A program made the translations under genes and the position numbers. The notes beneath the pieces were generated by a model. It worked only from the letters and a program-made list of their open reading frames with translations. It did not search any database and had not been told where the DNA came from. This document shows positions 1-64,000 of a stretch of DNA of 64,000 nucleotides, one piece after another (positions within the stretch are counted from its first letter, which is position 1; the number at the start of each line of letters is the position of its first letter). Location: positions 69,916-133,915 of the forward strand of contig NZVC01000022.1 of NCBI GenBank assembly GCA_002701395.1, read 5' to 3'. This DNA comes from Maritimibacter sp. (GTDB lineage Bacteria > Pseudomonadota > Alphaproteobacteria > Rhodobacterales > Rhodobacteraceae).

Positions 1-452
1 AGTTCTTCGGTCAGATTGCCGTCCAGCGCGATCAGGCCGGGGTAGGGGGCATCGGCGCTGCCCAGCGATCCGTCGGTCAGCGGGCGCAGGATCTTGTCGC
101 CCGCCTCTTCCAGCGAATGCGCGTCGGCGATGGCGGCGATCAGCCCGTTCGCGCCCTCGACCGCCATGTAGACGTCGGTCGGAAGATCCTCGGACCGGTA
201 GACGTGGCCGGTGCCCATGCCCATCCGGGTGCAGGCGGCGACCAGTTCGTCGCCCTCGGCATCGCGGCCGATGGCGGTCAGAAGCTCTGCCTGAAGCCCG
301 AACCGGCGCAGGGTCATCGCGATGTTCATGGCGACGCCGCCGGGAATTCGGGTGATGCGCCCGGGCACGTCGTTGCCCAGACGCATGTGGCGCGGGCTGC
401 GGCCGATCACGTCCCACAGGACGGCGCCGATGCAAAGGATGGTGTCGTTCAT
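1..452 (-). CDS. PfkB-family sugar/nucleoside kinase (N-terminal part)
   Basis: The first 150 residues of a ribokinase-fold kinase; the rest lies beyond the window edge. It begins [18 protein letters not shown] and carries the family's N-terminal substrate signature ([16 protein letters not shown], about residues 37-52), followed by [10 protein letters not shown]. The C-terminal GAGD active-site motif is outside the window. PfkB kinases phosphorylate sugars or nucleosides. In related bacteria a kinase beginning this way often precedes a pseudouridine-5'-phosphate glycosidase gene, so pseudouridine kinase (PsuK) is a fair guess, but the substrate cannot be read from this half. It is transcribed divergently from rpsB. 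Confidence 0.8.
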
Positions 453-675
453 ATGCGGCTTGTGGCAACCTGCGGGGCAGGGGGCAAGCCCGTTTCCATC
501 GCCATCCGGCCCGGATCGGCGTGTCGGGGGTTGCGCATTGTCCGGCTATCGCTTAAGGGACGCGCACTTCACAGGCGGGGCTTGGGCCCTGCGGGGAGAA
601 ATCCCGCATGGTCCGCCGGTTGAGCATTTGCTTCAAACAGTCCCGCCGAGGCGTAAACCGGAAAGGAAAATGGAC

Positions 676-1476
676 ATGGCGCTGCCTGAATTTTCTATGC
701 GTCAGCTTCTGGAAGCTGGCGTTCACTTTGGTCACCAGACCCAACGCTGGAACCCCCGTATGGGCGAGTTCATCTACGGCGAACGCAACGGTATCCACAT
801 CATGGACCTGACGCAGACCGTTCCGATGCTGGACGCGGCCCTGAACGTCATCCGCGAAACCGTGGCGAAGAACGGCCGCATCCTGTTCGTGGGCACCAAG
901 CGTCAGGCTGCGAAGCCGATCGCCGACGCCGCCGAGCGTTGCGCGCAGTACTACATGAACCACCGTTGGCTGGGCGGCACGCTCACCAACTGGAAAACCG
1001 TGTCGCAGTCGATCGCTCGCCTGAAAGACATCGACGAGCGCATGGCGCAGGGCGCCGAAGGCCTGACCAAGCGTGAGCGTCTGTCGATCGAGCGTGACCG
1101 CGAGAAGCTGGAAGCCTCGCTGGGCGGTATCCGCGAGATGGGCGGCGTTCCGGACCTGCTGTTCGTGATCGACGTCAACAAAGAAGACCTGGCCATCGCC
1201 GAAGCCAAGAAGCTTGGCATCCCGGTCGTCGCGGTCGTTGACACCAACTGCTCGCCCGAGGGTGTGGATTACATCATCCCCGGTAACGACGACGCGGCCC
1301 GCGCCATCGCCCTGTACTGCGACCTGGCCTCGCGCGCGGCTCTGGACGGCATGTCCGCCCAGCTCGACGCCGCCGGTGTCGACGTTGGCGCTCTGGAAGA
1401 GACGCCGGACGAGATGCTGGACGAAGAGACCGCCGCCGAAGCGCCGGCCGCTACGGAAGAGCAGGCCGAAGCCTGA
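676..1476 (+). CDS. rpsB: 30S ribosomal protein S2
   Basis: Ribosomal protein S2, 266 residues, needed for assembly of S1 onto the small subunit. It opens [20 protein letters not shown] and contains the S2 signatures RWNPRM and FVGTKRQA, then an acidic, alanine-rich tail usual in alphaproteobacteria. An in-frame ATG lies six bases upstream (670), but AAAGGA at 662-667 sits about eight bases before 676, which also matches the usual family start. The 220-base leader holds a small hairpin (TGCGGG 590-595 with CCCGCA 603-608) that could serve autoregulation, though this is unproven. It is followed by tsf after 91 bases, the usual rpsB-tsf operon. Confidence 0.97.
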
Positions 1477-1567
1477 TCTTCCGGTCTTCGGACCGTCACC
1501 GAAACGTCACCGCGGGCGGCTATGGCCGCCCTCGGGACTTGATCCGTTCGATTTGAGGAGAGCCGAT

Positions 1568-2443
1568 ATGGCTATCACCGCTGCACAGGTGAAAGAACTG
1601 CGCGAACTGTCCGGCGCAGGCATGATGGACGCCAAGAAGGCACTGGTCGAGAATGACGGCGACATGGAAGCCGCCATCGACTGGCTGCGCACCAAAGGTC
1701 TGGCGAAAGCTGCCAAGAAATCCGGGCGCACCGCCGCCGAGGGCCTTGTGGCCGTCGCCGTTGACGGTGGCACCGGCGTCGCCGTGGAAGTGAACTCGGA
1801 AACCGACTTCGTTGCGAAGAACGGCGAATTCCAGACGATGGTCAAGGGCATCGCCGAAGCCGCGCTGAAGGTGGACGACGTCGACGCGCTGGCCGCGGCC
1901 GACCTTGGCGGCAAATCGGTCGCCGACACGCTGACCGACAAGATCGCCACCATCGGCGAGAACATGACCCTGCGCCGCATGGCGAAGGTTCAGGGTGACA
2001 CCATCGCGACCTACATCCACAACGCTGCCGGCACCGACATGGGCAAGATCGGCGTCGTTGTTGCGCTGAAAGGCACCGACGAGGCGTTCGGCAAGCAGGT
2101 TGCGATGCACATCGCCGCCGCGAACCCGGCCTCGCTGTCCGAAGCCGATCTCGACCCGGCCGTGGTCGAGAAGGAAAAGCAGGTTCAGATCGACATCGCG
2201 CGTGAATCGGGCAAGCCCGAGGCCGTGATCGAGAAGATGATCGAAGGCCGCATGAAGAAATTCATGGCCGAGGTCACGCTGCTGGGCCAGCAGTTCGTGG
2301 TGAACCCGGATCTGACCGTGGCCAAGGCCGCCGAAGACGCCGGCGTCGAAATCACGGGCTTCATTCGCCTTGAAGTCGGCGAAGGCATCGAGAAGGTCGA
2401 AGAAGACTTCGCCGCCGAAGTCGCCAAGGCCGCTCAGGGCTAA
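1568..2443 (+). CDS. tsf: Elongation factor Ts
   Basis: Nucleotide exchange factor for EF-Tu, 291 residues. The N-terminal UBA-like domain ([20 protein letters not shown], residues 1-50) is followed by the core with the conserved [10 protein letters not shown] stretch (about residues 78-87) that contacts EF-Tu, then the dimerisation region and a short C-terminal module ending AKAAQG. The start is preceded by TTGAGGAGAGCC, a strong ribosome-binding site. It is second in the rpsB-tsf operon and is closed by a clear terminator at 2465-2497. Length and motifs are ordinary. Confidence 0.97.
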
Positions 2444-2464
2444 GCCCCGGACGCAAATCTTTCA

Positions 2465-2497
2465 AAGCGCCCCTCGGAGAAATCCGGGGGGCGTTTT
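2465..2497 (+). terminator. Rho-independent terminator of rpsB-tsf
   Basis: A GC-rich inverted repeat (AAGCGCCCCTCGGA and TCCGGGGGGCG) around a GAAA loop, followed directly by TTTTT, 22 bases after the tsf stop codon. Confidence 0.88.
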
Positions 2498-2589
2498 TCT
2501 TTGCCCGGACGCCTGAATACGCATGCGTGATCGGTCTGGCATGACAGGGCAGGTGGCTGTGCGGGGCTGGTGGGTCGGCACCCTGAAAT

Positions 2590-2960
2590 TGAAAAAAACG
2601 ATGCAATCAGGGCGAGGACTGCATCGTCTTTTTCGTAAGGCGCCCCGACAATTGGGGATGAGGACAAGACGCCTTTATCAGTGTGCCAACCTGCCCGCTG
2701 ACTATAAGCGTTCAGGTTGGCGATCCGGTCTCCCGGTGCCGATCGGTAGTCCTTGAAATACCAAGGCTTTCCCCACCAGCTGTTCCCTGGCTAATGCCAC
2801 CACTCACGGAACTGATATTGTTTTGTCCTTTCGCGAGACTTAACGAAAGTAAGGGATTCCCTACCTTTTCGGTATGATCCTGTCCGACCCTTGTTTTGCG
2901 AGTGATTCCAATGGTTTTCGGCACGCTTCGGATGAGCGTGCTCTGTGGAAAAACAGCCGG
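2590..2960. other. Gene-free, hairpin-rich stretch between tsf and the luxR-type gene
   Basis: I find no convincing gene in about 640 bases here (2444-3081). Several short inverted repeats follow one another: ACGATGCA/TGCATCGT (2598-2627, then CTTTTTCG), CCAACCTG/CAGGTTGG (2686-2720), CGATC/GATCG (2721-2745), CCTTG/CAAGG (2751-2766) and CTTTCG/CGAAAG (2828-2849). The base composition looks less GC-rich than the flanking genes. A structured RNA is possible. The 2598-2627 repeat with its T-rich flank could be a second terminator. Confidence 0.35.
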
Positions 2961-3081
2961 GGGTTTAGTCCGTTCGCGGTTCAGAGATAATCATTCATCG
3001 CTTCGTAACGTAGCGTCACGAAGTGTGAAATCTTAGGGATCGGGACTCGGGTGAACCGCGCGCAGCGTCGTGCGCCGCGAG

Positions 3082-3831
3082 TCAGGCTTCGATGCGGAAG
3101 ATCTGGTTCTGCATACTGGCCTTCACGACGGCCTGCGCGGTGGTTTCGACGTCCAGCGCCTCGCGCGCAAGGCGCAGGTGCTTCTCGACGGTGGCGGCGG
3201 TCAGCCCCATGATCACGCCGATGTCCTGCGTCGTCTTGCCTTCGCCGACCCATTCCAGCGCCTCGCGCTGGCGCTTGGTCAGCGCCTTGCGGCTCAGCGG
3301 GAAGGGCAGGTTGAGGATCTTCAGGTGCAGCACCTTGTTCATCGCGATCAGCTCGCGGCCATGCTTTTCCCAGATCGCATCCGTCTCGTCCTGACCGACG
3401 CCGGGCGCCGGGATCAGGCCGACAGCTGCGATGTTGCGCGCGCCGACTTCGGCGAAACTGATGGAATATCCAGCAGTTAGGCCGTGCTTTACATTGAACG
3501 CGACCACTTCCTGTTCCTTGGACGTCAGCGCCTCGGCGTGTTCCGCGATCCAGCCCCAGGAACAGGCGCCACTGTTCTCGGTGGCCCAGCGGACCATCGG
3601 CGCGTGCTGGTACAGGCCTTCGTTGATGAAGGTGTCCATATAGCCGGCGCCGATGTTCGTGAGGATCAGGAAATCGTCGCGGGCGCCTAGGGAACTGCGC
3701 ACGCGCGAAGACGCCATGCCATAGATCAGGCGCGTGAAACCGTAGGATGCCATCGCGTCGCAATGCATCTGCCAAAGCTCGTCCATCGTCGTGGACGAGA
3801 TCACTCGTTCAACATAATCCAGCATCGTCAT
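3082..3831 (-). CDS. LuxR-type transcriptional regulator (autoinducer-binding fold, orphan)
   Basis: A 249-residue regulator. The N-terminal 160 residues resemble the autoinducer-binding domain (MLDYVERVI, then YGFTRLIYG and HAPMVRWA), and the C-terminal 65 residues form a LuxR helix-turn-helix (LTKRQREALEWVGEGKTTQD, then ATVEKHLRLAREAL). No luxI-type synthase gene lies in the window, so it is either a LuxR solo or a relative that binds no homoserine lactone. The frame stays open upstream to 3948. I chose the ATG at 3831 because the protein then begins just before the conserved domain, but there is no clear ribosome-binding site there. A 240-base gap follows its start, and the hairpin-rich gap lies downstream. 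Confidence 0.85.
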   Translation of the reverse strand: MTMLDYVERVISSTTMDELWQMHCDAMASYGFTRLIYGMASSRVRSSLGARDDFLILTNIGAGYMDTFINEGLYQHAPMVRWATENSGACSWGWIAEHAEALTSKEQEVVAFNVKHGLTAGYSISFAEVGARNIAAVGLIPAPGVGQDETDAIWEKHGRELIAMNKVLHLKILNLPFPLSRKALTKRQREALEWVGEGKTTQDIGVIMGLTAATVEKHLRLAREALDVETTAQAVVKASMQNQIFRIEA

Positions 3832-4100
3832 CCCGACTTTCAGCGGGGTCCTCATCCGGCTCTGTATCATTATGACTTTCGCCATCCGGTCAACCGCTTT
3901 CCTGCACGCTCCGGTGAACTGCGACAGTCCGCCGGTCGCCTCGTACATGCCGCCGCGCCGGAGTGTCGAGCGCGGGGCGGAATTTACTTCACACGTTCCA
4001 TTACGTTTAGGAAATCAGGTGTTCAAGCGGATTGGGTGCGGCAAATCTGCGGTCTCGGCAAAGAGGCGCGCAAAGCCGCGCGGGCACCGGAAAACGCAGG

Positions 4101-4126
4101 TTTTCCACGTTAAAGCACGTGGAAAA
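4101..4126. repeat. Perfect inverted repeat near the end of the phoB operon
   Basis: TTTTCCACGT (4101-4110), a TAAAGC loop, then ACGTGGAAAA (4117-4126): a perfect 10-base stem. It lies just beyond the phoB terminator hairpin on the minus strand. It could be a backup stop or a protein-binding palindrome. Confidence 0.5.
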
Positions 4127-4152
4127 AGGCACCGGGCCGTAGCTGGCCCGGT
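4123..4152 (-). terminator. Terminator of the pst-phoU-phoB operon
   Basis: On the minus strand a perfect stem ACCGGGCC-AGCTAC-GGCCCGGT (4152 to 4131) is followed by GCCTTTTTCC. It lies 35 bases after the phoB stop codon. Confidence 0.85.
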
Positions 4153-4186
4153 ACATCCTATATTTACATAATACCGATTATCGGAC

Positions 4187-4876
4187 TTAGCCTAGGGCGT
4201 ATCCGGCACCACGAACGGTCCGGATCAGGTCGTCCCCCCCGTGAATGGCAAGCGCCTTGCGCAGCCGTCCGATATGCACGTCGACCGTGCGGGTATCGAC
4301 GTAGATGTCGCGGCCCCACACCCGGTCCAGAAGCTGCTCGCGGCTCCAGACGCGGCCCGGCTTTTCCATGAAGGTCGTCAGCAGACGGAATTCCGTCGGC
4401 CCAAGCTTCAGCTCTTTGCCGTCGCGGGACACCTTGTGCGTCTCTGCGTCCAGCAGGATGTCAGAGAACTCCAGCTGCTGCCCCACGGCCGCAGGCCGCG
4501 TTCGCCGTAGCTGTGCCCGCACGCGCGCCATCAGCTCGACGACAGAGAACGGTTTCACCACGTAATCGTCCGCGCCGGTCTCTAGCCCGCGCACGCGGTC
4601 GACTTCTTCCGAGCGCGCCGACAGCATGATCACCGGAACGGTCCGCGTCTGCGGCCGGGTCTTCAGGCGTCGGCAGATCTCGATGCCGGAGACGCCGGGC
4701 AGCATCCAGTCCAGCAGGATGAGATCCGGCACTTCTTCTTCGACAAGCATCAACGCGTCGTCGCCGGTTCCGGCGCGCGCGACCGAGAAGCCTTCGGCCT
4801 CAAGGTTGTAGGCAAGAACTTCACGTTGCGAGGGTTCGTCCTCGACAACCAGAACCTTCGGTTGCGCCGCAGCCAT
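4187..4876 (-). CDS. phoB: Phosphate regulon response regulator PhoB
   Basis: OmpR/PhoB-type response regulator, 229 residues. The receiver domain (about 6-120) has the acidic pocket VVEDE, phospho-acceptor Asp56 in LILLDWMLPG and the conserved Lys in VVKPFS. The C-terminal winged helix (135-229) ends with the TRTVDVHIGRLRKAL recognition segment and TVRGAGYAL. When phosphate is scarce, PhoR phosphorylates it and it binds Pho boxes such as the one at 10455-10483. Its ATG overlaps the phoU stop (TGATG). It is last in the pst operon, while its kinase gene phoR lies upstream of pstS. Confidence 0.96.
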   Translation of the reverse strand: MAAAQPKVLVVEDEPSQREVLAYNLEAEGFSVARAGTGDDALMLVEEEVPDLILLDWMLPGVSGIEICRRLKTRPQTRTVPVIMLSARSEEVDRVRGLETGADDYVVKPFSVVELMARVRAQLRRTRPAAVGQQLEFSDILLDAETHKVSRDGKELKLGPTEFRLLTTFMEKPGRVWSREQLLDRVWGRDIYVDTRTVDVHIGRLRKALAIHGGDDLIRTVRGAGYALG

Positions 4877-5592
4877 CAAACGACCCCGTCCGTGGACATG
4901 AACGGCGTGTCATCGCTTTTGGTGCGCCGTTCTTCGGGCATCTCGCCAGTGACAAGGTACACGACCTGTTCGGACACCGAGGTGACGTGGTCACCCATGC
5001 GCTCCATGTTCTTGGCGATGAAATGCAGGTGCATACAGGCAGTGATGTTGCGCGGGTCTTCCATCATGTGCGTCAGCAACTCGCGGAACACCGCGTTGTA
5101 CAGCTGGTCGACTTCCTCGTCGCGCTCGATGACCTGCTGCGCCAGTTCGGCGTCGCGCTGTGCGAAGGCATCCAGCGAGTCCTTCAGCATAGCCTGCACG
5201 TCGCGGGCCATCCGGCGGATCGCGGGCACGGCTTCGTCGACCGGGGCAAGCGTGGCCAGCACGGTGGTCCGCTTGGCAAGGTTCTTGGTATAGTCCCCTA
5301 CCCGTTCAAGGTTGCCGCTGATCTTCATCACCGACAGGATGGTGCGAAGGTCGGTCGCCATCGGGTTCCGGATCGCGATGATGCGGGCCGATTCCTCGTT
5401 CACTTCCTCTTCGAGCGCGTCGATTTTCTTATCGTTTTTAAGGACTTGTCCGGCAACTTCCTGGTCGCGATCAAGAAATGCGCGCACGCCCTCAAGGATA
5501 GAGGCTTCGACCAGCCCGCCCATTTTCATGATCAGCGCCTGAAGGCCTTCAAGGTCGCGGTCGAAGGCGGTGGAGATGTGTTTGTCCTGCAT
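4876..5592 (-). CDS. phoU: Phosphate signalling protein PhoU
   Basis: 238-residue, all-helical PhoU with two repeated three-helix bundles, each with the family's metal-binding acidic pattern (EEEVNEESARI near residue 60; DEEVDQLYNAV in the second half). It links the PstSCAB transporter to PhoR so that the Pho response stays off when phosphate is plentiful. The start MQDKHISTAFDRDLEGLQAL was chosen because it lies four bases after the pstB stop; upstream codons in the same frame would run into pstB. The order pstB-phoU-phoB is the common alphaproteobacterial one. Confidence 0.95.
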   Translation of the reverse strand: MQDKHISTAFDRDLEGLQALIMKMGGLVEASILEGVRAFLDRDQEVAGQVLKNDKKIDALEEEVNEESARIIAIRNPMATDLRTILSVMKISGNLERVGDYTKNLAKRTTVLATLAPVDEAVPAIRRMARDVQAMLKDSLDAFAQRDAELAQQVIERDEEVDQLYNAVFRELLTHMMEDPRNITACMHLHFIAKNMERMGDHVTSVSEQVVYLVTGEMPEERRTKSDDTPFMSTDGVV

Positions 5593-5596
5593 TCTC

Positions 5597-6406
5597 TTAT
5601 CCAATCCGTCCCGAGATATAGCTTTCGGTCCGCGGGTCTTTGGGGTTGGTGAAGATCTGGTTGGTCTCGCCGTACTCGACAAGGTTGCCGAGGTGGAAGA
5701 ATGCCGTCTTCTGGCTGACCCGCGCGGCCTGTTGCATCGAGTGGGTCACGATGACCACCGAGTATTGGCTGCGCAGTTCGTCGATCAGGTCCTCGACCTG
5801 ATCGGTCGCGATGGGGTCCAGCGCCGAGCAAGGTTCATCCATCAGCAGGACTTCCGGTTCGGTCGCAACGGCGCGGGCAATGCACAGACGCTGTTGCTGA
5901 CCACCCGACAGGCCGGTGCCCGGTGCCTGCAGGCGGTCCTTCACCTCGTCCCAGATGGCGCCGCGGCGCAGGGCCTTTTCGACGATCTCGTCAAGGTCGG
6001 CCTTGTTCTTGGCCAGCCCGTGGATCTTGGGGCCGTAGGCGACGTTGTCGTAGATCGACTTGGGGAACGGGTTCGGCTTCTGGAACACCATGCCGACCTT
6101 GGCGCGCAGCTGCACCGGGTCGACCTTCTTGTTGTAGATGTCCTCGCCGTCCAGTTCGATCGCGCCTTCGACGCGGCACACGTCGATGGTGTCGTTCATC
6201 CGGTTCAGACAGCGCAGGAATGTCGACTTGCCACAGCCCGACGGACCGATGAAGGCGGTCACGGTGCGGTCCTCGATCTCGACGTTCACGTCCTTGATGG
6301 CGTGGTTCTCGCCGTAATAGACCTGAACGTCGCGGGCGGAGATTTTAGAATTCTGGGGCATGTTTTTCACGTTCTGGGCCGTCGTGGGCATTTCGGTCAT
6401 GTTCAT
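5597..6406 (-). CDS. pstB: Phosphate ABC transporter ATP-binding protein PstB
   Basis: 269-residue ATPase that powers phosphate import through PstC/PstA. Walker A GPSGCGKS is at residues 54-61, with a Q-loop (FQKPNPFP), the ABC signature LSGGQQQRL, Walker [13 protein letters not shown] and the switch histidine in VTHSMQQ. The about 22 residues before the domain are polar and poorly conserved. The ATG at 6406 is preceded by AAGGAG at a seven-base spacing. The upstream pstA stop overlaps this ribosome-binding site region, which suggests translational coupling. Confidence 0.96.
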
Positions 6407-6417
6407 TTCACTACTCC

Positions 6418-7770
6418 TTACCACCGACGTTCGAAGCGGCGGCGCAGAATGATGGCGATGATGTTCATCGTCATGAGAAAGAGCAGCAGCACGATGATGC
6501 CACCCCAGGCGCGTTCATAATAGGCCGGGTCGGCCCGCTTGGCCCATTCGTAGATCTGGGCCGGCATTGCCGAGTTCGGCGACAGGAAGCCTTCGGCGAT
6601 CCCCTCGGGGTAGTTCGAGGCGACGAAGCCCACCATGCCGATCAGCAGCAGCGGCGCGGTTTCGCCAAGCGCCTGCGCCAGCCCGATGATGGTGCCGGTC
6701 AGGATGCCCGGCATCGCCAGCGGCAGGACGTGGTGGAAGACGGCCTGCGTCTTCGAGGCCCCTACCCCCAGCGCGGCGTCACGGATCGAGGGCGGCACCG
6801 CCTTCAGCGACGCGCGGGTCGAGATGATGATGGTCGGCAGCGTCATCAGCGTCAGCACAAGGCCACCCACCAGCGGCGCCGATTGCGGCAGGCCGACAAG
6901 CTGGATGAACACCGCAAGGCCAAGGATACCGAACACGATGGACGGCACGGCGGCGAGGTTCGAGATGTTCACCTCGATCAGGTCGGTCCAGCGGTTCTTG
7001 GGCGCGAATTCCTCAAGGTAGATCGAGGCCGCGACGCCGATCGGCAGCGCCAGCAGCAGGACCACCAGCATCATGAACAGCGAACCCAGCATCGACACGC
7101 CGATACCGGCCTGTTCGGGGCGGCTTTCCGATGCGTCAGAGCCGGTGATGAACGCCCAGTTGAACGCGCGGGCAAGGCCGCCCTCTTCGAACAGCACATC
7201 GACGATATCAAGGTGCGCGGCATCAAGGTTTCTGTCGCGGGCCAGATCCTCGCGGGTGACACGGCCCTTCATGTAGCCATCCACGCGGCTGGAAGCGAGA
7301 ACCCGGAAGGTCACCGTTTCGCCGATCAAGTCGGGGTCGGCGATGACCGTGTCGCGGATCTGGGCGGCGGCGCCCGAGGACACCATCCTGCGCAGGTCGG
7401 CGCCCGTCATCTCGGTTTCGATCCCGTGCTCGGCGACCAGACGTTCCAGTGCTTGGTCGATCAACGGGTTGTACCCGAAGGTCGAGACCCTCGAGACATC
7501 CGCCGGATCGCGGTTGCCGTTCGGGTCCAGCGCCTCGGCTTCCAGCACGACCGGCAGGTCGAACGACGTTTGCGTGAAGGCCGGGATGCCGCTGCGGATG
7601 ATGGTCACCAGCAGGATCACAAGGAACACCAGCCCGACGCCGACGGCGGCCATGCCGTAGTACTTGAACCGGGTCTCGGCGGCGTTGCGGCGGCGGGTGC
7701 GGGCGTCCAGCGTGTACAGGGAACTGGTGCGATGCCCGCTTTCGGCGGTTTGCGTGGTCGCGTCGGTCAT
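6418..7770 (-). CDS. pstA: Phosphate ABC transporter permease PstA
   Basis: 450-residue inner-membrane permease. After a cytoplasmic leader and one membrane helix (about 38-60), residues 60-200 form the periplasmic DUF3333 extension found in alphaproteobacterial PstA. The five-helix permease core follows (about 225-440), with the ABC coupling segment [20 protein letters not shown]. The last residues are strongly basic (RRRFERRW). Its ATG overlaps the pstC stop by four bases (ATGA). The length exceeds that of E. coli PstA (296) because of DUF3333. Confidence 0.95.
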
Positions 7771-9230
7771 TCGTACTGCTCCCGGTATTTGCGCACGATG
7801 TAGAGGGCGAGAACGTTCAGAGCGAGGGTGATGACGAACAGCGTCATCCCCAACGAGAAGGCGACAAGCGCCTCGGGAGAAGAGAAGTCGGCGTCGCCGG
7901 TCAGCTGCGACACGATCTTGGCGGTGACGGTGGTCATCGCCTCGAACGGGTTCAGCGACAGGCGGGCCGCGGCCCCTGCCCCAAGCACGACGATCATGGT
8001 TTCACCGATGGCACGCGACGCCGCCAACAGGATGGCGCCGACGATGCCGGGCAGCGCGGCGGGCAGCACCACCTGCTTGACGGTTTCCGATTTCGTCGCG
8101 CCAAGGCCAAGCGCCCCGTCGCGCAGCGATTGCGGCACTGCGTTGATGATGTCGTCCGAAAGCGAGGATACGAAGGGGATCAGCATGATGCCCATCACCA
8201 GCCCCGCGGTCATCACCGACGACGCGGCGCCCATCCAGCCGGTGCCGTTCGGGCCGAAGACCGACAGCAGCAACGGACCAACGGTCAGCAGGGCGAACAG
8301 GCCGTAGACGATGGTCGGGATGCCGGCCAGCACCTCGATCAGCGGCTTCGCAAATGACCGGACCCGCGGCGTGGCGTATTCCGACAGGTAGACCGCCGCG
8401 AAGATGCCGATCGGCACGGCCACGACCAGCGCGATGAACGAGATGTACAGCGTGCCCCACAGCAGCGGGATGATCCCAAGCTGCGACCCGCCGCCGAAGC
8501 TGGGCGACCAGATCAGCCCGAAGAAGAAATCGTCTGCCGGATACCGCTGGAAGAACTCGATGGTGTTGAAGATCAGCGACAGGACGATGCCGATCGTCGT
8601 CAGGATCGCGATCGACGCTGCCACGATCAGCAGGTAGCGGACGGTGGTTTCGACCACGTTGCGGGCGCGGAAATCCTTGTGGGTCCGCAGGAAGGCGAAG
8701 GCGAAGCCAGCGATGGCGACGGCCAGCACGGCGACGGTCATCATCGTCTGCCCCGTGGCGCTGGTCTGGCGATAGCTTTGCGCCGCCTCCAGCACCGGGG
8801 CGCTGACCTCGGACCCAAGCGCGACGCCCACCTGCGCCAGAAGTGCGCGAATGTCGGTGTCGTCCGTCGTGATCGCGCGGGCCTCGTCGGCGCTGATGGC
8901 GCCACCGGCCACGGCAAGATCAAGCCCGTCCGCCACGCGGCGGACGTCGGACATCACAAGGCTGCGGGAACTGGCTTCTGGGATGGCGGTGTCGGGGATC
9001 GTCGCGGCGACCGAGTTGTCGACGATGATCGGCTGAATGGTCAGCCAGCCCACCAGCACCAGAAGCGAAAACACCAGCGTGAAGATGGCGACGCTGGACC
9101 CGTAATAGCTGGGAAGCGAGTGAAGTATGCGGCTGTCGCCGCCCGCGCTGGCCAGCGCGCGCTGTCGGCCCATGACGTAACCGACCGTAGCAAGGGCCAG
9201 GATGATCAAGATGATCCAAAGGACGGGCAT
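7767..9230 (-). CDS. pstC: Phosphate ABC transporter permease PstC
   Basis: 487-residue permease partner of PstA. The N-terminal half has extra membrane helices (about 4-22, 47-70 and 145-165) with a periplasmic stretch between them, as in other alphaproteobacterial PstC proteins. The C-terminal permease domain carries the coupling motif ALGLGATKSETVKQVVLPAA. An in-frame TTG lies 15 bases upstream, but the ATG at 9230 (MPVLWIILIILAL) gives a normal first helix. It is separated from pstS by a hairpin at 9278-9302 and overlaps pstA by ATGA. Confidence 0.95.
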   Translation of the reverse strand: MPVLWIILIILALATVGYVMGRQRALASAGGDSRILHSLPSYYGSSVAIFTLVFSLLVLVGWLTIQPIIVDNSVAATIPDTAIPEASSRSLVMSDVRRVADGLDLAVAGGAISADEARAITTDDTDIRALLAQVGVALGSEVSAPVLEAAQSYRQTSATGQTMMTVAVLAVAIAGFAFAFLRTHKDFRARNVVETTVRYLLIVAASIAILTTIGIVLSLIFNTIEFFQRYPADDFFFGLIWSPSFGGGSQLGIIPLLWGTLYISFIALVVAVPIGIFAAVYLSEYATPRVRSFAKPLIEVLAGIPTIVYGLFALLTVGPLLLSVFGPNGTGWMGAASSVMTAGLVMGIMLIPFVSSLSDDIINAVPQSLRDGALGLGATKSETVKQVVLPAALPGIVGAILLAASRAIGETMIVVLGAGAAARLSLNPFEAMTTVTAKIVSQLTGDADFSSPEALVAFSLGMTLFVITLALNVLALYIVRKYREQYE

Positions 9231-9277
9231 TAACGCAACCCCCAAGGCTTTCCGTCGAAGAATTAAAGAGACGAAGC

Positions 9278-9302
9278 GGAGGCGGCCATGAAGACCGCCT
9301 CC
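9278..9302 (-). promoter_or_regulatory. Intercistronic hairpin between pstS and pstC
   Basis: Perfect 8-base stem GGAGGCGG/CCGCCTCC with a 9-base loop, 20 bases after the pstS stop and about 50 bases before pstC. The flank on the minus strand (CTTCGTCTCTTTAATTC) has no continuous T-run, so partial termination or 3'-end protection of pstS mRNA is likelier than a full stop. It would let the binding protein be made in excess over the permeases. Confidence 0.6.
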
Positions 9303-9321
9303 TGATCAGGCCAAGGCCGGA

Positions 9322-10362
9322 TTACATCGCGCCGGACATGGTCTCTTCGTTCGCGATTTTCGCTTGGGTGTCGGCCAGCTCGGGGTCGGACACCAGGCCG
9401 TAGTTGGCCAGCGGGCCCGACGGGCCGGCGATTTCGTTCGCCACGAAGAACTCGGCGAACTCTTTCAGGCCGGGGATCACGCCGATGTGGGCCTTCTTGA
9501 TGTAGAAGAACAGCGGACGCGACACCGGGTAGTCACCCGAGGCGATGGTCTCGGTGGTCGGCTCGACGCCGCCCATCGTGGCAACCTTCAGCTTGTCGGT
9601 GTTGTTTTCGTAGAAGGCCAGACCGAACACGCCAAGGCCGTTCGGGTTGGTGTCGATACGGGCCAGCGTCTCGGTGTAGTCGCCGTCGATATCGACCGAC
9701 TTGCCGTCGGTGCGGACCGCCATGCAGGCGCCTTCGGCGTCGTCTTCGGACATGCCGGAGGCGATGAAGGCTTCCATGGCGCCGGTGTCTTCACAGCCCT
9801 GCAGCAGGACCTTCTCTTCGAAGACTTCACGGGTGCCGTGCTTGGTGCCCGGGATGAAGGCGGCGATTTCAACGGCCGGCAGATCGGCGTTCGCGTCGGC
9901 CCAGGTCATGTTCGGGTTGGCGACGATCTCGCCGTCGACCGGCAGTTCGGCGGCCAGCGCGTTGAACCAGTCGGACGGTTCGAAAGCGGTGAACTCGGGG
10001 CCGTCGATCTGGCTGGCGAAGACGATGCCGTCATAGCCGATGCGGACTTCGATGATGTCGGTCACGCCGTTGGCGGCACAGGCTTCGATTTCGCTGTCGC
10101 GGATGGCGCGCGAAGCGTTCGCGATGTCGATGGTGTTTTCGCCAACGCCTTCACAGAACCGCTTCAGGCCGGCCGACGAGCCGCCCGATTCCACGACCGG
10201 CGTCGGGAAGTCGAAGTTCTCGCCAAACGCTTCGGCAACGATCGAGGCGTAGGGCAGAACGGTCGACGAACCGGCAACCTGGACGTTGTCGCGCGCGGCA
10301 GCAGCGGTCGCGGAAACGGCAGCGATCGCCAGGGTGGAGGCGGTCAGTTTCGCAAAGGACAT
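9322..10362 (-). CDS. pstS: Phosphate-binding protein PstS
   Basis: 346-residue periplasmic phosphate receptor. A classical signal peptide (MSFAKLTASTLAIAAVSATA, cleavage after ATAAAA near residue 23) precedes the mature domain, which starts RDNVQVAGSSTVLPYA; the SST stretch and the later ESGGSSAG are phosphate-contacting loops of the family. A GGAG ribosome-binding site precedes the ATG at 10362. It is the first gene of the pst operon, with a Pho box about 95 bases upstream of its start, which explains phosphate-starvation control of the whole operon. Confidence 0.95.
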   Translation of the reverse strand: MSFAKLTASTLAIAAVSATAAAARDNVQVAGSSTVLPYASIVAEAFGENFDFPTPVVESGGSSAGLKRFCEGVGENTIDIANASRAIRDSEIEACAANGVTDIIEVRIGYDGIVFASQIDGPEFTAFEPSDWFNALAAELPVDGEIVANPNMTWADANADLPAVEIAAFIPGTKHGTREVFEEKVLLQGCEDTGAMEAFIASGMSEDDAEGACMAVRTDGKSVDIDGDYTETLARIDTNPNGLGVFGLAFYENNTDKLKVATMGGVEPTTETIASGDYPVSRPLFFYIKKAHIGVIPGLKEFAEFFVANEIAGPSGPLANYGLVSDPELADTQAKIANEETMSGAM

Positions 10363-10454
10363 GTAAAGCTCCTGATTGGGTTTCTCGGGGGGTCCCTTCC
10401 GGTGACTGTTTCCCCTTCGTGGGCGGTCCCTACCAACTGTGGCCCGAAGCTTTT

Positions 10455-10483
10455 GTGACACCTGCGTAACGTTTTTATGACAG
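10455..10483 (-). promoter_or_regulatory. Pho box with three 11-base-spaced repeats
   Basis: Read on the minus strand: CTGTCAT-AAAA-ACGTTAC-GCAG-GTGTCAC-AAAA. The 7-base units start at 10483, 10472 and 10461, exactly 11 bases apart. The first and third match the PhoB half-site CTGTCAT/C closely (7/7 and 6/7) and the middle one is degenerate (4/7 against CTGTCAC). It lies about 93-121 bases before the pstS start. Confidence 0.85.
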
Positions 10484-10687
10484 ACCGGAAGTTCGCCGAA
10501 AGAGACGCCACGTCACGCAGCCGCGCCCTGCCCCACGCCCTTGTTTTCATGGGATTCCGCGTGGCCGCCAATAAAATTCGCCCATCTGCCTTCCTTAACG
10601 GAAGGACTGGGTTGTTTCGGAAGCGGATCGCTTGATGCGGGCCGACTCGTCCGAACGAGTCGTGTTATGGGCGAGCGGTGCGCCGGT

Positions 10688-11707
10688 TCAGACCGGCAGG
10701 ACCACGGTAAAGCGGCTGCCCTGCCCTTTTTGGCTGTCGATTCGGAAACGGCCACGGTGGCGATTCACGATGTGTTTGACGATGGCGAGGCCCAGACCCG
10801 TCCCGCCCATCTCGCGCGAGCGGTGGCTGTCGATCCGGTAGAACCGTTCCGTCAGCCGGGGGATGTGCAAAGAGTCGATCCCCTCGCCGTTGTCGCTGAC
10901 CTCGATCCGGACAGCGGGGCCGCGCAGCATCGGGTCGCGGTCCTGCTGCGCGATCTCGACGGTGACAAGGCCGCCACCGTATTTGATGCCGTTCTCCATC
11001 AGGTTGGTGAACACCTGCAAAAGCTGGTCGCCGTCGCCCAGCACCTCGACCGGCTCTTCGGCGCCGATCACCTTCAGCGTCACATCCGCATCCCCGGCCT
11101 GCGGGCCAAGCGTCATCGACGCCGACGTGACCAGTCCGGCGATGTCGACTTTCTGGGTCGGACGCACGCGTTCCTGACTTTCGACACGCGACAGCGACAG
11201 CAGGTCCTCGATCAGGCGGCTCATCCGGCCTGCCTCGCGTTCCATGATGCCAAGGAACCGGGCCTGCGCCTCAAGATCCTTGCGGGCCGGACCCTGCAGC
11301 GTCTCGATGAAGCCGATCAGCGCGGTCAGAGGCGTGCGCAGTTCGTGGCTGACGTTGGCGACGAAATCGCGGCGCATCTCGCCCGCCGCCTGAACATGGC
11401 TGATGTCTTCCAGCGACAGCATCACCCCTTCGCCCGCCGGTGCGGCGATCACGTTGAAGGTCACGTCGCGTTCGCCGTCGCGGGTCAGATAGCGCGCCTC
11501 GCGCCGCTCGCCGGTCTTCAGCGCCGCTTCCACGCAGTCCAGCAGCACCGGCTGGCGCAGGATGGTGATGTAATGCCACCCCTCGGCCGCGGTGCCGAAC
11601 AACTGCGCCGCGGCCGGGTTCGCCGCGATCACCCGCTCGTCCCGCCCGATCAGCACAAGCGGCATCGGAACGGCGGCGAGGATTGGGGCGACCGGCAGCT
11701 CGGTCAT
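10688..11707 (-). CDS. phoR: Phosphate regulon sensor histidine kinase PhoR (no membrane segment)
   Basis: 339-residue histidine kinase. A PAS domain fills about residues 1-105, then a dimerisation/phospho-acceptor domain with His121 in NVSHELRTPL, and a catalytic domain with the N box (NLMENGIKYG), G1 box (VSDNGEGI), F box (FYRID) and G2 box (GTGLGLAI). Unlike enterobacterial PhoR it has no N-terminal membrane helices, because the protein starts directly with the PAS fold. Its ATG overlaps the upstream trans-sulfuration gene by four bases, so no longer start is available. About 325 bases separate its stop from the pstS start; that gap holds two hairpins (10589-10605, 10643-10662) and the Pho box. 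Confidence 0.9.
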   Translation of the reverse strand: MTELPVAPILAAVPMPLVLIGRDERVIAANPAAAQLFGTAAEGWHYITILRQPVLLDCVEAALKTGERREARYLTRDGERDVTFNVIAAPAGEGVMLSLEDISHVQAAGEMRRDFVANVSHELRTPLTALIGFIETLQGPARKDLEAQARFLGIMEREAGRMSRLIEDLLSLSRVESQERVRPTQKVDIAGLVTSASMTLGPQAGDADVTLKVIGAEEPVEVLGDGDQLLQVFTNLMENGIKYGGGLVTVEIAQQDRDPMLRGPAVRIEVSDNGEGIDSLHIPRLTERFYRIDSHRSREMGGTGLGLAIVKHIVNRHRGRFRIDSQKGQGSRFTVVLPV

Positions 11708-12897
11708 TTTCCGGCGGCGTCCATCGCGGCGGCGATGGCGGTGCGGAACTCGGCGATCAGCATGTCGACATCCTCGACCCCGACGGACACCCGGAAGAAC
11801 CCTTCGGACATCCCCAGCGACGCCCGTTCCTCGGCGCTGAGCGCGCGGTGGGACGAACTGGCCGGATGGCTCAGCGTCGTGCCGATGTCGCCCAGCGTCG
11901 GGGCGAAGGCGATGTTCGGCGCCGCCTGCACCATCGCGTCGGTGGCGTCGCGGCCGCCCTCGATCTCGAAGCTGACCATGTTGCCGCCCCGGTCGCCCAA
12001 CAGCGCGACGGTGCGGTTGTGGTCGGGATGATCGGGACGCGTCGGGTACAGCACGCGCCGGACCCCCGGCGTTTCGGCCAGCGCGTCGGCCAGCTTGCGG
12101 GCGTTTTCCTCGGCGCGGTCATAACGCAGCTCGAAGCTGTACAGCCCGCGTTCGGCCAGCCAGCAATCGAACGGGCTTGGCGTCAGGCCCAGCGTGACGG
12201 CGGTGTCGTAGACCCGCTTGCGCAGCACCGGATCGCGCAGGGCGATATAGCCCAGCGTGGCGTCGGAATGACCGGCCAGAAGCTTGGTCACCGAATGCAG
12301 CACGATGTCGGCGCCGTGGTCATAGGCCACCAGCCCGCGCGGCGTGGTGAAGGTGTTGTCGATGGCCAGCAGGATACCGCGTTCCTTGGCCAGTTTCGCG
12401 ATGCCGTCCACGTCCGAGACCCGCAGCGTCGGGTTCGACACGACCTCTAGCAGGATCAGCTTGGTGTCCGGCGTCAGCGCGGCTTCGATCGCCGCCGCGT
12501 CGGTCGGATCGGCCAGCGTGGTGGTGATGCCCATGCGCGGCAGTTCCTCGCGCATCATCCGCATCGACCGGCCATACAGCTGGTTGCCTCCGACGACGTG
12601 ATCCCCGTGTTTCAGCAGACCGAAGAACATCGCGGTCACCGCCGCCATGCCCGACCCAAGGATCAGCCCGCCCTCGGCGCCTTCCAGCGCGTCGATCTTG
12701 GTGGCCAGAACCTCGGCGTTGGGGTGGCCTTCGCGGGCATAGGTGAAGCCCTTCGCGCGGCCCTCGTACTGATCATCCAGCGCCGAGGGGCTGGGCGAGG
12801 CATAGACGACAGAGGGTTGCAGCGGCGTCACGACCGCGCGGCTGGAGCTTTCGGGCCAGGGCGTGCGGCGCACGATGGATTTGGAAGAGTCGGTCAT
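11704..12897 (-). CDS. Trans-sulfuration family PLP enzyme (Cys/Met metabolism)
   Basis: 397-residue fold-type I PLP enzyme of the Cys/Met metabolism family. The PLP lysine lies in SVTKLLAGHSD; other family marks are the YAREGHPN tyrosine/arginine segment, SGMAAVTA, DNTFTTPRG and the C-terminal SHPASSSHR substrate loop. Members act as cystathionine beta- or gamma-lyase, cystathionine gamma-synthase or O-acyl-homoserine sulfhydrylase, and the exact reaction cannot be fixed by eye. The start MTDSSKSIVRR has no close competitor. Its stop overlaps phoR (ATGA), an unusual coupling of sulfur amino acid metabolism to phosphate sensing. An alternative reading is a metZ- or metC-type gene. Confidence 0.88.
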   Translation of the reverse strand: MTDSSKSIVRRTPWPESSSRAVVTPLQPSVVYASPSPSALDDQYEGRAKGFTYAREGHPNAEVLATKIDALEGAEGGLILGSGMAAVTAMFFGLLKHGDHVVGGNQLYGRSMRMMREELPRMGITTTLADPTDAAAIEAALTPDTKLILLEVVSNPTLRVSDVDGIAKLAKERGILLAIDNTFTTPRGLVAYDHGADIVLHSVTKLLAGHSDATLGYIALRDPVLRKRVYDTAVTLGLTPSPFDCWLAERGLYSFELRYDRAEENARKLADALAETPGVRRVLYPTRPDHPDHNRTVALLGDRGGNMVSFEIEGGRDATDAMVQAAPNIAFAPTLGDIGTTLSHPASSSHRALSAEERASLGMSEGFFRVSVGVEDVDMLIAEFRTAIAAAMDAAGK

Positions 12898-12932
12898 CGG
12901 CGTCCTTCTGACAGGGGTGTGCGAAACTTATG

Positions 12933-13460
12933 TTACAGCGCGCGAAGGTCGCTGCGGAACCTGCGCATGTTCGCGCGATAGCGTTCGGCGGACGCCAGCA
13001 GGTCCTGCCGCGCGGCATCGTCCAGCGTGCGCACGACCTTGCCCGGCGCGCCCATCACCAGCGAGCCCGGCGGGATCTCTTTGCCTTCGGTGATCAGGGC
13101 ACCGGCCCCGATCAGGCAGCCTTCGCCGATCACCGCGCGGTTCAGGACCGTGGCGCCCATGCCGATCAGCGTGCCGTCCCCGATGGTGCAGCCGTGCAGC
13201 ATCGCCTTGTGGCCGACGGTGCAGTTCGCGCCGACGGTCAGCGGACAGCCGGGGTCGGTGTGCATCACGGTGTTTTCCTGCACGTTCGACCCCGCGCCGA
13301 TCACGATCGGTTCGTTGTCGCCGCGCAGCGTCGCGCCGAACCAGACCGAGGCGCCGGTGTGCAGCACGACCTGCCCGATCACGTTCGCATCGGGCGCGAC
13401 CCAGCAATCGCCGTCCTCGGGCAGTTCGGGCAGGAAATCTCCCAGCGCGTACAGCGTCAT
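12933..13460 (-). CDS. Gamma-carbonic anhydrase family protein
   Basis: 175-residue left-handed beta-helix protein made of hexapeptide repeats, in the PaaY/YrdA gamma-carbonic anhydrase group. The zinc histidines are visible in NTVMHTD and [10 protein letters not shown], and the C-terminal helix follows [15 protein letters not shown]. The reaction would be reversible CO2 hydration, although many family members are untested or bind CoA-linked substrates. Its ATG overlaps the gmk stop (ATGA), so it is translated with gmk. The frame is open further upstream but lies inside gmk. Confidence 0.9.
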
Positions 13461-14101
13461 AGCGCGGTATCCTCGAACTCCATCTGCAGACGGCGCACAA
13501 CGTCGGTCAGGCCGGGCTGGCGTGGCCGCCGCATGCGTTCCGCGTCGATGATGGTCTGCAACTGGCGTTCGGTGGCGTCGAGGTCGTCGTTGACCAGCAC
13601 GTAGTCGTAGCTGTCCCAGTGGCTGATCTCGTCCCAGCTGCGCTTCATCCGGCGCTCGACCGTCGCCATGTCGTCCTGCGCGCGGCTGATCAGACGGCGG
13701 TGCAACTCGCCAATCGACGGCGGCAGCAGGAAGATCGACAGCACGCTGTCCTGCAACGACGAATTTCGGATCTGCTGCGCGCCCTGCCAGTCGATGTCGA
13801 ACAGCACGTCGCAACCTTCGGTGATCGCCTGTTCCACCGGACCCTTCGGAGAGCCGTAGAAGTTGCCGAAGACATGGGCGTGTTCCAGCATGTCGCCGTC
13901 CGACACCATGCGCTTGAAGCGCGGCTCGTCGATGAAATGGTATTCGCGCCCGTCCATCTCGCCGGGTCGCGGCGCGCGCGTGGTGGCGGACACCGAAAAG
14001 CGGATCGTCGGATCCCAGTCCCGCAGCCGTGCGGCCAAGGTCGATTTGCCCGCGCCCGAGGGCGAGGACAGGATGATGAGAAGCCCGCGCCGCGCGGTCA
14101 T
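13457..14101 (-). CDS. gmk: Guanylate kinase
   Basis: 214 residues; phosphorylates GMP to GDP with ATP in purine nucleotide recycling. The P-loop SPSGAGKS is at residues 13-20, the GMP-binding segment is [20 protein letters not shown], and the lid is rich in Arg ([10 protein letters not shown]). Its start lies three bases after the yicC stop, and its end overlaps the carbonic anhydrase gene by four bases. The yicC-gmk order is very common in proteobacteria. Confidence 0.96.
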
Positions 14102-14104
14102 GGC

Positions 14105-14995
14105 CTACTCCACGTTCTGAACCTGCTCGCGCATCTGATCTATGGTGGCCTTGAGGTCAAGGCCGACGCGGGTCAGCTCGGTCGACTGCGACTTGGAACA
14201 CAGGGTGTTGGCCTCGCGGTTGAACTCTTGGCTGAGGAAGTCCAGCTTGCGCCCCACCGGGCCGTCGGTGGCCAGAAGATCGCGGGCCGCCGCGACATGG
14301 GCGGTCAGGCGGTCGATCTCTTCGGTGACATCGGTTTTCACTGCGATCACGGCCAGTTCCTGCGCCACGCGCGCCGGGTCGGCGCCATCGACGTTGTCCA
14401 TCACCCGCGCAAGGTTCTCGCGCAGCTTGTCGGCCATCTGGTCCTTGCGCGCCTCTGCCAGCGCGGCCGCCTCTGCCGTCAGCTTTTCGATCAGGTCCAG
14501 CTGCCCTTCGATCACCCGGCTCAGCGCGCTGCCCTCGGCCTGCCGCATGTCGTCGAAGGCCTGCACCAGCGCCGGAAGGTCGGCTGCGATGGCTTTCGAC
14601 AACGCGCCGATCTCGGTGTCCGACCCGCCACTGACCAGCACGCCGCGCATCGCCAGCACCTCTGCCGTGGTGGGTTTTCCAAGGTGCACCCCGGCCACGG
14701 CGGCGGTGGCGCCGACCTCGGCCAACTGGGCCAGCACCCGGTCCAGCGTGGCGCGGTCGATACGTTCGTCAGAGGCGCCCTCTTCCCGCGACAGCTTGAG
14801 ATTGACCGTCACGTTGCCGCGCGCCGCGACCCCGGCCACGGCGGTCTTCACCGGCGTCTCAAGCCCCTCGATCCAGTCGGGAAGGCGCATCCGCACGTCC
14901 AGCCCGCGGGCGTTCACCGAACGGATATCCCAGGCCCAGGTATAGCCCTCGCCCGCGCCCTTGGCGGCGGCGAAACCGGTCATCGATTTAGTCAT
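14105..14995 (-). CDS. yicC: YicC-family endoribonuclease
   Basis: 296-residue YicC protein. It begins [13 protein letters not shown] and has the conserved [14 protein letters not shown] near residue 26 and the C-terminal signature [18 protein letters not shown], followed by a helix ending QVQNVE. E. coli YicC is a manganese-dependent endoribonuclease that helps degrade the small RNA RyhB. The middle third is a long coiled-coil-like helix rich in Ala/Glu. It is divergent from the PAS_5 gene across a 141-base AT-richer gap. Confidence 0.93.
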
Positions 14996-15136
14996 GGACG
15001 TTAACCATTTGGGAAGTATTTGCCTCCATTTCGCCTCAATCTGTGAGAGATTAAGGAAAGAGTAAGGAATCTGAAATAGCAGTTAACAAAAGGGTCCGCG
15101 TGCCACAATGCACGCGTGCCCTGTGGGGGTAATGTC

Positions 15137-15838
15137 ATGGAGCTTCGGCACCGGGGGTTCGATAATGTCGTATCGCTGTTCGGAAAGGCTGTACCGTTGA
15201 AGTATCCGGCCATCGCACAGGTCGACGCCTATTGGGAAGGGCTGCGGCAGGGACGGCTGATGCCCGACCGGGCCGAGGTCGATCCGCGCGGGATGGACAC
15301 CGCTTTGGAATACGCGTTCCTGATGGAACACGTCGCGCCGGGCATCGCCCGCGTCCGGATCTCGGGGATGCATCTGCGCGACCTTTTGGGGATGGAGGTC
15401 CGGGGCATGCCGCTGACCGCGTTCTTCCTGCCCGAAGCGCGCGAGCGCATCCAGAAGGCAGTGGAAGCGGTTGTCACGACGCCGCAGGTCGCGGATATCT
15501 CGCTGTCGGGTCAGCGCGGCATCGGTCGCCCTGCCCTGCCCGCGCGCCTGTTCCTCGCGCCGCTGACCAACACCGAAGGCCGGGGCAACCCGCGTATTCT
15601 GGCCTGTCTGGAAAGCCATGGCGAAATCGGCCGCGCGCCGCGCCGGTTCACCGTCGATCAGGTCCAGATGCGCCGCATCGTGGCCACCGCCGAACCGTCC
15701 GCGCCGGAAACGGACGACGCTCCGGCCCTAACGCAGGCCCCCGCGCCGACCGGCTTCGCCGAACCGGCGATGCAGTTCCGCAGCCGCGCCCAGCGGCCCA
15801 GCTTGCGGCTGGTGCAACCGGACACCGACAGGGACTAA
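15137..15838 (+). CDS. PAS_5 domain protein
   Basis: 233-residue cytosolic protein. Residues 1-165 form an atypical PAS domain of the alphaproteobacterial PAS_5 type (begins MELRHRGFDNVVSLF; then YWEGLRQGRLMPDRAEVDP and ISGMHLRDLLGMEVRGMPL). The last 60 residues are Pro/Ala-rich and end in a basic RPSLRLVQP segment. No output domain is attached, so it may sense through a partner. An earlier in-frame start (15116) exists, but the ATG at 15137 is preceded by GGGGGT. It is closed by its own terminator at 15881-15917. The function is unknown. Confidence 0.85.
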   Translation: MELRHRGFDNVVSLFGKAVPLKYPAIAQVDAYWEGLRQGRLMPDRAEVDPRGMDTALEYAFLMEHVAPGIARVRISGMHLRDLLGMEVRGMPLTAFFLPEARERIQKAVEAVVTTPQVADISLSGQRGIGRPALPARLFLAPLTNTEGRGNPRILACLESHGEIGRAPRRFTVDQVQMRRIVATAEPSAPETDDAPALTQAPAPTGFAEPAMQFRSRAQRPSLRLVQPDTDRD

Positions 15839-15880
15839 GGCGGACGCCGCATTTGACGCGAGGCACGGCAGCGACCCGCC

Positions 15881-15917
15881 AAAAGGCGCGGCGCCGGTCA
15901 AGGCACAGCGCCTTTTT
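15881..15917 (+). terminator. Terminator after the PAS_5 gene
   Basis: Perfect stem AAAAGGCGC (15881-15889) with GCGCCTTTT (15908-15916), continuing into T, 42 bases after the stop codon. Confidence 0.88.
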
Positions 15918-15986
15918 CGGTGCGACGGTCACGCTGCACAGGTGCCCACAGATAGACGCCCGACCCGATCCCCCAGCGCGGCACAT

Positions 15987-16024
15987 AAAAAAACCGCCGC
16001 ACTCCGGGACGAGGAGTGCGGCGG
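15987..16024 (-). terminator. Strong terminator for the small membrane protein gene
   Basis: On the minus strand a 12-base perfect stem (CCGCCGCACTCC with GGAGTGCGGCGG) is followed by seven T. It lies about 180 bases after the stop of the 40-residue gene. The intervening stretch 16025-16205 holds no gene that I can support. Confidence 0.88.
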
Positions 16025-16205
16025 CAAAAAGCGTCTGTTCGATCGGGCGCCGGTCGCGGGGCGTGAGGCTTGCCCCGGGAAAGGCCAGGATCAGGCGAAC
16101 TGGCCAGCGCGCGTGGGATTGGGACAGTGCGCGATGACCGGCGGGATGACAGAACGCAGGCAGAACTCGTGAAAAGAACCTAACGAAAGACCTTGGTAAA
16201 GAGGA

Positions 16206-16328
16206 CTAGAGAAGACCGGGAAGGTTAAGGCCGATCACCAGCATCAGGACCAATGCGGCGGCGCCGGCAGCGTCCTGAAGCAGCGTCGAGGAAGAACGGG
16301 TCACTACGTTTTTCATTTCAGTCAGCAT
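16206..16328 (-). CDS. 40-residue single-helix membrane protein
   Basis: A micro-gene of 40 residues: MLTEMKNVVTRSSSTLLQDA, then a hydrophobic helix AGAAALVLMLVIGLNLPGLL. Support comes from AGGGAA before the ATG at 16328, the amphipathic-then-hydrophobic layout of a tail-anchored peptide, and its own strong terminator. From memory, short proteins of this shape (N-terminal basic/Ser-rich, then a helix ending in NLPG or HLPG) occur widely in Rhodobacteraceae; this is recall, not a search. An upstream in-frame ATG (16409) exists but would add residues unlike the family. The function is unknown. Confidence 0.7.
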   Translation of the reverse strand: MLTEMKNVVTRSSSTLLQDAAGAAALVLMLVIGLNLPGLL

Positions 16329-16424
16329 GTCGATGTTCCCTGTTGTTGCTCCTTTGTTCTCATGTCGTGTTCCATTTGTAAAGAACTTTATGAGAACATT
16401 CGCGAACAAACGGGCAGCGGGTGG

Positions 16425-20872
<4,448 letters not shown>

Positions 20873-21586
20873 TCATGCGCCGATGGCGATCTGGTCGTTC
20901 ATTTCCCCCGGTTCCGGGTCGCGCAGCACATAGCCCCGGCCCCAGACCGTTTCGATGAAGTTGTCGCCACCGGTGGCTTGCGACAGTTTCTTGCGCAGCT
21001 TGCAGATGAATACGTCGATAATCTTAAGTTCCGGTTCATCCATGCCGCCGTACAGGTGGTTCAGGAACATTTCCTTGGTCAGCGTCGTGCCCTTCCGCAA
21101 CGACAGCAGTTCCAGCATCTGATATTCCTTGCCTGTCAGGTGAACCGGCTTGCCGCCGACCTCTACCGTCTTGGCGTCAAGGTTCACCTCGATCGACCCG
21201 GTGCGGATCACCGACTGCGAATGCCCTTTCGAGCGGCGGATGATCGCGTGAATGCGGGCCACGAGTTCTTCGCGGTGAAACGGTTTGGTCAGATAGTCGT
21301 CGGCGCCGAAGCCGAAGCCTTTAAGCTTGTTTTCCGTATCGTCCGCGCCGGTCAGGATCAGGATCGGCGTATCGACCCGTGCGATCCGCAACTGCCGCAG
21401 AACGTCGTGCCCGTTCATGTCGGGCAGGTTCAGATCAAGCAGGATCAGGTCGTAATCGTAAAGCTTCGCAAGATCGATCCCTTCCTCGCCAAGGTCCGTC
21501 GCATAGACGTTCAGGTTGGCGTGGGACAACATCAGTTCGATGCTACGCGAGGTGGCGGGGTCGTCTTCGACAAGAAGGACACGCAT
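20873..21586 (-). CDS. ctrA: Cell-cycle master regulator CtrA
   Basis: 237-residue OmpR-type response regulator. The receiver opens [20 protein letters not shown], with phospho-Asp51 in [16 protein letters not shown]. The DNA-binding domain has the CtrA-specific [19 protein letters not shown] and the recognition helix [14 protein letters not shown]. In Caulobacter it controls replication and division; in Rhodobacteraceae it mainly controls motility, gene-transfer agent and similar genes. GGAG precedes the ATG at 21586. A near-consensus CtrA site lies 56-70 bases upstream, consistent with autoregulation. Its antagonist SciP is encoded immediately upstream on the same strand. Confidence 0.97.
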
Positions 21587-21641
21587 GTTCGGCACTCCAC
21601 TCTCAGCCAGTTGCATTGACTAAGTCTTAGGTCGAGAAAGG

Positions 21642-21656
21642 TTAACCACAGGTTAC
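21642..21656 (-). promoter_or_regulatory. Near-consensus CtrA binding site upstream of ctrA
   Basis: TTAA-CCACAGG-TTAC on the plus strand, against the CtrA consensus TTAA-N7-TTAA: one mismatch. It lies in an AT-rich 250-base gap between sciP and ctrA (21587-21837), which contains no gene and should carry the ctrA promoter. The site suggests CtrA autoregulation. Confidence 0.6.
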
Positions 21657-21837
21657 CTCAGGTAGTTAATAGTGCCACCGCGCGGGTTGTTTTCGCAAAT
21701 TTTATTAGACTTGAAGGTTAACTCCGGTGCAATTGAACGTCATTTGCTTAAGCTATTAATCTTATATATTCAGACTTCTAAAGCGCTTTCAACGCGAGCG
21801 TGCGCACATTTCAGAATTTCGCGCGACCCCTTCCGGC

Positions 21838-22110
21838 CTAACGATATCGTTGCAGCGCGGTGGCTTTCAGCGCGGCCTCGCCGTGCTTATCTACCATCGC
21901 GACCCAGGATTCGAACTCGTCATCGCTAAGCCCATAGGTCTTAAGCGCCTCCTCGCGTGAGATCAGGCCGGACGAAACCCCACGCACGACCGCCGCCTTT
22001 CGGCTGGCGACCCACCGCCTTGTGTCCGCGTCGGGCAGGTCCGCGCGGCTCATTCGGGTGCCGTCGGGCAAGGTGACGGTTCGAGGTCCGTCGACTTTGC
22101 GCAGATACAT
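21838..22110 (-). CDS. sciP: CtrA inhibitor SciP (DUF1153)
   Basis: 90-residue helix-turn-helix protein of the DUF1153 family: MYLRKVDGPRTVTLPDG, then DTRRWVASRKAAVVRGVSSG and EALKTYGLSDDEFESWV, ending ALQRYR. In Caulobacter, SciP binds DNA-bound CtrA and blocks recruitment of RNA polymerase, limiting CtrA targets to late in the cell cycle. The whole family-typical length is present. It lies upstream of ctrA on the same strand and divergent from mnmA. Confidence 0.93.
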   Translation of the reverse strand: MYLRKVDGPRTVTLPDGTRMSRADLPDADTRRWVASRKAAVVRGVSSGLISREEALKTYGLSDDEFESWVAMVDKHGEAALKATALQRYR

Positions 22111-22148
22111 GTCAGTTCCCCTCAGATTTGACGAACCGACGTTGGACC

Positions 22149-22206
22149 ACCCCGCTTAATGCCCGATGAAGCGGGGTCTTGTTAGTTGCTCGCATTTTCC
22201 TATATT
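22149..22206 (+). promoter_or_regulatory. Likely mnmA promoter with a preceding inverted repeat
   Basis: TTGTTA (22179-22184) and TATATT (22201-22206) with a 16-base spacer fit a sigma-70 promoter; a start near 22213 would leave a leader of about 18 bases. Just before it is ACCCCGCTT/AAGCGGGGT (22149-22157 and 22169-22177), a perfect 9-base repeat in the sciP-mnmA divergent gap. Confidence 0.55.
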
Positions 22207-22230
22207 CTGGCGGACCGAAAGGACTTCCCT

Positions 22231-23373
22231 ATGGCACTGGATGGCAACCTGAACTCGCTGGGCCTTGCAAAGGCACCGGAAGACACCCGCGTCGTCGTGG
22301 CGATGTCGGGCGGCGTGGATTCGTCCGTCGTCGCCGCCGAACTCGCACGCGAGGGCTATGACGTCGTCGGCGTGACGCTGCAGCTGTACGACCACGGCGC
22401 GGCGCTGGCCAAGAAGGGCGCCTGCTGTGCGGGGATCGACATCCACGACGCGCGCCGCGTGGCCGAGGAAATGGGCTTTCCGCATTACGTTCTCGACTAC
22501 GAGAACATCTTCAAGGATGCGGTGATCGACGAATTTGCGGACAGCTATCTTGCCGGTGCGACGCCGGTGCCCTGCATCCGCTGCAACGAGCGGGTGAAGT
22601 TCAAGGACCTGCTGCAGACCGCGAAGGATCTTGAGGCCGACTGTATGGCGACGGGCCACTACATCCAGCGCAAGCTGGGCGATACCGGCGTGCCGGAACT
22701 GCACATGGCGGCCGACCCGAACCGCGACCAAAGCTATTTCCTGTTCTCGACCACACCGGAACAGCTGTCGTTCCTGCGCTTCCCGCTGGGGCACCTTGTG
22801 TCCAAGGCGGAAACCCGGGCGCTGGCGAACAAGCACGGGCTGGCGGTGGCGGACAAGCCCGACAGCCAGGACATCTGCTTCGTGCCGGACGGCAACTATG
22901 CCTCGGTGATCGAGAAACTGCGCCCGGGCGCCGCCGAGCCGGGGCAGATCGTCCATGCCGACGGCCGCGTGCTGGGCGAGCATCGCGGCGTGATCCACTA
23001 CACCATCGGCCAGCGCCGGGGCCTTGGCATCGGCGGGCTGGACGAACCGCTGTACGTGGTGAAGCTGGACGTCGACGCGCACAAGGTCGTTGTCGGCCCG
23101 AAAGAGATGCTGGCCACCCGCACCGTGCCGGTGCGCGAGATCAACTGGCTGGGCGACGAACCCTTCACCAGCCGCCCGGAGTGGCGGCTGTCCGTGAAAC
23201 TGCGGTCCACCCGCCCCCCGCGCGAAGCGGTGATCCGTCCGCTGTCGGACACCACCGCCGAGGTGGAACTCGTTGCGCCGGAAGAAGGCGTGTCGCCCGG
23301 ACAGGCCTGCGTGTTCTACGCCAACGAAGGCAGCCGGGTGTTCGGCGGCGGCTGGATCTGGCGGGGCTACTAG
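22231..23373 (+). CDS. mnmA: tRNA 2-thiouridine(34) synthase MnmA
   Basis: 380 residues; thiolates the wobble uridine of Lys, Glu and Gln tRNAs. The PP-loop [10 protein letters not shown] lies at about 24-33. The two redox cysteines are Cys118 in [11 protein letters not shown] and Cys216 in SQDICFVPD. The C-terminal beta-barrel domain begins near [26 protein letters not shown] lies about eight bases before the ATG at 22231; the frame is open to 22186, but that region carries the promoter. Sulfur would come through a TusA/IscS-type relay; a tusA gene is at 42078. Confidence 0.96.
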
Positions 23374-23395
23374 GCCCCGTCCTGACCTCTTCCGC

Positions 23396-23821
23396 TTACG
23401 CGCCCTGCTGCGCCGCGATCAGCCGGATGCGTTCCACCATCGCGCGCAGGCCGTTCGACCGTTGCGCCGACAGGTGGTCGTTCAGCCCCAGACGGCCCAG
23501 CTCGGCGGGCGCGTCGACCTGCATCACCTCGCGCAGGGTCAGTCCCGTGTACATCGCCTTCAGGATCGCGATCAGCCCGCGCACGATCATCGCGTCGCTG
23601 TCGCCCCGGAACCGGAACACCGCGTCCGGCCCCTCGCCCTCGACCTCGGGGACGATCCAGACCTGACTGGCGCAGCCCTCGACCTTGGTGGCAGGCACCC
23701 GGAAGGCGTCTTCCAGCGGGTCCATCGCTTTGCCCATGTCGATGACATGGCGATAGCGATCCTCCCAGTCGTCGAGAAAGTCGAAGGTGTCGGCGATGTC
23801 CTCGAATTCCGGCGTGGCCAT
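23396..23821 (-). CDS. sufE: Cysteine desulfuration protein SufE
   Basis: 141-residue SufE. It accepts persulfide sulfur from SufS for Fe-S cluster assembly. The acceptor is Cys50 in KVEGCASQVW, and the C-terminal helix LSAQRSNGLRAMVERI is family-typical. It is encoded alone, convergent with mnmA, away from any suf operon in this window. Confidence 0.93.
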   Translation of the reverse strand: MATPEFEDIADTFDFLDDWEDRYRHVIDMGKAMDPLEDAFRVPATKVEGCASQVWIVPEVEGEGPDAVFRFRGDSDAMIVRGLIAILKAMYTGLTLREVMQVDAPAELGRLGLNDHLSAQRSNGLRAMVERIRLIAAQQGA

Positions 23822-23947
23822 TGATGTCGTCCTTTGCAGCGTCAGCGTCGAGGTAAGGGCACGACGTCTAAAGGTAAAGGTTCTGCAGGCTTTTCAACGC
23901 GCCCTGATTGGGATAACCGGGAATTGGGGCAGACAGCAGGGGTACAC

Positions 23948-24406
23948 ATGCCGGTGAGACTGGTCATTCTCATGATCCTCGGACTTTCGGTCGCCGGGTG
24001 CGGCGCGATGTCGGAATCGCGGCTGAACCCCGCGAACTGGTTCGGCCGTTCGGAAACGACGGTCAGCGACACCAGCAACCCCTACCAGGACCCGCGCGCG
24101 CTGATCGGCGACGTGACCGAACTGCGGCTTGAAAAAATCCCCGGCGGCGCCATCGTGCGCGCCACGGGTGTCGCGACGCGGCAGGGCTACTACGATGGCG
24201 AGCTGGTGCCGGCGAACAACGGCATGGTGGTCGACGGCGTTCTGGCCTTCCACTTCCGCGTCAGCCCGCCGCTGACGGCGACACGGGTATCGACCGTCCG
24301 GTCGCGCGAGATCATCGTGGGGCAGTTCCTGTCCGACCAGACGCTGGCGCAGGTCCGCGCGATCCAGGTCAACGGCGCCAACAACGCGCTGGTCGTCCGC
24401 CGCTGA
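23948..24406 (+). CDS. Small lipoprotein of unknown function
   Basis: 152 residues with a lipoprotein signal: MPVRLVILMILGLSVAGC, lipobox SVAGC, lipidated Cys18. The mature part is a compact beta-rich domain (TELRLEKIPGGAIVRATGVA, then RVSPPLTATRVSTVRSREI and LVVRR at the end). I do not recognise a named family. The start at 23948 was chosen because it begins the signal peptide and follows AGGGG. It stands alone between sufE and rnd; a periplasmic-side role is inferred only from the signal. Confidence 0.8.
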   Translation: MPVRLVILMILGLSVAGCGAMSESRLNPANWFGRSETTVSDTSNPYQDPRALIGDVTELRLEKIPGGAIVRATGVATRQGYYDGELVPANNGMVVDGVLAFHFRVSPPLTATRVSTVRSREIIVGQFLSDQTLAQVRAIQVNGANNALVVRR

Positions 24407-24456
24407 TCCGATAAAGCCACGCGCCGCCCGTCCCGGCGGCGCGCACTGTCGTTTTC

Positions 24457-25614
24457 CTAAAGCTCGATGACGCCGACTTTTTCGCCTTTGACCGCAAGAC
24501 CGATCTTGCCGTCGCACAGGCGCAGCGCGTCTTCCCCGAACACCTTGCGGCGCCAGCCCTTCAGGCACAGCCCGTCGCGCTGACCGGCGGCCAGTGCGTC
24601 CAGATCCGAGGCGGTGGCGATCAGCTTTTGCGCCACGCCCGCATCATCGGCCTTGGCCTTCAGCAGCACGCGCAGCATGTCCGCCAGCGCCGGGTTCACC
24701 TGCAACGAGTCGCGGCGGGTGTCCGGTTCGGGGTGATCGTCGCGGGGCGCTTCGATGCCAGCCTTCACGGCCGCGATGATGCCGTCCGCGATGTCGCCCT
24801 TGCGGGCCTCGCGCAGCAGCAGACGCGACCGGCTGAGGTCCTGCGCCGACTGCGGCTTGGTCGAGGCGAGTTCCAGCAGCGCATCGTCCTTGTAGACGCG
24901 GTTGCGCGGCACGTTGCGCGACTGGGCGTATTCCTCGCGGAACCGGGCCAGTTCGCGCACGACGGCCAGAAACTTGCCGGACTGGGTGCGAGTCTTGATC
25001 CGCTTCCACGCGTCCTCGGGGTGGACCACGTAGGTCGCGGGATCGGTCAGCACCTGAAGCTCTTCCTCGACCCATTCCTTGCGGCCGGACTTCTGAAGCT
25101 GGGCGTTCAGGTATTCGTAGATCACCCGAAGATGCGTCACGTCGGCCAGAGCGTATTTCATCTGGGCGTCGGTCAGCGGTCGGCGCGACCAGTCGGTAAA
25201 GCGCGAGGTCTTGTCCAGCGACTGCTTGGCGATCTTGCGCACCAGCGTCTCATAGCCGACCTGTTCGCCGAAGCCACAGACCATCGCGGCGACCTGCGTG
25301 TCGAACAGAGGCTCGGGGATCACCCCGCCGTCGATGTAGAAGATCTCAAGATCCTGCCGGGCGGCGTGGAACACCTTGACCACGCCCGCGTCCTTCATCA
25401 GCTCGTAAAGCGGTGCCAACGAAAGGCCCTCGACCAGCGGATCGACAAGGACGGCGTCGTCCTCGGTGTCGCCGGGAATGGCCAGCTGGACAAGGCAGAG
25501 TTTCGAATAATAGGTGCGCTCGCGCAGGAACTCGGTGTCTACGGTCACATAGGGCGCTTTCGCCGCGCGGTCGCAGAATTCCTGAAGCGCCTCGGTCGTG
25601 GTGAGTGTTTTCAT
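24457..25614 (-). CDS. rnd: Ribonuclease D
   Basis: 385-residue 3'-5' exoribonuclease for tRNA and structured RNA ends. The DEDD exonuclease residues are in VDTEFLRE (Exo I), FHAARQDLEIF (Exo II) and YALADVTHL (Exo III), within about residues 1-170. Two HRDC-type helical domains follow. The start MKTLTTTEALQEFC is the family-typical beginning; the open frame extends to 25980 but runs through the gap before purN. The 170 bases between rnd and purN hold no gene that I can support. Confidence 0.94.
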   Translation of the reverse strand: MKTLTTTEALQEFCDRAAKAPYVTVDTEFLRERTYYSKLCLVQLAIPGDTEDDAVLVDPLVEGLSLAPLYELMKDAGVVKVFHAARQDLEIFYIDGGVIPEPLFDTQVAAMVCGFGEQVGYETLVRKIAKQSLDKTSRFTDWSRRPLTDAQMKYALADVTHLRVIYEYLNAQLQKSGRKEWVEEELQVLTDPATYVVHPEDAWKRIKTRTQSGKFLAVVRELARFREEYAQSRNVPRNRVYKDDALLELASTKPQSAQDLSRSRLLLREARKGDIADGIIAAVKAGIEAPRDDHPEPDTRRDSLQVNPALADMLRVLLKAKADDAGVAQKLIATASDLDALAAGQRDGLCLKGWRRKVFGEDALRLCDGKIGLAVKGEKVGVIEL

Positions 25615-25784
25615 GCTCGGAGGCTGATTTCCCTGTTGTCTTGCCGTCTGTTCCGCCCAACCCCTCGCCTGATACGCCGGTCGCGCGGCAATGAAAAGCC
25701 TTAGCGAAAACTTGGACCGTTTCGCGCGGAGAGACGCGACAACAAAGGGCAGCACGCCCGTCCACGGCGGGAAAAGGAAACGAT

Positions 25785-26372
25785 TCAAAGATCCAGACGG
25801 CTGCGGTCGCCGTCCGCAAAGCGGCGCAGCACCGCCGGGTACAGCCGGTGTTCCATCGTCAGCACCCGCGCGGCCAGCGTGTCCGGCGTGTCGCCGGGTT
25901 CGACGGGAACCCGCGCCTGCCCAAGGATCGGGCCATCGTCCAGTTCCGCCGTTACCTCGTGCACGGTGCAGCCGTGCCACGCGTCGCCCGCCTCAAGCGC
26001 GCGTTCGTGGGTGTGCAGGCCCTTGTACTTCGGCAGCAGCGACGGGTGGATGTTCAGCATCCGGCCCTCGTAGGCCTGAATAAACCCGGCCGTCAGGATG
26101 CGCATGAACCCGGCAAGGCACAGGATGTCGGGCCGCGCCGCATCAATGCGCTCGCGCAGCGCCGCCTCGAACGCGGGGCGGTCGCCCTTGAAGGGACGGT
26201 GATCGACGGCGAAGGTCTCGATCCCCATGTCGGCGGCTTTGGCCAGCCCGCCCGCCTGCGGATCGTTCGACCCGACCAGCACGGCGCGCGCCGGGTGGTC
26301 GCCGGTCATGCTTTCGACAAGGCGGACCATGTTGGACCCCCCGCCTGACACTAGGATGGCGACGCGTTTCAC
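25785..26372 (-). CDS. purN: Phosphoribosylglycinamide formyltransferase PurN
   Basis: 195 residues; transfers formyl from 10-formyl-THF to GAR, third step of purine synthesis. It starts with GTG ([15 protein letters not shown]). The phosphate-binding loop is SGGGSN, the catalytic Asn-His-Asp set is in [12 protein letters not shown] and the D of DDGPIL, with HEVTAELD between. The GTG overlaps the purM stop (GTGA), so translation is coupled to purM, the usual gene order. A longer frame upstream lies inside purM. Confidence 0.95.
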
Positions 26373-27409
26373 AGAAGCGCGCCAGAGTAGCGAACCCCCT
26401 CGCCCGGCTCGACCGAGCCCAGCACGCTGACGGTCTCGCCCGCTTCGGCCAGCAGCGCGGTCAGCGGCTCGACGCGGTCGGCGGCGACGACGACGACCAT
26501 GCCGATCCCGGCGTTGAAGGTCTTCAGCAGTTCGGCCTGCTCCAGCCCGCCCTTCTCGGCCAGCCAGCGGAACACCGGCGGAAGCTGCCACGACGACAGG
26601 TCGATTGTCGCGCCCATGCCTTCGGGCAGGACGCGCGGCAGGTTCTCGGTCAGGCCGCCGCCGGTGATATGGGCAAGGCCGTGTACGCCGCCCGCGCGGA
26701 TCGCGGCCAGCGCCGACTTCACGTACAACCGCGTCGGCGCCAGCAGCGCCGCGCCCAGCGTGCCCTCGGCGAAGGAACAGTCGTCGTCCCAGCCAAGGCC
26801 GGTCAGTTCGACGATCTTGCGCACCAGCGAATAGCCGTTGGAATGCACCCCGTCCGAGCCGAGGCCCAGCAGCACGTCGCCCTCGCCCACACCGGCGGGC
26901 AGTTCGGTGCCACGCTCCATCGCGCCCACCGAGAACCCGGCAAGGTCGAAATCGTCCTTGGCGTACATGCCCGGCATCTCGGCGGTCTCGCCGCCGATCA
27001 GCGCGCAGCCCGAGGCGCGGCAGCCTGCGGCAATGCCCTCGACGATGCGCGCGGCGCTGTCGACGTCCAGCTTGCCGGTGGCGAAGTAGTCAAGAAAGAA
27101 CAGGGGTTCCGCGCCTTGGCAGACAAGGTCGTTCACGCACATGGCGACAAGGTCGACGCCGATGGTGTCGACGTTGCCGGTGTCGATGGCGATCCGCAGC
27201 TTGGTGCCGACGCCGTCGGTGGCCGCAACCAGCACCGGATCGGCAAAGCCCGCGCCCTTCAGGTCGAACAGCCCGCCGAACCCGCCCAGCCCGGCCATCA
27301 CGCCGGGACGGTCGGTGGACTTGGCGGCCGGCTTGATGCGGTCGACCAGCGCATTGCCCGCGTCGATGTCCACGCCGGCTTGGCTATAGGTGATCCCGTT
27401 CTTCGTCAT
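26369..27409 (-). CDS. purM: Phosphoribosylformylglycinamidine cyclo-ligase PurM
   Basis: 346-residue AIR synthetase, fifth step of purine synthesis. It begins [20 protein letters not shown]. The ATP-binding region includes [12 protein letters not shown] and the Gly-rich [11 protein letters not shown], and the C-terminal half has [13 protein letters not shown]. The length equals that of the family (about 345). It is first in the purMN pair and divergent from a P-loop ATPase gene with a 134-base gap. Confidence 0.96.
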
Positions 27410-27543
27410 GTCTCGGCCCCGTTTTTGCCCGTCCTTGGTTGGCGCACGCGATAGACCAGCCGCAGGGGCAAGTCCATCCCGGCGCTTGCGTTCCCCGGTC
27501 TCGCACGGCATTCGAGGGGCTGCAGGGACCGGAAAGGGCGACG

Positions 27544-28404
27544 ATGATCTACGAGAACGCGCAGCAGTGGCAGACAGCCGACCACCGGCGGGTGTTGCTG
27601 TTCGGGATGTCGGGCCTTGGCAAGACCCATGTCTCGAACTTCCTTCGCGATGCCGGCGGGTGGTTCCACTATTCGATCGATTACCGCATCGGCACCCGTT
27701 ACATGGGCGAACACATCGCGGACAACGCCAAGCGGCACGCGATGCAGGTTCCGTTCCTGCGCGACCTGCTGATGACCGACTCGATCTACATCGGGTCCAA
27801 CATCACCTTCAACAATCTCGCGCCCCTGTCCGCCTATCTTGGCAAGCCCGGCGACCCTGCCAAGGGCGGCCTGCCCTTCGACGAGTACATGATCCGGCAG
27901 GAACAGCACCGCGTGGCCGAGATCGGCGCCCTGCTGGACACCCCGCGGTTCATCGACCGGTCGATCGACATCTACGGGTATCCGCATTTCGTCTGCGACA
28001 GCGGCGGCTCGATCTGCGAGGTGGTCGACCCGTGGGACCCGGATGACGAGATCATGAACACGCTGGCGTCGGAAACGCTGATGGTCTGGATCAAGGGCAC
28101 CGAGGCGCACACCGCCGAACTGGTGCGCCGCTTCGACCGTGCGCCCAAGCCGATGTATTATCAGGCCGAATTCCTGCACGACGCGTGGGAAGAATACGGT
28201 CGCGAAACCGGCCTGCCCGAAGACGCGGTCGACCCGGACGCCTTCGTGCGCTGGACCTATGCCCGCGCGCTGGCGCACCGCCAGCCCCGCTACGAGGCGA
28301 TGGCCCAGAACTGGGGCGTGACCGTCACCGCCGAGGACGTGGCCAATGTGCGCGATGCCGACGGGTTTGTCGCGCTTATCGGCCGTGCCCTTGAGACCCG
28401 ATGA
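27544..28404 (+). CDS. Conserved P-loop ATPase/kinase-like protein of unknown function
   Basis: 286-residue cytosolic protein. It has a Walker A GMSGLGKT at residues 21-28 and a short N-terminal [17 protein letters not shown]. Later it has [11 protein letters not shown] and DPWDPDDEI acidic segments and Trp/Tyr-rich helices, and it ends [13 protein letters not shown]. No transporter signature or sensor motif is seen, and the Walker A followed by [10 protein letters not shown] resembles small-molecule kinases more than AAA+ proteins. The ATG at 27544 follows GAAAGGG. It is divergent from purM and about 65 bases ahead of metA. The function is unknown. Confidence 0.75.
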
Positions 28405-28417
28405 CGATGCATATATC

Positions 28418-28435
28418 TGTGCGGTCTTTCGCACA
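28418..28435 (+). promoter_or_regulatory. Leader hairpin before metA
   Basis: TGTGCG-GTCTTT-CGCACA, a perfect 6-base stem in the 64-base gap before metA, followed by a weaker GCTT/AAGC repeat (28437-28451). The position would suit leader control, but I could not match it to a SAM riboswitch class. Confidence 0.35.
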
Positions 28436-28468
28436 CGCTTCTTTCACAAGCAAAACCAGGTAGCCTAA

Positions 28469-29389
28469 ATGCCCATCACCCTGCCGTCAGACCTGCCCGC
28501 CTACGAGGTTCTGAACCGCGAGGGCGTCATGGTCATGTCGGACATCGCGGCCGCCAAGCAGGACATCCGCCCGCTGCGCATCGGTCTGCTGAACCTGATG
28601 CCCAAGAAGATCCAGACCGAGATCCAGTTCTCGCGCCTGATCGGATCTACCCCGTTGCAGATCGACCTGCAGCTGATCCGCATGACCGAGCACCAGACGC
28701 GCACCACCGCCGCCGAGCACATGGAAACCTTCTATCGCCCCTTCCAAGAGGTGAAGGAGGAAAAGTTCGACGGCCTGATCATCACCGGCGCCCCGATCGA
28801 GCACTTGCCGTTCCAGGAAGTCACCTATTGGGACGAACTGACCGAGGTGATGGACTGGACCCAGACCAACGTGCATTCCACCTTCGGCGTCTGCTGGGGC
28901 GGCATGGCGCTGCTGTGGCACTTCTGGCAGGTCCGCAAGTACATGCTGGACCAGAAGGCGTTCGGCTGCTTCCTGCACCGCAACATCACGCCCGCCTCGC
29001 CCTATCTGCGCGGCTTCTCCGACGCGTTCCTTGTGCCGGTCAGCCGCTGGACCGAGATCCGTCAGGACGAGATCGACGCGCATCCCGACCTTGTCACCCT
29101 GCTGGGGTCAGACCAGACCGGGCCCTGCCTGATCCAGGACCAGAAGCATCGCGGGCTCTATATCTTCAACCACCTCGAATACGACAGTGGAACCCTGAAG
29201 GAAGAATACGACCGCGACGTCGCCTCGGGCGGCGAGATCCTGATGCCCGAGAACTACTTCCCGGACAACGATCCCAGCCAGAAGCCGACGAACCGCTGGC
29301 GCAGCCACGCCCACCTTCTGTACGGCAACTGGATCAACGAAATCTACCAGACCACGCCGTTCGACAGTGCGCAGATTGGCAGCCGCTAG
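28469..29389 (+). CDS. metA: Homoserine O-acetyltransferase (MetA family)
   Basis: 306 residues; activates homoserine for methionine synthesis. The catalytic Cys142 (FGVCWGGMA) and the His235/Glu237 pair (FNHLEY) are at the expected positions. Residue 111 is Glu (GAPIEHLPF). In Bacillus cereus MetA, Glu at 111 gives acetyl-CoA preference, whereas Gly gives succinyl-CoA as in E. coli, so acetylation is predicted. A gene for a trans-sulfuration enzyme that could use the product is at 11704-12897. The last 23 bases overlap the next gene. Confidence 0.95.
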
Positions 29390-30365
29390 TCTTGCGCTGA
29401 TCGCGGCGCTGGGTCTGGCCGCCTGCGCCGGGATCGACCGGCGTGCGGTCCGGAACGAGGCGCAGGCCGAACGCACCTATCCGCCGGAAGGCCAGTTCGT
29501 CGAGGTCGCGGGCCGCCGCGTGCATGTCGTGGTCGACGGTCTGCCCAAGGGCGCCGGGCCGGATCTGGTGCTGATCCACGGCGCCAGCGGCAACACGCGC
29601 GATTTCACCTTCCGCTTCGTGGACGCCGTCAAGGACCGCTACCGCGTGCTGGTCTTCGACCGCCCCGGACTGGGCTACACCGACCGCGTGTCCGACCGTT
29701 ATGGCGGTCCGGCCAACACCCGCTCGGAAAGCCCGGCGGAACAGGCGCGCCTTCTGCAGGCGGCGGCACAGCAACTGGGGGCCGAGCGGCCGATCGTGCT
29801 GGGCCAGTCCTACGGCGGCGCTGTCGCGCTGGCGTGGGCGTTGGAACGGCCCGACAACGTTGCCGGTCTGGTGATCGTGTCCGGCGCCTCGCAGCCGTGG
29901 CCCGGCCAGCTGGCGCCGCAGTATCCGATCGTTGCCTCGTCGGTCGGCGGCACCTCGATCCCGCCGCTGCTGGCCGCCTTCCTGCCCGGCGACCGCGCAA
30001 GCCTGACCCTTGGCGCGATCTTTGCGCCGCAGTCGCCGCCGGACGGCTATTCCGACCACATCGGCATCGGACTTGCCCTGCGGCGAGAGACACTGCGCGC
30101 GAATGTCCGCCAGATCAACAGCTTGAAGCCGCATCTTGATGCAATGTCCGAACGTTACGACAGCATCGAGCTTCCGGTCGAGATCATCCACGGCACCGCC
30201 GACAGCATCGTTCCGATCGACGTCCACTCTGACGTGCTGGTCGACCAGCTGGCCGACGCGCGCCTGACCCGCCTGCCCGGCATCGGCCACATGCCGCACC
30301 ACGTCGCGCAGGACGCGGTGGTCGCGGTGCTCGACCGTCTGACCCGGCGCGCCGGATTGCGTTGA
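29367..30365 (+). CDS. Alpha/beta hydrolase lipoprotein
   Basis: 332 residues starting with GTG inside the metA end. A lipoprotein signal is present ([13 protein letters not shown], lipidated Cys about 20). The hydrolase fold has the oxyanion segment VLIHGASGN, nucleophile elbow GQSYGGA with Ser, acid in [11 protein letters not shown] and catalytic His in GIGHMPHH. The substrate is unknown; esterase or lactonase activity is possible. It overlaps metA by 23 bases and so depends on metA translation, but a periplasm-facing lipoprotein is unlikely to act in methionine synthesis, so the link may be only expression. Confidence 0.88.
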
Positions 30366-30411
30366 CGCCACTAATCGCGATACAGCGGTCGCAGATGTGA
30401 AAGAGGTCAAC

Positions 30412-31281
30412 ATGTCCCTTCCCTACGATGGCGCTATCAGCCGCTACTTCGAGAAAGAGGCACCCAAGCCCGTCCGCGACGCGATCCTGTCGCACGAGGG
30501 GAAGATCGTGCTGGACGACGACTATCCCTACGCTGACCGGATGGACAAGAAGGACTACGAGGACACGCTGGACGCCCTGCAACTGGAACTCGCCCGGTTT
30601 CAAGCGGACGTGAAAGCGACCGGCAAGCGCGTCGTCGTGGTGTTCGAAGGCCGCGACGCCGCCGGCAAGGGCGGTGCGATCAAGCGGTTCCGGGAAAACC
30701 TGAACCCCCGCGTGGCGCGGGTGGTGGCCTTGCCGAAACCGACCGACCGCGAGCGCGGCCAATGGTATTTCCAGCGTTATGTCGAACAGCTTCCCACCGA
30801 TGGCGAGATCGTTCTGTTCGACCGGTCGTGGTACAACCGGGGCGTGGTCGAGAAGGTCTTCGGCTTCTGCACCGACCCCGAGCGCGAACGCTTCTTCCAG
30901 CAACTGCCCGCCTTCGAGGCGATGCTGCAACAGGAAGGCATCCATCTCGTCAAGCTGTGGCTGAACGTCGGCCGTGCGGAACAGCTGCGCCGCTTCCTCG
31001 ACCGGGAAAAAGACCCGCTGAAACAGTGGAAGCTGTCGACCATCGACGTCGAGGGTCTGGCGCTGTGGGACGACTACACCGCCGCCATCGGCGAGACGCT
31101 GAAGCGCAGCCACACCATTCAGGGCCCGTGGACCGTGATCCGCGCCGACGACAAGCGCCGCGCCCGCATCGCCGCGATCCGCGCCGTGCTGTCGCAGATG
31201 ATGTACGAGGGCAAGACCGACAAGGTCGCCTGCGACCCCGACCCGATGATCTGCGGGGGTCCCGAACTCTGGAATGGCTAA
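30412..31281 (+). CDS. ppk2: Polyphosphate kinase 2
   Basis: 289-residue single-domain PPK2, which uses polyphosphate to phosphorylate nucleoside diphosphates (class I pattern). Walker A is [16 protein letters not shown] (about 75-90), Walker [10 protein letters not shown], and the lid region contains [12 protein letters not shown]. The C-terminal [12 protein letters not shown] motif is shared by the family. The start at 30412 ([13 protein letters not shown]) follows AAGAGG at a good spacing. Its end overlaps the TetR gene by eight bases. Confidence 0.95.
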
Positions 31282-31891
31282 GCGCGGCTATCACCACGGC
31301 GATCTGCGGCGCGCCTTGCTGGACGCGGCGCTGAAGCTGATCGAGGAAAAGGGTCCCAGCGGGTTCACCCTGTCCGAGGCCGCGAAGCAGGCCGGCGTGA
31401 CCCCGGCTGCCGTTTACCGACATTTCGAGGGGCGCGAGGACCTGATCGCCGAGGCCGCGCTGCAGGGGTTCGAGATCTTCTCGGACCTGATGGACTATGC
31501 GTTCGAATCCGGTCAGCCCTCGGCGCTGGCCTCGTTCGAGGCGACGGGCCGCGCCTATCTCGCCTTTGCAAAGAAATACCCGGGCCACTACATCGCGATG
31601 TTCGAAAGCGGCATCTCGATCAACCGCAGCCCGGAACTGGCCCACGCCGCCAGCCGCGCGAACACGGTGCTGGAACGGGCGGCGGCGGTGCTGTCCGAAC
31701 ACATCCCCCCGGACCGTCGGCCCCCGGCGGCGATGTTCTCGGCCCACATCTGGGCGATGAGCCACGGCGTGGTGGAGCTTTACGCCCGTGGCGCCGCCGG
31801 GCGCCGGTCCCCCTTCCCGCCCGAGGAACTGCTCGAGGCCGGAATCGGCATTTATCTGCGCGGCCTCGGACTGGTCCCGCCAGACGGCTGA
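31274..31891 (+). CDS. TetR/AcrR-family regulator
   Basis: 205 residues. The N-terminal helix-turn-helix (about 10-57) reads [19 protein letters not shown], then [17 protein letters not shown]. The C-terminal ligand domain resembles the WHG type ([29 protein letters not shown]). It overlaps ppk2 by eight bases, so it is co-transcribed with polyphosphate kinase; whether it represses that operon cannot be seen from the sequence. A short GACCCC/GGGGTC hairpin (31904-31922) follows but lacks a T-run. Confidence 0.9.
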
Positions 31892-32039
31892 CGGACGCTC
31901 CTAGACCCCCGAATCCGGGGTCCGCGGCGCGCCCGTGTGAGGTCTTGAGCGATGTATTGAACTTGTGTGCATTTCGGCCATTGACCTTCCCTGACGCGGA
32001 CGTCACCCTCTTGTGATCCGTTGGAGGAGGACGGAGGCA

Positions 32040-32501
32040 ATGCCCGAGGCGCCTGTGCTTGAGTTCGCCTGCACCTTGCAGGTCAAACTCGCACCGATCC
32101 GCGAAATGGGGTCGGGGCGCTTCGGGCAGCGCCGCATCATTCCGATCACCGGCGGCACCGTGACCGGACCGCGCTTGAACGGCACCATCCTCAACCTCGG
32201 CGCCGATTGGCAGACCATCCAAGCCGACGGCGCCGCCCATCTCGACACCCGCTACGCGTTCGAAACCGACGACGGCGCGCTGATCGAGATCATCAACACT
32301 GGCACCCGCCACGGGCCCCCCGACGTGATCGCGAAACTCGGCCGCGGCGAAGACGTCGATCCCGCCCGTTACTACATGCGCACGGTCGCCCGGTTGGAAA
32401 CCGGCGACCCGCGCTATGCCTGGGTCAACAACACGCTGTTCGTGGGCACCGGCAGCCGCTTGCCCGACGCGGTGCGCGTGGACCTGTTCGCCGTCGCCTG
32501 A
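32040..32501 (+). CDS. DUF3237 family protein
   Basis: 153-residue beta-barrel-type protein of the DUF3237 family: MPEAPVLEFACTLQVKL, then GQRRIIPITGGTVTGPRLNG, DTRYAFETDDGALI and YYMRTVARLETGD near the C-terminus. The family has no firmly assigned reaction. GGAGGAGGACGGAGG precedes the ATG at 32040; an in-frame GTG at 32013 is less likely. It is convergent with rpsI. Confidence 0.85.
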   Translation: MPEAPVLEFACTLQVKLAPIREMGSGRFGQRRIIPITGGTVTGPRLNGTILNLGADWQTIQADGAAHLDTRYAFETDDGALIEIINTGTRHGPPDVIAKLGRGEDVDPARYYMRTVARLETGDPRYAWVNNTLFVGTGSRLPDAVRVDLFAVA

Positions 32502-32521
32502 CGCACGGCGCCCTGCCCTTC

Positions 32522-32576
32522 TTCTGTCTGAAAATATCCTGGGGGGAGCGCCGCAGGCGCGGGGGGCAAAGCCCCC
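32522..32576 (+). repeat. Two-hairpin dispersed repeat, copy A
   Basis: A head TTCTGTCTGAAAATATCC, then TGGGGGGA, then hairpin GCGCC-GCA-GGCGC (32548-32560) and hairpin GGGGGC-AAA-GCCCCC (32562-32576). The same order recurs at 38354-38412 with changed stem bases. It lies between the convergent DUF3237 and rpsI genes and may act as a terminator or 3'-end stabiliser. Confidence 0.75.
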
Positions 32577-32604
32577 GCTTCGCCGCGCCTTCGGGTACCG
32601 CGCA

Positions 32605-32636
32605 AAGCAAAAGGGCCGCCCAACCGGACGGCCCTT
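32605..32636 (-). terminator. Terminator of rplM-rpsI
   Basis: On the minus strand AAGGGCCG (32636-32629) pairs with CGGCCCTT (32618-32611), followed by TTGCTTTGC. It is 22 bases after the rpsI stop codon. Confidence 0.75.
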
Positions 32637-32657
32637 CGCGAAAGTCTGGCGAAACGA

Positions 32658-33152
32658 TTAACGCTTCGAGAACTGGAAGCTGCGGCGGGCTTTCGCGCGG
32701 CCGTATTTCTTCCGTTCCACGACGCGGCTGTCGCGGGTCAGGAAGCCCGCGGCTTTCAGCGCCGGGCGCAGGGTGGGATCGTACAGCTGCAGCGCCTTCG
32801 AGATGCCGTGCTTGACCGCACCGGCCTGACCCGAAAGACCACCGCCCTTGACGGTCGCCTGCACGTCGAACTGGCCTTCGACGCCCGCAACGGTGAACGG
32901 CTGCTTCAGGATCATCTGAAGCACCGGACGCGCGAAGTAGACGTTGATCTCTTTGCCGTTGACGGTGACCTTGCCGGAGCCCGGCTTGATCCAGACACGG
33001 GCAACCGCGTCCTTCCGCTTGCCGGTGGCATAAGAGCGGCCCAGTTCGTCACGGACGGGGTCGCGGTTGATCAGCTCTTCGGTCTCGACGGCGGGCGCGG
33101 TGCCTTCGGCAACCTGGCCCAGCTCTTCCAGCGAGTTGACTTGCTCGGCCAT
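32658..33152 (-). CDS. rpsI: 30S ribosomal protein S9
   Basis: 164 residues. About 38 acidic N-terminal residues precede the S9 core, which starts [15 protein letters not shown] and has [21 protein letters not shown] and the basic C-terminal tail ending QFSKR that reaches the P-site tRNA. The extended N-terminus is common in alphaproteobacterial S9. Its ATG shares one base with the rplM stop (TAATG), the standard rplM-rpsI coupling. Confidence 0.97.
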
Positions 33153-33616
33153 TACGCAGTCCTCGTGTTCTTCTTGTTCATCGACTTGACGTCCAGAACC
33201 TCGGGGTTCTGTGCCTCGTGCGGATGCTCGGCACCGGCGTAGACACGCAGGTTGGTCATCTGCTGGCGCGACAGGCGGTTGCCCGGCAGCATGCGCTTGA
33301 CCGCTGCGGTCACGACACGCTCGGGGTGCGCACCTTCAAGGATTTCCTCGGCGGTGCGGGACTTGATGCCGCCCGGGTGGCCGGTGTGACGGTAGTACGT
33401 CTTCTCGGCGCGCTTCTTCCCGGTCATCTGCACCTTGTCGGCGTTGATGATGATCACGTTGTCGCCCATGTCCATGGACGGGGTGAAAGTCGCCTTGTGC
33501 TTGCCACGCAGGCGCATCGCCACGATCGACGCAAGACGGCCCAGAACGATGCCTTCGGCGTCGATCAGGATCCATTTCTTGTCGATATCCGCAGGCGTCG
33601 CGGTATAGGTCTTCAT
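33152..33616 (-). CDS. rplM: 50S ribosomal protein L13
   Basis: 154 residues. It begins [20 protein letters not shown], has the L13 motifs [10 protein letters not shown] and [18 protein letters not shown], and the signature [18 protein letters not shown]. The ATG at 33616 is the family-typical start. A hairpin CGGGTC-TG-GACCCG (33644-33657) in its leader might take part in autoregulation, but this is speculative. It is first in the rplM-rpsI operon. Confidence 0.97.
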
Positions 33617-33774
33617 ATCGGAACCTCGGTTTCGGATGTGGAACGGGTCTGGACCCGCCCCGGGAATTCGGATTGCGCGGTTATACACGCACCGAAATCC
33701 CAGTCAACGGCAGTTCGTCCGATAAAAACACGCAAAAACAATGACTTGCAATTACGGTATTATTATACCCCACC

Positions 33775-35145
33775 TCAGACGCTGATCTGCTCGGGCGGAT
33801 TGTCCAGAAGCTCGCGCAGTTTCTGCATCGCCGCTTCGAACCGGGCCAGCCCGTGGCGCGCGTTGATCGAGATCCGCACCGCATGGGGCGCCCGCCCGTC
33901 ACGCAGGACGAACTCGTCCGCCGCGCGGACCTGAACGCCCGCGGCTTCGGCCCGCTGGCAGAAAGCGCCGGCGCGCCAGCCGGACGGCAGGCCAAGGTAC
34001 AGGAACGGCACGTCCTCGCGCCATGTCAGGTCGTGGCCGCCCAGCACGTTCACGGCGGCGCGGACATAATCGTTCATCGTGCGCCGTGCGTCGTCCATCA
34101 GCCGGGCCAGCTTCGGCGCGCGCAGCAGTTCCACTGTCAGATCGGCCAGCGGCGCGGATATGCCGAAGAACCCATGCTCGGCCGCGCGCCGCAGACCGGC
34201 GCCCCGCCCCGCCGGGGCCACGGCAAAGCCGATGCGCAGCGCCGGGGTCAGGTGTTTCGACATGGAACTGACATACCAGCCCTGTTCGGGCAGCAGCGCG
34301 CGATAGGGCCGCCCGACCGGTGTGCCCAGACGATAGCAATCGTCCTCGACCAGTTGCAGCCCGGTGCGGCGCGCCACGTCGATGATCTCCATCCGGCGCC
34401 ATTCCGGCGTGCACAGGGTCGTGGGGTTGTGCACTTCGGGCGAGGTGCACAGCAATTGCGCCCCATGCCGGCGCACCGCCTCTTCCAGCGCGCCGGGGAT
34501 AAGGCCATGTTCGTCCATCGGCACCGCCACGGGGCGCGCGCGCAGCAGGTCGGCGGCCCGGCGGAACCCCGGATACAGCATCTCTTCCACAAGGATCACG
34601 GGATCGGACCCGCGCAGGATCGCCTGCATGGTCAGCAGGATCGCGTGCTGCCCGCCGTGCGCCGGAACCACGTCCGCCGCGTCCAGCGGTCCAAGATGGG
34701 CCGAGGCCAGCCACCGGATCGCCGCATCGCGCAGCGGCGTGGCGACACGGCTGGGATAGTCCAGCATGTCCGACACGCCGCCCTGCTGCCCGACCTTGAC
34801 CATCAGTTCCCGGATCAGCGCCACCTGCCCCACGTCGGGAAGGCTGGGGCCGTACAGGCGCATCGGCCCGTCCGGTATCGTCTCGGCCGCCTGCGCGCGC
34901 TGTTCGGCCACGAAGGTGCCGCGCCCCACGGCAGCTTGCAGCAGCCCCTCGTCCGTCAGTTCGGTATAGGCGCGGGCCACGGTGCCGGGGGTGATCCCCA
35001 ACGTCCACGCCAGTTCGCGCACCGGAGGCAGCTTTTCCCCCGTGGTCAAGGCACCGCTGCGCACCCCGTCCCGGATCGCCTCGGCGACTGCGGCGTATTT
35101 CGGGCCGGACCGCCCATCCAGGCTCGGCTGCCAAATTGTATTCAT
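33775..35145 (-). CDS. MocR-type GntR/aminotransferase fusion regulator
   Basis: 456 residues. Residues 1-75 form a GntR winged helix (KYAAVAEAIRDGVRSGALTT; then ELAWTLGITPGTVARAYTEL). Residues about 105-450 form a fold-type I aminotransferase domain with the PLP lysine in SSMSKHLTPALRIGFAV and the PLP-phosphate segment AHGGQHAILL. MocR proteins bind PLP or an amino compound and control adjacent genes. The ATG at 35145 lies inside an ATTGTA-TTCAT-TACAAT palindrome, one of several such boxes in the divergent gap, so autoregulation is likely. The effector is unknown. Confidence 0.92.
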   Translation of the reverse strand: MNTIWQPSLDGRSGPKYAAVAEAIRDGVRSGALTTGEKLPPVRELAWTLGITPGTVARAYTELTDEGLLQAAVGRGTFVAEQRAQAAETIPDGPMRLYGPSLPDVGQVALIRELMVKVGQQGGVSDMLDYPSRVATPLRDAAIRWLASAHLGPLDAADVVPAHGGQHAILLTMQAILRGSDPVILVEEMLYPGFRRAADLLRARPVAVPMDEHGLIPGALEEAVRRHGAQLLCTSPEVHNPTTLCTPEWRRMEIIDVARRTGLQLVEDDCYRLGTPVGRPYRALLPEQGWYVSSMSKHLTPALRIGFAVAPAGRGAGLRRAAEHGFFGISAPLADLTVELLRAPKLARLMDDARRTMNDYVRAAVNVLGGHDLTWREDVPFLYLGLPSGWRAGAFCQRAEAAGVQVRAADEFVLRDGRAPHAVRISINARHGLARFEAAMQKLRELLDNPPEQISV

Positions 35146-35226
35146 TACAATCTTTCCCTCGACTTGGTACATGCGCGATTGTACTGCTACATACGTGGCA
35201 ACATCGCCTCATTGTGTCAATACAAT
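35135..35226. promoter_or_regulatory. Repeated TACAAT/ATTGTA boxes between the MocR and DUF1127 genes
   Basis: ATTGTA (35135-35140), TACAAT (35146-35151), ATTGTA (35178-35183), ATTGTG (35211-35216) and TACAAT (35221-35226). The first two and the last two each form an inverted pair. They fill the divergent gap and reach the start codon of the regulator, so they are likely its operators. Confidence 0.65.
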
Positions 35227-35241
35227 TCGAAAGGACATCCC

Positions 35242-35466
35242 GTGACACAAGCACACCCGAACGACGCCCTCGGCTATCTCTCCCGCCGTCCCCTGCCGCC
35301 GATTTCCGCGGTTGCGCTGCGCTTCGTGGTGGTGCTGACCAAATGGGATGAGCGTCGCCGCACCCGACGTTCGCTTGGCACATTGGACCCGCACCTGCTG
35401 CAGGACATCGGCCTGACCAAGGGCGAGGCGCGGCTCGAGGCCGAGCGCCCCTTCTGGAAAGACTGA
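35242..35466 (+). CDS. DUF1127 small protein
   Basis: 74 residues, starting with GTG (VTQAHPNDALGYLSRRPLPP) after GAAAGGA. The C-terminal half is the DUF1127 motif: KWDERRRTRRSLGTLD, then PHLLQDIGLTKGEA. In other alphaproteobacteria short DUF1127 proteins bind RNA or affect sRNA turnover and phosphate or carbon metabolism, but this one has a longer N-terminal part than the 40-50-residue forms. It is divergent from the MocR gene and shares its operator-like boxes, so it is a probable target. Its own terminator is at 35541-35568. Confidence 0.85.
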   Translation: MTQAHPNDALGYLSRRPLPPISAVALRFVVVLTKWDERRRTRRSLGTLDPHLLQDIGLTKGEARLEAERPFWKD

Positions 35467-35540
35467 CGCGGCTGGCGCGATGGCGCCAAAGTTACGGCGG
35501 CCGCCGGCTTTCTACTCCCCTGTCTGGTGGCCCCATCCTG

Positions 35541-35568
35541 GGGGCGGGTCCCGTCCCGCCCCTTTTTT
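35541..35568 (+). terminator. Terminator after the DUF1127 gene
   Basis: Perfect stem GGGGCGGG-TCCCGT-CCCGCCCC followed by six T, 75 bases after the stop codon. Confidence 0.9.
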
Positions 35569-35690
35569 GCTTGGCCAAATCCCGGCCCCAAGGACCCGCT
35601 TTCCGTGGTCAGGAAGGGCCGTCTTCGTTAGCGCCAACATCGATGACGCAGCGTCATTTACCACAGCATCGAAAAGCCCGAAAAAAACGC

Positions 35691-35820
35691 TTGAACGACT
35701 CGGTCCCTGCCCTTAGATCGCCGCCACGAGCGAGGGACCGATCCCAACTTACGGGCAGCCAAGGCTGCCACGGGGGGGCGCTAAGGAACCTCTGGATTCA
35801 ATCTACTGGCTAGAAGGGGA
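35691..35820 (+). promoter_or_regulatory. Structured leader upstream of speD (possible pseudoknot)
   Basis: CGGTCCCT (35701-35708) pairs perfectly with AGGGACCG (35733-35740). Its loop contains CCTTAG (35711-35716), complementary to CTAAGG (35781-35786). Between them lies GGCAGCC-AA-GGCTGCC (35754-35769). The set ends just before AAGGGG, the speD ribosome-binding site. Alternatively TTGAAC (35691-35696) and TTAGAT (35713-35718) are a weak promoter, in which case the first stem would not be transcribed. No gene is seen in 35569-35826. Confidence 0.4.
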
Positions 35821-35826
35821 CGTGTC

Positions 35827-36339
35827 ATGGACGGCACCAACCTCTTCCAACTGGGGATCGGTCTGGAGACAGGCGCCCATGAGGAAGATTCGTGTGTCCG
35901 CATTGCGGCCACCACCGAAACGACCATTGAACGCGACGTGTTCGACGAAGACCGCGAAGATCACTTCATCCGCCGTGACGGCCGGGTGTTCGCCGGGACT
36001 CACCTTATCATCGAGGTGGTCGACGGCACGGGCCTGGACGACGAGGCCCGGATCCAGCAGGCCTTCCGCGACTGCGTGGACGAATGCGGCGCAACGCTGC
36101 TGCACATCCACACGCACAAGTTCTCGCCGCAGGGCGTGAGCGGCGTGGCCGTGCTGGCCGAAAGCCACATCTCGGTCCATACGTGGCCGGAAATCGGCTA
36201 TGGCGCGTTCGATGTCTTCATGTGCGGCGATGCGCAGCCCTGGCTGGCGGTCGACGTGCTGAGCAAGGCGTTCAACACACCCGACGTGCGGGTGAAGGAA
36301 CTGCTGCGCGGCGACGGGCTGGTCGAAGACCCCGCCTAA
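35827..36339 (+). CDS. speD: S-adenosylmethionine decarboxylase proenzyme
   Basis: 170-residue proenzyme that self-cleaves between Glu112 and Ser113 (AESHISVHTWPE) to make the pyruvoyl group. Other active-site residues are His118 and Cys133 (FMCGDA). It makes decarboxylated SAM, the aminopropyl donor for SpeE. Class 1b enzymes usually have about 120-135 residues; here about 45 extra N-terminal residues are present. AAGGGG precedes the ATG. It is paired with speE, 1.1 kb downstream, across an opposite-strand Nudix gene. Confidence 0.95.
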   Translation: MDGTNLFQLGIGLETGAHEEDSCVRIAATTETTIERDVFDEDREDHFIRRDGRVFAGTHLIIEVVDGTGLDDEARIQQAFRDCVDECGATLLHIHTHKFSPQGVSGVAVLAESHISVHTWPEIGYGAFDVFMCGDAQPWLAVDVLSKAFNTPDVRVKELLRGDGLVEDPA

Positions 36340-36660
36340 GCCGCAAGGGTTCGACGCAATACGATCCAGAGACGCTCCTGTCGCACTCACGGGACGGAGC
36401 AAGGGGTATCAGGGGTTACCCCGATTAGGCCACGCGTCTTGATCAGGCGCGTGGCCGCCACGGCCCGAGGGCCGTGAAGGGCGGGATGAGCGCTGCTTGC
36501 CATCGCGCCGCAATGACCAGAGCGCCAGCAAAGGCGACGAACAGGGCGCGTGGGATGACGCGCCCGCAGCAACCTTGAAAGACGGGATAACCCGCGCAAG
36601 GGACAGGCACAGGGTCGCCTGGCCACCGGTGTTCTCCGGTCGGTCGGGCGGCCCTTACCT
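36340..36660. other. Hairpin-rich gap between speD and the Nudix gene
   Basis: No gene can be supported in these 320 bases. Perfect or near-perfect stems follow one another: GGGGTA/TACCCC (36403-36422), GGCCACGCG/CGCGTGGCC (36428-36456), ACGGCCC-GA-GGGCCGT (36460-36475) and GGGCGCGT-GGGATG-ACGCGCCC (36544-36565). I looked for RNase P, tmRNA and SRP RNA consensus boxes and did not find them. A frame on the minus strand (stop at 36443) could encode a hydrophobic peptide, but it has no start or ribosome-binding site of its own. Confidence 0.35.
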
Positions 36661-37098
36661 CTATCGGGGCCCAGTGTTGCCCGCCGTCGTCAAGGCACGC
36701 GACAGCACCTCGTCGACCTGCGCGGACGCCTCGTATCGCCCGGCCAGCACGTCCGCCACCGGCAGCCACGCGGCCTCGCTTACGTCGTCCCGTGGCTCGG
36801 GCTGGCCGTCGCGCCAGCGGCAGAGGATGGCGACCAGCAGATAGTGGTGCCGCACCACACCTTCCCCGTCGCGCACGATCGTGTCGAGGTTGTCCAGCCA
36901 GCCGACGGCCTCGGCCACCACGCCGGTTTCCTCGTGCAACTCACGCATCGCCGCGTCGGCGACGGTCTCGCCCCATTCGACATGGCCGCCGGGATAGCCC
37001 CAAAGCCCCACATCGGGCGGATTGCGCCGCCGCACCAGCAGCACGTGCGCATCGCGCACCACGACCGCCAGCGCGGCGAGTTTCGGTCGGTTCTCCAT
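36661..37098 (-). CDS. Nudix hydrolase
   Basis: 145 residues. The Nudix box is complete: GGHVEWGETVADAAMRELHE, followed by ETG (about residues 37-59). Nudix enzymes cleave nucleoside diphosphates linked to another moiety; the substrate is not readable here. The ATG at 37098 (MENRPKLAALAVVVRD) begins the domain. The C-terminus is GNTGPR. It lies on the opposite strand between speD and speE; the 321-base divergent gap before speE (37099-37419) holds no gene, only a GTGC-GCCCCG/GGGGCAC hairpin (37161-37181) and a TTGACA at 37370. Confidence 0.88.
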   Translation of the reverse strand: MENRPKLAALAVVVRDAHVLLVRRRNPPDVGLWGYPGGHVEWGETVADAAMRELHEETGVVAEAVGWLDNLDTIVRDGEGVVRHHYLLVAILCRWRDGQPEPRDDVSEAAWLPVADVLAGRYEASAQVDEVLSRALTTAGNTGPR

Positions 37099-37419
37099 CC
37101 CAACGGCATAGCCGGTCCGCGCAGGGCCCGAAACGCCAAAGCGTCTCGCGGCGTCCCTCGGTGCGCCCCGTTGCGGGGCACACCCTACGCTTGTTCCATT
37201 TTTGCGGAAGGCGACCATATTCTTTGCCAACGGGCAGCCTACATCACCGCTGGACGGTGACCGCGAATGCCTTCTTTGGCGACGAGCCATTGCAGAAGGT
37301 GCACGGCGCAGTGACGGTCGTCGAACCGATACGAACCCGGCGTGACTCCTCTCGGCGCGACGCGACAGGTTGACATCGCGGCCCGCCACGGCAAACAGGC
37401 CAAAACGGAGGATGTCCCG

Positions 37420-38274
37420 ATGACCGACATGACCGGATGGAGCGTAGAGCGCCTGCACGATGATCACGCCCAGGCCCTGCGCGAAGAACAGGTCCACTAC
37501 GACAGCAAAACCGACCACCAGCGCCTGCGGGTGTTCGAGAACCCGACCTTCGGCCGCGTCCTGACGTTGGACGGGGTGGTGCAGACCACCGAGGGCGACA
37601 ACTTCATCTACCACGAGATGATGTCCCACGTCCCGATCCTTGCCCACGGCGACGCCCGCCGGGTGCTGATCATCGGCGGCGGCGACGGGGGCATGGCCAA
37701 GACGGTGCTGAAACACCAGACGGTGCAGCATCTGACGATGGTCGAGATCGACGCGGGCGTGGTGGACTTTTCGAAGGAATACCTGCCCACCCTGTCGGAC
37801 GGCGCCTTCGACGATCCGCGGCTGGAACTCGTCATCACCGATGGTGCCGATTTCATGCGCGAGACCGAGGGAGGCTACGACGTCATCATCATCGACTCCA
37901 CCGACCCGGTCGGCCCCGGCGAGGTGCTGTTCACGGATCATTTCTACGGCCACGCCCACCGCGCGCTCAGCCCCGAGGGCATTCTTGTCACCCAGAACGG
38001 CGTGCCGTTCCTGCAGGGCGATGAACTGACGCACACTATGCGCGCCTTCAAAGAGCTGTTCCGCGACTGGACGTGCTACACCGCGACGGTCCCCACCTAC
38101 GCCGGCGGCCCGATGGCCTTCGGCTGGGGCACCGACGGCAAAGCGCGCCATACCGACCTCGACACCCTGAAGGCCCGCTTCGACGCCGCGGCGATCGAGA
38201 CCGATTACTACACGCCCGAGGTCCACAAGGCCGCCTTCGCGCTGCCGCCCTACATCTCGCGGCTCATGCCCTGA
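37420..38274 (+). CDS. speE: Spermidine synthase
   Basis: 284-residue aminopropyltransferase that joins putrescine and decarboxylated SAM. The N-terminal beta-strand domain is followed by a Rossmann domain with the GGGDGGMAKTVLKH nucleotide loop (about 87-100), acidic MVEIDAGVVDF, and the catalytic aspartate in IIIDSTDPVGPGEVLF. The tail matches E. coli SpeE-type enzymes (YYTPEVHKAAFALP). GGAGG precedes the ATG at 37420; the open frame upstream has no ribosome-binding site. With speD it supplies spermidine. Confidence 0.96.
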   Translation: MTDMTGWSVERLHDDHAQALREEQVHYDSKTDHQRLRVFENPTFGRVLTLDGVVQTTEGDNFIYHEMMSHVPILAHGDARRVLIIGGGDGGMAKTVLKHQTVQHLTMVEIDAGVVDFSKEYLPTLSDGAFDDPRLELVITDGADFMRETEGGYDVIIIDSTDPVGPGEVLFTDHFYGHAHRALSPEGILVTQNGVPFLQGDELTHTMRAFKELFRDWTCYTATVPTYAGGPMAFGWGTDGKARHTDLDTLKARFDAAAIETDYYTPEVHKAAFALPPYISRLMP

Positions 38275-38284
38275 CCCCGAAGAA

Positions 38285-38412
38285 GCGAGGGGCCCGCCCC
38301 TCGCGCTCCCCGAGGTATATTAAAAGAGAAGAAGGCCCGTCCGCGCGCATCTTCTTCTCTTGAAAAATACCTCGGGGGAGACGCACCGCAGGTGCGGCGG
38401 GGGCAGCGCCCC
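38285..38412. repeat. Two-hairpin dispersed repeat, copies B and B' in inverted pair
   Basis: On the plus strand (38354-38412): TTCTCTTGAAAAATACC, then TCGGGGGA, hairpin CGCACC-GCA-GGTGCG (38382-38396) and hairpin GGGGC-AGC-GCCCC (38400-38412). On the minus strand (38334 back to 38285): CTTCTTCTCTTTTAATATAC, CTCGGGGAG, and hairpin GCGAGGGG-CGGG-CCCCTCGC. The two heads form a nearly perfect inverted repeat of about 29 bases (38306-38334 with 38351-38380). The element fills the gap between convergent speE and the P450 gene. Confidence 0.8.
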
Positions 38413-38414
38413 AT

Positions 38415-39767
38415 CTAGCGGGGACGGACGTCCAGACGAATCCCGTTTTTCGAACGCACCGTGAGAAATGCGACAGGTGTCGGGTCGTCGCCCGCGATCC
38501 TTTGAAAGCGGAACGCCCGGACCAGAAGCGCCAGCAGCAACGGACCCTCGACCATCGCGAAGCCCGCGCCGGTGCAGACCCGCGCGCCGGATGAAAAGGG
38601 CATGTAGGCCTCGCGCAGGCATTGGCGGCCGTTCTCGGTGATGAACCGGTCGGGATCGAAGCTGTCGGGGTCGTCCCACAGCCGTTCGTGGCGCTGCTGG
38701 TGCCACGGGCTGAGGACGATCTGCGATCCGGCGGGGATGTCGCGGTCGCGGAACTGTTCCGGGCGCGTCGTCTCGCGCACCATCATCGGCACCGGCGGGT
38801 ACAGTCGCAGCGTTTCGCGGAACACGTCGCGGGTCAGGCGCAGGGTCGACAGGTCGGCGAAGGTCGGCTGGACGGGCAGCGTCGCGACCTCTGCGGCGAC
38901 GCGGTCCTGCACCTCGGGGTGCAGCGCCAGCAGGTACAGCGCCCATCCAAGCGCCGAGGCGCTGGTTTCGTGGCCCGCAAGGAAGAAGATCGCCACCTGA
39001 TCGACCATCTCGGCGGTGTCGAAGCGATCGCCGGTCTGCGGGTCGGGGGTGGTCATGATCTTGGTGGCCAGATCGTCCGGGGCGGTGCCGGCCTTTATCT
39101 CGGCCATCCGAGCCTCGGTCAGTTGGGTGATCAGGCGGCGGATCCGCGCGGCGGCGGCGCGGGTGCGGCGGCGGTGAAGGCGTGGCATCCACGACGGCAG
39201 CGGCACGAAGGCCGCAAGGTTCAGGATCGGCTGGGTCCGTTGGTAGTCGCGGAAGCGGGCGAAGACCTCGGACGCGAGCGCGTGTTCGATCGGGATCGAG
39301 AACAGGGTGCGGAAGATCACGTCGGCGGCGGCGTGGCTGAGTTCCTCTTCGATTTCGACGGTCTGTCCCGTGCGCCCCGCCAGCCGCGCGACGCAGGATT
39401 GCCCCGCCGCCAGCATCGCCGGAAAGGTGTCGCGCAGGCGCCCGCCCTCGAACGCGGGGTCGATGATGCGGCGCTGCCGCAGCCAGGTTTCGCCGTTGGT
39501 CAGGAACACCGAGTCTCCCAGCAGCGGGCGCAGACCCTCGCCCACCCGGTCGGATTTCGGGAAGTCCATCGGGCGGGCGTTCAGCACTTCGCGCACAAGG
39601 CCGGGCTGGTTCACCAGATACGAGCGGAAGAACGGCGTCCGGAACTCGGCCATCCACGCGCGGTACAGGCGCGCCGGTTGGGCCGACAGGATGTCTTGCC
39701 GGAACAGCCGGAGATAGCGCCAGAGCGACACGCGCCCGGGCCGTGACGGCGGCTTGGGCGGGATCAT
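38415..39767 (-). CDS. Cytochrome P450
   Basis: 450-residue soluble-type P450. Signatures: I-helix AGHETSA, K-helix ETLR (ExxR) and the haem loop FSSGARVCTGAGFA with the iron ligand Cys398. The N-terminus (MIPPKPPSRPGRVSLWRYLR) has no membrane anchor. The helix pattern resembles fatty-acid hydroxylase-like P450s, but the substrate is unknown. No ferredoxin or reductase gene is in the window. The ATG at 39767 overlaps the stop of the membrane hydrolase gene (ATGA), so the two are translated together. Confidence 0.94.
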   Translation of the reverse strand: MIPPKPPSRPGRVSLWRYLRLFRQDILSAQPARLYRAWMAEFRTPFFRSYLVNQPGLVREVLNARPMDFPKSDRVGEGLRPLLGDSVFLTNGETWLRQRRIIDPAFEGGRLRDTFPAMLAAGQSCVARLAGRTGQTVEIEEELSHAAADVIFRTLFSIPIEHALASEVFARFRDYQRTQPILNLAAFVPLPSWMPRLHRRRTRAAAARIRRLITQLTEARMAEIKAGTAPDDLATKIMTTPDPQTGDRFDTAEMVDQVAIFFLAGHETSASALGWALYLLALHPEVQDRVAAEVATLPVQPTFADLSTLRLTRDVFRETLRLYPPVPMMVRETTRPEQFRDRDIPAGSQIVLSPWHQQRHERLWDDPDSFDPDRFITENGRQCLREAYMPFSSGARVCTGAGFAMVEGPLLLALLVRAFRFQRIAGDDPTPVAFLTVRSKNGIRLDVRPR

Positions 39768-41059
39768 GCGGCCATGCTGGTGTGCGCCGAGACCGCCACG
39801 TCGATGCGCGAGCGCGAGGGTTCGCGACCGGCATATCGCGCGCCCAGCGTCAGGGGCCCGGCGGTGATGCGGAAATAGTCGTAATCGCGCGGGCGGTCGA
39901 ACGCGCACAGGTACTGGAAATGCAGCCGGAAGAAGCGCCAGCGCAGCGCCTTCCATTTCTCTTCCGACAGCGCCATCGTGAAGGCGGCCGAGAACACCAG
40001 CGGCCATCGCTTGCCGCGTGCCGGGGCCACGCCCGACACCGCCACCGGGTCACACAGCGCGAAGGCGCAGCCGTCTCCGGGCGCTGTCACGTCGATCCAA
40101 GTCAGTTCCTCGCGCTGCGACAGGTAATGCAGGTCGGCGCGCAGGCGGTCGGCCTTTGGCAGGAAGGACACCATCGGCACCACCTGCCCCAGCGACAGGA
40201 AGGACAGCGCCGGCCCGTTGGCGGGCACGCGTTTCTGGCGGATCAGGTCGGCAAGGATCGAAACCCCAAGATGCGCGCCCGAGCTGTGGCCGACGACCAG
40301 AACCTCGTCCACGTCGTCGTTCAGCGCGCGGGCGATCACGTCGGTGAAGTCCTTCAACCGCGCCTCAAGATCGTCGGGATAGGCGCCGTCCAGCTGACAG
40401 CTGTGGGCATAGTCGTGCATCAGGTAATAGGCGAACAGCTTGCCGTCGCGCGCCTTGAACCAGCGCAGCACGCCATACCCCGCCGCCAGCAGGCAGGCCC
40501 ACCACAGCACCGTCAGCGCGCCCGACCAGATCGCGCCGTCCGCCGTCGCGCCGAACAGGCCAAGCGCGAAATCCGCAAGCCAATCCAGCCCGCGTGTCAC
40601 GACCGTTCCGGCCAGCGCGCCGAACACCAGGGCCACCAGCGCCTGCGCCAGCAGCATCGCCACCGGGTATAGCGCCGCGATCACCGGGCCCTTGCGCATC
40701 CACATCAGCCGCCGAAGCGTGCCGCTGCGGATATAGGTCCACGCGGTACGGACAAGCTGCAGGTAGGTGGCGCCGATCCCGTTCGACATCGAGGCCCGCA
40801 CAAGGTCGGACCACACCAGAACCTCGACCTGCGCCTGAACGCGGTGGCCGTCCATCGTCGCGGCCACATCCCATCCATAGCGGTCGCCGCTGCGCGGGGT
40901 GATCCCGATCTCGTACCCGCTGATCCCGGCCTGTTCGGCGGATTCGGCGCGGTACAGTTCGCGGTAGCGGCGGGGGTGAATCGGGTCGTAGCCGGGGATG
41001 TAGAACACCCGGCGGCGCGAGACGGGAACAGGCTGTGGGCCACTCGGATCAGGAGCCAT
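39764..41059 (-). CDS. Membrane-embedded alpha/beta hydrolase-like protein
   Basis: 431 residues. An N-terminal strand (RRVFYIPGYDPIHPRRYREL) resembles the first strand of lipase folds. Two hydrophobic segments follow (about 125-150 and 175-200). The C-terminal half has a nucleophile elbow VVGHSSGAH with a preceding acidic helix, and a possible His in the RLHFQYLCAF region. The family is not named in my memory beyond a conserved hypothetical lipase-like protein. Its four-base overlap with the P450 gene suggests the two act on the same lipid-like substrate. Confidence 0.7.
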   Translation of the reverse strand: MAPDPSGPQPVPVSRRRVFYIPGYDPIHPRRYRELYRAESAEQAGISGYEIGITPRSGDRYGWDVAATMDGHRVQAQVEVLVWSDLVRASMSNGIGATYLQLVRTAWTYIRSGTLRRLMWMRKGPVIAALYPVAMLLAQALVALVFGALAGTVVTRGLDWLADFALGLFGATADGAIWSGALTVLWWACLLAAGYGVLRWFKARDGKLFAYYLMHDYAHSCQLDGAYPDDLEARLKDFTDVIARALNDDVDEVLVVGHSSGAHLGVSILADLIRQKRVPANGPALSFLSLGQVVPMVSFLPKADRLRADLHYLSQREELTWIDVTAPGDGCAFALCDPVAVSGVAPARGKRWPLVFSAAFTMALSEEKWKALRWRFFRLHFQYLCAFDRPRDYDYFRITAGPLTLGARYAGREPSRSRIDVAVSAHTSMAA

Positions 41060-41192
41060 TGGACGGACTTTCAGGTTCCGGGCGAGATTAGCGCAGAGGT
41101 CCCCTGAACATAAGCCGACGAAAGTTTACCCGCGATGAACGGGCGACAAAGTGATGAATATGCGTCGGATTGTTCGCGCCCGACGCGACTGT

Positions 41193-41945
41193 TCAGCCGA
41201 TGGTGGCCAGTGCCGGGAACTTCTCGAGCAGCCAGAACGAGAACGCGGTGAACTGTCCGGTCAGCATCATCAGCCCCACCGTCCACAGCAGCAGGCCCAT
41301 GATCTTCTCGATCCGGTCCATGTGACGTTTCATCCAGCCCATCACCCCTTGCAGGCGCGGGAAGAACAGCGCCACCAGCAGGAACGGGATGCCCAGCCCC
41401 AGCGCGTAGATGCCCAGAAGCGTGGTGCCGCGGGTCAGGCTGGCCTCGGACGCGGCCAGCGACAGGATCGCGCCCAACTGGGGGCCGATGCAGGGCGTCC
41501 AGCCGAAGGCGAAGGCAAGGCCCAGCACATAGGCCCCGAAGGCGCTGCCGCCCTTGTCGCCGGCTTCGACCCGCAACTCGCGGTCCATAAAGCCGATGCG
41601 GTAGACGCCGATGAAATGCGCGCCGAACACCATGACGACGGCCCCTGCCCCGACCACGAACCATTCCTGGTTCTGCAGGAAAAACGACCCGAAGGCCGAC
41701 GCGGTGAAGCCAAGGAACAGGAAGACGGTCGACAGACCCAGAACGAAGAACAACGCCGCCAGCAGCACGCGGCGGCGGTCGCCGATGCTGCCCTGCATCT
41801 CGCCCATGCTGATGCCGCCCATATACGCCAGATACGGCGGCACGATGGGCAGGACGCACGGCGACAGGAACGAGATGAAGCCCGCCGACAGCGCGACGAT
41901 CATCGCGGGGAGAAGGCTGGCGTCGAAGATATCAATGCCGAACAT
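41193..41945 (-). CDS. ccdA: Cytochrome c biogenesis protein CcdA
   Basis: 250-residue, six-helix membrane protein of the DsbD/CcdA family that passes reducing power to the periplasm for cytochrome c maturation. The two redox cysteines are in SFLSPCVLPIVPPYLAYMGG (helix 1) and GWTPCIGPQLG (helix 4). The start MFGIDIFDASLLPA was chosen because the frame upstream (to 42020) runs into the tusA promoter region. It is divergent from tusA. Confidence 0.93.
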   Translation of the reverse strand: MFGIDIFDASLLPAMIVALSAGFISFLSPCVLPIVPPYLAYMGGISMGEMQGSIGDRRRVLLAALFFVLGLSTVFLFLGFTASAFGSFFLQNQEWFVVGAGAVVMVFGAHFIGVYRIGFMDRELRVEAGDKGGSAFGAYVLGLAFAFGWTPCIGPQLGAILSLAASEASLTRGTTLLGIYALGLGIPFLLVALFFPRLQGVMGWMKRHMDRIEKIMGLLLWTVGLMMLTGQFTAFSFWLLEKFPALATIG

Positions 41946-42077
41946 GGGTGTCCCTGTGACTTTGCCGGGCGGGTGTCCGGCCTGCATAGCCCGCGCCTCG
42001 CGCCGCGTCACCTGCCCCAAAGGTCACATCCCCGTGGACTGTTGCCTGCCGGACCGCCTTTGCCTATCACGCGGCGC

Positions 42078-42320
42078 ATGGACACCACGATCCCGTTTGA
42101 TGCCGAACTTGACGCGCGGGGGCTGATTTGCCCCCTGCCGGTGCTGAAATTGCGCAAGCGCCTGCAGGCCATCGCGCCCGGGCAGGTCATGCGTGTGATG
42201 GCCGACGATCCGGTGGCGGTGATCGACATTCCGCACTTTTGCACCGAGGCGGGCCATGTGCTGATCGACAGCACGGTGTCCGATGTCGAACAGGTTTATT
42301 TCATTAGGAAAACCGGCTGA
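42078..42320 (+). CDS. tusA: Sulfur carrier protein TusA
   Basis: 80-residue SirA/TusA protein with the active-site Cys in DARGLICPLPVLKLRKRL and the second conserved segment VMADDPVAVIDIPHFC. It carries persulfide sulfur for tRNA thiolation (with MnmA, here at 22231) and other pathways. No strong ribosome-binding site is visible before the ATG at 42078. It is divergent from ccdA and about 115 bases before the next gene. Confidence 0.92.
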   Translation: MDTTIPFDAELDARGLICPLPVLKLRKRLQAIAPGQVMRVMADDPVAVIDIPHFCTEAGHVLIDSTVSDVEQVYFIRKTG

Positions 42321-42434
42321 TTTACGCCGATCCGACGATTTGCGTCTTCGCGCTGGCAAGGGCATTATGTCGTTCAAGCCGGCGCATGGGGGTCAGTGCG
42401 AAATCCGGCTTCGATCTTAGGGGGATCGCGGCAA

Positions 42435-44582
42435 GTGAGTGGAATTCCTTCGGAAAACCAGAAGGTCCTGCAGGAGATGAGCTGGGAGGCCCGTCTGGAG
42501 CGCGCGCGCGCCCAGCGGGAATCGGTGCTGCGGGCCAAGGCTGCCGAGGGCAACGAGCCGAAACCGCTTGTGGACAAGTCCGCGCTGCGGCCCCCGGACC
42601 CCTCCGAACCGGCCGAAGGCAACGTCCCGCCCACGACGCCGGCGGACATGTTCGTTTTCGGACCCGCGCCGGAAAATCCCAATGCCCCGAAAGCCGACCC
42701 TGCCGCGAAACCCGAGCCGGCCTCGAAAGCCGCTGGAACGGCCGGGCCGCCCCAGAAACCAGAGACACCAGAGGCACCAGAGGCAGACGCCAAGCCCGGC
42801 CCGGCCAAGACACCGCGCCCCGGTGCAAAAACCGCGTCCGCGTCCCCCTCGGCCAAACCGCGCCCGGCACCGCCTAGTCGACCGGCTGGTCCGCGCGCCG
42901 CGTCGGTCCTGAAAAAGCCATCGCCCGCGCCGCGTGCCGCGTCCCCGGATCCGACGTCGAACTCGGAGGCACCGCTGGGCGCCATGCTGGCCTCGGGCGC
43001 GCTGTCGCCGGATCGCAAGAAATCCGAGAGCCGCATCCAGAAGCTGCCGCCGGCGATCCTTGCGCCAGAGCGCCGTCCGCGCTCGCGCCGCAGGCGGGCC
43101 GTGACCGTCGCGCTGGGCTTCTGCGCGGGGGTCGGTGTTGGTGTGGGCGTCGGCGCGCTGACGGTCATGCTGCGCACGACCGGCCCCGGGGACGAGGTGC
43201 TGGCGATGGATCAGCCCGACGCCATAGTGGCCGAGCCTCCCGCCGCGCCTGACAACGCACCGGCTGTAACGCCCGAAACGGACGTCACCGCCGCGCCCGA
43301 CAGCGCGCAAACCGTGCCGACTGACACGCCTGCGACCACGGATACCGTCGTGGCTGACGCGCCCGACAGCGTGCCCGAGGACACACCCGAAGCGACGCCC
43401 GACACCGTGCTGACCAACATCCAGCCGACCTCTACGTTTGTGTCGCCATCCGAGGCCGGTCCCGAAACCGCGGCAGACCTGCCCGGCAGAAATCTGCCCG
43501 GCTCTCCGGTGCAGCCTCTTGATATGGTCTCACCGGATCTGCCGACGGCCGACCCGGCCCCTGAGATCCCAGAGCAGCCGTCCGCGACCGATCTGGCCGC
43601 CGCAGAGGCCCCCGCGCCCACGGACACGCCGACGGAAGGCCCGGACGCGCTCGCCGTGCTCGACGGCGGCCCGCTGACGCCAGAGCCCGACGTCCAGCCC
43701 GCTCCGCCTGCCCCGACATCGGCCTCGGTCCCGCCCCCGGCGCGGCCCGGCGATCTTACGGTGCCCGCCCCCGCCCAGCGGCCCGAGGTCGGCCCGGCCC
43801 CCCTGCGGCCCGAAACCTTCGCGATGGCGGAACCCCCTGCGGTACGGCCGCCCGAGGGCGCGCCCTCGCCGTCGGACCGTCCGGCCCCGTTCACCGATGA
43901 TGCCGCGCCTGAAGAGAACCTGCGCGCGCTGGGCCGGCCTGACGACCTTGCCGCCGCCGCAACCCCGGGTGCGCTGCCCGGACTGGACGCCCCGGCGCCC
44001 CCGCCCGAGGTCTTCGCTTGGGCATCGCCGCCATCGCTGGACGCTCCGGGTCCGCGACCCGCGCCGATGCTGGCCTCTGCCCCCGCCGATCCGCCGTTCC
44101 GCAGCGCGCTGGTGCTGCTGGGCGCGACCGGAACCAGCGGCATGGCGCCCGCCACGGACCCGGTTCCGCCGACACCGATGGTCCCGGGTCTTGGCAACCT
44201 TGCCGTCTGGATTTTCGCGGAACCCAGCGTCGACGCCCAGATGGTCCAGACCACGACCCGGATCGTCGAGGAACTGGGCCTGCCGGTACGGCGCGTGATG
44301 CGGGTCAATTACCAGATTTCGGAAAATCAGGTCCGGTTCTATGACACATGGGCCGCCGAAGGCGCCGGTTTGCTGGCCGACGGGCTGCACGCGGCGGCGC
44401 GGGATTTTGTCAGCTCTGGCTACAACCCGGACGGCGGCGTGCTGGAGATCTACCTCGCCAACGAGGACTCGGTGTATCCCCCGTTCCGCCGGGACGGCGC
44501 CACCGGGGCGACAGTCGTACAGCCGGAAACCGTCGAAGAGAAGTTGCGCGACAGCCTGCTGTCGAAACTGCGCGACGGCTAA
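42435..44582 (+). CDS. Pro/Ala-rich single-pass membrane protein
   Basis: 715 residues if the GTG at 42435 (VSGIPSENQKVLQEMSWEAR) is the start; AGGGGG precedes it. Another GTG (42396) and an ATG (42477) are in frame. Residues 1-222 are cytosolic, charged and Pro/Ala-rich with a basic RRPRSRRRR patch. Then comes one helix (about 223-246, VALGFCAGVGVGVGVGALTV). A periplasmic linker of about 340 residues is almost all Pro, Ala, Asp and Thr. The last 130 residues form a folded domain (GNLAVWIFAEPSVDAQMVQT, VNYQISENQVRFYD, VLEIYLANEDSVYPPF). The layout resembles TolA/FtsN/LytR_C-type envelope proteins; the function is unknown. Confidence 0.8.
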   Translation: MSGIPSENQKVLQEMSWEARLERARAQRESVLRAKAAEGNEPKPLVDKSALRPPDPSEPAEGNVPPTTPADMFVFGPAPENPNAPKADPAAKPEPASKAAGTAGPPQKPETPEAPEADAKPGPAKTPRPGAKTASASPSAKPRPAPPSRPAGPRAASVLKKPSPAPRAASPDPTSNSEAPLGAMLASGALSPDRKKSESRIQKLPPAILAPERRPRSRRRRAVTVALGFCAGVGVGVGVGALTVMLRTTGPGDEVLAMDQPDAIVAEPPAAPDNAPAVTPETDVTAAPDSAQTVPTDTPATTDTVVADAPDSVPEDTPEATPDTVLTNIQPTSTFVSPSEAGPETAADLPGRNLPGSPVQPLDMVSPDLPTADPAPEIPEQPSATDLAAAEAPAPTDTPTEGPDALAVLDGGPLTPEPDVQPAPPAPTSASVPPPARPGDLTVPAPAQRPEVGPAPLRPETFAMAEPPAVRPPEGAPSPSDRPAPFTDDAAPEENLRALGRPDDLAAAATPGALPGLDAPAPPPEVFAWASPPSLDAPGPRPAPMLASAPADPPFRSALVLLGATGTSGMAPATDPVPPTPMVPGLGNLAVWIFAEPSVDAQMVQTTTRIVEELGLPVRRVMRVNYQISENQVRFYDTWAAEGAGLLADGLHAAARDFVSSGYNPDGGVLEIYLANEDSVYPPFRRDGATGATVVQPETVEEKLRDSLLSKLRDG

Positions 44583-44601
44583 ACGATCACCGGCGGCTGG
44601 C

Positions 44602-45195
44602 CTAGACCTCGGACGGGGTGACCAGTTCCAGACCCAGCCAGTGCATCAGCTGCGCCAGTTCCGGCGGGGCGCCGTCCAGCACGATATGCCCGACCTCCTT
44701 GCCGGCACAGCACAGCGCGACGACAAGGTTCTTGGTCATCTCGTCCAGCTGGAACGCATCGAGGTTGGTGCGGACCAGCCCCCCAAGCGGACCGCCGATG
44801 TCATCAAGGCTGATCCACGTCAGAACCTCGCCACCGTCGACGAAGGTGCGCGGATCGCGCGGCGCCGTGAACCGCGTCGGCGCCACGACAAGATCGCCGC
44901 CCGCAAGGTCGCGGCGTTCGGCGTTGTACTTGGACGGGTGAAGCTCGATCCCGAAATGCTCCGAGATCGCGGCGCACAGCGGCGCGTTCAACTCGGCGTT
45001 TGGCAACGTGGCCGAGGTCATCGGGTGTTCCCCCAGCGCGATCAGCGCCGCCACCGTGCTGAGCCGTGGACAGGGAAAGCGGTCGACGCCCCAGAACCGC
45101 AGCTCGGACAGGAAGGGCACCGTCTCGAACGGGCCCGCACCGAACCGGATCGCGTAGTATTGGCGGTCGCGCGAATAGTGGAAGCTAATTTCCAT
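44602..45195 (-). CDS. Unknown protein, third in the glycosyltransferase set
   Basis: 197 residues, no signal or membrane segment. It starts MEISFHYSRDRQYYAIRFGA and contains GLVRTNLDAFQLDEMTKNLV and VDGGEVLTWISLDDIGGPLG; the C-terminus is LGLELVTPSEV. I do not recognise a family. Its start lies 11 bases inside the end of the glycosyltransferase gene, so it is translationally coupled to it. A role in the same glycan or polysaccharide modification is only an inference from position. Confidence 0.7.
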   Translation of the reverse strand: MEISFHYSRDRQYYAIRFGAGPFETVPFLSELRFWGVDRFPCPRLSTVAALIALGEHPMTSATLPNAELNAPLCAAISEHFGIELHPSKYNAERRDLAGGDLVVAPTRFTAPRDPRTFVDGGEVLTWISLDDIGGPLGGLVRTNLDAFQLDEMTKNLVVALCCAGKEVGHIVLDGAPPELAQLMHWLGLELVTPSEV

Positions 45196-47248
45196 TGAAA
45201 CTCCCGCGCTTGCCGCCGTTGGACACGGCGATGAAATCGCCGGTGGTTCCGGCATTCGCCATGCTCAGCGCATGTTCCAGATCGGTGACGGATTTGTAGG
45301 TTCCCAGCATGACGTGCACACCTTCCTCGGGGTGGTTCACCGCGAAGAAGTTGATCCGCCCCAGCCCGAAGCCCAGCACCGACCGGGGCAGCGCGGCCAG
45401 CGCAGAGGTCATGTCCGGGTACGGGCGCGAGATCACGCGGCGATGCCCCTGCGCCACCACCAGCGCGCCAAGATCGCGCAGCGCCGGGTCGCTGGACAGT
45501 TCGGCATCCGACACCACGTCGACGCCGCGCAGGTCACGGTATTCCGGCAGCCGCTGCATCACCTCGCCCGCGGTCAGCGCCTTTGCCGAACGCAAGACAA
45601 GCCGGGTGTCATAGCCATAGCCCCGATATGCGGGCACGAAGGCAAGCCCGCCCGCCTCTTGTTCGGTCGCGCCGCCTCCGGCGCCGAAGATCGGGTCCAG
45701 CCCCAGCGCCAGCGCCGTCTCGACATCAAGGTCGATGCGGAACGCGCCGAAGTCGTCGGGCAGATACGACAGCATCTCGCGCATGGTGGGAAACCCAGCG
45801 GACCACAGCTTTTTCTCTTTGCGGGCGCGCACCGCCGCAAGGAACGACCCGCCCATGAAATACTTGTAGGCCGCGTTCGTCCGGCCCGAGACGTCGCGCT
45901 GGATTTCGGGGCCCGTGGCCGACACGCTGGCGCCGTGCAGGCGGCGCAGGACGTGAAACTGACGGGTGTGCGGGATGTTCAGCCCGGCCAGTGCCATCCG
46001 CGTGTGCAGATGGTGGTCCGAGCTCAGCACAAGGCTTTCGTCGTAGCGGATCCGCTGCATCGCGTCCCGCCGGTAGAACCCGGTCCCGTGCAGCGACACC
46101 TTCCCCTGCCGGCGCAGCAGGTCGTTGATGTCACGCGACTGGCCGATAAAGGATTTCAGTCCGCCGGTGGATTCGTCGAACTCGATCCAGCTGGAATGAC
46201 ACCCGTGCGCGCCCTCGTGGCTGGTAAAGCAGTCCAGTTGATCCTCGAACCGGGAGGGAAACGAAAAGTCGTCGTCGTCATGCACCGCGATATAGAACCC
46301 GCGCGCCGCATCGGTGATCCGGTTGCGGGCGGTCGGGATCGAGGGGGCGTCCAGCGTCAGCAGCCGGATGTCCAGCATCGGAAAGGCCGCCTGCAACGCC
46401 GGCAGGTCCAGCCGCGCGCCCTCGGGCGTGCCGTTCTCGCAGATCACCACCTCGAAATCCTGCACCGTCTGCCCCGCCAGCCCGTTCAGGCAATAGGCAA
46501 GGTGATCGGCACGGTTGGTGCGGTCAATGGTGGCGATCGCCACGGTGATGGCCGGTCCGAAGGCGTCGGGGTTGCGATAATCCGAATAGCGAAACGGCCG
46601 CGACCGGAAGATCGAGGCGTCGGCGAGCAGCGTCTTCTTGTGATCCTCGGTAAACTGACCCTGCGCGCGGGCATCCGAATAGGGATGGCGTTCATGCAGC
46701 ACCATGTCCGACCGAAAGACATCCACCCGCCGGCCATACCGCCGCAGCCGCTGGCACAGGTCGTTGTCCTCGCCCCCGTAGTCGAAATACCGGGTGTCGA
46801 AGCCGCCGATCTCGGTCACCGCCGCGCGGCTGAACAGGTTGCAGCAGCCCTCTCCCCAGCTTGGGCGAAGCCGTTTCCGGGACACGCGCCCGTCGATATA
46901 GTCGAAGTCGGTTGCTTGCAGGTTGACGAAATCCGCCTGCCCGTCCGCGACCGACCGGGCCAGCCCGGCCAGCGTGTCGTCGGGCAGCAGCAGTTGCACG
47001 TCGGCGTCGATCTTCAGGACGACGTCGTTGCTGGCTTCGGCGATGCCGATGTTGTTGGCCTCGGACAGGCACCAGCGCCCGGCTTCGACGCGCACGACGC
47101 GGCAGCCCTCGACCTGCCCCAGCGGTTCGGCAGACCCGAAGTCGACAAGGATGATCTCGGTGATGCTGGGCAGGTCCCGAAGCCGGTCAAGGCAGGCACC
47201 AAGCCGTTCAATCGACCAATCGCGAAATGGAATGAATGCTGAAATCAT
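45185..47248 (-). CDS. Two-domain family 2 glycosyltransferase
   Basis: 687 residues with two GT-A folds. Domain 1 (about 1-220) has the metal site KIDADVQ (79-85) and the acceptor-side GGEDNDL near 158-164. Domain 2 (about 231-440) has ITVAIATIDRTNRADHL, the acidic HDDDDF at 323-328 and the later SSDHHLHTRMALAG. Residues 450-687 form a further region without a recognised family. Two GT2 domains in one chain suggest a polymerase for an alternating glycan or a double sugar transfer. It is second in the set, 28 bases after the secreted protein gene; no other polysaccharide genes are near. Confidence 0.85.
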   Translation of the reverse strand: MISAFIPFRDWSIERLGACLDRLRDLPSITEIILVDFGSAEPLGQVEGCRVVRVEAGRWCLSEANNIGIAEASNDVVLKIDADVQLLLPDDTLAGLARSVADGQADFVNLQATDFDYIDGRVSRKRLRPSWGEGCCNLFSRAAVTEIGGFDTRYFDYGGEDNDLCQRLRRYGRRVDVFRSDMVLHERHPYSDARAQGQFTEDHKKTLLADASIFRSRPFRYSDYRNPDAFGPAITVAIATIDRTNRADHLAYCLNGLAGQTVQDFEVVICENGTPEGARLDLPALQAAFPMLDIRLLTLDAPSIPTARNRITDAARGFYIAVHDDDDFSFPSRFEDQLDCFTSHEGAHGCHSSWIEFDESTGGLKSFIGQSRDINDLLRRQGKVSLHGTGFYRRDAMQRIRYDESLVLSSDHHLHTRMALAGLNIPHTRQFHVLRRLHGASVSATGPEIQRDVSGRTNAAYKYFMGGSFLAAVRARKEKKLWSAGFPTMREMLSYLPDDFGAFRIDLDVETALALGLDPIFGAGGGATEQEAGGLAFVPAYRGYGYDTRLVLRSAKALTAGEVMQRLPEYRDLRGVDVVSDAELSSDPALRDLGALVVAQGHRRVISRPYPDMTSALAALPRSVLGFGLGRINFFAVNHPEEGVHVMLGTYKSVTDLEHALSMANAGTTGDFIAVSNGGKRGSFNGN

Positions 47249-47276
47249 GGGCGTCTCGCGGGACGACGGCCCGGGC

Positions 47277-47927
47277 CTAGGCCTCGGAACTCAGGTATTG
47301 TTCGATGGTCGCGATCTCGGTGGTGCAGAACAGCTGTCCGGTGGGCAGGCCAGCCTCGGTGGCGGCGGTCACTTCGGTGACGGGCTCGGCCTCGGTGTCC
47401 TCGCCCCCCGCGTCGCCAGTGTCGGCGGCGAGTTCGTCATCGGCTTGGTCGACCTGTTCGTCGGCAGTCTCGTCCACCAGATCGACCAGCGTTTCCTCTT
47501 CGGCGGGCGCGTCCTCGGCCACGTCATCCGCCGCAGGTGCCGGTGCCGCGATCACGGTCGGCGTTCCCAGCCCGCCGCAGGCAATCACAAGGTTCTCGGA
47601 GCCGTCGTTGAATTCGATGCTGTCGGCGTTGACCACGCAGGTCAGTAGGGTCGCACTGGCGACCCCGTCCAGCAGCGCCTCGCGCGCGGCGGTGACCGAC
47701 ATCTTTCCTTCGACACCCGTGAAGGCGACGACGCCGCTGGCTTCCAGCAGGTCGAGGAATTCCAGCGTCTTGGCCATCAGGCTGTCGGCATCCGGCTCGC
47801 CTTCGAACAGGTCGGCACCGCAAAGTTCCTGCGCCGCGCCGGTGATCGGAGCGATCGCGGCAGTCAGCGAGACCAGCCCAAGCCGCGCATAAGAAAGAGT
47901 CGTACTAAGCTTTCTGAAATCAGACAT
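47277..47927 (-). CDS. Secreted acidic protein of unknown function
   Basis: 216 residues with an N-terminal signal-like segment (MSDFRKLSTTLSYARLGLVS, then a small-residue helix to ITGAAQ, cleavage near residue 32). The mature part has two Cys pairs (CGADLFEG/TCVVNA and CGGLG/FCTTEI) and a strongly acidic Asp/Glu/Ala linker (about 120-190). GAGGGG precedes the ATG at 47927. It is first in the set with the glycosyltransferase. The product is probably periplasmic, with unknown role. Confidence 0.75.
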   Translation of the reverse strand: MSDFRKLSTTLSYARLGLVSLTAAIAPITGAAQELCGADLFEGEPDADSLMAKTLEFLDLLEASGVVAFTGVEGKMSVTAAREALLDGVASATLLTCVVNADSIEFNDGSENLVIACGGLGTPTVIAAPAPAADDVAEDAPAEEETLVDLVDETADEQVDQADDELAADTGDAGGEDTEAEPVTEVTAATEAGLPTGQLFCTTEIATIEQYLSSEA

Positions 47928-48094
47928 CGAATAACCCCTCACCCGTGCTGGATGATTGCGGGATTTCGAACAGATTATCAACCACATCTCGCCCGCGGCG
48001 CATGTAGCGCGCGAAGTCGCCGGTGTGTTTCTCTTTTAAGGCGATTAGGAAATTACGAATGCCACCAAAGGGAATGTATTCGGGGCCGGAAACG

Positions 48095-48119
48095 AAAAAG
48101 GGCGGCCCGTGGGCCGCCC
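48095..48119 (-). terminator. Terminator of rne
   Basis: On the minus strand GGGCGGCCC-AC-GGGCCGCCC is followed by TTTTT, 25 bases after the rne stop. The rest of the 47928-48143 gap has no gene. Confidence 0.9.
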
Positions 48120-48143
48120 CTGTTCTGTGCCGTGGTGCAGACC

Positions 48144-50930
48144 TTAGCGGCCCATCGACCACCAACCGCGCCGCTTGGGCTTGGCGGGGGCGTCCGCGTC
48201 GGCGGAGTCCTCGGCCATCGCGGGTTCGGGCGTTTCGTCCTGCGCGGCGGCCGGGGCCTCTTCCGTGCCGGTCTCTTCGGTGGTGTCCTCGGCGACCGTT
48301 TCGGGCTCGGGCTCGGGCTCTGCCACCGGCGCCGGTTCCGGCTGTTCAGCCGTCTCGGGTTCCGCAGCGGGCTCGGGTTCGGGCGCAGCTTCTTCTGCGA
48401 CCGGCTCTGACGGGGTCTCTGCCAACTCTTCCGCGGCCGGAGCTTCAGCAGCAGGCGCCTCGGTCACGACCTCCGCAGCCTCGGGGACGGCGTCCTGCGC
48501 GACAGGCTCTGCGGCCTCCGGCGTTTCGGTCGCGGCCTGTTCCGTGCTGGTTTCGGACGTATCCGACGACTTGCGGGAACGCGAGCGCGACCGGCGGCGG
48601 CGCTTCGGCTTCTCTTCGGCGACTTCGGCCTCGTCCCCTTCGGGCTTGGCTTCGGTCGCTTCGGACGCATCGTCCTTGGCGGCCTCTTCCTTGGCGGGCT
48701 TCGGCTTGGCCTCGTCGGACTCTTCGGACCCGTCCGAGTCCTGCGTGTCCTGACCGTTGCCGTTCTCGCCGTTGGACCCGTTTTCGCCGTTGCCGCTGCC
48801 ACGACGGCGGCGACGCCGGCGACGGCGCTTCTTCGGCTTGTCGTCGCCGTTGTCGTCGTCGCCCGAATCCTCAGAGGTCGTGTCGACCTGATCCTCGGTG
48901 GTGTCCTCTTCCTCGACCTCGTCGAGATCGGCCATCAGTTCGGCGGTCACGGAAACCACCGGCGCGGCCTCGGCCACCGGACGGGTCGCCGTCTTGAACT
49001 TCTCGATCGAGAAGTCGGGCGAGATCAGGTGCGGGTCGGCCTCGATCCGGACCGACATGCCATAGCGTGCCTCGATCCCGGCGACATGCTCGCGCTTCTG
49101 GTTCATCAGGAAGTTGACGATCCCGATGGGCGCCTTCAGCAGCACTTCGCGCGTTTTGCGGCGGGTGCCTTCCTCTTCCAGCTGGCGCAGGATCGACAGC
49201 GCAAGGTTGTCGTCCGACCGGATCAGACCGGTGCCATGGCAGGACGGGCAAGGCTGCGTGGTCGCTTCAAGCATGCCGGGACGCAGACGCTGACGCGACA
49301 TTTCCAGCAGGCCGAAGCCCGAGATCCGGCCCACCTGAATGCGGGCGCGGTCGGTTTTGAGCTTGTCCTTGAACTTCTTTTCGACCGAGGCGTTGTTCTT
49401 ACGCTCTTCCATGTCGATGAAGTCGATGACGATCAGGCCGGCAAGGTCTCGCAAACGCAGTTGGCGGGCGATTTCCTCGGCCGCTTCCATGTTGGTCTCA
49501 AGCGCGGTTTCCTCGATCGAGCCCTTCTTGGTGGCGCGGCCCGAGTTCACGTCGATGGCGACCAGCGCCTCGGTCACGCCGATGACGATGTAGCCACCGG
49601 ACCGAAGCTGCACGACCGGGTTGAACATCGACGACAGGTACGATTCCACCTGATAGCGCGCGAACAGCGGCATCGGTTCAGAGTAGTTCTTCACGTTCTT
49701 CGCGTGGGACGGCATGATCATTTTCATGAAGTCCTTGGCCACGCGATAGCCGGCCTCGCCCTCGACGAGAACCTCGTCGATGTCACGGTTGTACAGGTCG
49801 CGGATCGACCGCTTGATGAGGTTGCCTTCCTCATAGATCTTGGCGGGCGCGATGGACTTCAGCGTCAGTTCGCGGATCTGTTCCCACATCCGCTGAAGGT
49901 ATTCGTAGTCGCGCTTGATCTCGGACTTGGTGCGCTTGGCACCGGCGGTCCGAACGATCAGGCCCGCGCCATCGGGCACGTCGATCTCGGTCGCGATCTG
50001 CTTCAGCTTCTTGCGGTCGGCGGCGTTGGTGATCTTGCGGCTGATGCCACCGCCACGGGCGGTGTTGGGCATCAGGACGCAGTACCGGCCGGCCAGCGAC
50101 AGGTAGGTGGTCAGCGCAGCGCCCTTGTTGCCGCGTTCTTCCTTGACGACCTGCACCAGCAGGATCTGTCGGACCTTGATGACTTCCTGGATCTTGTACT
50201 TCCGGGCACGCGGCTTGCGCGGGCGGCGGATTTCCTCGGCGACGTCCTCTTCCGCGACGGATTCGATCTCGGAATCCAGTTCGGTCGCGTGATCGACCGC
50301 CGCATAGGGCTGGTCGTCGTCGTGGCTGTGATCGTCGTCGTCGTCGTGATCATCGTCGTCGGACACGTCGTCCGCGGCGGTGGCATCGGACGCGTCAGAC
50401 TGGGTCGCGTCTTCGGCAGCGTCCACCTGTCCGGCATCCGAGCTGTCGAATGTTTCGTCGCTATCGCTCTCTTCGCCAAGGTCGACAACGCCCATGCCGG
50501 GGATGTCGTCGCTGGACACTTCGCCGGTTGCGACGGCGTCATCCGACTTGACGGTTTCCGCCTTCTCGGCCCTCGGCTTACGGCGAGACCGCGACCGGCG
50601 CTTCTTGGGCGCCTCGTCTTCGTCCTCGTCCTCTTGCGCCGCGTACGCGCGTTCCTCCGCAAGCAGGGCTTCGCGGTCGGCGACGGGGATCTGGTAGTAA
50701 TCGGGGTGGATTTCGGAGAATGCGAGGAAACCGTGCCGGTTGCCGCCGTATTCAATGAACGCCGCCTGCAGCGAGGGTTCGACCCTGCTGACCTTTGCCA
50801 GGTAAATATTGCCTGCTAGCTGGCGCTTGTTTTCCGTTTCAAAGTCGAATTCCTCGACCTTGTTTCCGTCGACCACCACAACGCGGGTCTCTTCCGCGTG
50901 GGTGGCATCGATAAGCATCTTCTTTGCCAT
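48144..50930 (-). CDS. rne: Ribonuclease E
   Basis: 928-residue endoribonuclease, core of the RNA degradosome. The S1 domain begins GNIYLAKVSRVEPSLQAAF (about 40-58) and is interrupted by an acidic insert (roughly 90-250) with DDDDHDDDDDHSHDDD, after which the S1 resumes with KIQEVIKVRQILLVQVVKEE. The catalytic part has VVAIDVNSGRAT-type metal-site residues (ALVAIDVNSGRATKKGSIEE) and the zinc-link CPSCHGTG. The C-terminal 270 residues are disordered: an Arg-rich KKRRRRRRRRRG patch for RNA, then acidic Pro/Ala/Glu repeats, ending KPKRRGWWSMGR. AAGGA precedes the ATG at 50930. Confidence 0.96.
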   Translation of the reverse strand: MAKKMLIDATHAEETRVVVVDGNKVEEFDFETENKRQLAGNIYLAKVSRVEPSLQAAFIEYGGNRHGFLAFSEIHPDYYQIPVADREALLAEERAYAAQEDEDEDEAPKKRRSRSRRKPRAEKAETVKSDDAVATGEVSSDDIPGMGVVDLGEESDSDETFDSSDAGQVDAAEDATQSDASDATAADDVSDDDDHDDDDDHSHDDDQPYAAVDHATELDSEIESVAEEDVAEEIRRPRKPRARKYKIQEVIKVRQILLVQVVKEERGNKGAALTTYLSLAGRYCVLMPNTARGGGISRKITNAADRKKLKQIATEIDVPDGAGLIVRTAGAKRTKSEIKRDYEYLQRMWEQIRELTLKSIAPAKIYEEGNLIKRSIRDLYNRDIDEVLVEGEAGYRVAKDFMKMIMPSHAKNVKNYSEPMPLFARYQVESYLSSMFNPVVQLRSGGYIVIGVTEALVAIDVNSGRATKKGSIEETALETNMEAAEEIARQLRLRDLAGLIVIDFIDMEERKNNASVEKKFKDKLKTDRARIQVGRISGFGLLEMSRQRLRPGMLEATTQPCPSCHGTGLIRSDDNLALSILRQLEEEGTRRKTREVLLKAPIGIVNFLMNQKREHVAGIEARYGMSVRIEADPHLISPDFSIEKFKTATRPVAEAAPVVSVTAELMADLDEVEEEDTTEDQVDTTSEDSGDDDNGDDKPKKRRRRRRRRRGSGNGENGSNGENGNGQDTQDSDGSEESDEAKPKPAKEEAAKDDASEATEAKPEGDEAEVAEEKPKRRRRSRSRSRKSSDTSETSTEQAATETPEAAEPVAQDAVPEAAEVVTEAPAAEAPAAEELAETPSEPVAEEAAPEPEPAAEPETAEQPEPAPVAEPEPEPETVAEDTTEETGTEEAPAAAQDETPEPAMAEDSADADAPAKPKRRGWWSMGR

Positions 50931-51509
50931 GTAGTCCTTGAGCACCGCACGTCGAAGCCGTCGCCCGGAGGCGCGGCTAGTTTGTGGATCGGTGTTTTCT
51001 GGGCGAATGCTGGCGCGCGACGCGACTCGATGACCGGCCCGCTGGCCAGTTCACCTGTCATGTATCGTCCTGCGCGCCTCATCGCGGTTCTTCTCCGGCA
51101 TCCGGTGTTACGGACGCCAACTAGGCCCGGCCGGTGACGGCTTTACGGGCGATTCCCCGGCCCCTGCGGGCCTGGTTTTGATCTCATGAGTTTCCCGGCG
51201 GGGGGCCGATGGTTGGAAAAACATGAAAATTCAATTCGGTAGGCGGTCGCGAAGTTATCGTTCGTCCCGCGCTAAGATGTAACATAAGGGCGAATGTATC
51301 CCCAATACAATGATGAATGTGATCCGACCGTACAGTGTTTGGAAACATTGGTTAGGTCGAATGGCGTTCACCTTGCACAACTGACGCGCGCAACGCGTCT
51401 TGGGCCGCAACGCCGCGTTTCATTCGCACGTCCCGCGATGCCACGGCGCGGCCTGCGCGTCGGACGCGGACCCTCAGGCTATCCGGCCTACAGGTCCGCG
51501 ACCGTCTGT
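50931..51509 (-). other. Gene-free upstream region of rne
   Basis: The 579 bases between rne and dctD contain no supported gene. The part at about 51240-51370 is AT-richer than its neighbours and probably holds the rne promoter (on the minus strand TTGTAT, an 18-base gap, TATGTT is a weak candidate). A GGCCC-CTGC-GGGCC hairpin lies at 51159-51172. A long leader would suit RNase E autoregulation as known in E. coli, but no matching element is visible. Confidence 0.4.
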
Positions 51510-52841
51510 TTACAGGTAGTCGGAGCGCTGAAGATTGTACTTCGCCATCTTCTCGTTCAGCGTCCGGCGCGGAAGGCACAACTCGTCCATCACAGCGACG
51601 ATGGACCCCTTGTGACGCCGCATGGTGTTGTCGATCAGCATCCGTTCGAACGCCTCGACATATTCTTTCAGCGGCTTGCCTTCGGTCGTCATAACCGGCT
51701 GCTGTTCGTCGCTTTCGGCCATCAGCAGCGATGCGATGGTGCCGGTGCCGCGACGGTTCTGCAGCACGGCGCGTTCAGCGACGTTGATCAGCTGGCGGAT
51801 GTTGCCGGGCCACGGCGCTTGCAGAAGCTGCGCGGCTTCCTGTGCCGAAACCTGCGGCGCGTCGCAGCCGTATTCGTCGGCGAACTGTTCCGAGAAGTGG
51901 GTGAACAGCATCAGGATGTCCTCGCCCCGCTGGCGCAGCGGCGGCAGGGTGATCTTCATCGCGGCAAGGCGGAAATACAGGTCGGGCCGCAGCACGTCTT
52001 CGCAGGTCTTGCCCTGCTCTTGCAGGTTCGAGATCGCGACGATGCGGGTCTCGGCCGGGGTGCCCTGATCGTTCATCCACGACAGCAGCCGTGCCTGCAG
52101 CTCTTGCGGCAGCGCCTCGACATCCTCCAGCACCAGCGTACCGCCACGCGCTTCTTCCAGTGCCGGAAGGCCGCTGCCGTCCTCGACCGGGCCGAACAGC
52201 TTGCCGGCCAGCGAGTCCTTGTCATGCGCGGCGCAGGACAGCAGGACGAACTTCTTGCCCGCCTTGGCGCCCACTGCGTGCAGCGCGTGCGCCACAAGCG
52301 TCTTGCCGGTGCCGGTCTCGCCGTCGATCAGGACGTGTCCGTCCGCCTGCCCGAGGTCCAGAATGTCTTCGCGCAGCCGCTCCATCACCGGCGACGCACC
52401 GATCAGCTTCTTCATCAGCGTCGAGCCGTCCGACAGCTCCTTGCGCAGCGCGCGGCTGTCCAGGATCAGGCGGCGGCGTTGCGTGGCCTTCTTGGCCAGA
52501 TCGGTCATCTTGTCGGGGTTAAACGGCTTTTCCAGAAAGTCGAACGCGCCCACGCGCATCGCCTCGACCGCCATCGGCACGTCACCGTGGCCGGTGATCA
52601 TGATGACGGGAAGCGCGCTGTCCACGCTCATCAGCTTCTTGAGAAACTGCATCCCGTCCATGCCGGGCATCTTGATGTCGCTGACCACCGCGCCGGGATA
52701 GTCCGGCCCGAGCGACTTCAGCGCGTCCTCTGCGCTGGCAAAGGTCTCGGTGTCGAAGCCGGACAGAGCCAGCCACTGACTGATCGACTGACGCATATCC
52801 TGTTCGTCGTCGATGATGGCAATTTTCATAGCCTGCGTCAT
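51510..52841 (-). CDS. dctD: DctD-like NtrC-family response regulator lacking GAFTGA
   Basis: 443 residues. Receiver domain 5-120 with acidic DDEQD and phospho-Asp55 (VVSDIKMPG); AAA+ domain with Walker A GETGTGKT (174-181), a changed Walker B (GGTLVLEDVEAL) and sensor II in LLQAPWPGNIRQL; C-terminal Fis-type helix-turn-helix (GSIVAVMDELCLPRRTLNEK). The sigma-54-contacting GAFTGA loop is missing: after KLFG (about 217) the chain reads PVEDGSGLPALEEARG. It pairs with DctB, 13 bases upstream. The dct transport genes are not in the window, so the C4-dicarboxylate role is by homology. Confidence 0.88.
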   Translation of the reverse strand: MTQAMKIAIIDDEQDMRQSISQWLALSGFDTETFASAEDALKSLGPDYPGAVVSDIKMPGMDGMQFLKKLMSVDSALPVIMITGHGDVPMAVEAMRVGAFDFLEKPFNPDKMTDLAKKATQRRRLILDSRALRKELSDGSTLMKKLIGASPVMERLREDILDLGQADGHVLIDGETGTGKTLVAHALHAVGAKAGKKFVLLSCAAHDKDSLAGKLFGPVEDGSGLPALEEARGGTLVLEDVEALPQELQARLLSWMNDQGTPAETRIVAISNLQEQGKTCEDVLRPDLYFRLAAMKITLPPLRQRGEDILMLFTHFSEQFADEYGCDAPQVSAQEAAQLLQAPWPGNIRQLINVAERAVLQNRRGTGTIASLLMAESDEQQPVMTTEGKPLKEYVEAFERMLIDNTMRRHKGSIVAVMDELCLPRRTLNEKMAKYNLQRSDYL

Positions 52842-52854
52842 ATTTTTTAGTACC

Positions 52855-54615
52855 TCATTCGGCAGCCTTAACGTCCGCATCGATGAGCGGAAGTCGTACT
52901 TCGAAAACGGCGCCGCCCACCCGGCCGTTCCTTGCATATAGTCTTCCGCCGAGCTCCTTCACGATGCCCGACGAAATCGCAAGGCCAAGGCCGACGCCGT
53001 CGCCGGGGGCTTTCGTCGTGTAGAAGGGCTCGAACAGGGACTCGAGATCCTCGATCCCCGGACCGTTGTCGCGGACGGTGATGGTGGCGATCTGGCCCAC
53101 CGTCAGCAGGATGTCGATCGAGGGCTCTGCCGTCTCTTTGGTGGCGTCCAGCGCGTTGCGCAGCAGATTGATCAGCACCTGCTCCAGCCGCAGCCGGTCG
53201 GCAAGGATCATCACCTGCTGGTCCGGAAGCGACCGCGTGATGCGGACTTTCCGGTCCTTCAATTGCGGCTCCATCATCGACAAAGCCGAGGAAATACAAG
53301 CCCTTGCGTCCAACGGTTCGACCGCGGTGCCGCCCTTGCGCGCGAAGCTTTTAAGCTGCCGGGTGATGGCGCCCATCCGTTCCAGCAAATCGTCCACGCG
53401 CTGGAAGCTTGTCAGGGCCTCTTCGGGGCGTCTGCGTTGCAGCAAAAGCTTGGCCCCGGCAAGATAGGTTTTCATCGCCGCCAGCGGCTGGTTCAGCTCG
53501 TGGCTGACGCTGGCCGACATCTCGCCAAGCGCCGCGAGTTTCGAACTTTGGGCCAGCGTCTGCTCGGCCACTTCAAGGTTCTTTTCCACCCGTTCGCGTT
53601 CGGCGATTTCCCGCTGCAGCGCCTCGTTCAGCTGGCGAAGTTCCGCTGTTTCCTTCTGAAAAAAGATCGATCGCGCCAGCGCGCGGCGGCTGGACAGGTA
53701 GAACGCGCCCGCCAGCAGGATGGCAAAGAACATGATTTCAAGCGCCAGAACGCCGTTCACCCGTTCGCGCACGCTGCCGTAGGTGGTGAATGTCACCATG
53801 CGCCAGCCCCGGAACGGAATCCGGTTTTCCAGCCGCATCAGCGCACTGCCGCGATAAAACGCTTCGGTCGGAAGGGCCGCCCAGTCGGCGGTGGCGCGGA
53901 TCGCCCGTTCGATGGCCGACGGCGCAGACCGCAGTTTCAACGCCTCTTCCTCGGTCAGGCCGCGCCAGCGGGGCTCTGTCGACAGGATGATGCGGCCTTC
54001 GCTGTCGGTGACGATCACCGCGTCGGAAATCGTGGACCAGCTTTGTTCGTACTTTCGCAGGTCGACCTCGACCACGATCACGCCGATCAACTCGCCCCCG
54101 GCTTCGATCCGCCGCGAATACGAGAACTGGATCGCGCCGTTGTCGTTCTGGACCGCGTTGAACACCGTGTCGTTGGACCGCAGCGCCTCGATGAAATAGG
54201 GGGACTGACGGTGTGCCGACCCGATCCGGCCCCGGTCGGTGGCGGCGACGGTCCGCCCGCTGGCGTCCAGCATCATGATCGACGCGGCACCGATTTCGTC
54301 CATCACCGAGATCAGCCGCAACGAGGTCTGGCTGAAGTCGGCCGAGTTCAGTGCCCCGATCAGCACCGGGTCGCGCGACAGCAGAAGCGGCACGATCGAG
54401 TTCCGCTGCAACTCGCTTTGCAGGTTGCCCGCGTACAGCGTCTGCCGCACCTCGGCCCGGTTCTTCGTCGCGACCGTGTAGCGTTCGGTCAGGAACTGGT
54501 TGGTGATCCAGACCACCGCGACGGCGGCGCAGATGAACACGACAAGGAACGCCCGCACCCGCCATGACAGCGCGGTGCGCACGGATTCGGTGCGCGTGTC
54601 CTTGGTTTCGGTCAT
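52855..54615 (-). CDS. dctB: DctB-like sensor histidine kinase
   Basis: 586-residue membrane kinase. Helix 1 (about 20-40), periplasmic double-Cache sensor (about 45-285), helix 2 (LALEIMFFAILLAGAFYLSS), a coiled coil (QLNEALQREIAERERVEKNL), then the dimerisation domain with phospho-His in ASVSHELNQPLAAMKTYLAG and the catalytic domain (NLLRNALDATK, DNGPGIED, GVGLGLAISSGIV). The Rhizobium homologue senses C4-dicarboxylates. The layout and the LNQPLAAM motif are DctB-typical. Its stop is 13 bases from the dctD start. Confidence 0.92.
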   Translation of the reverse strand: MTETKDTRTESVRTALSWRVRAFLVVFICAAVAVVWITNQFLTERYTVATKNRAEVRQTLYAGNLQSELQRNSIVPLLLSRDPVLIGALNSADFSQTSLRLISVMDEIGAASIMMLDASGRTVAATDRGRIGSAHRQSPYFIEALRSNDTVFNAVQNDNGAIQFSYSRRIEAGGELIGVIVVEVDLRKYEQSWSTISDAVIVTDSEGRIILSTEPRWRGLTEEEALKLRSAPSAIERAIRATADWAALPTEAFYRGSALMRLENRIPFRGWRMVTFTTYGSVRERVNGVLALEIMFFAILLAGAFYLSSRRALARSIFFQKETAELRQLNEALQREIAERERVEKNLEVAEQTLAQSSKLAALGEMSASVSHELNQPLAAMKTYLAGAKLLLQRRRPEEALTSFQRVDDLLERMGAITRQLKSFARKGGTAVEPLDARACISSALSMMEPQLKDRKVRITRSLPDQQVMILADRLRLEQVLINLLRNALDATKETAEPSIDILLTVGQIATITVRDNGPGIEDLESLFEPFYTTKAPGDGVGLGLAISSGIVKELGGRLYARNGRVGGAVFEVRLPLIDADVKAAE

Positions 54616-54661
54616 TGCGTCAATCTAGAGCGGCGGCGCACCGTGCTCAAGCGCGGCGCGA

Positions 54662-55330
54662 TCAGGCGGCTTCCACCAACCCGGCCACTGCGCGGAACAC
54701 CGCCGCCCCGTCGGTGCCGCCATGCGCGTCGTCCACCGCGCGCTCGGGGTGCGGCATCAGGCCCAGCACCCGGCGATTGCCCGACAGAACGCCCGCGATA
54801 TCGGCCACGGAACCGTTCGGGTTGTCGGTATAGGTGAAGGCGATGCGGTCCTCGTCCTGAAGCTGCTTCAGCGTGTCGGGATCGCAGACATAGTTGCCGT
54901 CGTGGTGCGCAACCGGCAGGTGGATCACCTGCCCGTCGGAATAATCGCGGGTGAAAACGCTGTCGGTCGTCGCGACGCGCAGGCCCACGCTGCGGCAGAT
55001 GAACTTCAGCCCCGAGTTCCGCATCAGCGCACCGGGCAGCAGGCCGGTCTCGGTCAGCACCTGAAAGCCGTTGCAGATGCCGATGGCATGGCCACCGGCG
55101 TGCACGAAGTCGGCCAGCGCGCGGGTGATAGGCGACTGTGCCGCGATCGCGCCGCAGCGCAGGTAGTCGCCGTAAGAGAACCCGCCCGGCACCCCGACGA
55201 TGTCCAGGCCTGCCGGCAGCGCGGTGTCCTTGTGCCAGACCATCGTGACCTCGGCGCCCGCGCGCTCGAAGGCCACTGCAAGGTCGCGGTCGCAGTTGGA
55301 GCCGGGATAGACGATGACGGCGGCTTTCAT
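54662..55330 (-). CDS. purQ: FGAM synthase glutaminase subunit PurQ
   Basis: 222-residue class I glutamine amidotransferase supplying ammonia to PurL. The nucleophile is Cys86 (GICNGFQVL), with the triad His/Glu in LMPHPERAV. The short length means the three-part PurS-PurQ-PurL enzyme; purL is not in the window. Its start lies only 11 bases after the alcohol dehydrogenase stop. The frame is open far upstream but inside that gene. Confidence 0.96.
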
Positions 55331-55341
55331 GTTCGGTCTCC

Positions 55342-56385
55342 TCAGGACGAGAAATCGGTGATGACGGCGACGCCCGGCGGGGCGGGTGCGTCGAAGGCGG
55401 CAAGTTCGGTGCTGGCCTGCGACAGGCCGATGCGGCGGGCGATCAAAGGGTTCAGGTCCACCTGCCCGCCTTCGATCAGCGACAGAAGGCTGGGATAGCG
55501 GTGGGCCGGCATGCCGCGTGTACCATAGATCGCCAGTTGACCGGAATAGACGGCATCCATCGGCAACGGCATCGTGACGTGGCTGCCGGCGGGCATTCCG
55601 ACCTGCACCATGCGTCCGAGTTTCCGAAGCGATAGCAACGCGTTGCGGGTGGTTTCCGCAATCCCCAGCGCCTCGACGGCGACATGGGCGCCGCCGCCGG
55701 TGATCTCGCGCAGGTGCGCGACCGGGTCGCCCCTGGACGCGTCGATGGCCGCGTCGGCACCAAGGTCCTGCGCGTGGTCCAGCTTTTCGCCCACCACGTC
55801 GACCACAGCGACGCGAGCGCCAAGCGCACGGCCCAGCAGCATCGCGGACAGCCCGACGCCGCCGGTGCCCCAGACGGCCAGCCACTCGCCCGGTTTCAGC
55901 GCGGCGCGGCCGGTCAGCGCATGCCACGCGGTCGTCACCCGACAGCCAAGCGCCGCGGCAAGCGCCGGGTCCATCGACGCGGGCAAACGGGTCAGGTTGA
56001 CGTCGGCATGGGCCACGGCGATGCGTTCGGCAAAGGCCCCGGCCACGGTGAAGCCGGGCACGACCTGCGTGGGGCATGTCGTCTGGTTGCCGGACTGGCA
56101 GGCGGGGCATTGGCCGCAGGCAAGGATGAAGGGCGCGATCACCCGATCACCGGGCGACCAGCGCGTGACGCGCGCGCCCGTCTCGACCACGATGCCGCAG
56201 TATTCGTGCCCCGGAACGTGGGGCAGCACGATGTCGGGATCGGTGCCGGTCCACGCGTGCCAGTCAGAGCGGCAGACGCCGCAGGCCAGAACCTCCAGCA
56301 CCACGCCGTCTTCGGGACAGACCGGGTCGGGAAGGTCCTGCACCGACAGCGGCGCGCGGTATTCCGTCAGGACGGCCGCCTTCAT
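55342..56385 (-). CDS. Zinc-dependent alcohol dehydrogenase
   Basis: 347-residue medium-chain dehydrogenase. Catalytic zinc ligands Cys38, His60 and Glu61 ([17 protein letters not shown]); structural zinc cysteines 90, 93, 96, 104 ([16 protein letters not shown]); Rossmann [10 protein letters not shown] near 173-182. The substrate is unknown. It lies between purS and purQ on the same strand, 11 bases before purQ, an odd interruption of a purine gene pair, so it is probably made with the purine enzymes without being one. Confidence 0.92.
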
Positions 56386-56439
56386 GCCGCCACCCCGGCG
56401 GGCGAACGGCGCGTGGGCATCGTCCGTACCCGCCGCATG

Positions 56440-56679
56440 TCAGTCGATCTCGATCTCGTAGCTTTCGATCACCGTGTTGGCGAGAAGCTTCTCGCACATC
56501 GCGGTGACGCTGGTGCGGGCGGCGTCGGCATCGGTCTCGGCCAGATCGATCTCGATCACCTTGCCCTGCCGGACACCTTCGACCCCGTCGAAGCCCAGCG
56601 ATCCCAGAGCGTGGCGCACGGCCTCGCCCTGCGGGTCAAGGACCCCGTTCTTCAGCATCACCTGAACACGCGCTTTCAT
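56440..56679 (-). CDS. purS: FGAM synthase subunit PurS
   Basis: 79 residues, the small linker subunit of the PurSQL complex. It begins MKARVQVMLKNGVLDPQGEA and contains FDGVEGVRQGKVIEIDL. An ATG six bases upstream is in frame, but GGGGG sits at a better distance from 56679. It follows purC by 81 bases and precedes the alcohol dehydrogenase. Confidence 0.95.
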   Translation of the reverse strand: MKARVQVMLKNGVLDPQGEAVRHALGSLGFDGVEGVRQGKVIEIDLAETDADAARTSVTAMCEKLLANTVIESYEIEID

Positions 56680-56760
56680 GTGCATACCCCCGGGGCCCGG
56701 CCCGTTGTCTTTGTCGTCAAGGTCTCGAAGTCAGCGAACCACACCAAGGCGGTGTCGCTT

Positions 56761-57522
56761 TCAATTGATCAGGTGCGGCTTCGTCGCGTGGGTCACGTTC
56801 GACGGCAGCACGCCAAGGCGCCGCGCGACTTCCGTGTAGGCGTCCGCAAGGTTGCCAAGATCACGGCGGAACACGTCCTTGTCCAGCTTCTGGCCGGTTT
56901 CGATGTCCCACAGCCGGCACGAGTCGGGGCTGATCTCGTCCGCCACGATCAGGCGCTGGAAGTCGTTGTCCCAGACGCGGCCGATCTCGATCTTGAAGTC
57001 CACCAGACGGATGCCGACCGCCAGCATGATGCCAGACATGAAGTCGTTGACCCGCAGCGACAGCGCGACCATGTCGTCAAGGTCCTGCTGCGCGGCCCAG
57101 CCGAAGGCGATGACGTGCTCTTCCGTGACCAGCGGGTCACCCAGCGCGTCGTCCTTGTAGTAGAACTCGATGATCGGCCGGGGCAGCGCGGTGCCCTCTG
57201 CAATGCCAAGCCGCTTCGACAGCGAACCGGCGGCCACGTTCCGCACGACGACTTCCAGCGGGATGATCTCGACCTGGCGGATCAGCTGCTCGCGCATGTT
57301 GATGCGCTTGATGAAGTGCGTTGGCACGCCGATGTTGTTGAGGCCCGTCATGAAATACTCGGACAGGCGGTTGTTCAGAACCCCCTTGCCGTCGATGACG
57401 TCTTTCTTCTCGGCGTTGAAGGCGGTGGCGTCGTCCTTGAAGTACTGCACCAGCGTGCCGGGCTCGGGGCCCTCGTACAGGATCTTCGCCTTGCCCTCGT
57501 AAAGCTTCTTGCGCCTTGCCAT
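56761..57522 (-). CDS. purC: SAICAR synthase PurC
   Basis: 253 residues; joins aspartate to CAIR in purine synthesis. It begins [20 protein letters not shown] and has [26 protein letters not shown] and VDFKIEIGR, all family signatures, with the phosphoribosyl/aspartate site in [13 protein letters not shown]. The ATG at 57522 starts the family-typical beginning; the longer frame upstream is antisense to the zeta gene. It is first in the purC-purS-(adh)-purQ series. Confidence 0.96.
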
Positions 57523-57672
57523 GAAATCTCCGATCGGATGGGGTACGTATCCCGTCCCTGAGCGGCCCCTATAGGCCAGTTGACCGCACATCGCAAGACA
57601 AGGCGGGCCTTGCCTAACGCAGGTGCCGCGGGCATATGGGGAACGACCGGAACGAGAGCCCGAGAGGACCCT

Positions 57673-57993
57673 ATGAGCACCTTTGACGATCGCGAGAACG
57701 CCTTCGAGAACAAGTTCGCCCACGATGCCGAGATGCAGTTCAAGGCCGAGGCGCGTCGCAACAAGCTTCTGGGCCTGTGGGCCGCCGAGCTTATGGGCAA
57801 AAGCGGCTCGGACGCCGAGGACTACGCAAAGGAAGTCATCCGCGCCGATTTCGAGGAAGCCGGTGACGAGGATGTCTATCGCAAGGTGTCCGGCGATCTC
57901 GAAGGCAAGGCCGACGAAAAGACGATCCGCGCGAAGATGTCCGAGCTGATGACCGTCGCCAAGGCGCAGCTGATGGAAGAACTGCCGGAGTGA
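57673..57993 (+). CDS. ATP synthase zeta inhibitor (DUF1476)
   Basis: 106-residue all-helical protein: [20 protein letters not shown], then [15 protein letters not shown] and [11 protein letters not shown]. In Paracoccus denitrificans the zeta subunit's N-terminus inserts into F1 and blocks ATP hydrolysis, the alphaproteobacterial counterpart of mitochondrial IF1. The ATG at 57673 follows GAGAGGA. It is encoded alone, away from the atp operon, as in relatives. Confidence 0.9.
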
Positions 57994-58171
57994 TCCGCAG
58001 CCTGTTCTAAGCTTTCTGCGCCGGCGGTCCTGTCCGGCGGCGCGTTTCCGGCCCTGTGCGGCCATGCCTTCCCCACCCCATCGTTAACCACCCTTCCCGC
58101 GCCACGCGGGTCTTAAGCCTTTGCGAAGGGCTTGTGGCGTATGCCCGTCGCGGGCTTGGCCGGAGGGTCGG

Positions 58172-60070
58172 ATGGTGCACCGCGCGACGGCGGACACGGA
58201 CAATACGGAAAACGAGGACGGCCTGCGGGCCCTGCTGACCCGGCAGGTGCTGCCGCTGGGCCTGCTGGTGATCGTGGGCTACCTGCTGATCCGGCAGCTT
58301 GCGGCGATGGACCTGCGGGCCGCCATCGCCGCGGCAGGTGACATCGGCGTGGGCCAATGGCTGCTGGCGGTGCTGGCCACGGCGGGCAGCTTCTGGGCGT
58401 TCGGACGGTTCGAGTGGGTGATGCACCGGCTGGGCGCCACCGGCGCGCCGGAACGCTATGCGCAGATCGCCGGGATCGGCGCGGTCGGCGCGTCGCAGCT
58501 GACCGGCTTCGGCCTGCTGACGGGCACGCTGGCGCGCTGGCGCATGTTCCCCGAAATGTCGGTGTGGCAGGCGACGCGGCTGACCGTGGGTGTCTCTGTC
58601 GCGTTCATGCTGTGCCTTGCCGTTCTGGCGGCGGCGACGCTGGCGGTGACGCCGGTGCTGTCCGGCGGCTGGCGCCTGCTTGCCGGTGTCGCGGTGATCG
58701 CGGCGATGGCGCTGTTCGCGATGTCGCTGTGGCGCCCCCGGCGCTTGCTGCACATGCGCCGCGCCTTGCCGCCGATCCGGGCGCAGGTGCGGCTGATGAT
58801 TTACACCGCCGCCGACACCGGGTTCGCCGCGCTGGCGCTGTACGTCCTGCTGCCAAAGGACGCCCTGCCCGCGCCGGACCTGTTCTATGCCGTCTTCCTG
58901 CTGGCGCTGTTCGCGGGCCTGTTCGGCACCACGCCGGGGGGCGTGGGACCGTTCGAGTATGTGACGCTGACCTTCCTGCCCCACCTGCCGGAACCCGAAC
59001 TGCTGGCGGCGATCATGGGGTTCCGGCTGGTGTATTTCGCCCTGCCCGCCTCGGTCGCGCTGCTGATCCTGCTGGCCGGTCCGGCGCTGCGGCGGCACGA
59101 GGATGCCGACCGCCCGGTGCTGGACCCGGTGATCGCGGCGCATGTGCCGCCGGTGAAGGCGCAGGCGCTGGCCTATACCGCCCGCCGGGCCGAGGCGGGG
59201 CTGATGCGGCAGGGCGCGTTCGACCTGCTGTGCAACGCGCACCACCTGCCGCTGTCGATGGTGGCCCTGACCGGGCAAAGCCTGATCATGCTGTCCGACC
59301 CGCTGCGCCGTGGGCAGGACCCGGCCATCGCGCTGCATGCGCTGGACCGCGCGGCCGAGGATCGGCTGCGGGTGCCGTGCGTCTACAAATGTGGCGGGCG
59401 CACCGCCGCCGCCGCGCGGCGGCTTGGCTGGTCGGTGATGCCCGTCTCGCACGAGGCGTGGCTTGATCCGCGCCGGTTCGACCTTGGCAGCCCGTCGCGG
59501 CGGCAATTGCGCCGACAGGTCCGCAAGGCCGAGAAATCGGACCTGGCGCTGGTGTCGGACTGGGGCGCCGCGCTGCCGTTGGCCGAGATGCGCGCCCTGG
59601 CGGACACCCGTGAAAAGGCGCGCGGCTTTTCGATGGGGGTGTTTTCGGCGTTCTACGTCGCCGGGCAGCGGTGCCACCTTGCCTATCATGGCGACCGGCT
59701 GGTGGCGTTCCTGACCTTTCACGAAAGCCACGACGAACAGACGCTGGACCTTGTCGTGCATGGCGCCGACGCGCCGCAGGGCACCATGCACCTGCTGGTC
59801 ACCCACGCGATCGAAGCCGCCGCCGACGAGGACTGCACCCGCCTGTCGCTGGCCGCCGTCCCGCGCGACTGGCCGCTGCCCAAGCCGCTGGCGCAGCGGT
59901 TCCGCAGCCTGTCCGGGTCCGACGGGCTGCGCCGGTTCAAGGCCAGCTTCGCCCCGTCATGGGAAACACTGTACGTTGCCGCACCGACCCCGGCCAACCT
60001 TGGCCTTGCCGCCGTGGACCTTGCCGACCGCATCACCCGCCCGCGTGAGGCGCGAACGCCTCGGTCCTGA
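58172..60070 (+). CDS. mprF: MprF-like lysylphosphatidylglycerol synthase
   Basis: 632 residues. The N-terminal part (about 30-320) has eight hydrophobic segments of the UPF0104/flippase type (FGTTPGGVGPFEYVTLTF). The C-terminal cytosolic domain (about 350-620) is the DUF2156 transferase fold, with RRQLRRQVRKAEKSDL and ADTREKARGFSMGVF. MprF adds lysine or alanine from tRNA to phosphatidylglycerol. It has fewer helices than the 14-helix staphylococcal protein, so it may be only a synthase; ornithine or another aminoacyl donor cannot be excluded. CGGAGGG precedes the ATG at 58172. Confidence 0.85.
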   Translation: MVHRATADTDNTENEDGLRALLTRQVLPLGLLVIVGYLLIRQLAAMDLRAAIAAAGDIGVGQWLLAVLATAGSFWAFGRFEWVMHRLGATGAPERYAQIAGIGAVGASQLTGFGLLTGTLARWRMFPEMSVWQATRLTVGVSVAFMLCLAVLAAATLAVTPVLSGGWRLLAGVAVIAAMALFAMSLWRPRRLLHMRRALPPIRAQVRLMIYTAADTGFAALALYVLLPKDALPAPDLFYAVFLLALFAGLFGTTPGGVGPFEYVTLTFLPHLPEPELLAAIMGFRLVYFALPASVALLILLAGPALRRHEDADRPVLDPVIAAHVPPVKAQALAYTARRAEAGLMRQGAFDLLCNAHHLPLSMVALTGQSLIMLSDPLRRGQDPAIALHALDRAAEDRLRVPCVYKCGGRTAAAARRLGWSVMPVSHEAWLDPRRFDLGSPSRRQLRRQVRKAEKSDLALVSDWGAALPLAEMRALADTREKARGFSMGVFSAFYVAGQRCHLAYHGDRLVAFLTFHESHDEQTLDLVVHGADAPQGTMHLLVTHAIEAAADEDCTRLSLAAVPRDWPLPKPLAQRFRSLSGSDGLRRFKASFAPSWETLYVAAPTPANLGLAAVDLADRITRPREARTPRS

Positions 60071-60201
60071 CGGATTCCGGGTTTCGGTCGCGCCCGGGTT
60101 ATGATCATTGCCAGTTTACGCCATAATGGCGCCCGTGGCCTTGCGTAACCTTCGGGGATATGCCTTGTGCATCCCTGCCTCAAATCTATTGGACCTTTCA
60201 C

Positions 60202-61218
60202 ATGAGCGACGCCCTGTCCCGACTGCTTGCCGACCGCGACTGGCTTCTTGCGGACGGTGCCACCGGCACGAACCTGTTCAACATGGGCCTGTCGTCCGGC
60301 GACGCGCCCGAGTTCTGGAACGTGGACGAGCCCGACAAGATCCGCGCGCTGTACAAGGGCGCCGTCGACGCGGGCAGCGACCTGTTCCTGACCAACTCGT
60401 TCGGCTCCAACGCCTCGCGGCTGAAACTGCACGACGCGGCGGACCGCGCCCGCGAACTGTCGCGCGTCGCCGCCGAACTGGGCCGCGAGATCGCGGATGC
60501 CTCTGGCCGCACGGTGGTCGTCGCGGGCTCGGTCGGCCCGACCGGAGAGATCATGGCCCCGATGGGCACCCTCACCCACGCCATCGCGGTCGAAATGTTC
60601 CACGAACAGGCCGAGGGTCTGAAAGAAGGCGGCGCCGATGTCCTGTGGGTCGAGACGATCAGCGCCCCGGAAGAGATGAAAGCCGCCGCCGAGGCCGCGA
60701 AGCTGGCCGGGATGCCCTTCGTCGGCACCATGAGCTTCGACACCGCTGGGCGCACGATGATGGGCCTGACCTCGCAAGGTTGGGCCACGCTGGCCGAGAA
60801 GCTGCCGCAGGTGCCGCTGGCCTTCGGCGCGAACTGCGGCGTGGGCGCGTCCGACCTGCTGCGCACCGTGCTGGGCCTGTCGAGCCAGGGCAGTTCGCTT
60901 CCCATCGTGGCGAAAGGCAACGCGGGCATTCCGAAATACGTCGAGGGGCATATCCACTATGACGGCACGCCCGAGCTGATGGCGGATTACGCGGTCATGG
61001 CGCGGGATTCCGGCGCGACGATCATCGGCGGCTGCTGCGGCACCATGCCCGAGCACCTTGAAAAGATGCGCGAGGCGCTGGAAACCCGCCCGAAAGGCGA
61101 GCGTCCGTCGCTGGAAGCCATCGCGGAGACGCTTGGCGGCTTCTCGTCGCCCAGCGACGGGACCGAGGCCGACGCCCCTGCCCCTGACCGCAGCCGCCGC
61201 CGTCGTCGCCGCGGCTGA
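60202..61218 (+). CDS. bmt: Homocysteine S-methyltransferase (Bmt-type, split methionine synthase)
   Basis: 338 residues: a stand-alone homocysteine-binding (Hcy) domain. The zinc ligands are Cys212 (GANCGVG) and Cys278/Cys279 (GGCCGT). It begins MSDALSRLLADRDWLLADGA with the DGATGTNLF active-site loop. Annotated relatives are called betaine-homocysteine methyltransferase; in Rhodobacteraceae such proteins can also work with a separate corrinoid protein as a split MetH. A corrinoid gene lies 1.3 kb downstream. The C-terminal tail is RSRRRRRRG. Confidence 0.88.
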   Translation: MSDALSRLLADRDWLLADGATGTNLFNMGLSSGDAPEFWNVDEPDKIRALYKGAVDAGSDLFLTNSFGSNASRLKLHDAADRARELSRVAAELGREIADASGRTVVVAGSVGPTGEIMAPMGTLTHAIAVEMFHEQAEGLKEGGADVLWVETISAPEEMKAAAEAAKLAGMPFVGTMSFDTAGRTMMGLTSQGWATLAEKLPQVPLAFGANCGVGASDLLRTVLGLSSQGSSLPIVAKGNAGIPKYVEGHIHYDGTPELMADYAVMARDSGATIIGGCCGTMPEHLEKMREALETRPKGERPSLEAIAETLGGFSSPSDGTEADAPAPDRSRRRRRRG

Positions 61219-61232
61219 CACAGGAACGACGG

Positions 61233-62327
61233 TCAGAACAGCTCTAGCTGGTCCCCCTTTCGCGGGGGGATCCGAAACAGCGAACAGTCCAGCGGCGGCA
61301 GGTCGGTCGACAGGCCCAGCCGGCGCACCGCCAGCCGGAACCGCTGGTCGATCAGCTCGGCATAGCCACCCTGCCCCCGCATCCGGCGCCCCCACTCGGC
61401 GTCATAGTCCTTGCCGCCATGCGCCTCGCGCACCTTGTCCATCACGCGGGTCATCCGGTCGGGGTAATGCTCGGCCAGCCAGTCGCGGAACATCGGGCTG
61501 ACCTCGTGCGGGAGGCGCAGCATGATCCAGCTGGCCCCGATTGCGCCCGCATCGCGCCCGGCCGCAAGGATGCGTTCAAGGTCGGGATCGGTCAGGCCCG
61601 GGATCATCGGGGACGCCATGACCCGCACCTGCACCCCCGCCTTCGCCAGCCGCTCGATCGCGCGCAGGCGGCGTTCGGGCGACGGCACGCGCGGTTCCAT
61701 CCGGCGCGACAACTCGCGGTCCATCGTGGTGACCGAGATCCCGACGCGGACAAGGTTGTCGGCGGCCATTTCGGACAGGATGTCGATGTCCCGCTCGATC
61801 AGCGTGCCTTTCGTCACGATCCCCACAGGGTGCCGGAAGTCGCGAAGCACCTCCAGCGTCCGGCGCATCAGGCCATAGTCCTTTTCGATCGGCTGATAGG
61901 GGTCGGTATTGGTCCCGATGGCCAGTGTACGCGGGCGATAGCGTTTCGCCGCGAGTTCCTTGGCCAGCACCTCTGGCGCGTCGGGGCGCGCGATCAGCTT
62001 GGTCTCGAAATCCAGCCCCGGCGACAGGCCAAGATAGGCGTGCGTTGGCCGCGCGAAGCAATAGATGCAGCCGTGTTCACACCCCCGGTACGGGTTGATC
62101 GAGCGGTCGAACGGCACGTCGGGCGACGTGTTCCGCGTGATCACCGTGCGCGGGCGTTCCTCGGACACCTCGGTGCGCAGGGGCGGCAGATCCTCGTCCC
62201 GGTCCCAACCGTCGTCGACGGCCGAAGATGCCAGCCGTTCGAAGCGGTTGGCGGGATTTCCAAGCGCCGCGCGCCCCTTGCGCCGGTCGGGCGCGACAGT
62301 GCTATCTGAGGTTATGTGCGAGTCCAT
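61233..62327 (-). CDS. PA0069-family radical SAM protein
   Basis: 364 residues. The 4Fe-4S site is in YRGCEHGCIYCFARPTHAYL (about 82-101). Other marks are GTNTDPYQPIEKDYGLMR and TKGTLIERDIDIL, as in spore photolyase-like proteins. The function of this family is unproven (DNA repair is suggested only by similarity). The start MDSHITSDSTVAPDRR is the first sensible one; the N-terminal 70 residues are polar. It lies between the methyltransferase and corrinoid genes on the opposite strand. Confidence 0.9.
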   Translation of the reverse strand: MDSHITSDSTVAPDRRKGRAALGNPANRFERLASSAVDDGWDRDEDLPPLRTEVSEERPRTVITRNTSPDVPFDRSINPYRGCEHGCIYCFARPTHAYLGLSPGLDFETKLIARPDAPEVLAKELAAKRYRPRTLAIGTNTDPYQPIEKDYGLMRRTLEVLRDFRHPVGIVTKGTLIERDIDILSEMAADNLVRVGISVTTMDRELSRRMEPRVPSPERRLRAIERLAKAGVQVRVMASPMIPGLTDPDLERILAAGRDAGAIGASWIMLRLPHEVSPMFRDWLAEHYPDRMTRVMDKVREAHGGKDYDAEWGRRMRGQGGYAELIDQRFRLAVRRLGLSTDLPPLDCSLFRIPPRKGDQLELF

Positions 62328-62485
62328 GCGCCGAAAATAGAACGTAAAGGGAACATCTGCTAGTACCGATTCCGCGAGGCGTCGGTCACGGACCGCCCGA
62401 TGTCGCAATCGGCCGCCCCAACATCGGCGCATTCGCCCAGTAATGAAGAAGACCCAGCGTAATCCATCCGTGCGGGAGACTTTGC

Positions 62486-63190
<705 letters not shown>

Positions 63191-63267
63191 CGGAACAGAC
63201 CGGCGCGCGCTGAAAAGCTTGCGCCGCGTCCGCCGTGGCCCCACATTCCATGACAGGAGGTGCCGGG

Positions 63268-63483
63268 ATGCCGCTGGACAAGTTCGTTCTACTGCTGGTG
63301 ATCGTCGTCGTCGCGGCGGGGATCACTGTTTGGGTCGCCAGCCTTGCGCTGACGGCCCTTGCCGTGCCGGGAGCGTGGCTGGCTTTCATTCCCGCCGCGC
63401 TGGTGGGGTACGTGGTCTGGCGCGTGATCGCCGACCGGATCGGAAACGCCGAGGACGATCACTATGACCACATCGAAAAATGA
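63268..63483 (+). CDS. Small two-helix membrane protein
   Basis: 71 residues after AGGAGG with good spacing: MPLDKFVLLLVIVVVAAGIT, then a second hydrophobic helix (PGAWLAFIPAALVGYVVWRV) and an acidic tail ending DHYDHIEK. No family is recognised. It overlaps the YbjQ gene by 20 bases and follows the corrinoid gene by 77 bases, so it probably belongs to the same operon. Its role is unknown. Confidence 0.75.
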   Translation: MPLDKFVLLLVIVVVAAGITVWVASLALTALAVPGAWLAFIPAALVGYVVWRVIADRIGNAEDDHYDHIEK

Positions 63484-63802
63484 CATGCTGATCGTGACCA
63501 CCGACGCGGTCGCCGGACAAGAGATCGCCGAGGTGCTTGGCCTTGTGCGCGGCTCGACCGTGCGGGCCAAACACCTTGGCACCGATATCGTCGCGGGGCT
63601 GCGCAACCTCGTGGGCGGCGAGGTGCGAGAGTACGCGTCGCTTCTGGCAGGCTCGCGCGAGCAGGCCATCGACCGCATGATCGACGAGGCATATCAGCTT
63701 GGCGCCGACGCCATCGTGGCGGCCCGGGTGCAGACCTCGATGATCCAGCAAGGCGCGTCCGAGGTGCTGGCCTATGGCACGGCGGTCCGCCTGAAGCGAT
63801 GA
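63464..63802 (+). CDS. YbjQ/UPF0145 family protein
   Basis: 112 residues of the UPF0145 fold: MLIVTTDAVAGQEIAEVLGL, then RGSTVRAKHLGTDIVAGL, DEAYQLGADAIVAARV and the tail LAYGTAVRLKR. The family has a pentameric fold and is often labelled heavy-metal-binding, without firm proof. Its start is inside the small membrane gene and its stop overlaps the next gene by four bases (ATGA). Confidence 0.9.
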   Translation: MTTSKNDMLIVTTDAVAGQEIAEVLGLVRGSTVRAKHLGTDIVAGLRNLVGGEVREYASLLAGSREQAIDRMIDEAYQLGADAIVAARVQTSMIQQGASEVLAYGTAVRLKR

Positions 63803-64000
63803 CCGACACCCCCGCGCCGCCCGACGACGCGACGCTGACCGTGTCCGGGATGGCGGCGGATGGACGGGCCTCCACGCTGTTGATCGCCTGCGGTGCGCTG
63901 GCCCGCGAGATCCTTGCGCTGATCCGGGCCAACGGCTGGACGCATCTGGACCTGATGTGCCTGCCTGCCATCCTGCACAACCGCCCCGACCGTATCCCCG
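63799..64000 (+). CDS. DUF1638 family protein (N-terminal part)
   Basis: The first 67 residues; the rest lies beyond the window. After about 25 polar residues it has the family opening LLIACGALAREILALIRANG, then LDLMCLPAILHNRPDRI. DUF1638 genes are often found with corrinoid methyltransferase genes, which fits this position, but their role is not established. The ATG overlaps the YbjQ stop. Confidence 0.85.
   Translation, partial: MTDTPAPPDDATLTVSGMAADGRASTLLIACGALAREILALIRANGWTHLDLMCLPAILHNRPDRIP

Follow-up and report, generated by a model that had tools for sequence, protein, structure and literature searches.

Does the leader of speD in this alphaproteobacterium carry an RNA device that senses a metabolite, and which of its bases belong to it? 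The question was raised by a first-pass annotation of the window (the whole stretch of 64,000 nucleotides analyzed here), which had placed a possible pseudoknotted leader, perhaps metabolite-sensing, in front of the gene. The 170-aa product of speD (35827..36339, plus strand) matches adenosylmethionine decarboxylase (AdoMetDC) families (TIGR03330, 131.9 bits; PF02675), and speE, encoding spermidine synthase, lies downstream on the same strand (37420..38274; TIGR00417 and NF002010, the query for the family match having started one codon upstream of 37420). PMC10407285 warns that SpeD homologues may instead be ornithine or arginine decarboxylases; here the sequence favors the AdoMetDC identity, because of the speE neighbor and the TIGR03330 match. 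The family matches placed the enzyme domain at residues 55-162, and solved uncut AdoMetDC chains align from residues 56-57 on; therefore, the first 54 residues form an extension outside the known fold. From codon 22 on, this extension is highly variable in sequence up to the enzyme domain in the speD loci displayed, and the length of the speD gene differs among relatives. Just 5′ of speD lies a gene for a small DUF1127 protein (35242-35466; PF06568), followed by a G+C-rich inverted repeat with a T run (35540-35568) that by eye resembles an intrinsic terminator; divergent from the DUF1127 gene, an open reading frame on the minus strand (33775-35172) resembles, again by eye, a MocR-type regulator with a GntR-like head and an aminotransferase-like body.

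In the window, a −35 box (TTGAAC, 35691-35696) and a −10 box (TTAGAT, 35713-35718) make up a candidate promoter (35691..35718, plus strand) with a conserved spacing pattern: TTG-N20..22-TA was found in all 79 speD upstream regions, the window included, versus 5.9% of shuffles, and it sits 20-25 bases 5′ of a conserved CGATCC motif. A looser promoter consensus score separated real from shuffled regions only slightly (7.09 versus 6.62). From the promoter position, transcription is predicted to start at about 35726.

This prediction bears directly on the pseudoknot that had been proposed, in which CGGTCCCT (35701-35708) pairs with AGGGACCG (35733-35740) in an 8-base stem, GGCAGCC pairs with GGCTGCC in a 7-base stem (35754-35769), and CCTTAG (35711-35716) pairs with CTAAGG (35781-35786). 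When the sequence was re-read, all of these strings were found where they had been reported. The 8-base stem, however, has its 5′ arm in the promoter spacer, and CCTTAG overlaps the −10 box; both segments are very probably not transcribed, because they lie between or in the conserved −35 and −10 boxes. The start predicted from this promoter falls downstream of the first arm, and a start from it is an outcome that the annotation itself had named as speaking against its model. At the same offsets, the 8-base stem was complete in none of the 78 other leaders (the best reached 6/8, in 3 of them), and an 8/8 match anywhere nearby was found in 2 of 79, namely the window and L093. All six CCTTAG:CTAAGG pairs occurred at the same offset in just 4 of the 78 other leaders, and the close relative L032 kept CCTTAG as its −10 box and did not keep the first-stem arm. 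The pseudoknot was rejected on both grounds. The 7-base stem fared better, as it forms the apical part of a hairpin that is conserved (P2, below), with a sequence and length that vary. Folded alone, the stretch 35691-35826 that had been singled out was unremarkable (z of −1.13; 24 of 200 shuffles folded as well).

We then compared the leaders of related speD genes. Relatives were the best 80 of 497 matches from one SpeD scan of genome contigs, most of them named as Rhodobacteraceae or genera thereof; the 79 with upstream sequence plus the window gave 80 leaders, with L091, at a contig end, excluded from every leader count. In all 80 leaders, CGATCC(C/T)A is followed by a stretch that varies and then, just 5′ of speD, by a run of G that ends in GGGCGCTAAGG; L086 differs by one base in this run. 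Alignment A1 comprised 73 of these leaders, without six duplicates and without L048, which carries an insertion; alignment A2 comprised 70 after removal of further duplicates.

The conserved segments assemble into a single 5′ untranslated region (5′UTR) domain, all on the plus strand. In helix P1, the 5′ arm (35732..35739) consists of GAGG (35732-35735), pairing with CCTC (35789-35792), a GA/AA internal loop, and CC (35738-35739), pairing with GG (35785-35786); the 3′ arm is GGAACCTC (35785..35792), and the evidence for both arms comes from pair counts and the own-versus-other test described below. Two core strands follow, both near-invariant in the 73 leaders. In the first, CGATCCCAA (35739..35747), CCC (35743-35745) pairs with GGG (35776-35778) and AA is bulged; the second, GGGCGCTAAGG (35776..35786), has an alternative partner in the coding sequence (35873-35878). 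Between P1 and the CCC/GGG helix lies a near-invariant internal loop, GAU/CGCUAA. The P2 hairpin (35748..35775) has a CYY...GGG base and a variable tip, which contains the 7-bp stem; it is backed by compensatory changes and by the own-versus-other test.

Across the 73 aligned leaders, 93.4% of the cells of this structure were paired, compared with at most 65.8% when the structure was slid along the alignment, and 78 cells had changed on both sides versus 21.7 in shuffles. Counted by pairs, both-side changes in P1/P2 showed no excess (5 pairs versus 4.8 in shuffles), and tree-aware covariation over all pairs within the leader alone (L057 excluded) gave a best pair with an E value of 0.07 and none lower; the CCC/GGG and CC/GG helices hardly vary. 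The own-versus-other test is alignment-free and drew from 99 leaders (L057 again excluded) 22 that were less than 80% alike. The P2 arms of these divergent leaders paired with their own partner at −4.15 kcal/mol, versus −0.54 kcal/mol with the arms of other leaders, and the P1 arms at −5.92 versus −3.93 kcal/mol; each of the two own-pairing sums was reached in 0 of 5,000 permutations. Of two control pairings, one was equaled or exceeded in 2,409 of 5,000 permutations (chance level) and the other in 4,874 (worse than chance). These sequence comparisons support a 5′UTR domain with a covarying P1, a near-invariant GAU/CGCUAA loop, and a covarying P2.

Conservation did not end at the start codon. 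Over 81 speD genes, codons 5-20 were nearly invariant at their synonymous sites, with codon 18 as the exception, in a part of the gene (codons 5-21; 35839..35889, plus strand) that lies outside the SpeD enzyme domain. Where the usual residue was present, it was encoded by AAC in 63/63 cases, CTC in 79/79, TTC in 79/80, CAA in 78/78, CTG in 81/81, GGG in 81/81, ATC in 61/62, GGT in 79/79, CTG (a second position) in 81/81, GGC in 81/81, GCC in 81/81, GCG in 40/40, and GAA in 80/80; GAG (75/79) and ACA (76/81) were less strict, and codons 18 (CAT, 29/41) and 21 (GAC, 45/75) were variable. For comparison, the mean same-codon share over 45 conserved degenerate codons of the catalytic region was 0.74 (79 genes). 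These counts support a constraint on the synonymous sites of codons 5-20 beyond that imposed by the protein.

A partner for the first of these codons was found in the leader. Folds that included the coding start paired the Shine-Dalgarno (SD) sequence GAAGGGG (35813-35819) with CCUCUUC (35841-35847), and this helix, termed PS, is extended by CUGG (35806-35809) with CUGG (35851-35854) and by AUC (35801-35803) with GAU (35856-35858). Its 5′ arm thus spans 35801..35819 and its 3′ arm, in codons 5-11, spans 35841..35858, both on the plus strand; codon conservation, pairing counts, and coincident change all point to the latter. Contiguous complementarity of at least 7 pairs between SD and coding sequence, present in 78% of 80 speD genes versus 20% of 192 other genes, is not rare by itself. 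Over 86 sequences, 93.1% of the PS cells were paired, compared with at most 64.2% when slid, and both-side changes numbered 19 versus 5.1 (standard deviation, 2.0) in shuffles; for the outer three pairs, the values were 88.4% paired versus at most 62.0% slid and 14 both-side changes versus 3.7. The number of pairs with both-side changes (3 versus 2.5) and the number of pair types (13) fell within shuffles; as aligned, 20 of the 86 sequences lack the outermost pair and 25 lack one SD pair.

One pair of PS joins leader base 35802 to the first base of codon 11 (35857). Its leader base could be scored in 95 unique sequences (seven loci with too little coding sequence excluded): 73 have U-A, 15 have A-U, and in 7 the two bases do not pair. 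A phylogeny was built from the enzyme-coding region of speD; of the 8 changes in codon 11 on it, 7 shared a branch with a change of base 35802. Six of these seven turned U-A into A-U and one gave an unpaired A-C, and this level of coincidence was reached in 0 of 20,000 random placements. Among 864 leader-by-codon column pairs, this one ranked first for coincident change (P = 2.9 × 10−8; next, 2.4 × 10−5) and no other combined a P value of <1 × 10−3 with a paired share of 85% or more. Ordered by the raw excess of coincidences, it came just 16th, behind fast-changing columns. These data support PS as a helix that joins the leader (AUC, CUGG, and SD GAAGGGG) to speD codons 5-11.

Conservation of about 35732-35889 was far beyond chance, and most of that span had not been singled out before. 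We are highly confident that a conserved cis-regulatory RNA reaches from the leader (about 35726) through the first twenty or so speD codons (to about codon 21). The first-pass annotation had picked the correct gene and the correct type of feature, and most of its pairings were wrong: its regulatory idea survives, and a conserved element does precede speD, with P1, P2, and the leader-coding helix as the supported partners in place of the ones it had drawn.

Further pairings were considered within the coding part. The RNAalifold consensus of this part is a hairpin, P4 (35843..35888, plus strand), in which UCUUCC (35843-35848) pairs with GGAAGA (35883-35888) around an inner hairpin, often with a GNRA-like loop. 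The closing stem appeared in 13 of 16 single folds (L153 left out), including that of L181, which has a longer inner hairpin; it was missing in L109 and L180, and L148 has a variant. In codon-preserving shuffles, at most 7 of 500 shuffles were as stable in 4 of 21 sequences and the signal was weak in most, with a mean z of −0.66 versus −0.21 in 110 control windows, four second-family sequences being badly matched in codon usage. P4 is a predicted hairpin of the folding model; it and PS would be mutually exclusive because they share the bases of the CUUCC stretch. In a second family, the leader GGCGC and the GCGCC of codons 16-17 change in step, leader C going with coding G and leader U with coding A, in eight of the nine loci (all but L151); these loci are related and the events are few.

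Three other candidates were set aside. Leader GACCGATCCC (35736-35745) could pair with GGGATCGGTC in codons 10-13; at least 8 contiguous pairs were found in 61 of 102 sequences (L062 left out of the count), with no compensation where codon 11 changes, and synonymous-shuffle P values over 15 sequences were 0.0085-0.025 in seven and 0.097-1.0 in eight. This pairing is possible as an alternative. Pairing of leader GGGCGCTAA just 5′ of the AUG, with at least 6 contiguous Watson-Crick pairs, occurred in 36% of 80 leaders versus 1.7% of 177 other gene starts; it is absent in many leaders, the leaders are related, and we make no claim for it. An upstream open reading frame through GATCCC...CGCTAA was rejected, as its frame is not kept across leaders.

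The distribution of the element was surveyed with a covariance model of its core (R1, 70 positions). In the window's own genome, R1 gave one match, at speD, the next having an E value of 3.6. Among 394 Rhodobacteraceae genomes, R1 matched 66 (E ≤ 0.01) and SpeD was found in 97 (E ≤ 1 × 10−10); all 66 were among these 97, and none of the 297 SpeD-negative genomes matched. In 65 of the 66, the match shared contig and strand with speD and lay directly 5′ of it; in the other (G200), the two are on different contigs. A conserved structured leader is thus tied to metabolically coherent genes, as is expected of a riboswitch, with 66 of 66 matches in speD genomes. A class-wide sample of 385 genomes held a single R1-positive genome outside Rhodobacteraceae, and in the family of that genome, the second alphaproteobacterial family, R1 matched 9 of 61 genomes (E ≤ 1 × 10−5), the nine leaders preceding a speD-like start; P1 there (GCGAUG/CAUUGC in most) differs in sequence throughout and retains its pairing. 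A strict DNA pattern for codons 5-13 was found in 1 of 289 class genomes, the window's own, in a listed sample that excludes the second family's matched genome. The core pattern had no exact match in viral contigs, and the element had no match in plasmids.

Of the 31 Rhodobacteraceae speD genomes that R1 did not match, the upstream regions of 14 were examined. In twelve, both the leader and the N-terminal string were missing (for L164 and L166, among these, the speD frame was not identified), and two (L156 and L157) kept LFQLG and AUCUACU before the SD with an unrecognizable 5′UTR domain. These two loci (L156/L181 and L157/L182, in G012 and G021) look as if the platform had outlived the sensor. 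One copy is degenerate (L169/L180, in G067): it has no ATG in the position that normally follows the leader, and it carries a short repeat in the region of codons 9-10; intact counterparts exist in relatives.

How might such an RNA act? We consider it reasonably probable that it is a translational cis-acting switch for speD, likely of the riboswitch type, with SAM, decarboxylated SAM, putrescine, and spermidine as ligand candidates. In the OFF state, PS would hide the ribosome-binding site of speD. The GGGCGCU strand could pair either within the 5′UTR domain or with GCGCCC of codons 16-18, the latter extending PS. Formation of the 5′UTR domain, stabilized by a bound metabolite, would withdraw GGGCGCU and weaken PS, upon which the coding strand would fold on itself (P4) and speD would be translated. 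Under this ON logic, a substrate-side ligand (SAM or putrescine) would fit; spermidine or decarboxylated SAM would require the opposite logic. We infer this logic from folding models. When the two states were forced, the SD was more often unpaired in ON (0.48 versus 0.23 in OFF) and higher in ON in 77 of 79 sequences, an outcome that the constraints partly dictate, and OFF was the more stable in 63 of 79; the GGGCGCU extension was not part of this forced OFF state, which paired GGG of the CUGGGG stretch with CCC of the leader. Forcing or forbidding the 5′UTR domain alone did not consistently shift how open the start region was, with 30 of 80 cases moving in one direction and 36 in the other.

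Other explanations of the same conservation were weighed. SpeD or another RNA-binding protein may block or free the ribosome-binding site, with the RNA sensing no small molecule. Strong conservation of unpaired and loop bases would suit a protein site equally to a ligand pocket, and the core model matched at speD only in the genomes searched, as expected of an autoregulatory site; we regard such putative autoregulation as unlikely, and as the most serious competitor. Less probable still is a structural attenuator or RNA thermometer, in which PS would hold SpeD at one set level or at a level that depends on temperature, and the role of the 5′UTR domain would be limited to stabilizing the mRNA. 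The link that PS makes between SD and coding sequence recalls the rpoH thermosensor of Escherichia coli, and the preference of the forced folds for OFF agrees with it; the P1/P2 core bases, however, hardly vary in the 73 leaders and recur in the second family, and a thermometer would presumably not need near-invariant internal-loop bases.

Control by a peptide, in which an upstream open reading frame or the conserved SpeD N terminus LFQLGIGLETGA stalls ribosomes, appears very improbable. The N-terminal peptide is indeed conserved, and SpeFL-type arrest peptides operate in polyamine control, but conservation at synonymous sites roughly equals that of the peptide itself, and at codon 11 the amino acid varies while the base pairing is mostly retained. 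Leader loop lengths are spread over all three frames (17, 31, and 32 of 80), and therefore no conserved upstream open reading frame spans the leader. The pseudoknot of 35701-35708/35733-35740 with CCTTAG:CTAAGG, exact as its strings are in the window, has a negligible chance of being correct, with its 5′ pieces in the promoter and its pairings absent from nearly all relatives. Set against these alternatives, a metabolite sensor remains the reading that we favor, if by no great measure.

None of the known classes compared here accounts for the element. Rfam 15 (4,227 models) gave no match above the gathering threshold in the 64-kb window, in agreement with the earlier remark that the arrangement fits no riboswitch class that can be named; a scan of 35560-35900 at E ≤ 10 returned two eukaryotic chance matches far below threshold, and among eight related loci, four gave none and the other four together gave one below-threshold CRISPR repeat match (E ≤ 0.5). 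SAM-II, SAM-V, and SAM/SAH riboswitches are compact alphaproteobacterial leaders near SAM genes that act at the ribosome-binding site and fold as H-type pseudoknots; the speD element has another sequence, and cmscan returned no match to them in the window and the eight related loci. In SAM-III (the SMK box), the SD is part of the fold, and in the E. coli rpoH thermosensor, the leader pairs with coding sequence. The speD element differs from both in sequence, structure, gene, and lineage, and it combines a separate, highly conserved 5′UTR domain with a leader-coding helix. The speF leader elements and the SpeFL arrest peptide likewise control a polyamine enzyme through its leader; in contrast to these, the speD element has no Rfam match and no conserved upstream open reading frame.

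Searches of open-access literature turned up no description of a comparable speD leader element. The sole spermidine riboswitch class found there is a rare, four-stem variant of SAM-I, with 13 representatives from Gram-positive bacteria and metagenomes, which precedes polyamine genes including speD and speE and ends transcription upon spermidine binding (Salvail et al. 2023, PMC10853860). The two share their position before polyamine genes; the speD element has one unbranched 5′UTR domain (no branch points in the model) instead of the four-stem SAM-I architecture, occurs in alphaproteobacteria, carries a helix that would hide the SD, and has no SAM-I match in Rfam. We tentatively propose, with slightly more doubt than conviction, that Rhodobacteraceae and a second alphaproteobacterial family share a new class of riboswitch responding to a metabolite of the polyamine pathway (SAM, decarboxylated SAM, putrescine, or spermidine). 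Its expression platform would lie inside speD, where the first twenty or so codons, which fall outside the enzyme fold, would be conserved as RNA, and the N-terminal extension would largely serve RNA regulation. The element presents a leader-to-codon base pair resolved through repeated compensatory change and an enzyme N terminus with synonymous sites constrained beyond the protein, and it opens SpeD control in these bacteria to direct tests. If the proposal is true, it would add to the rare SAM-I variant a second, structurally unrelated case, at the SAM-consuming step of spermidine synthesis and widely kept in a large family.
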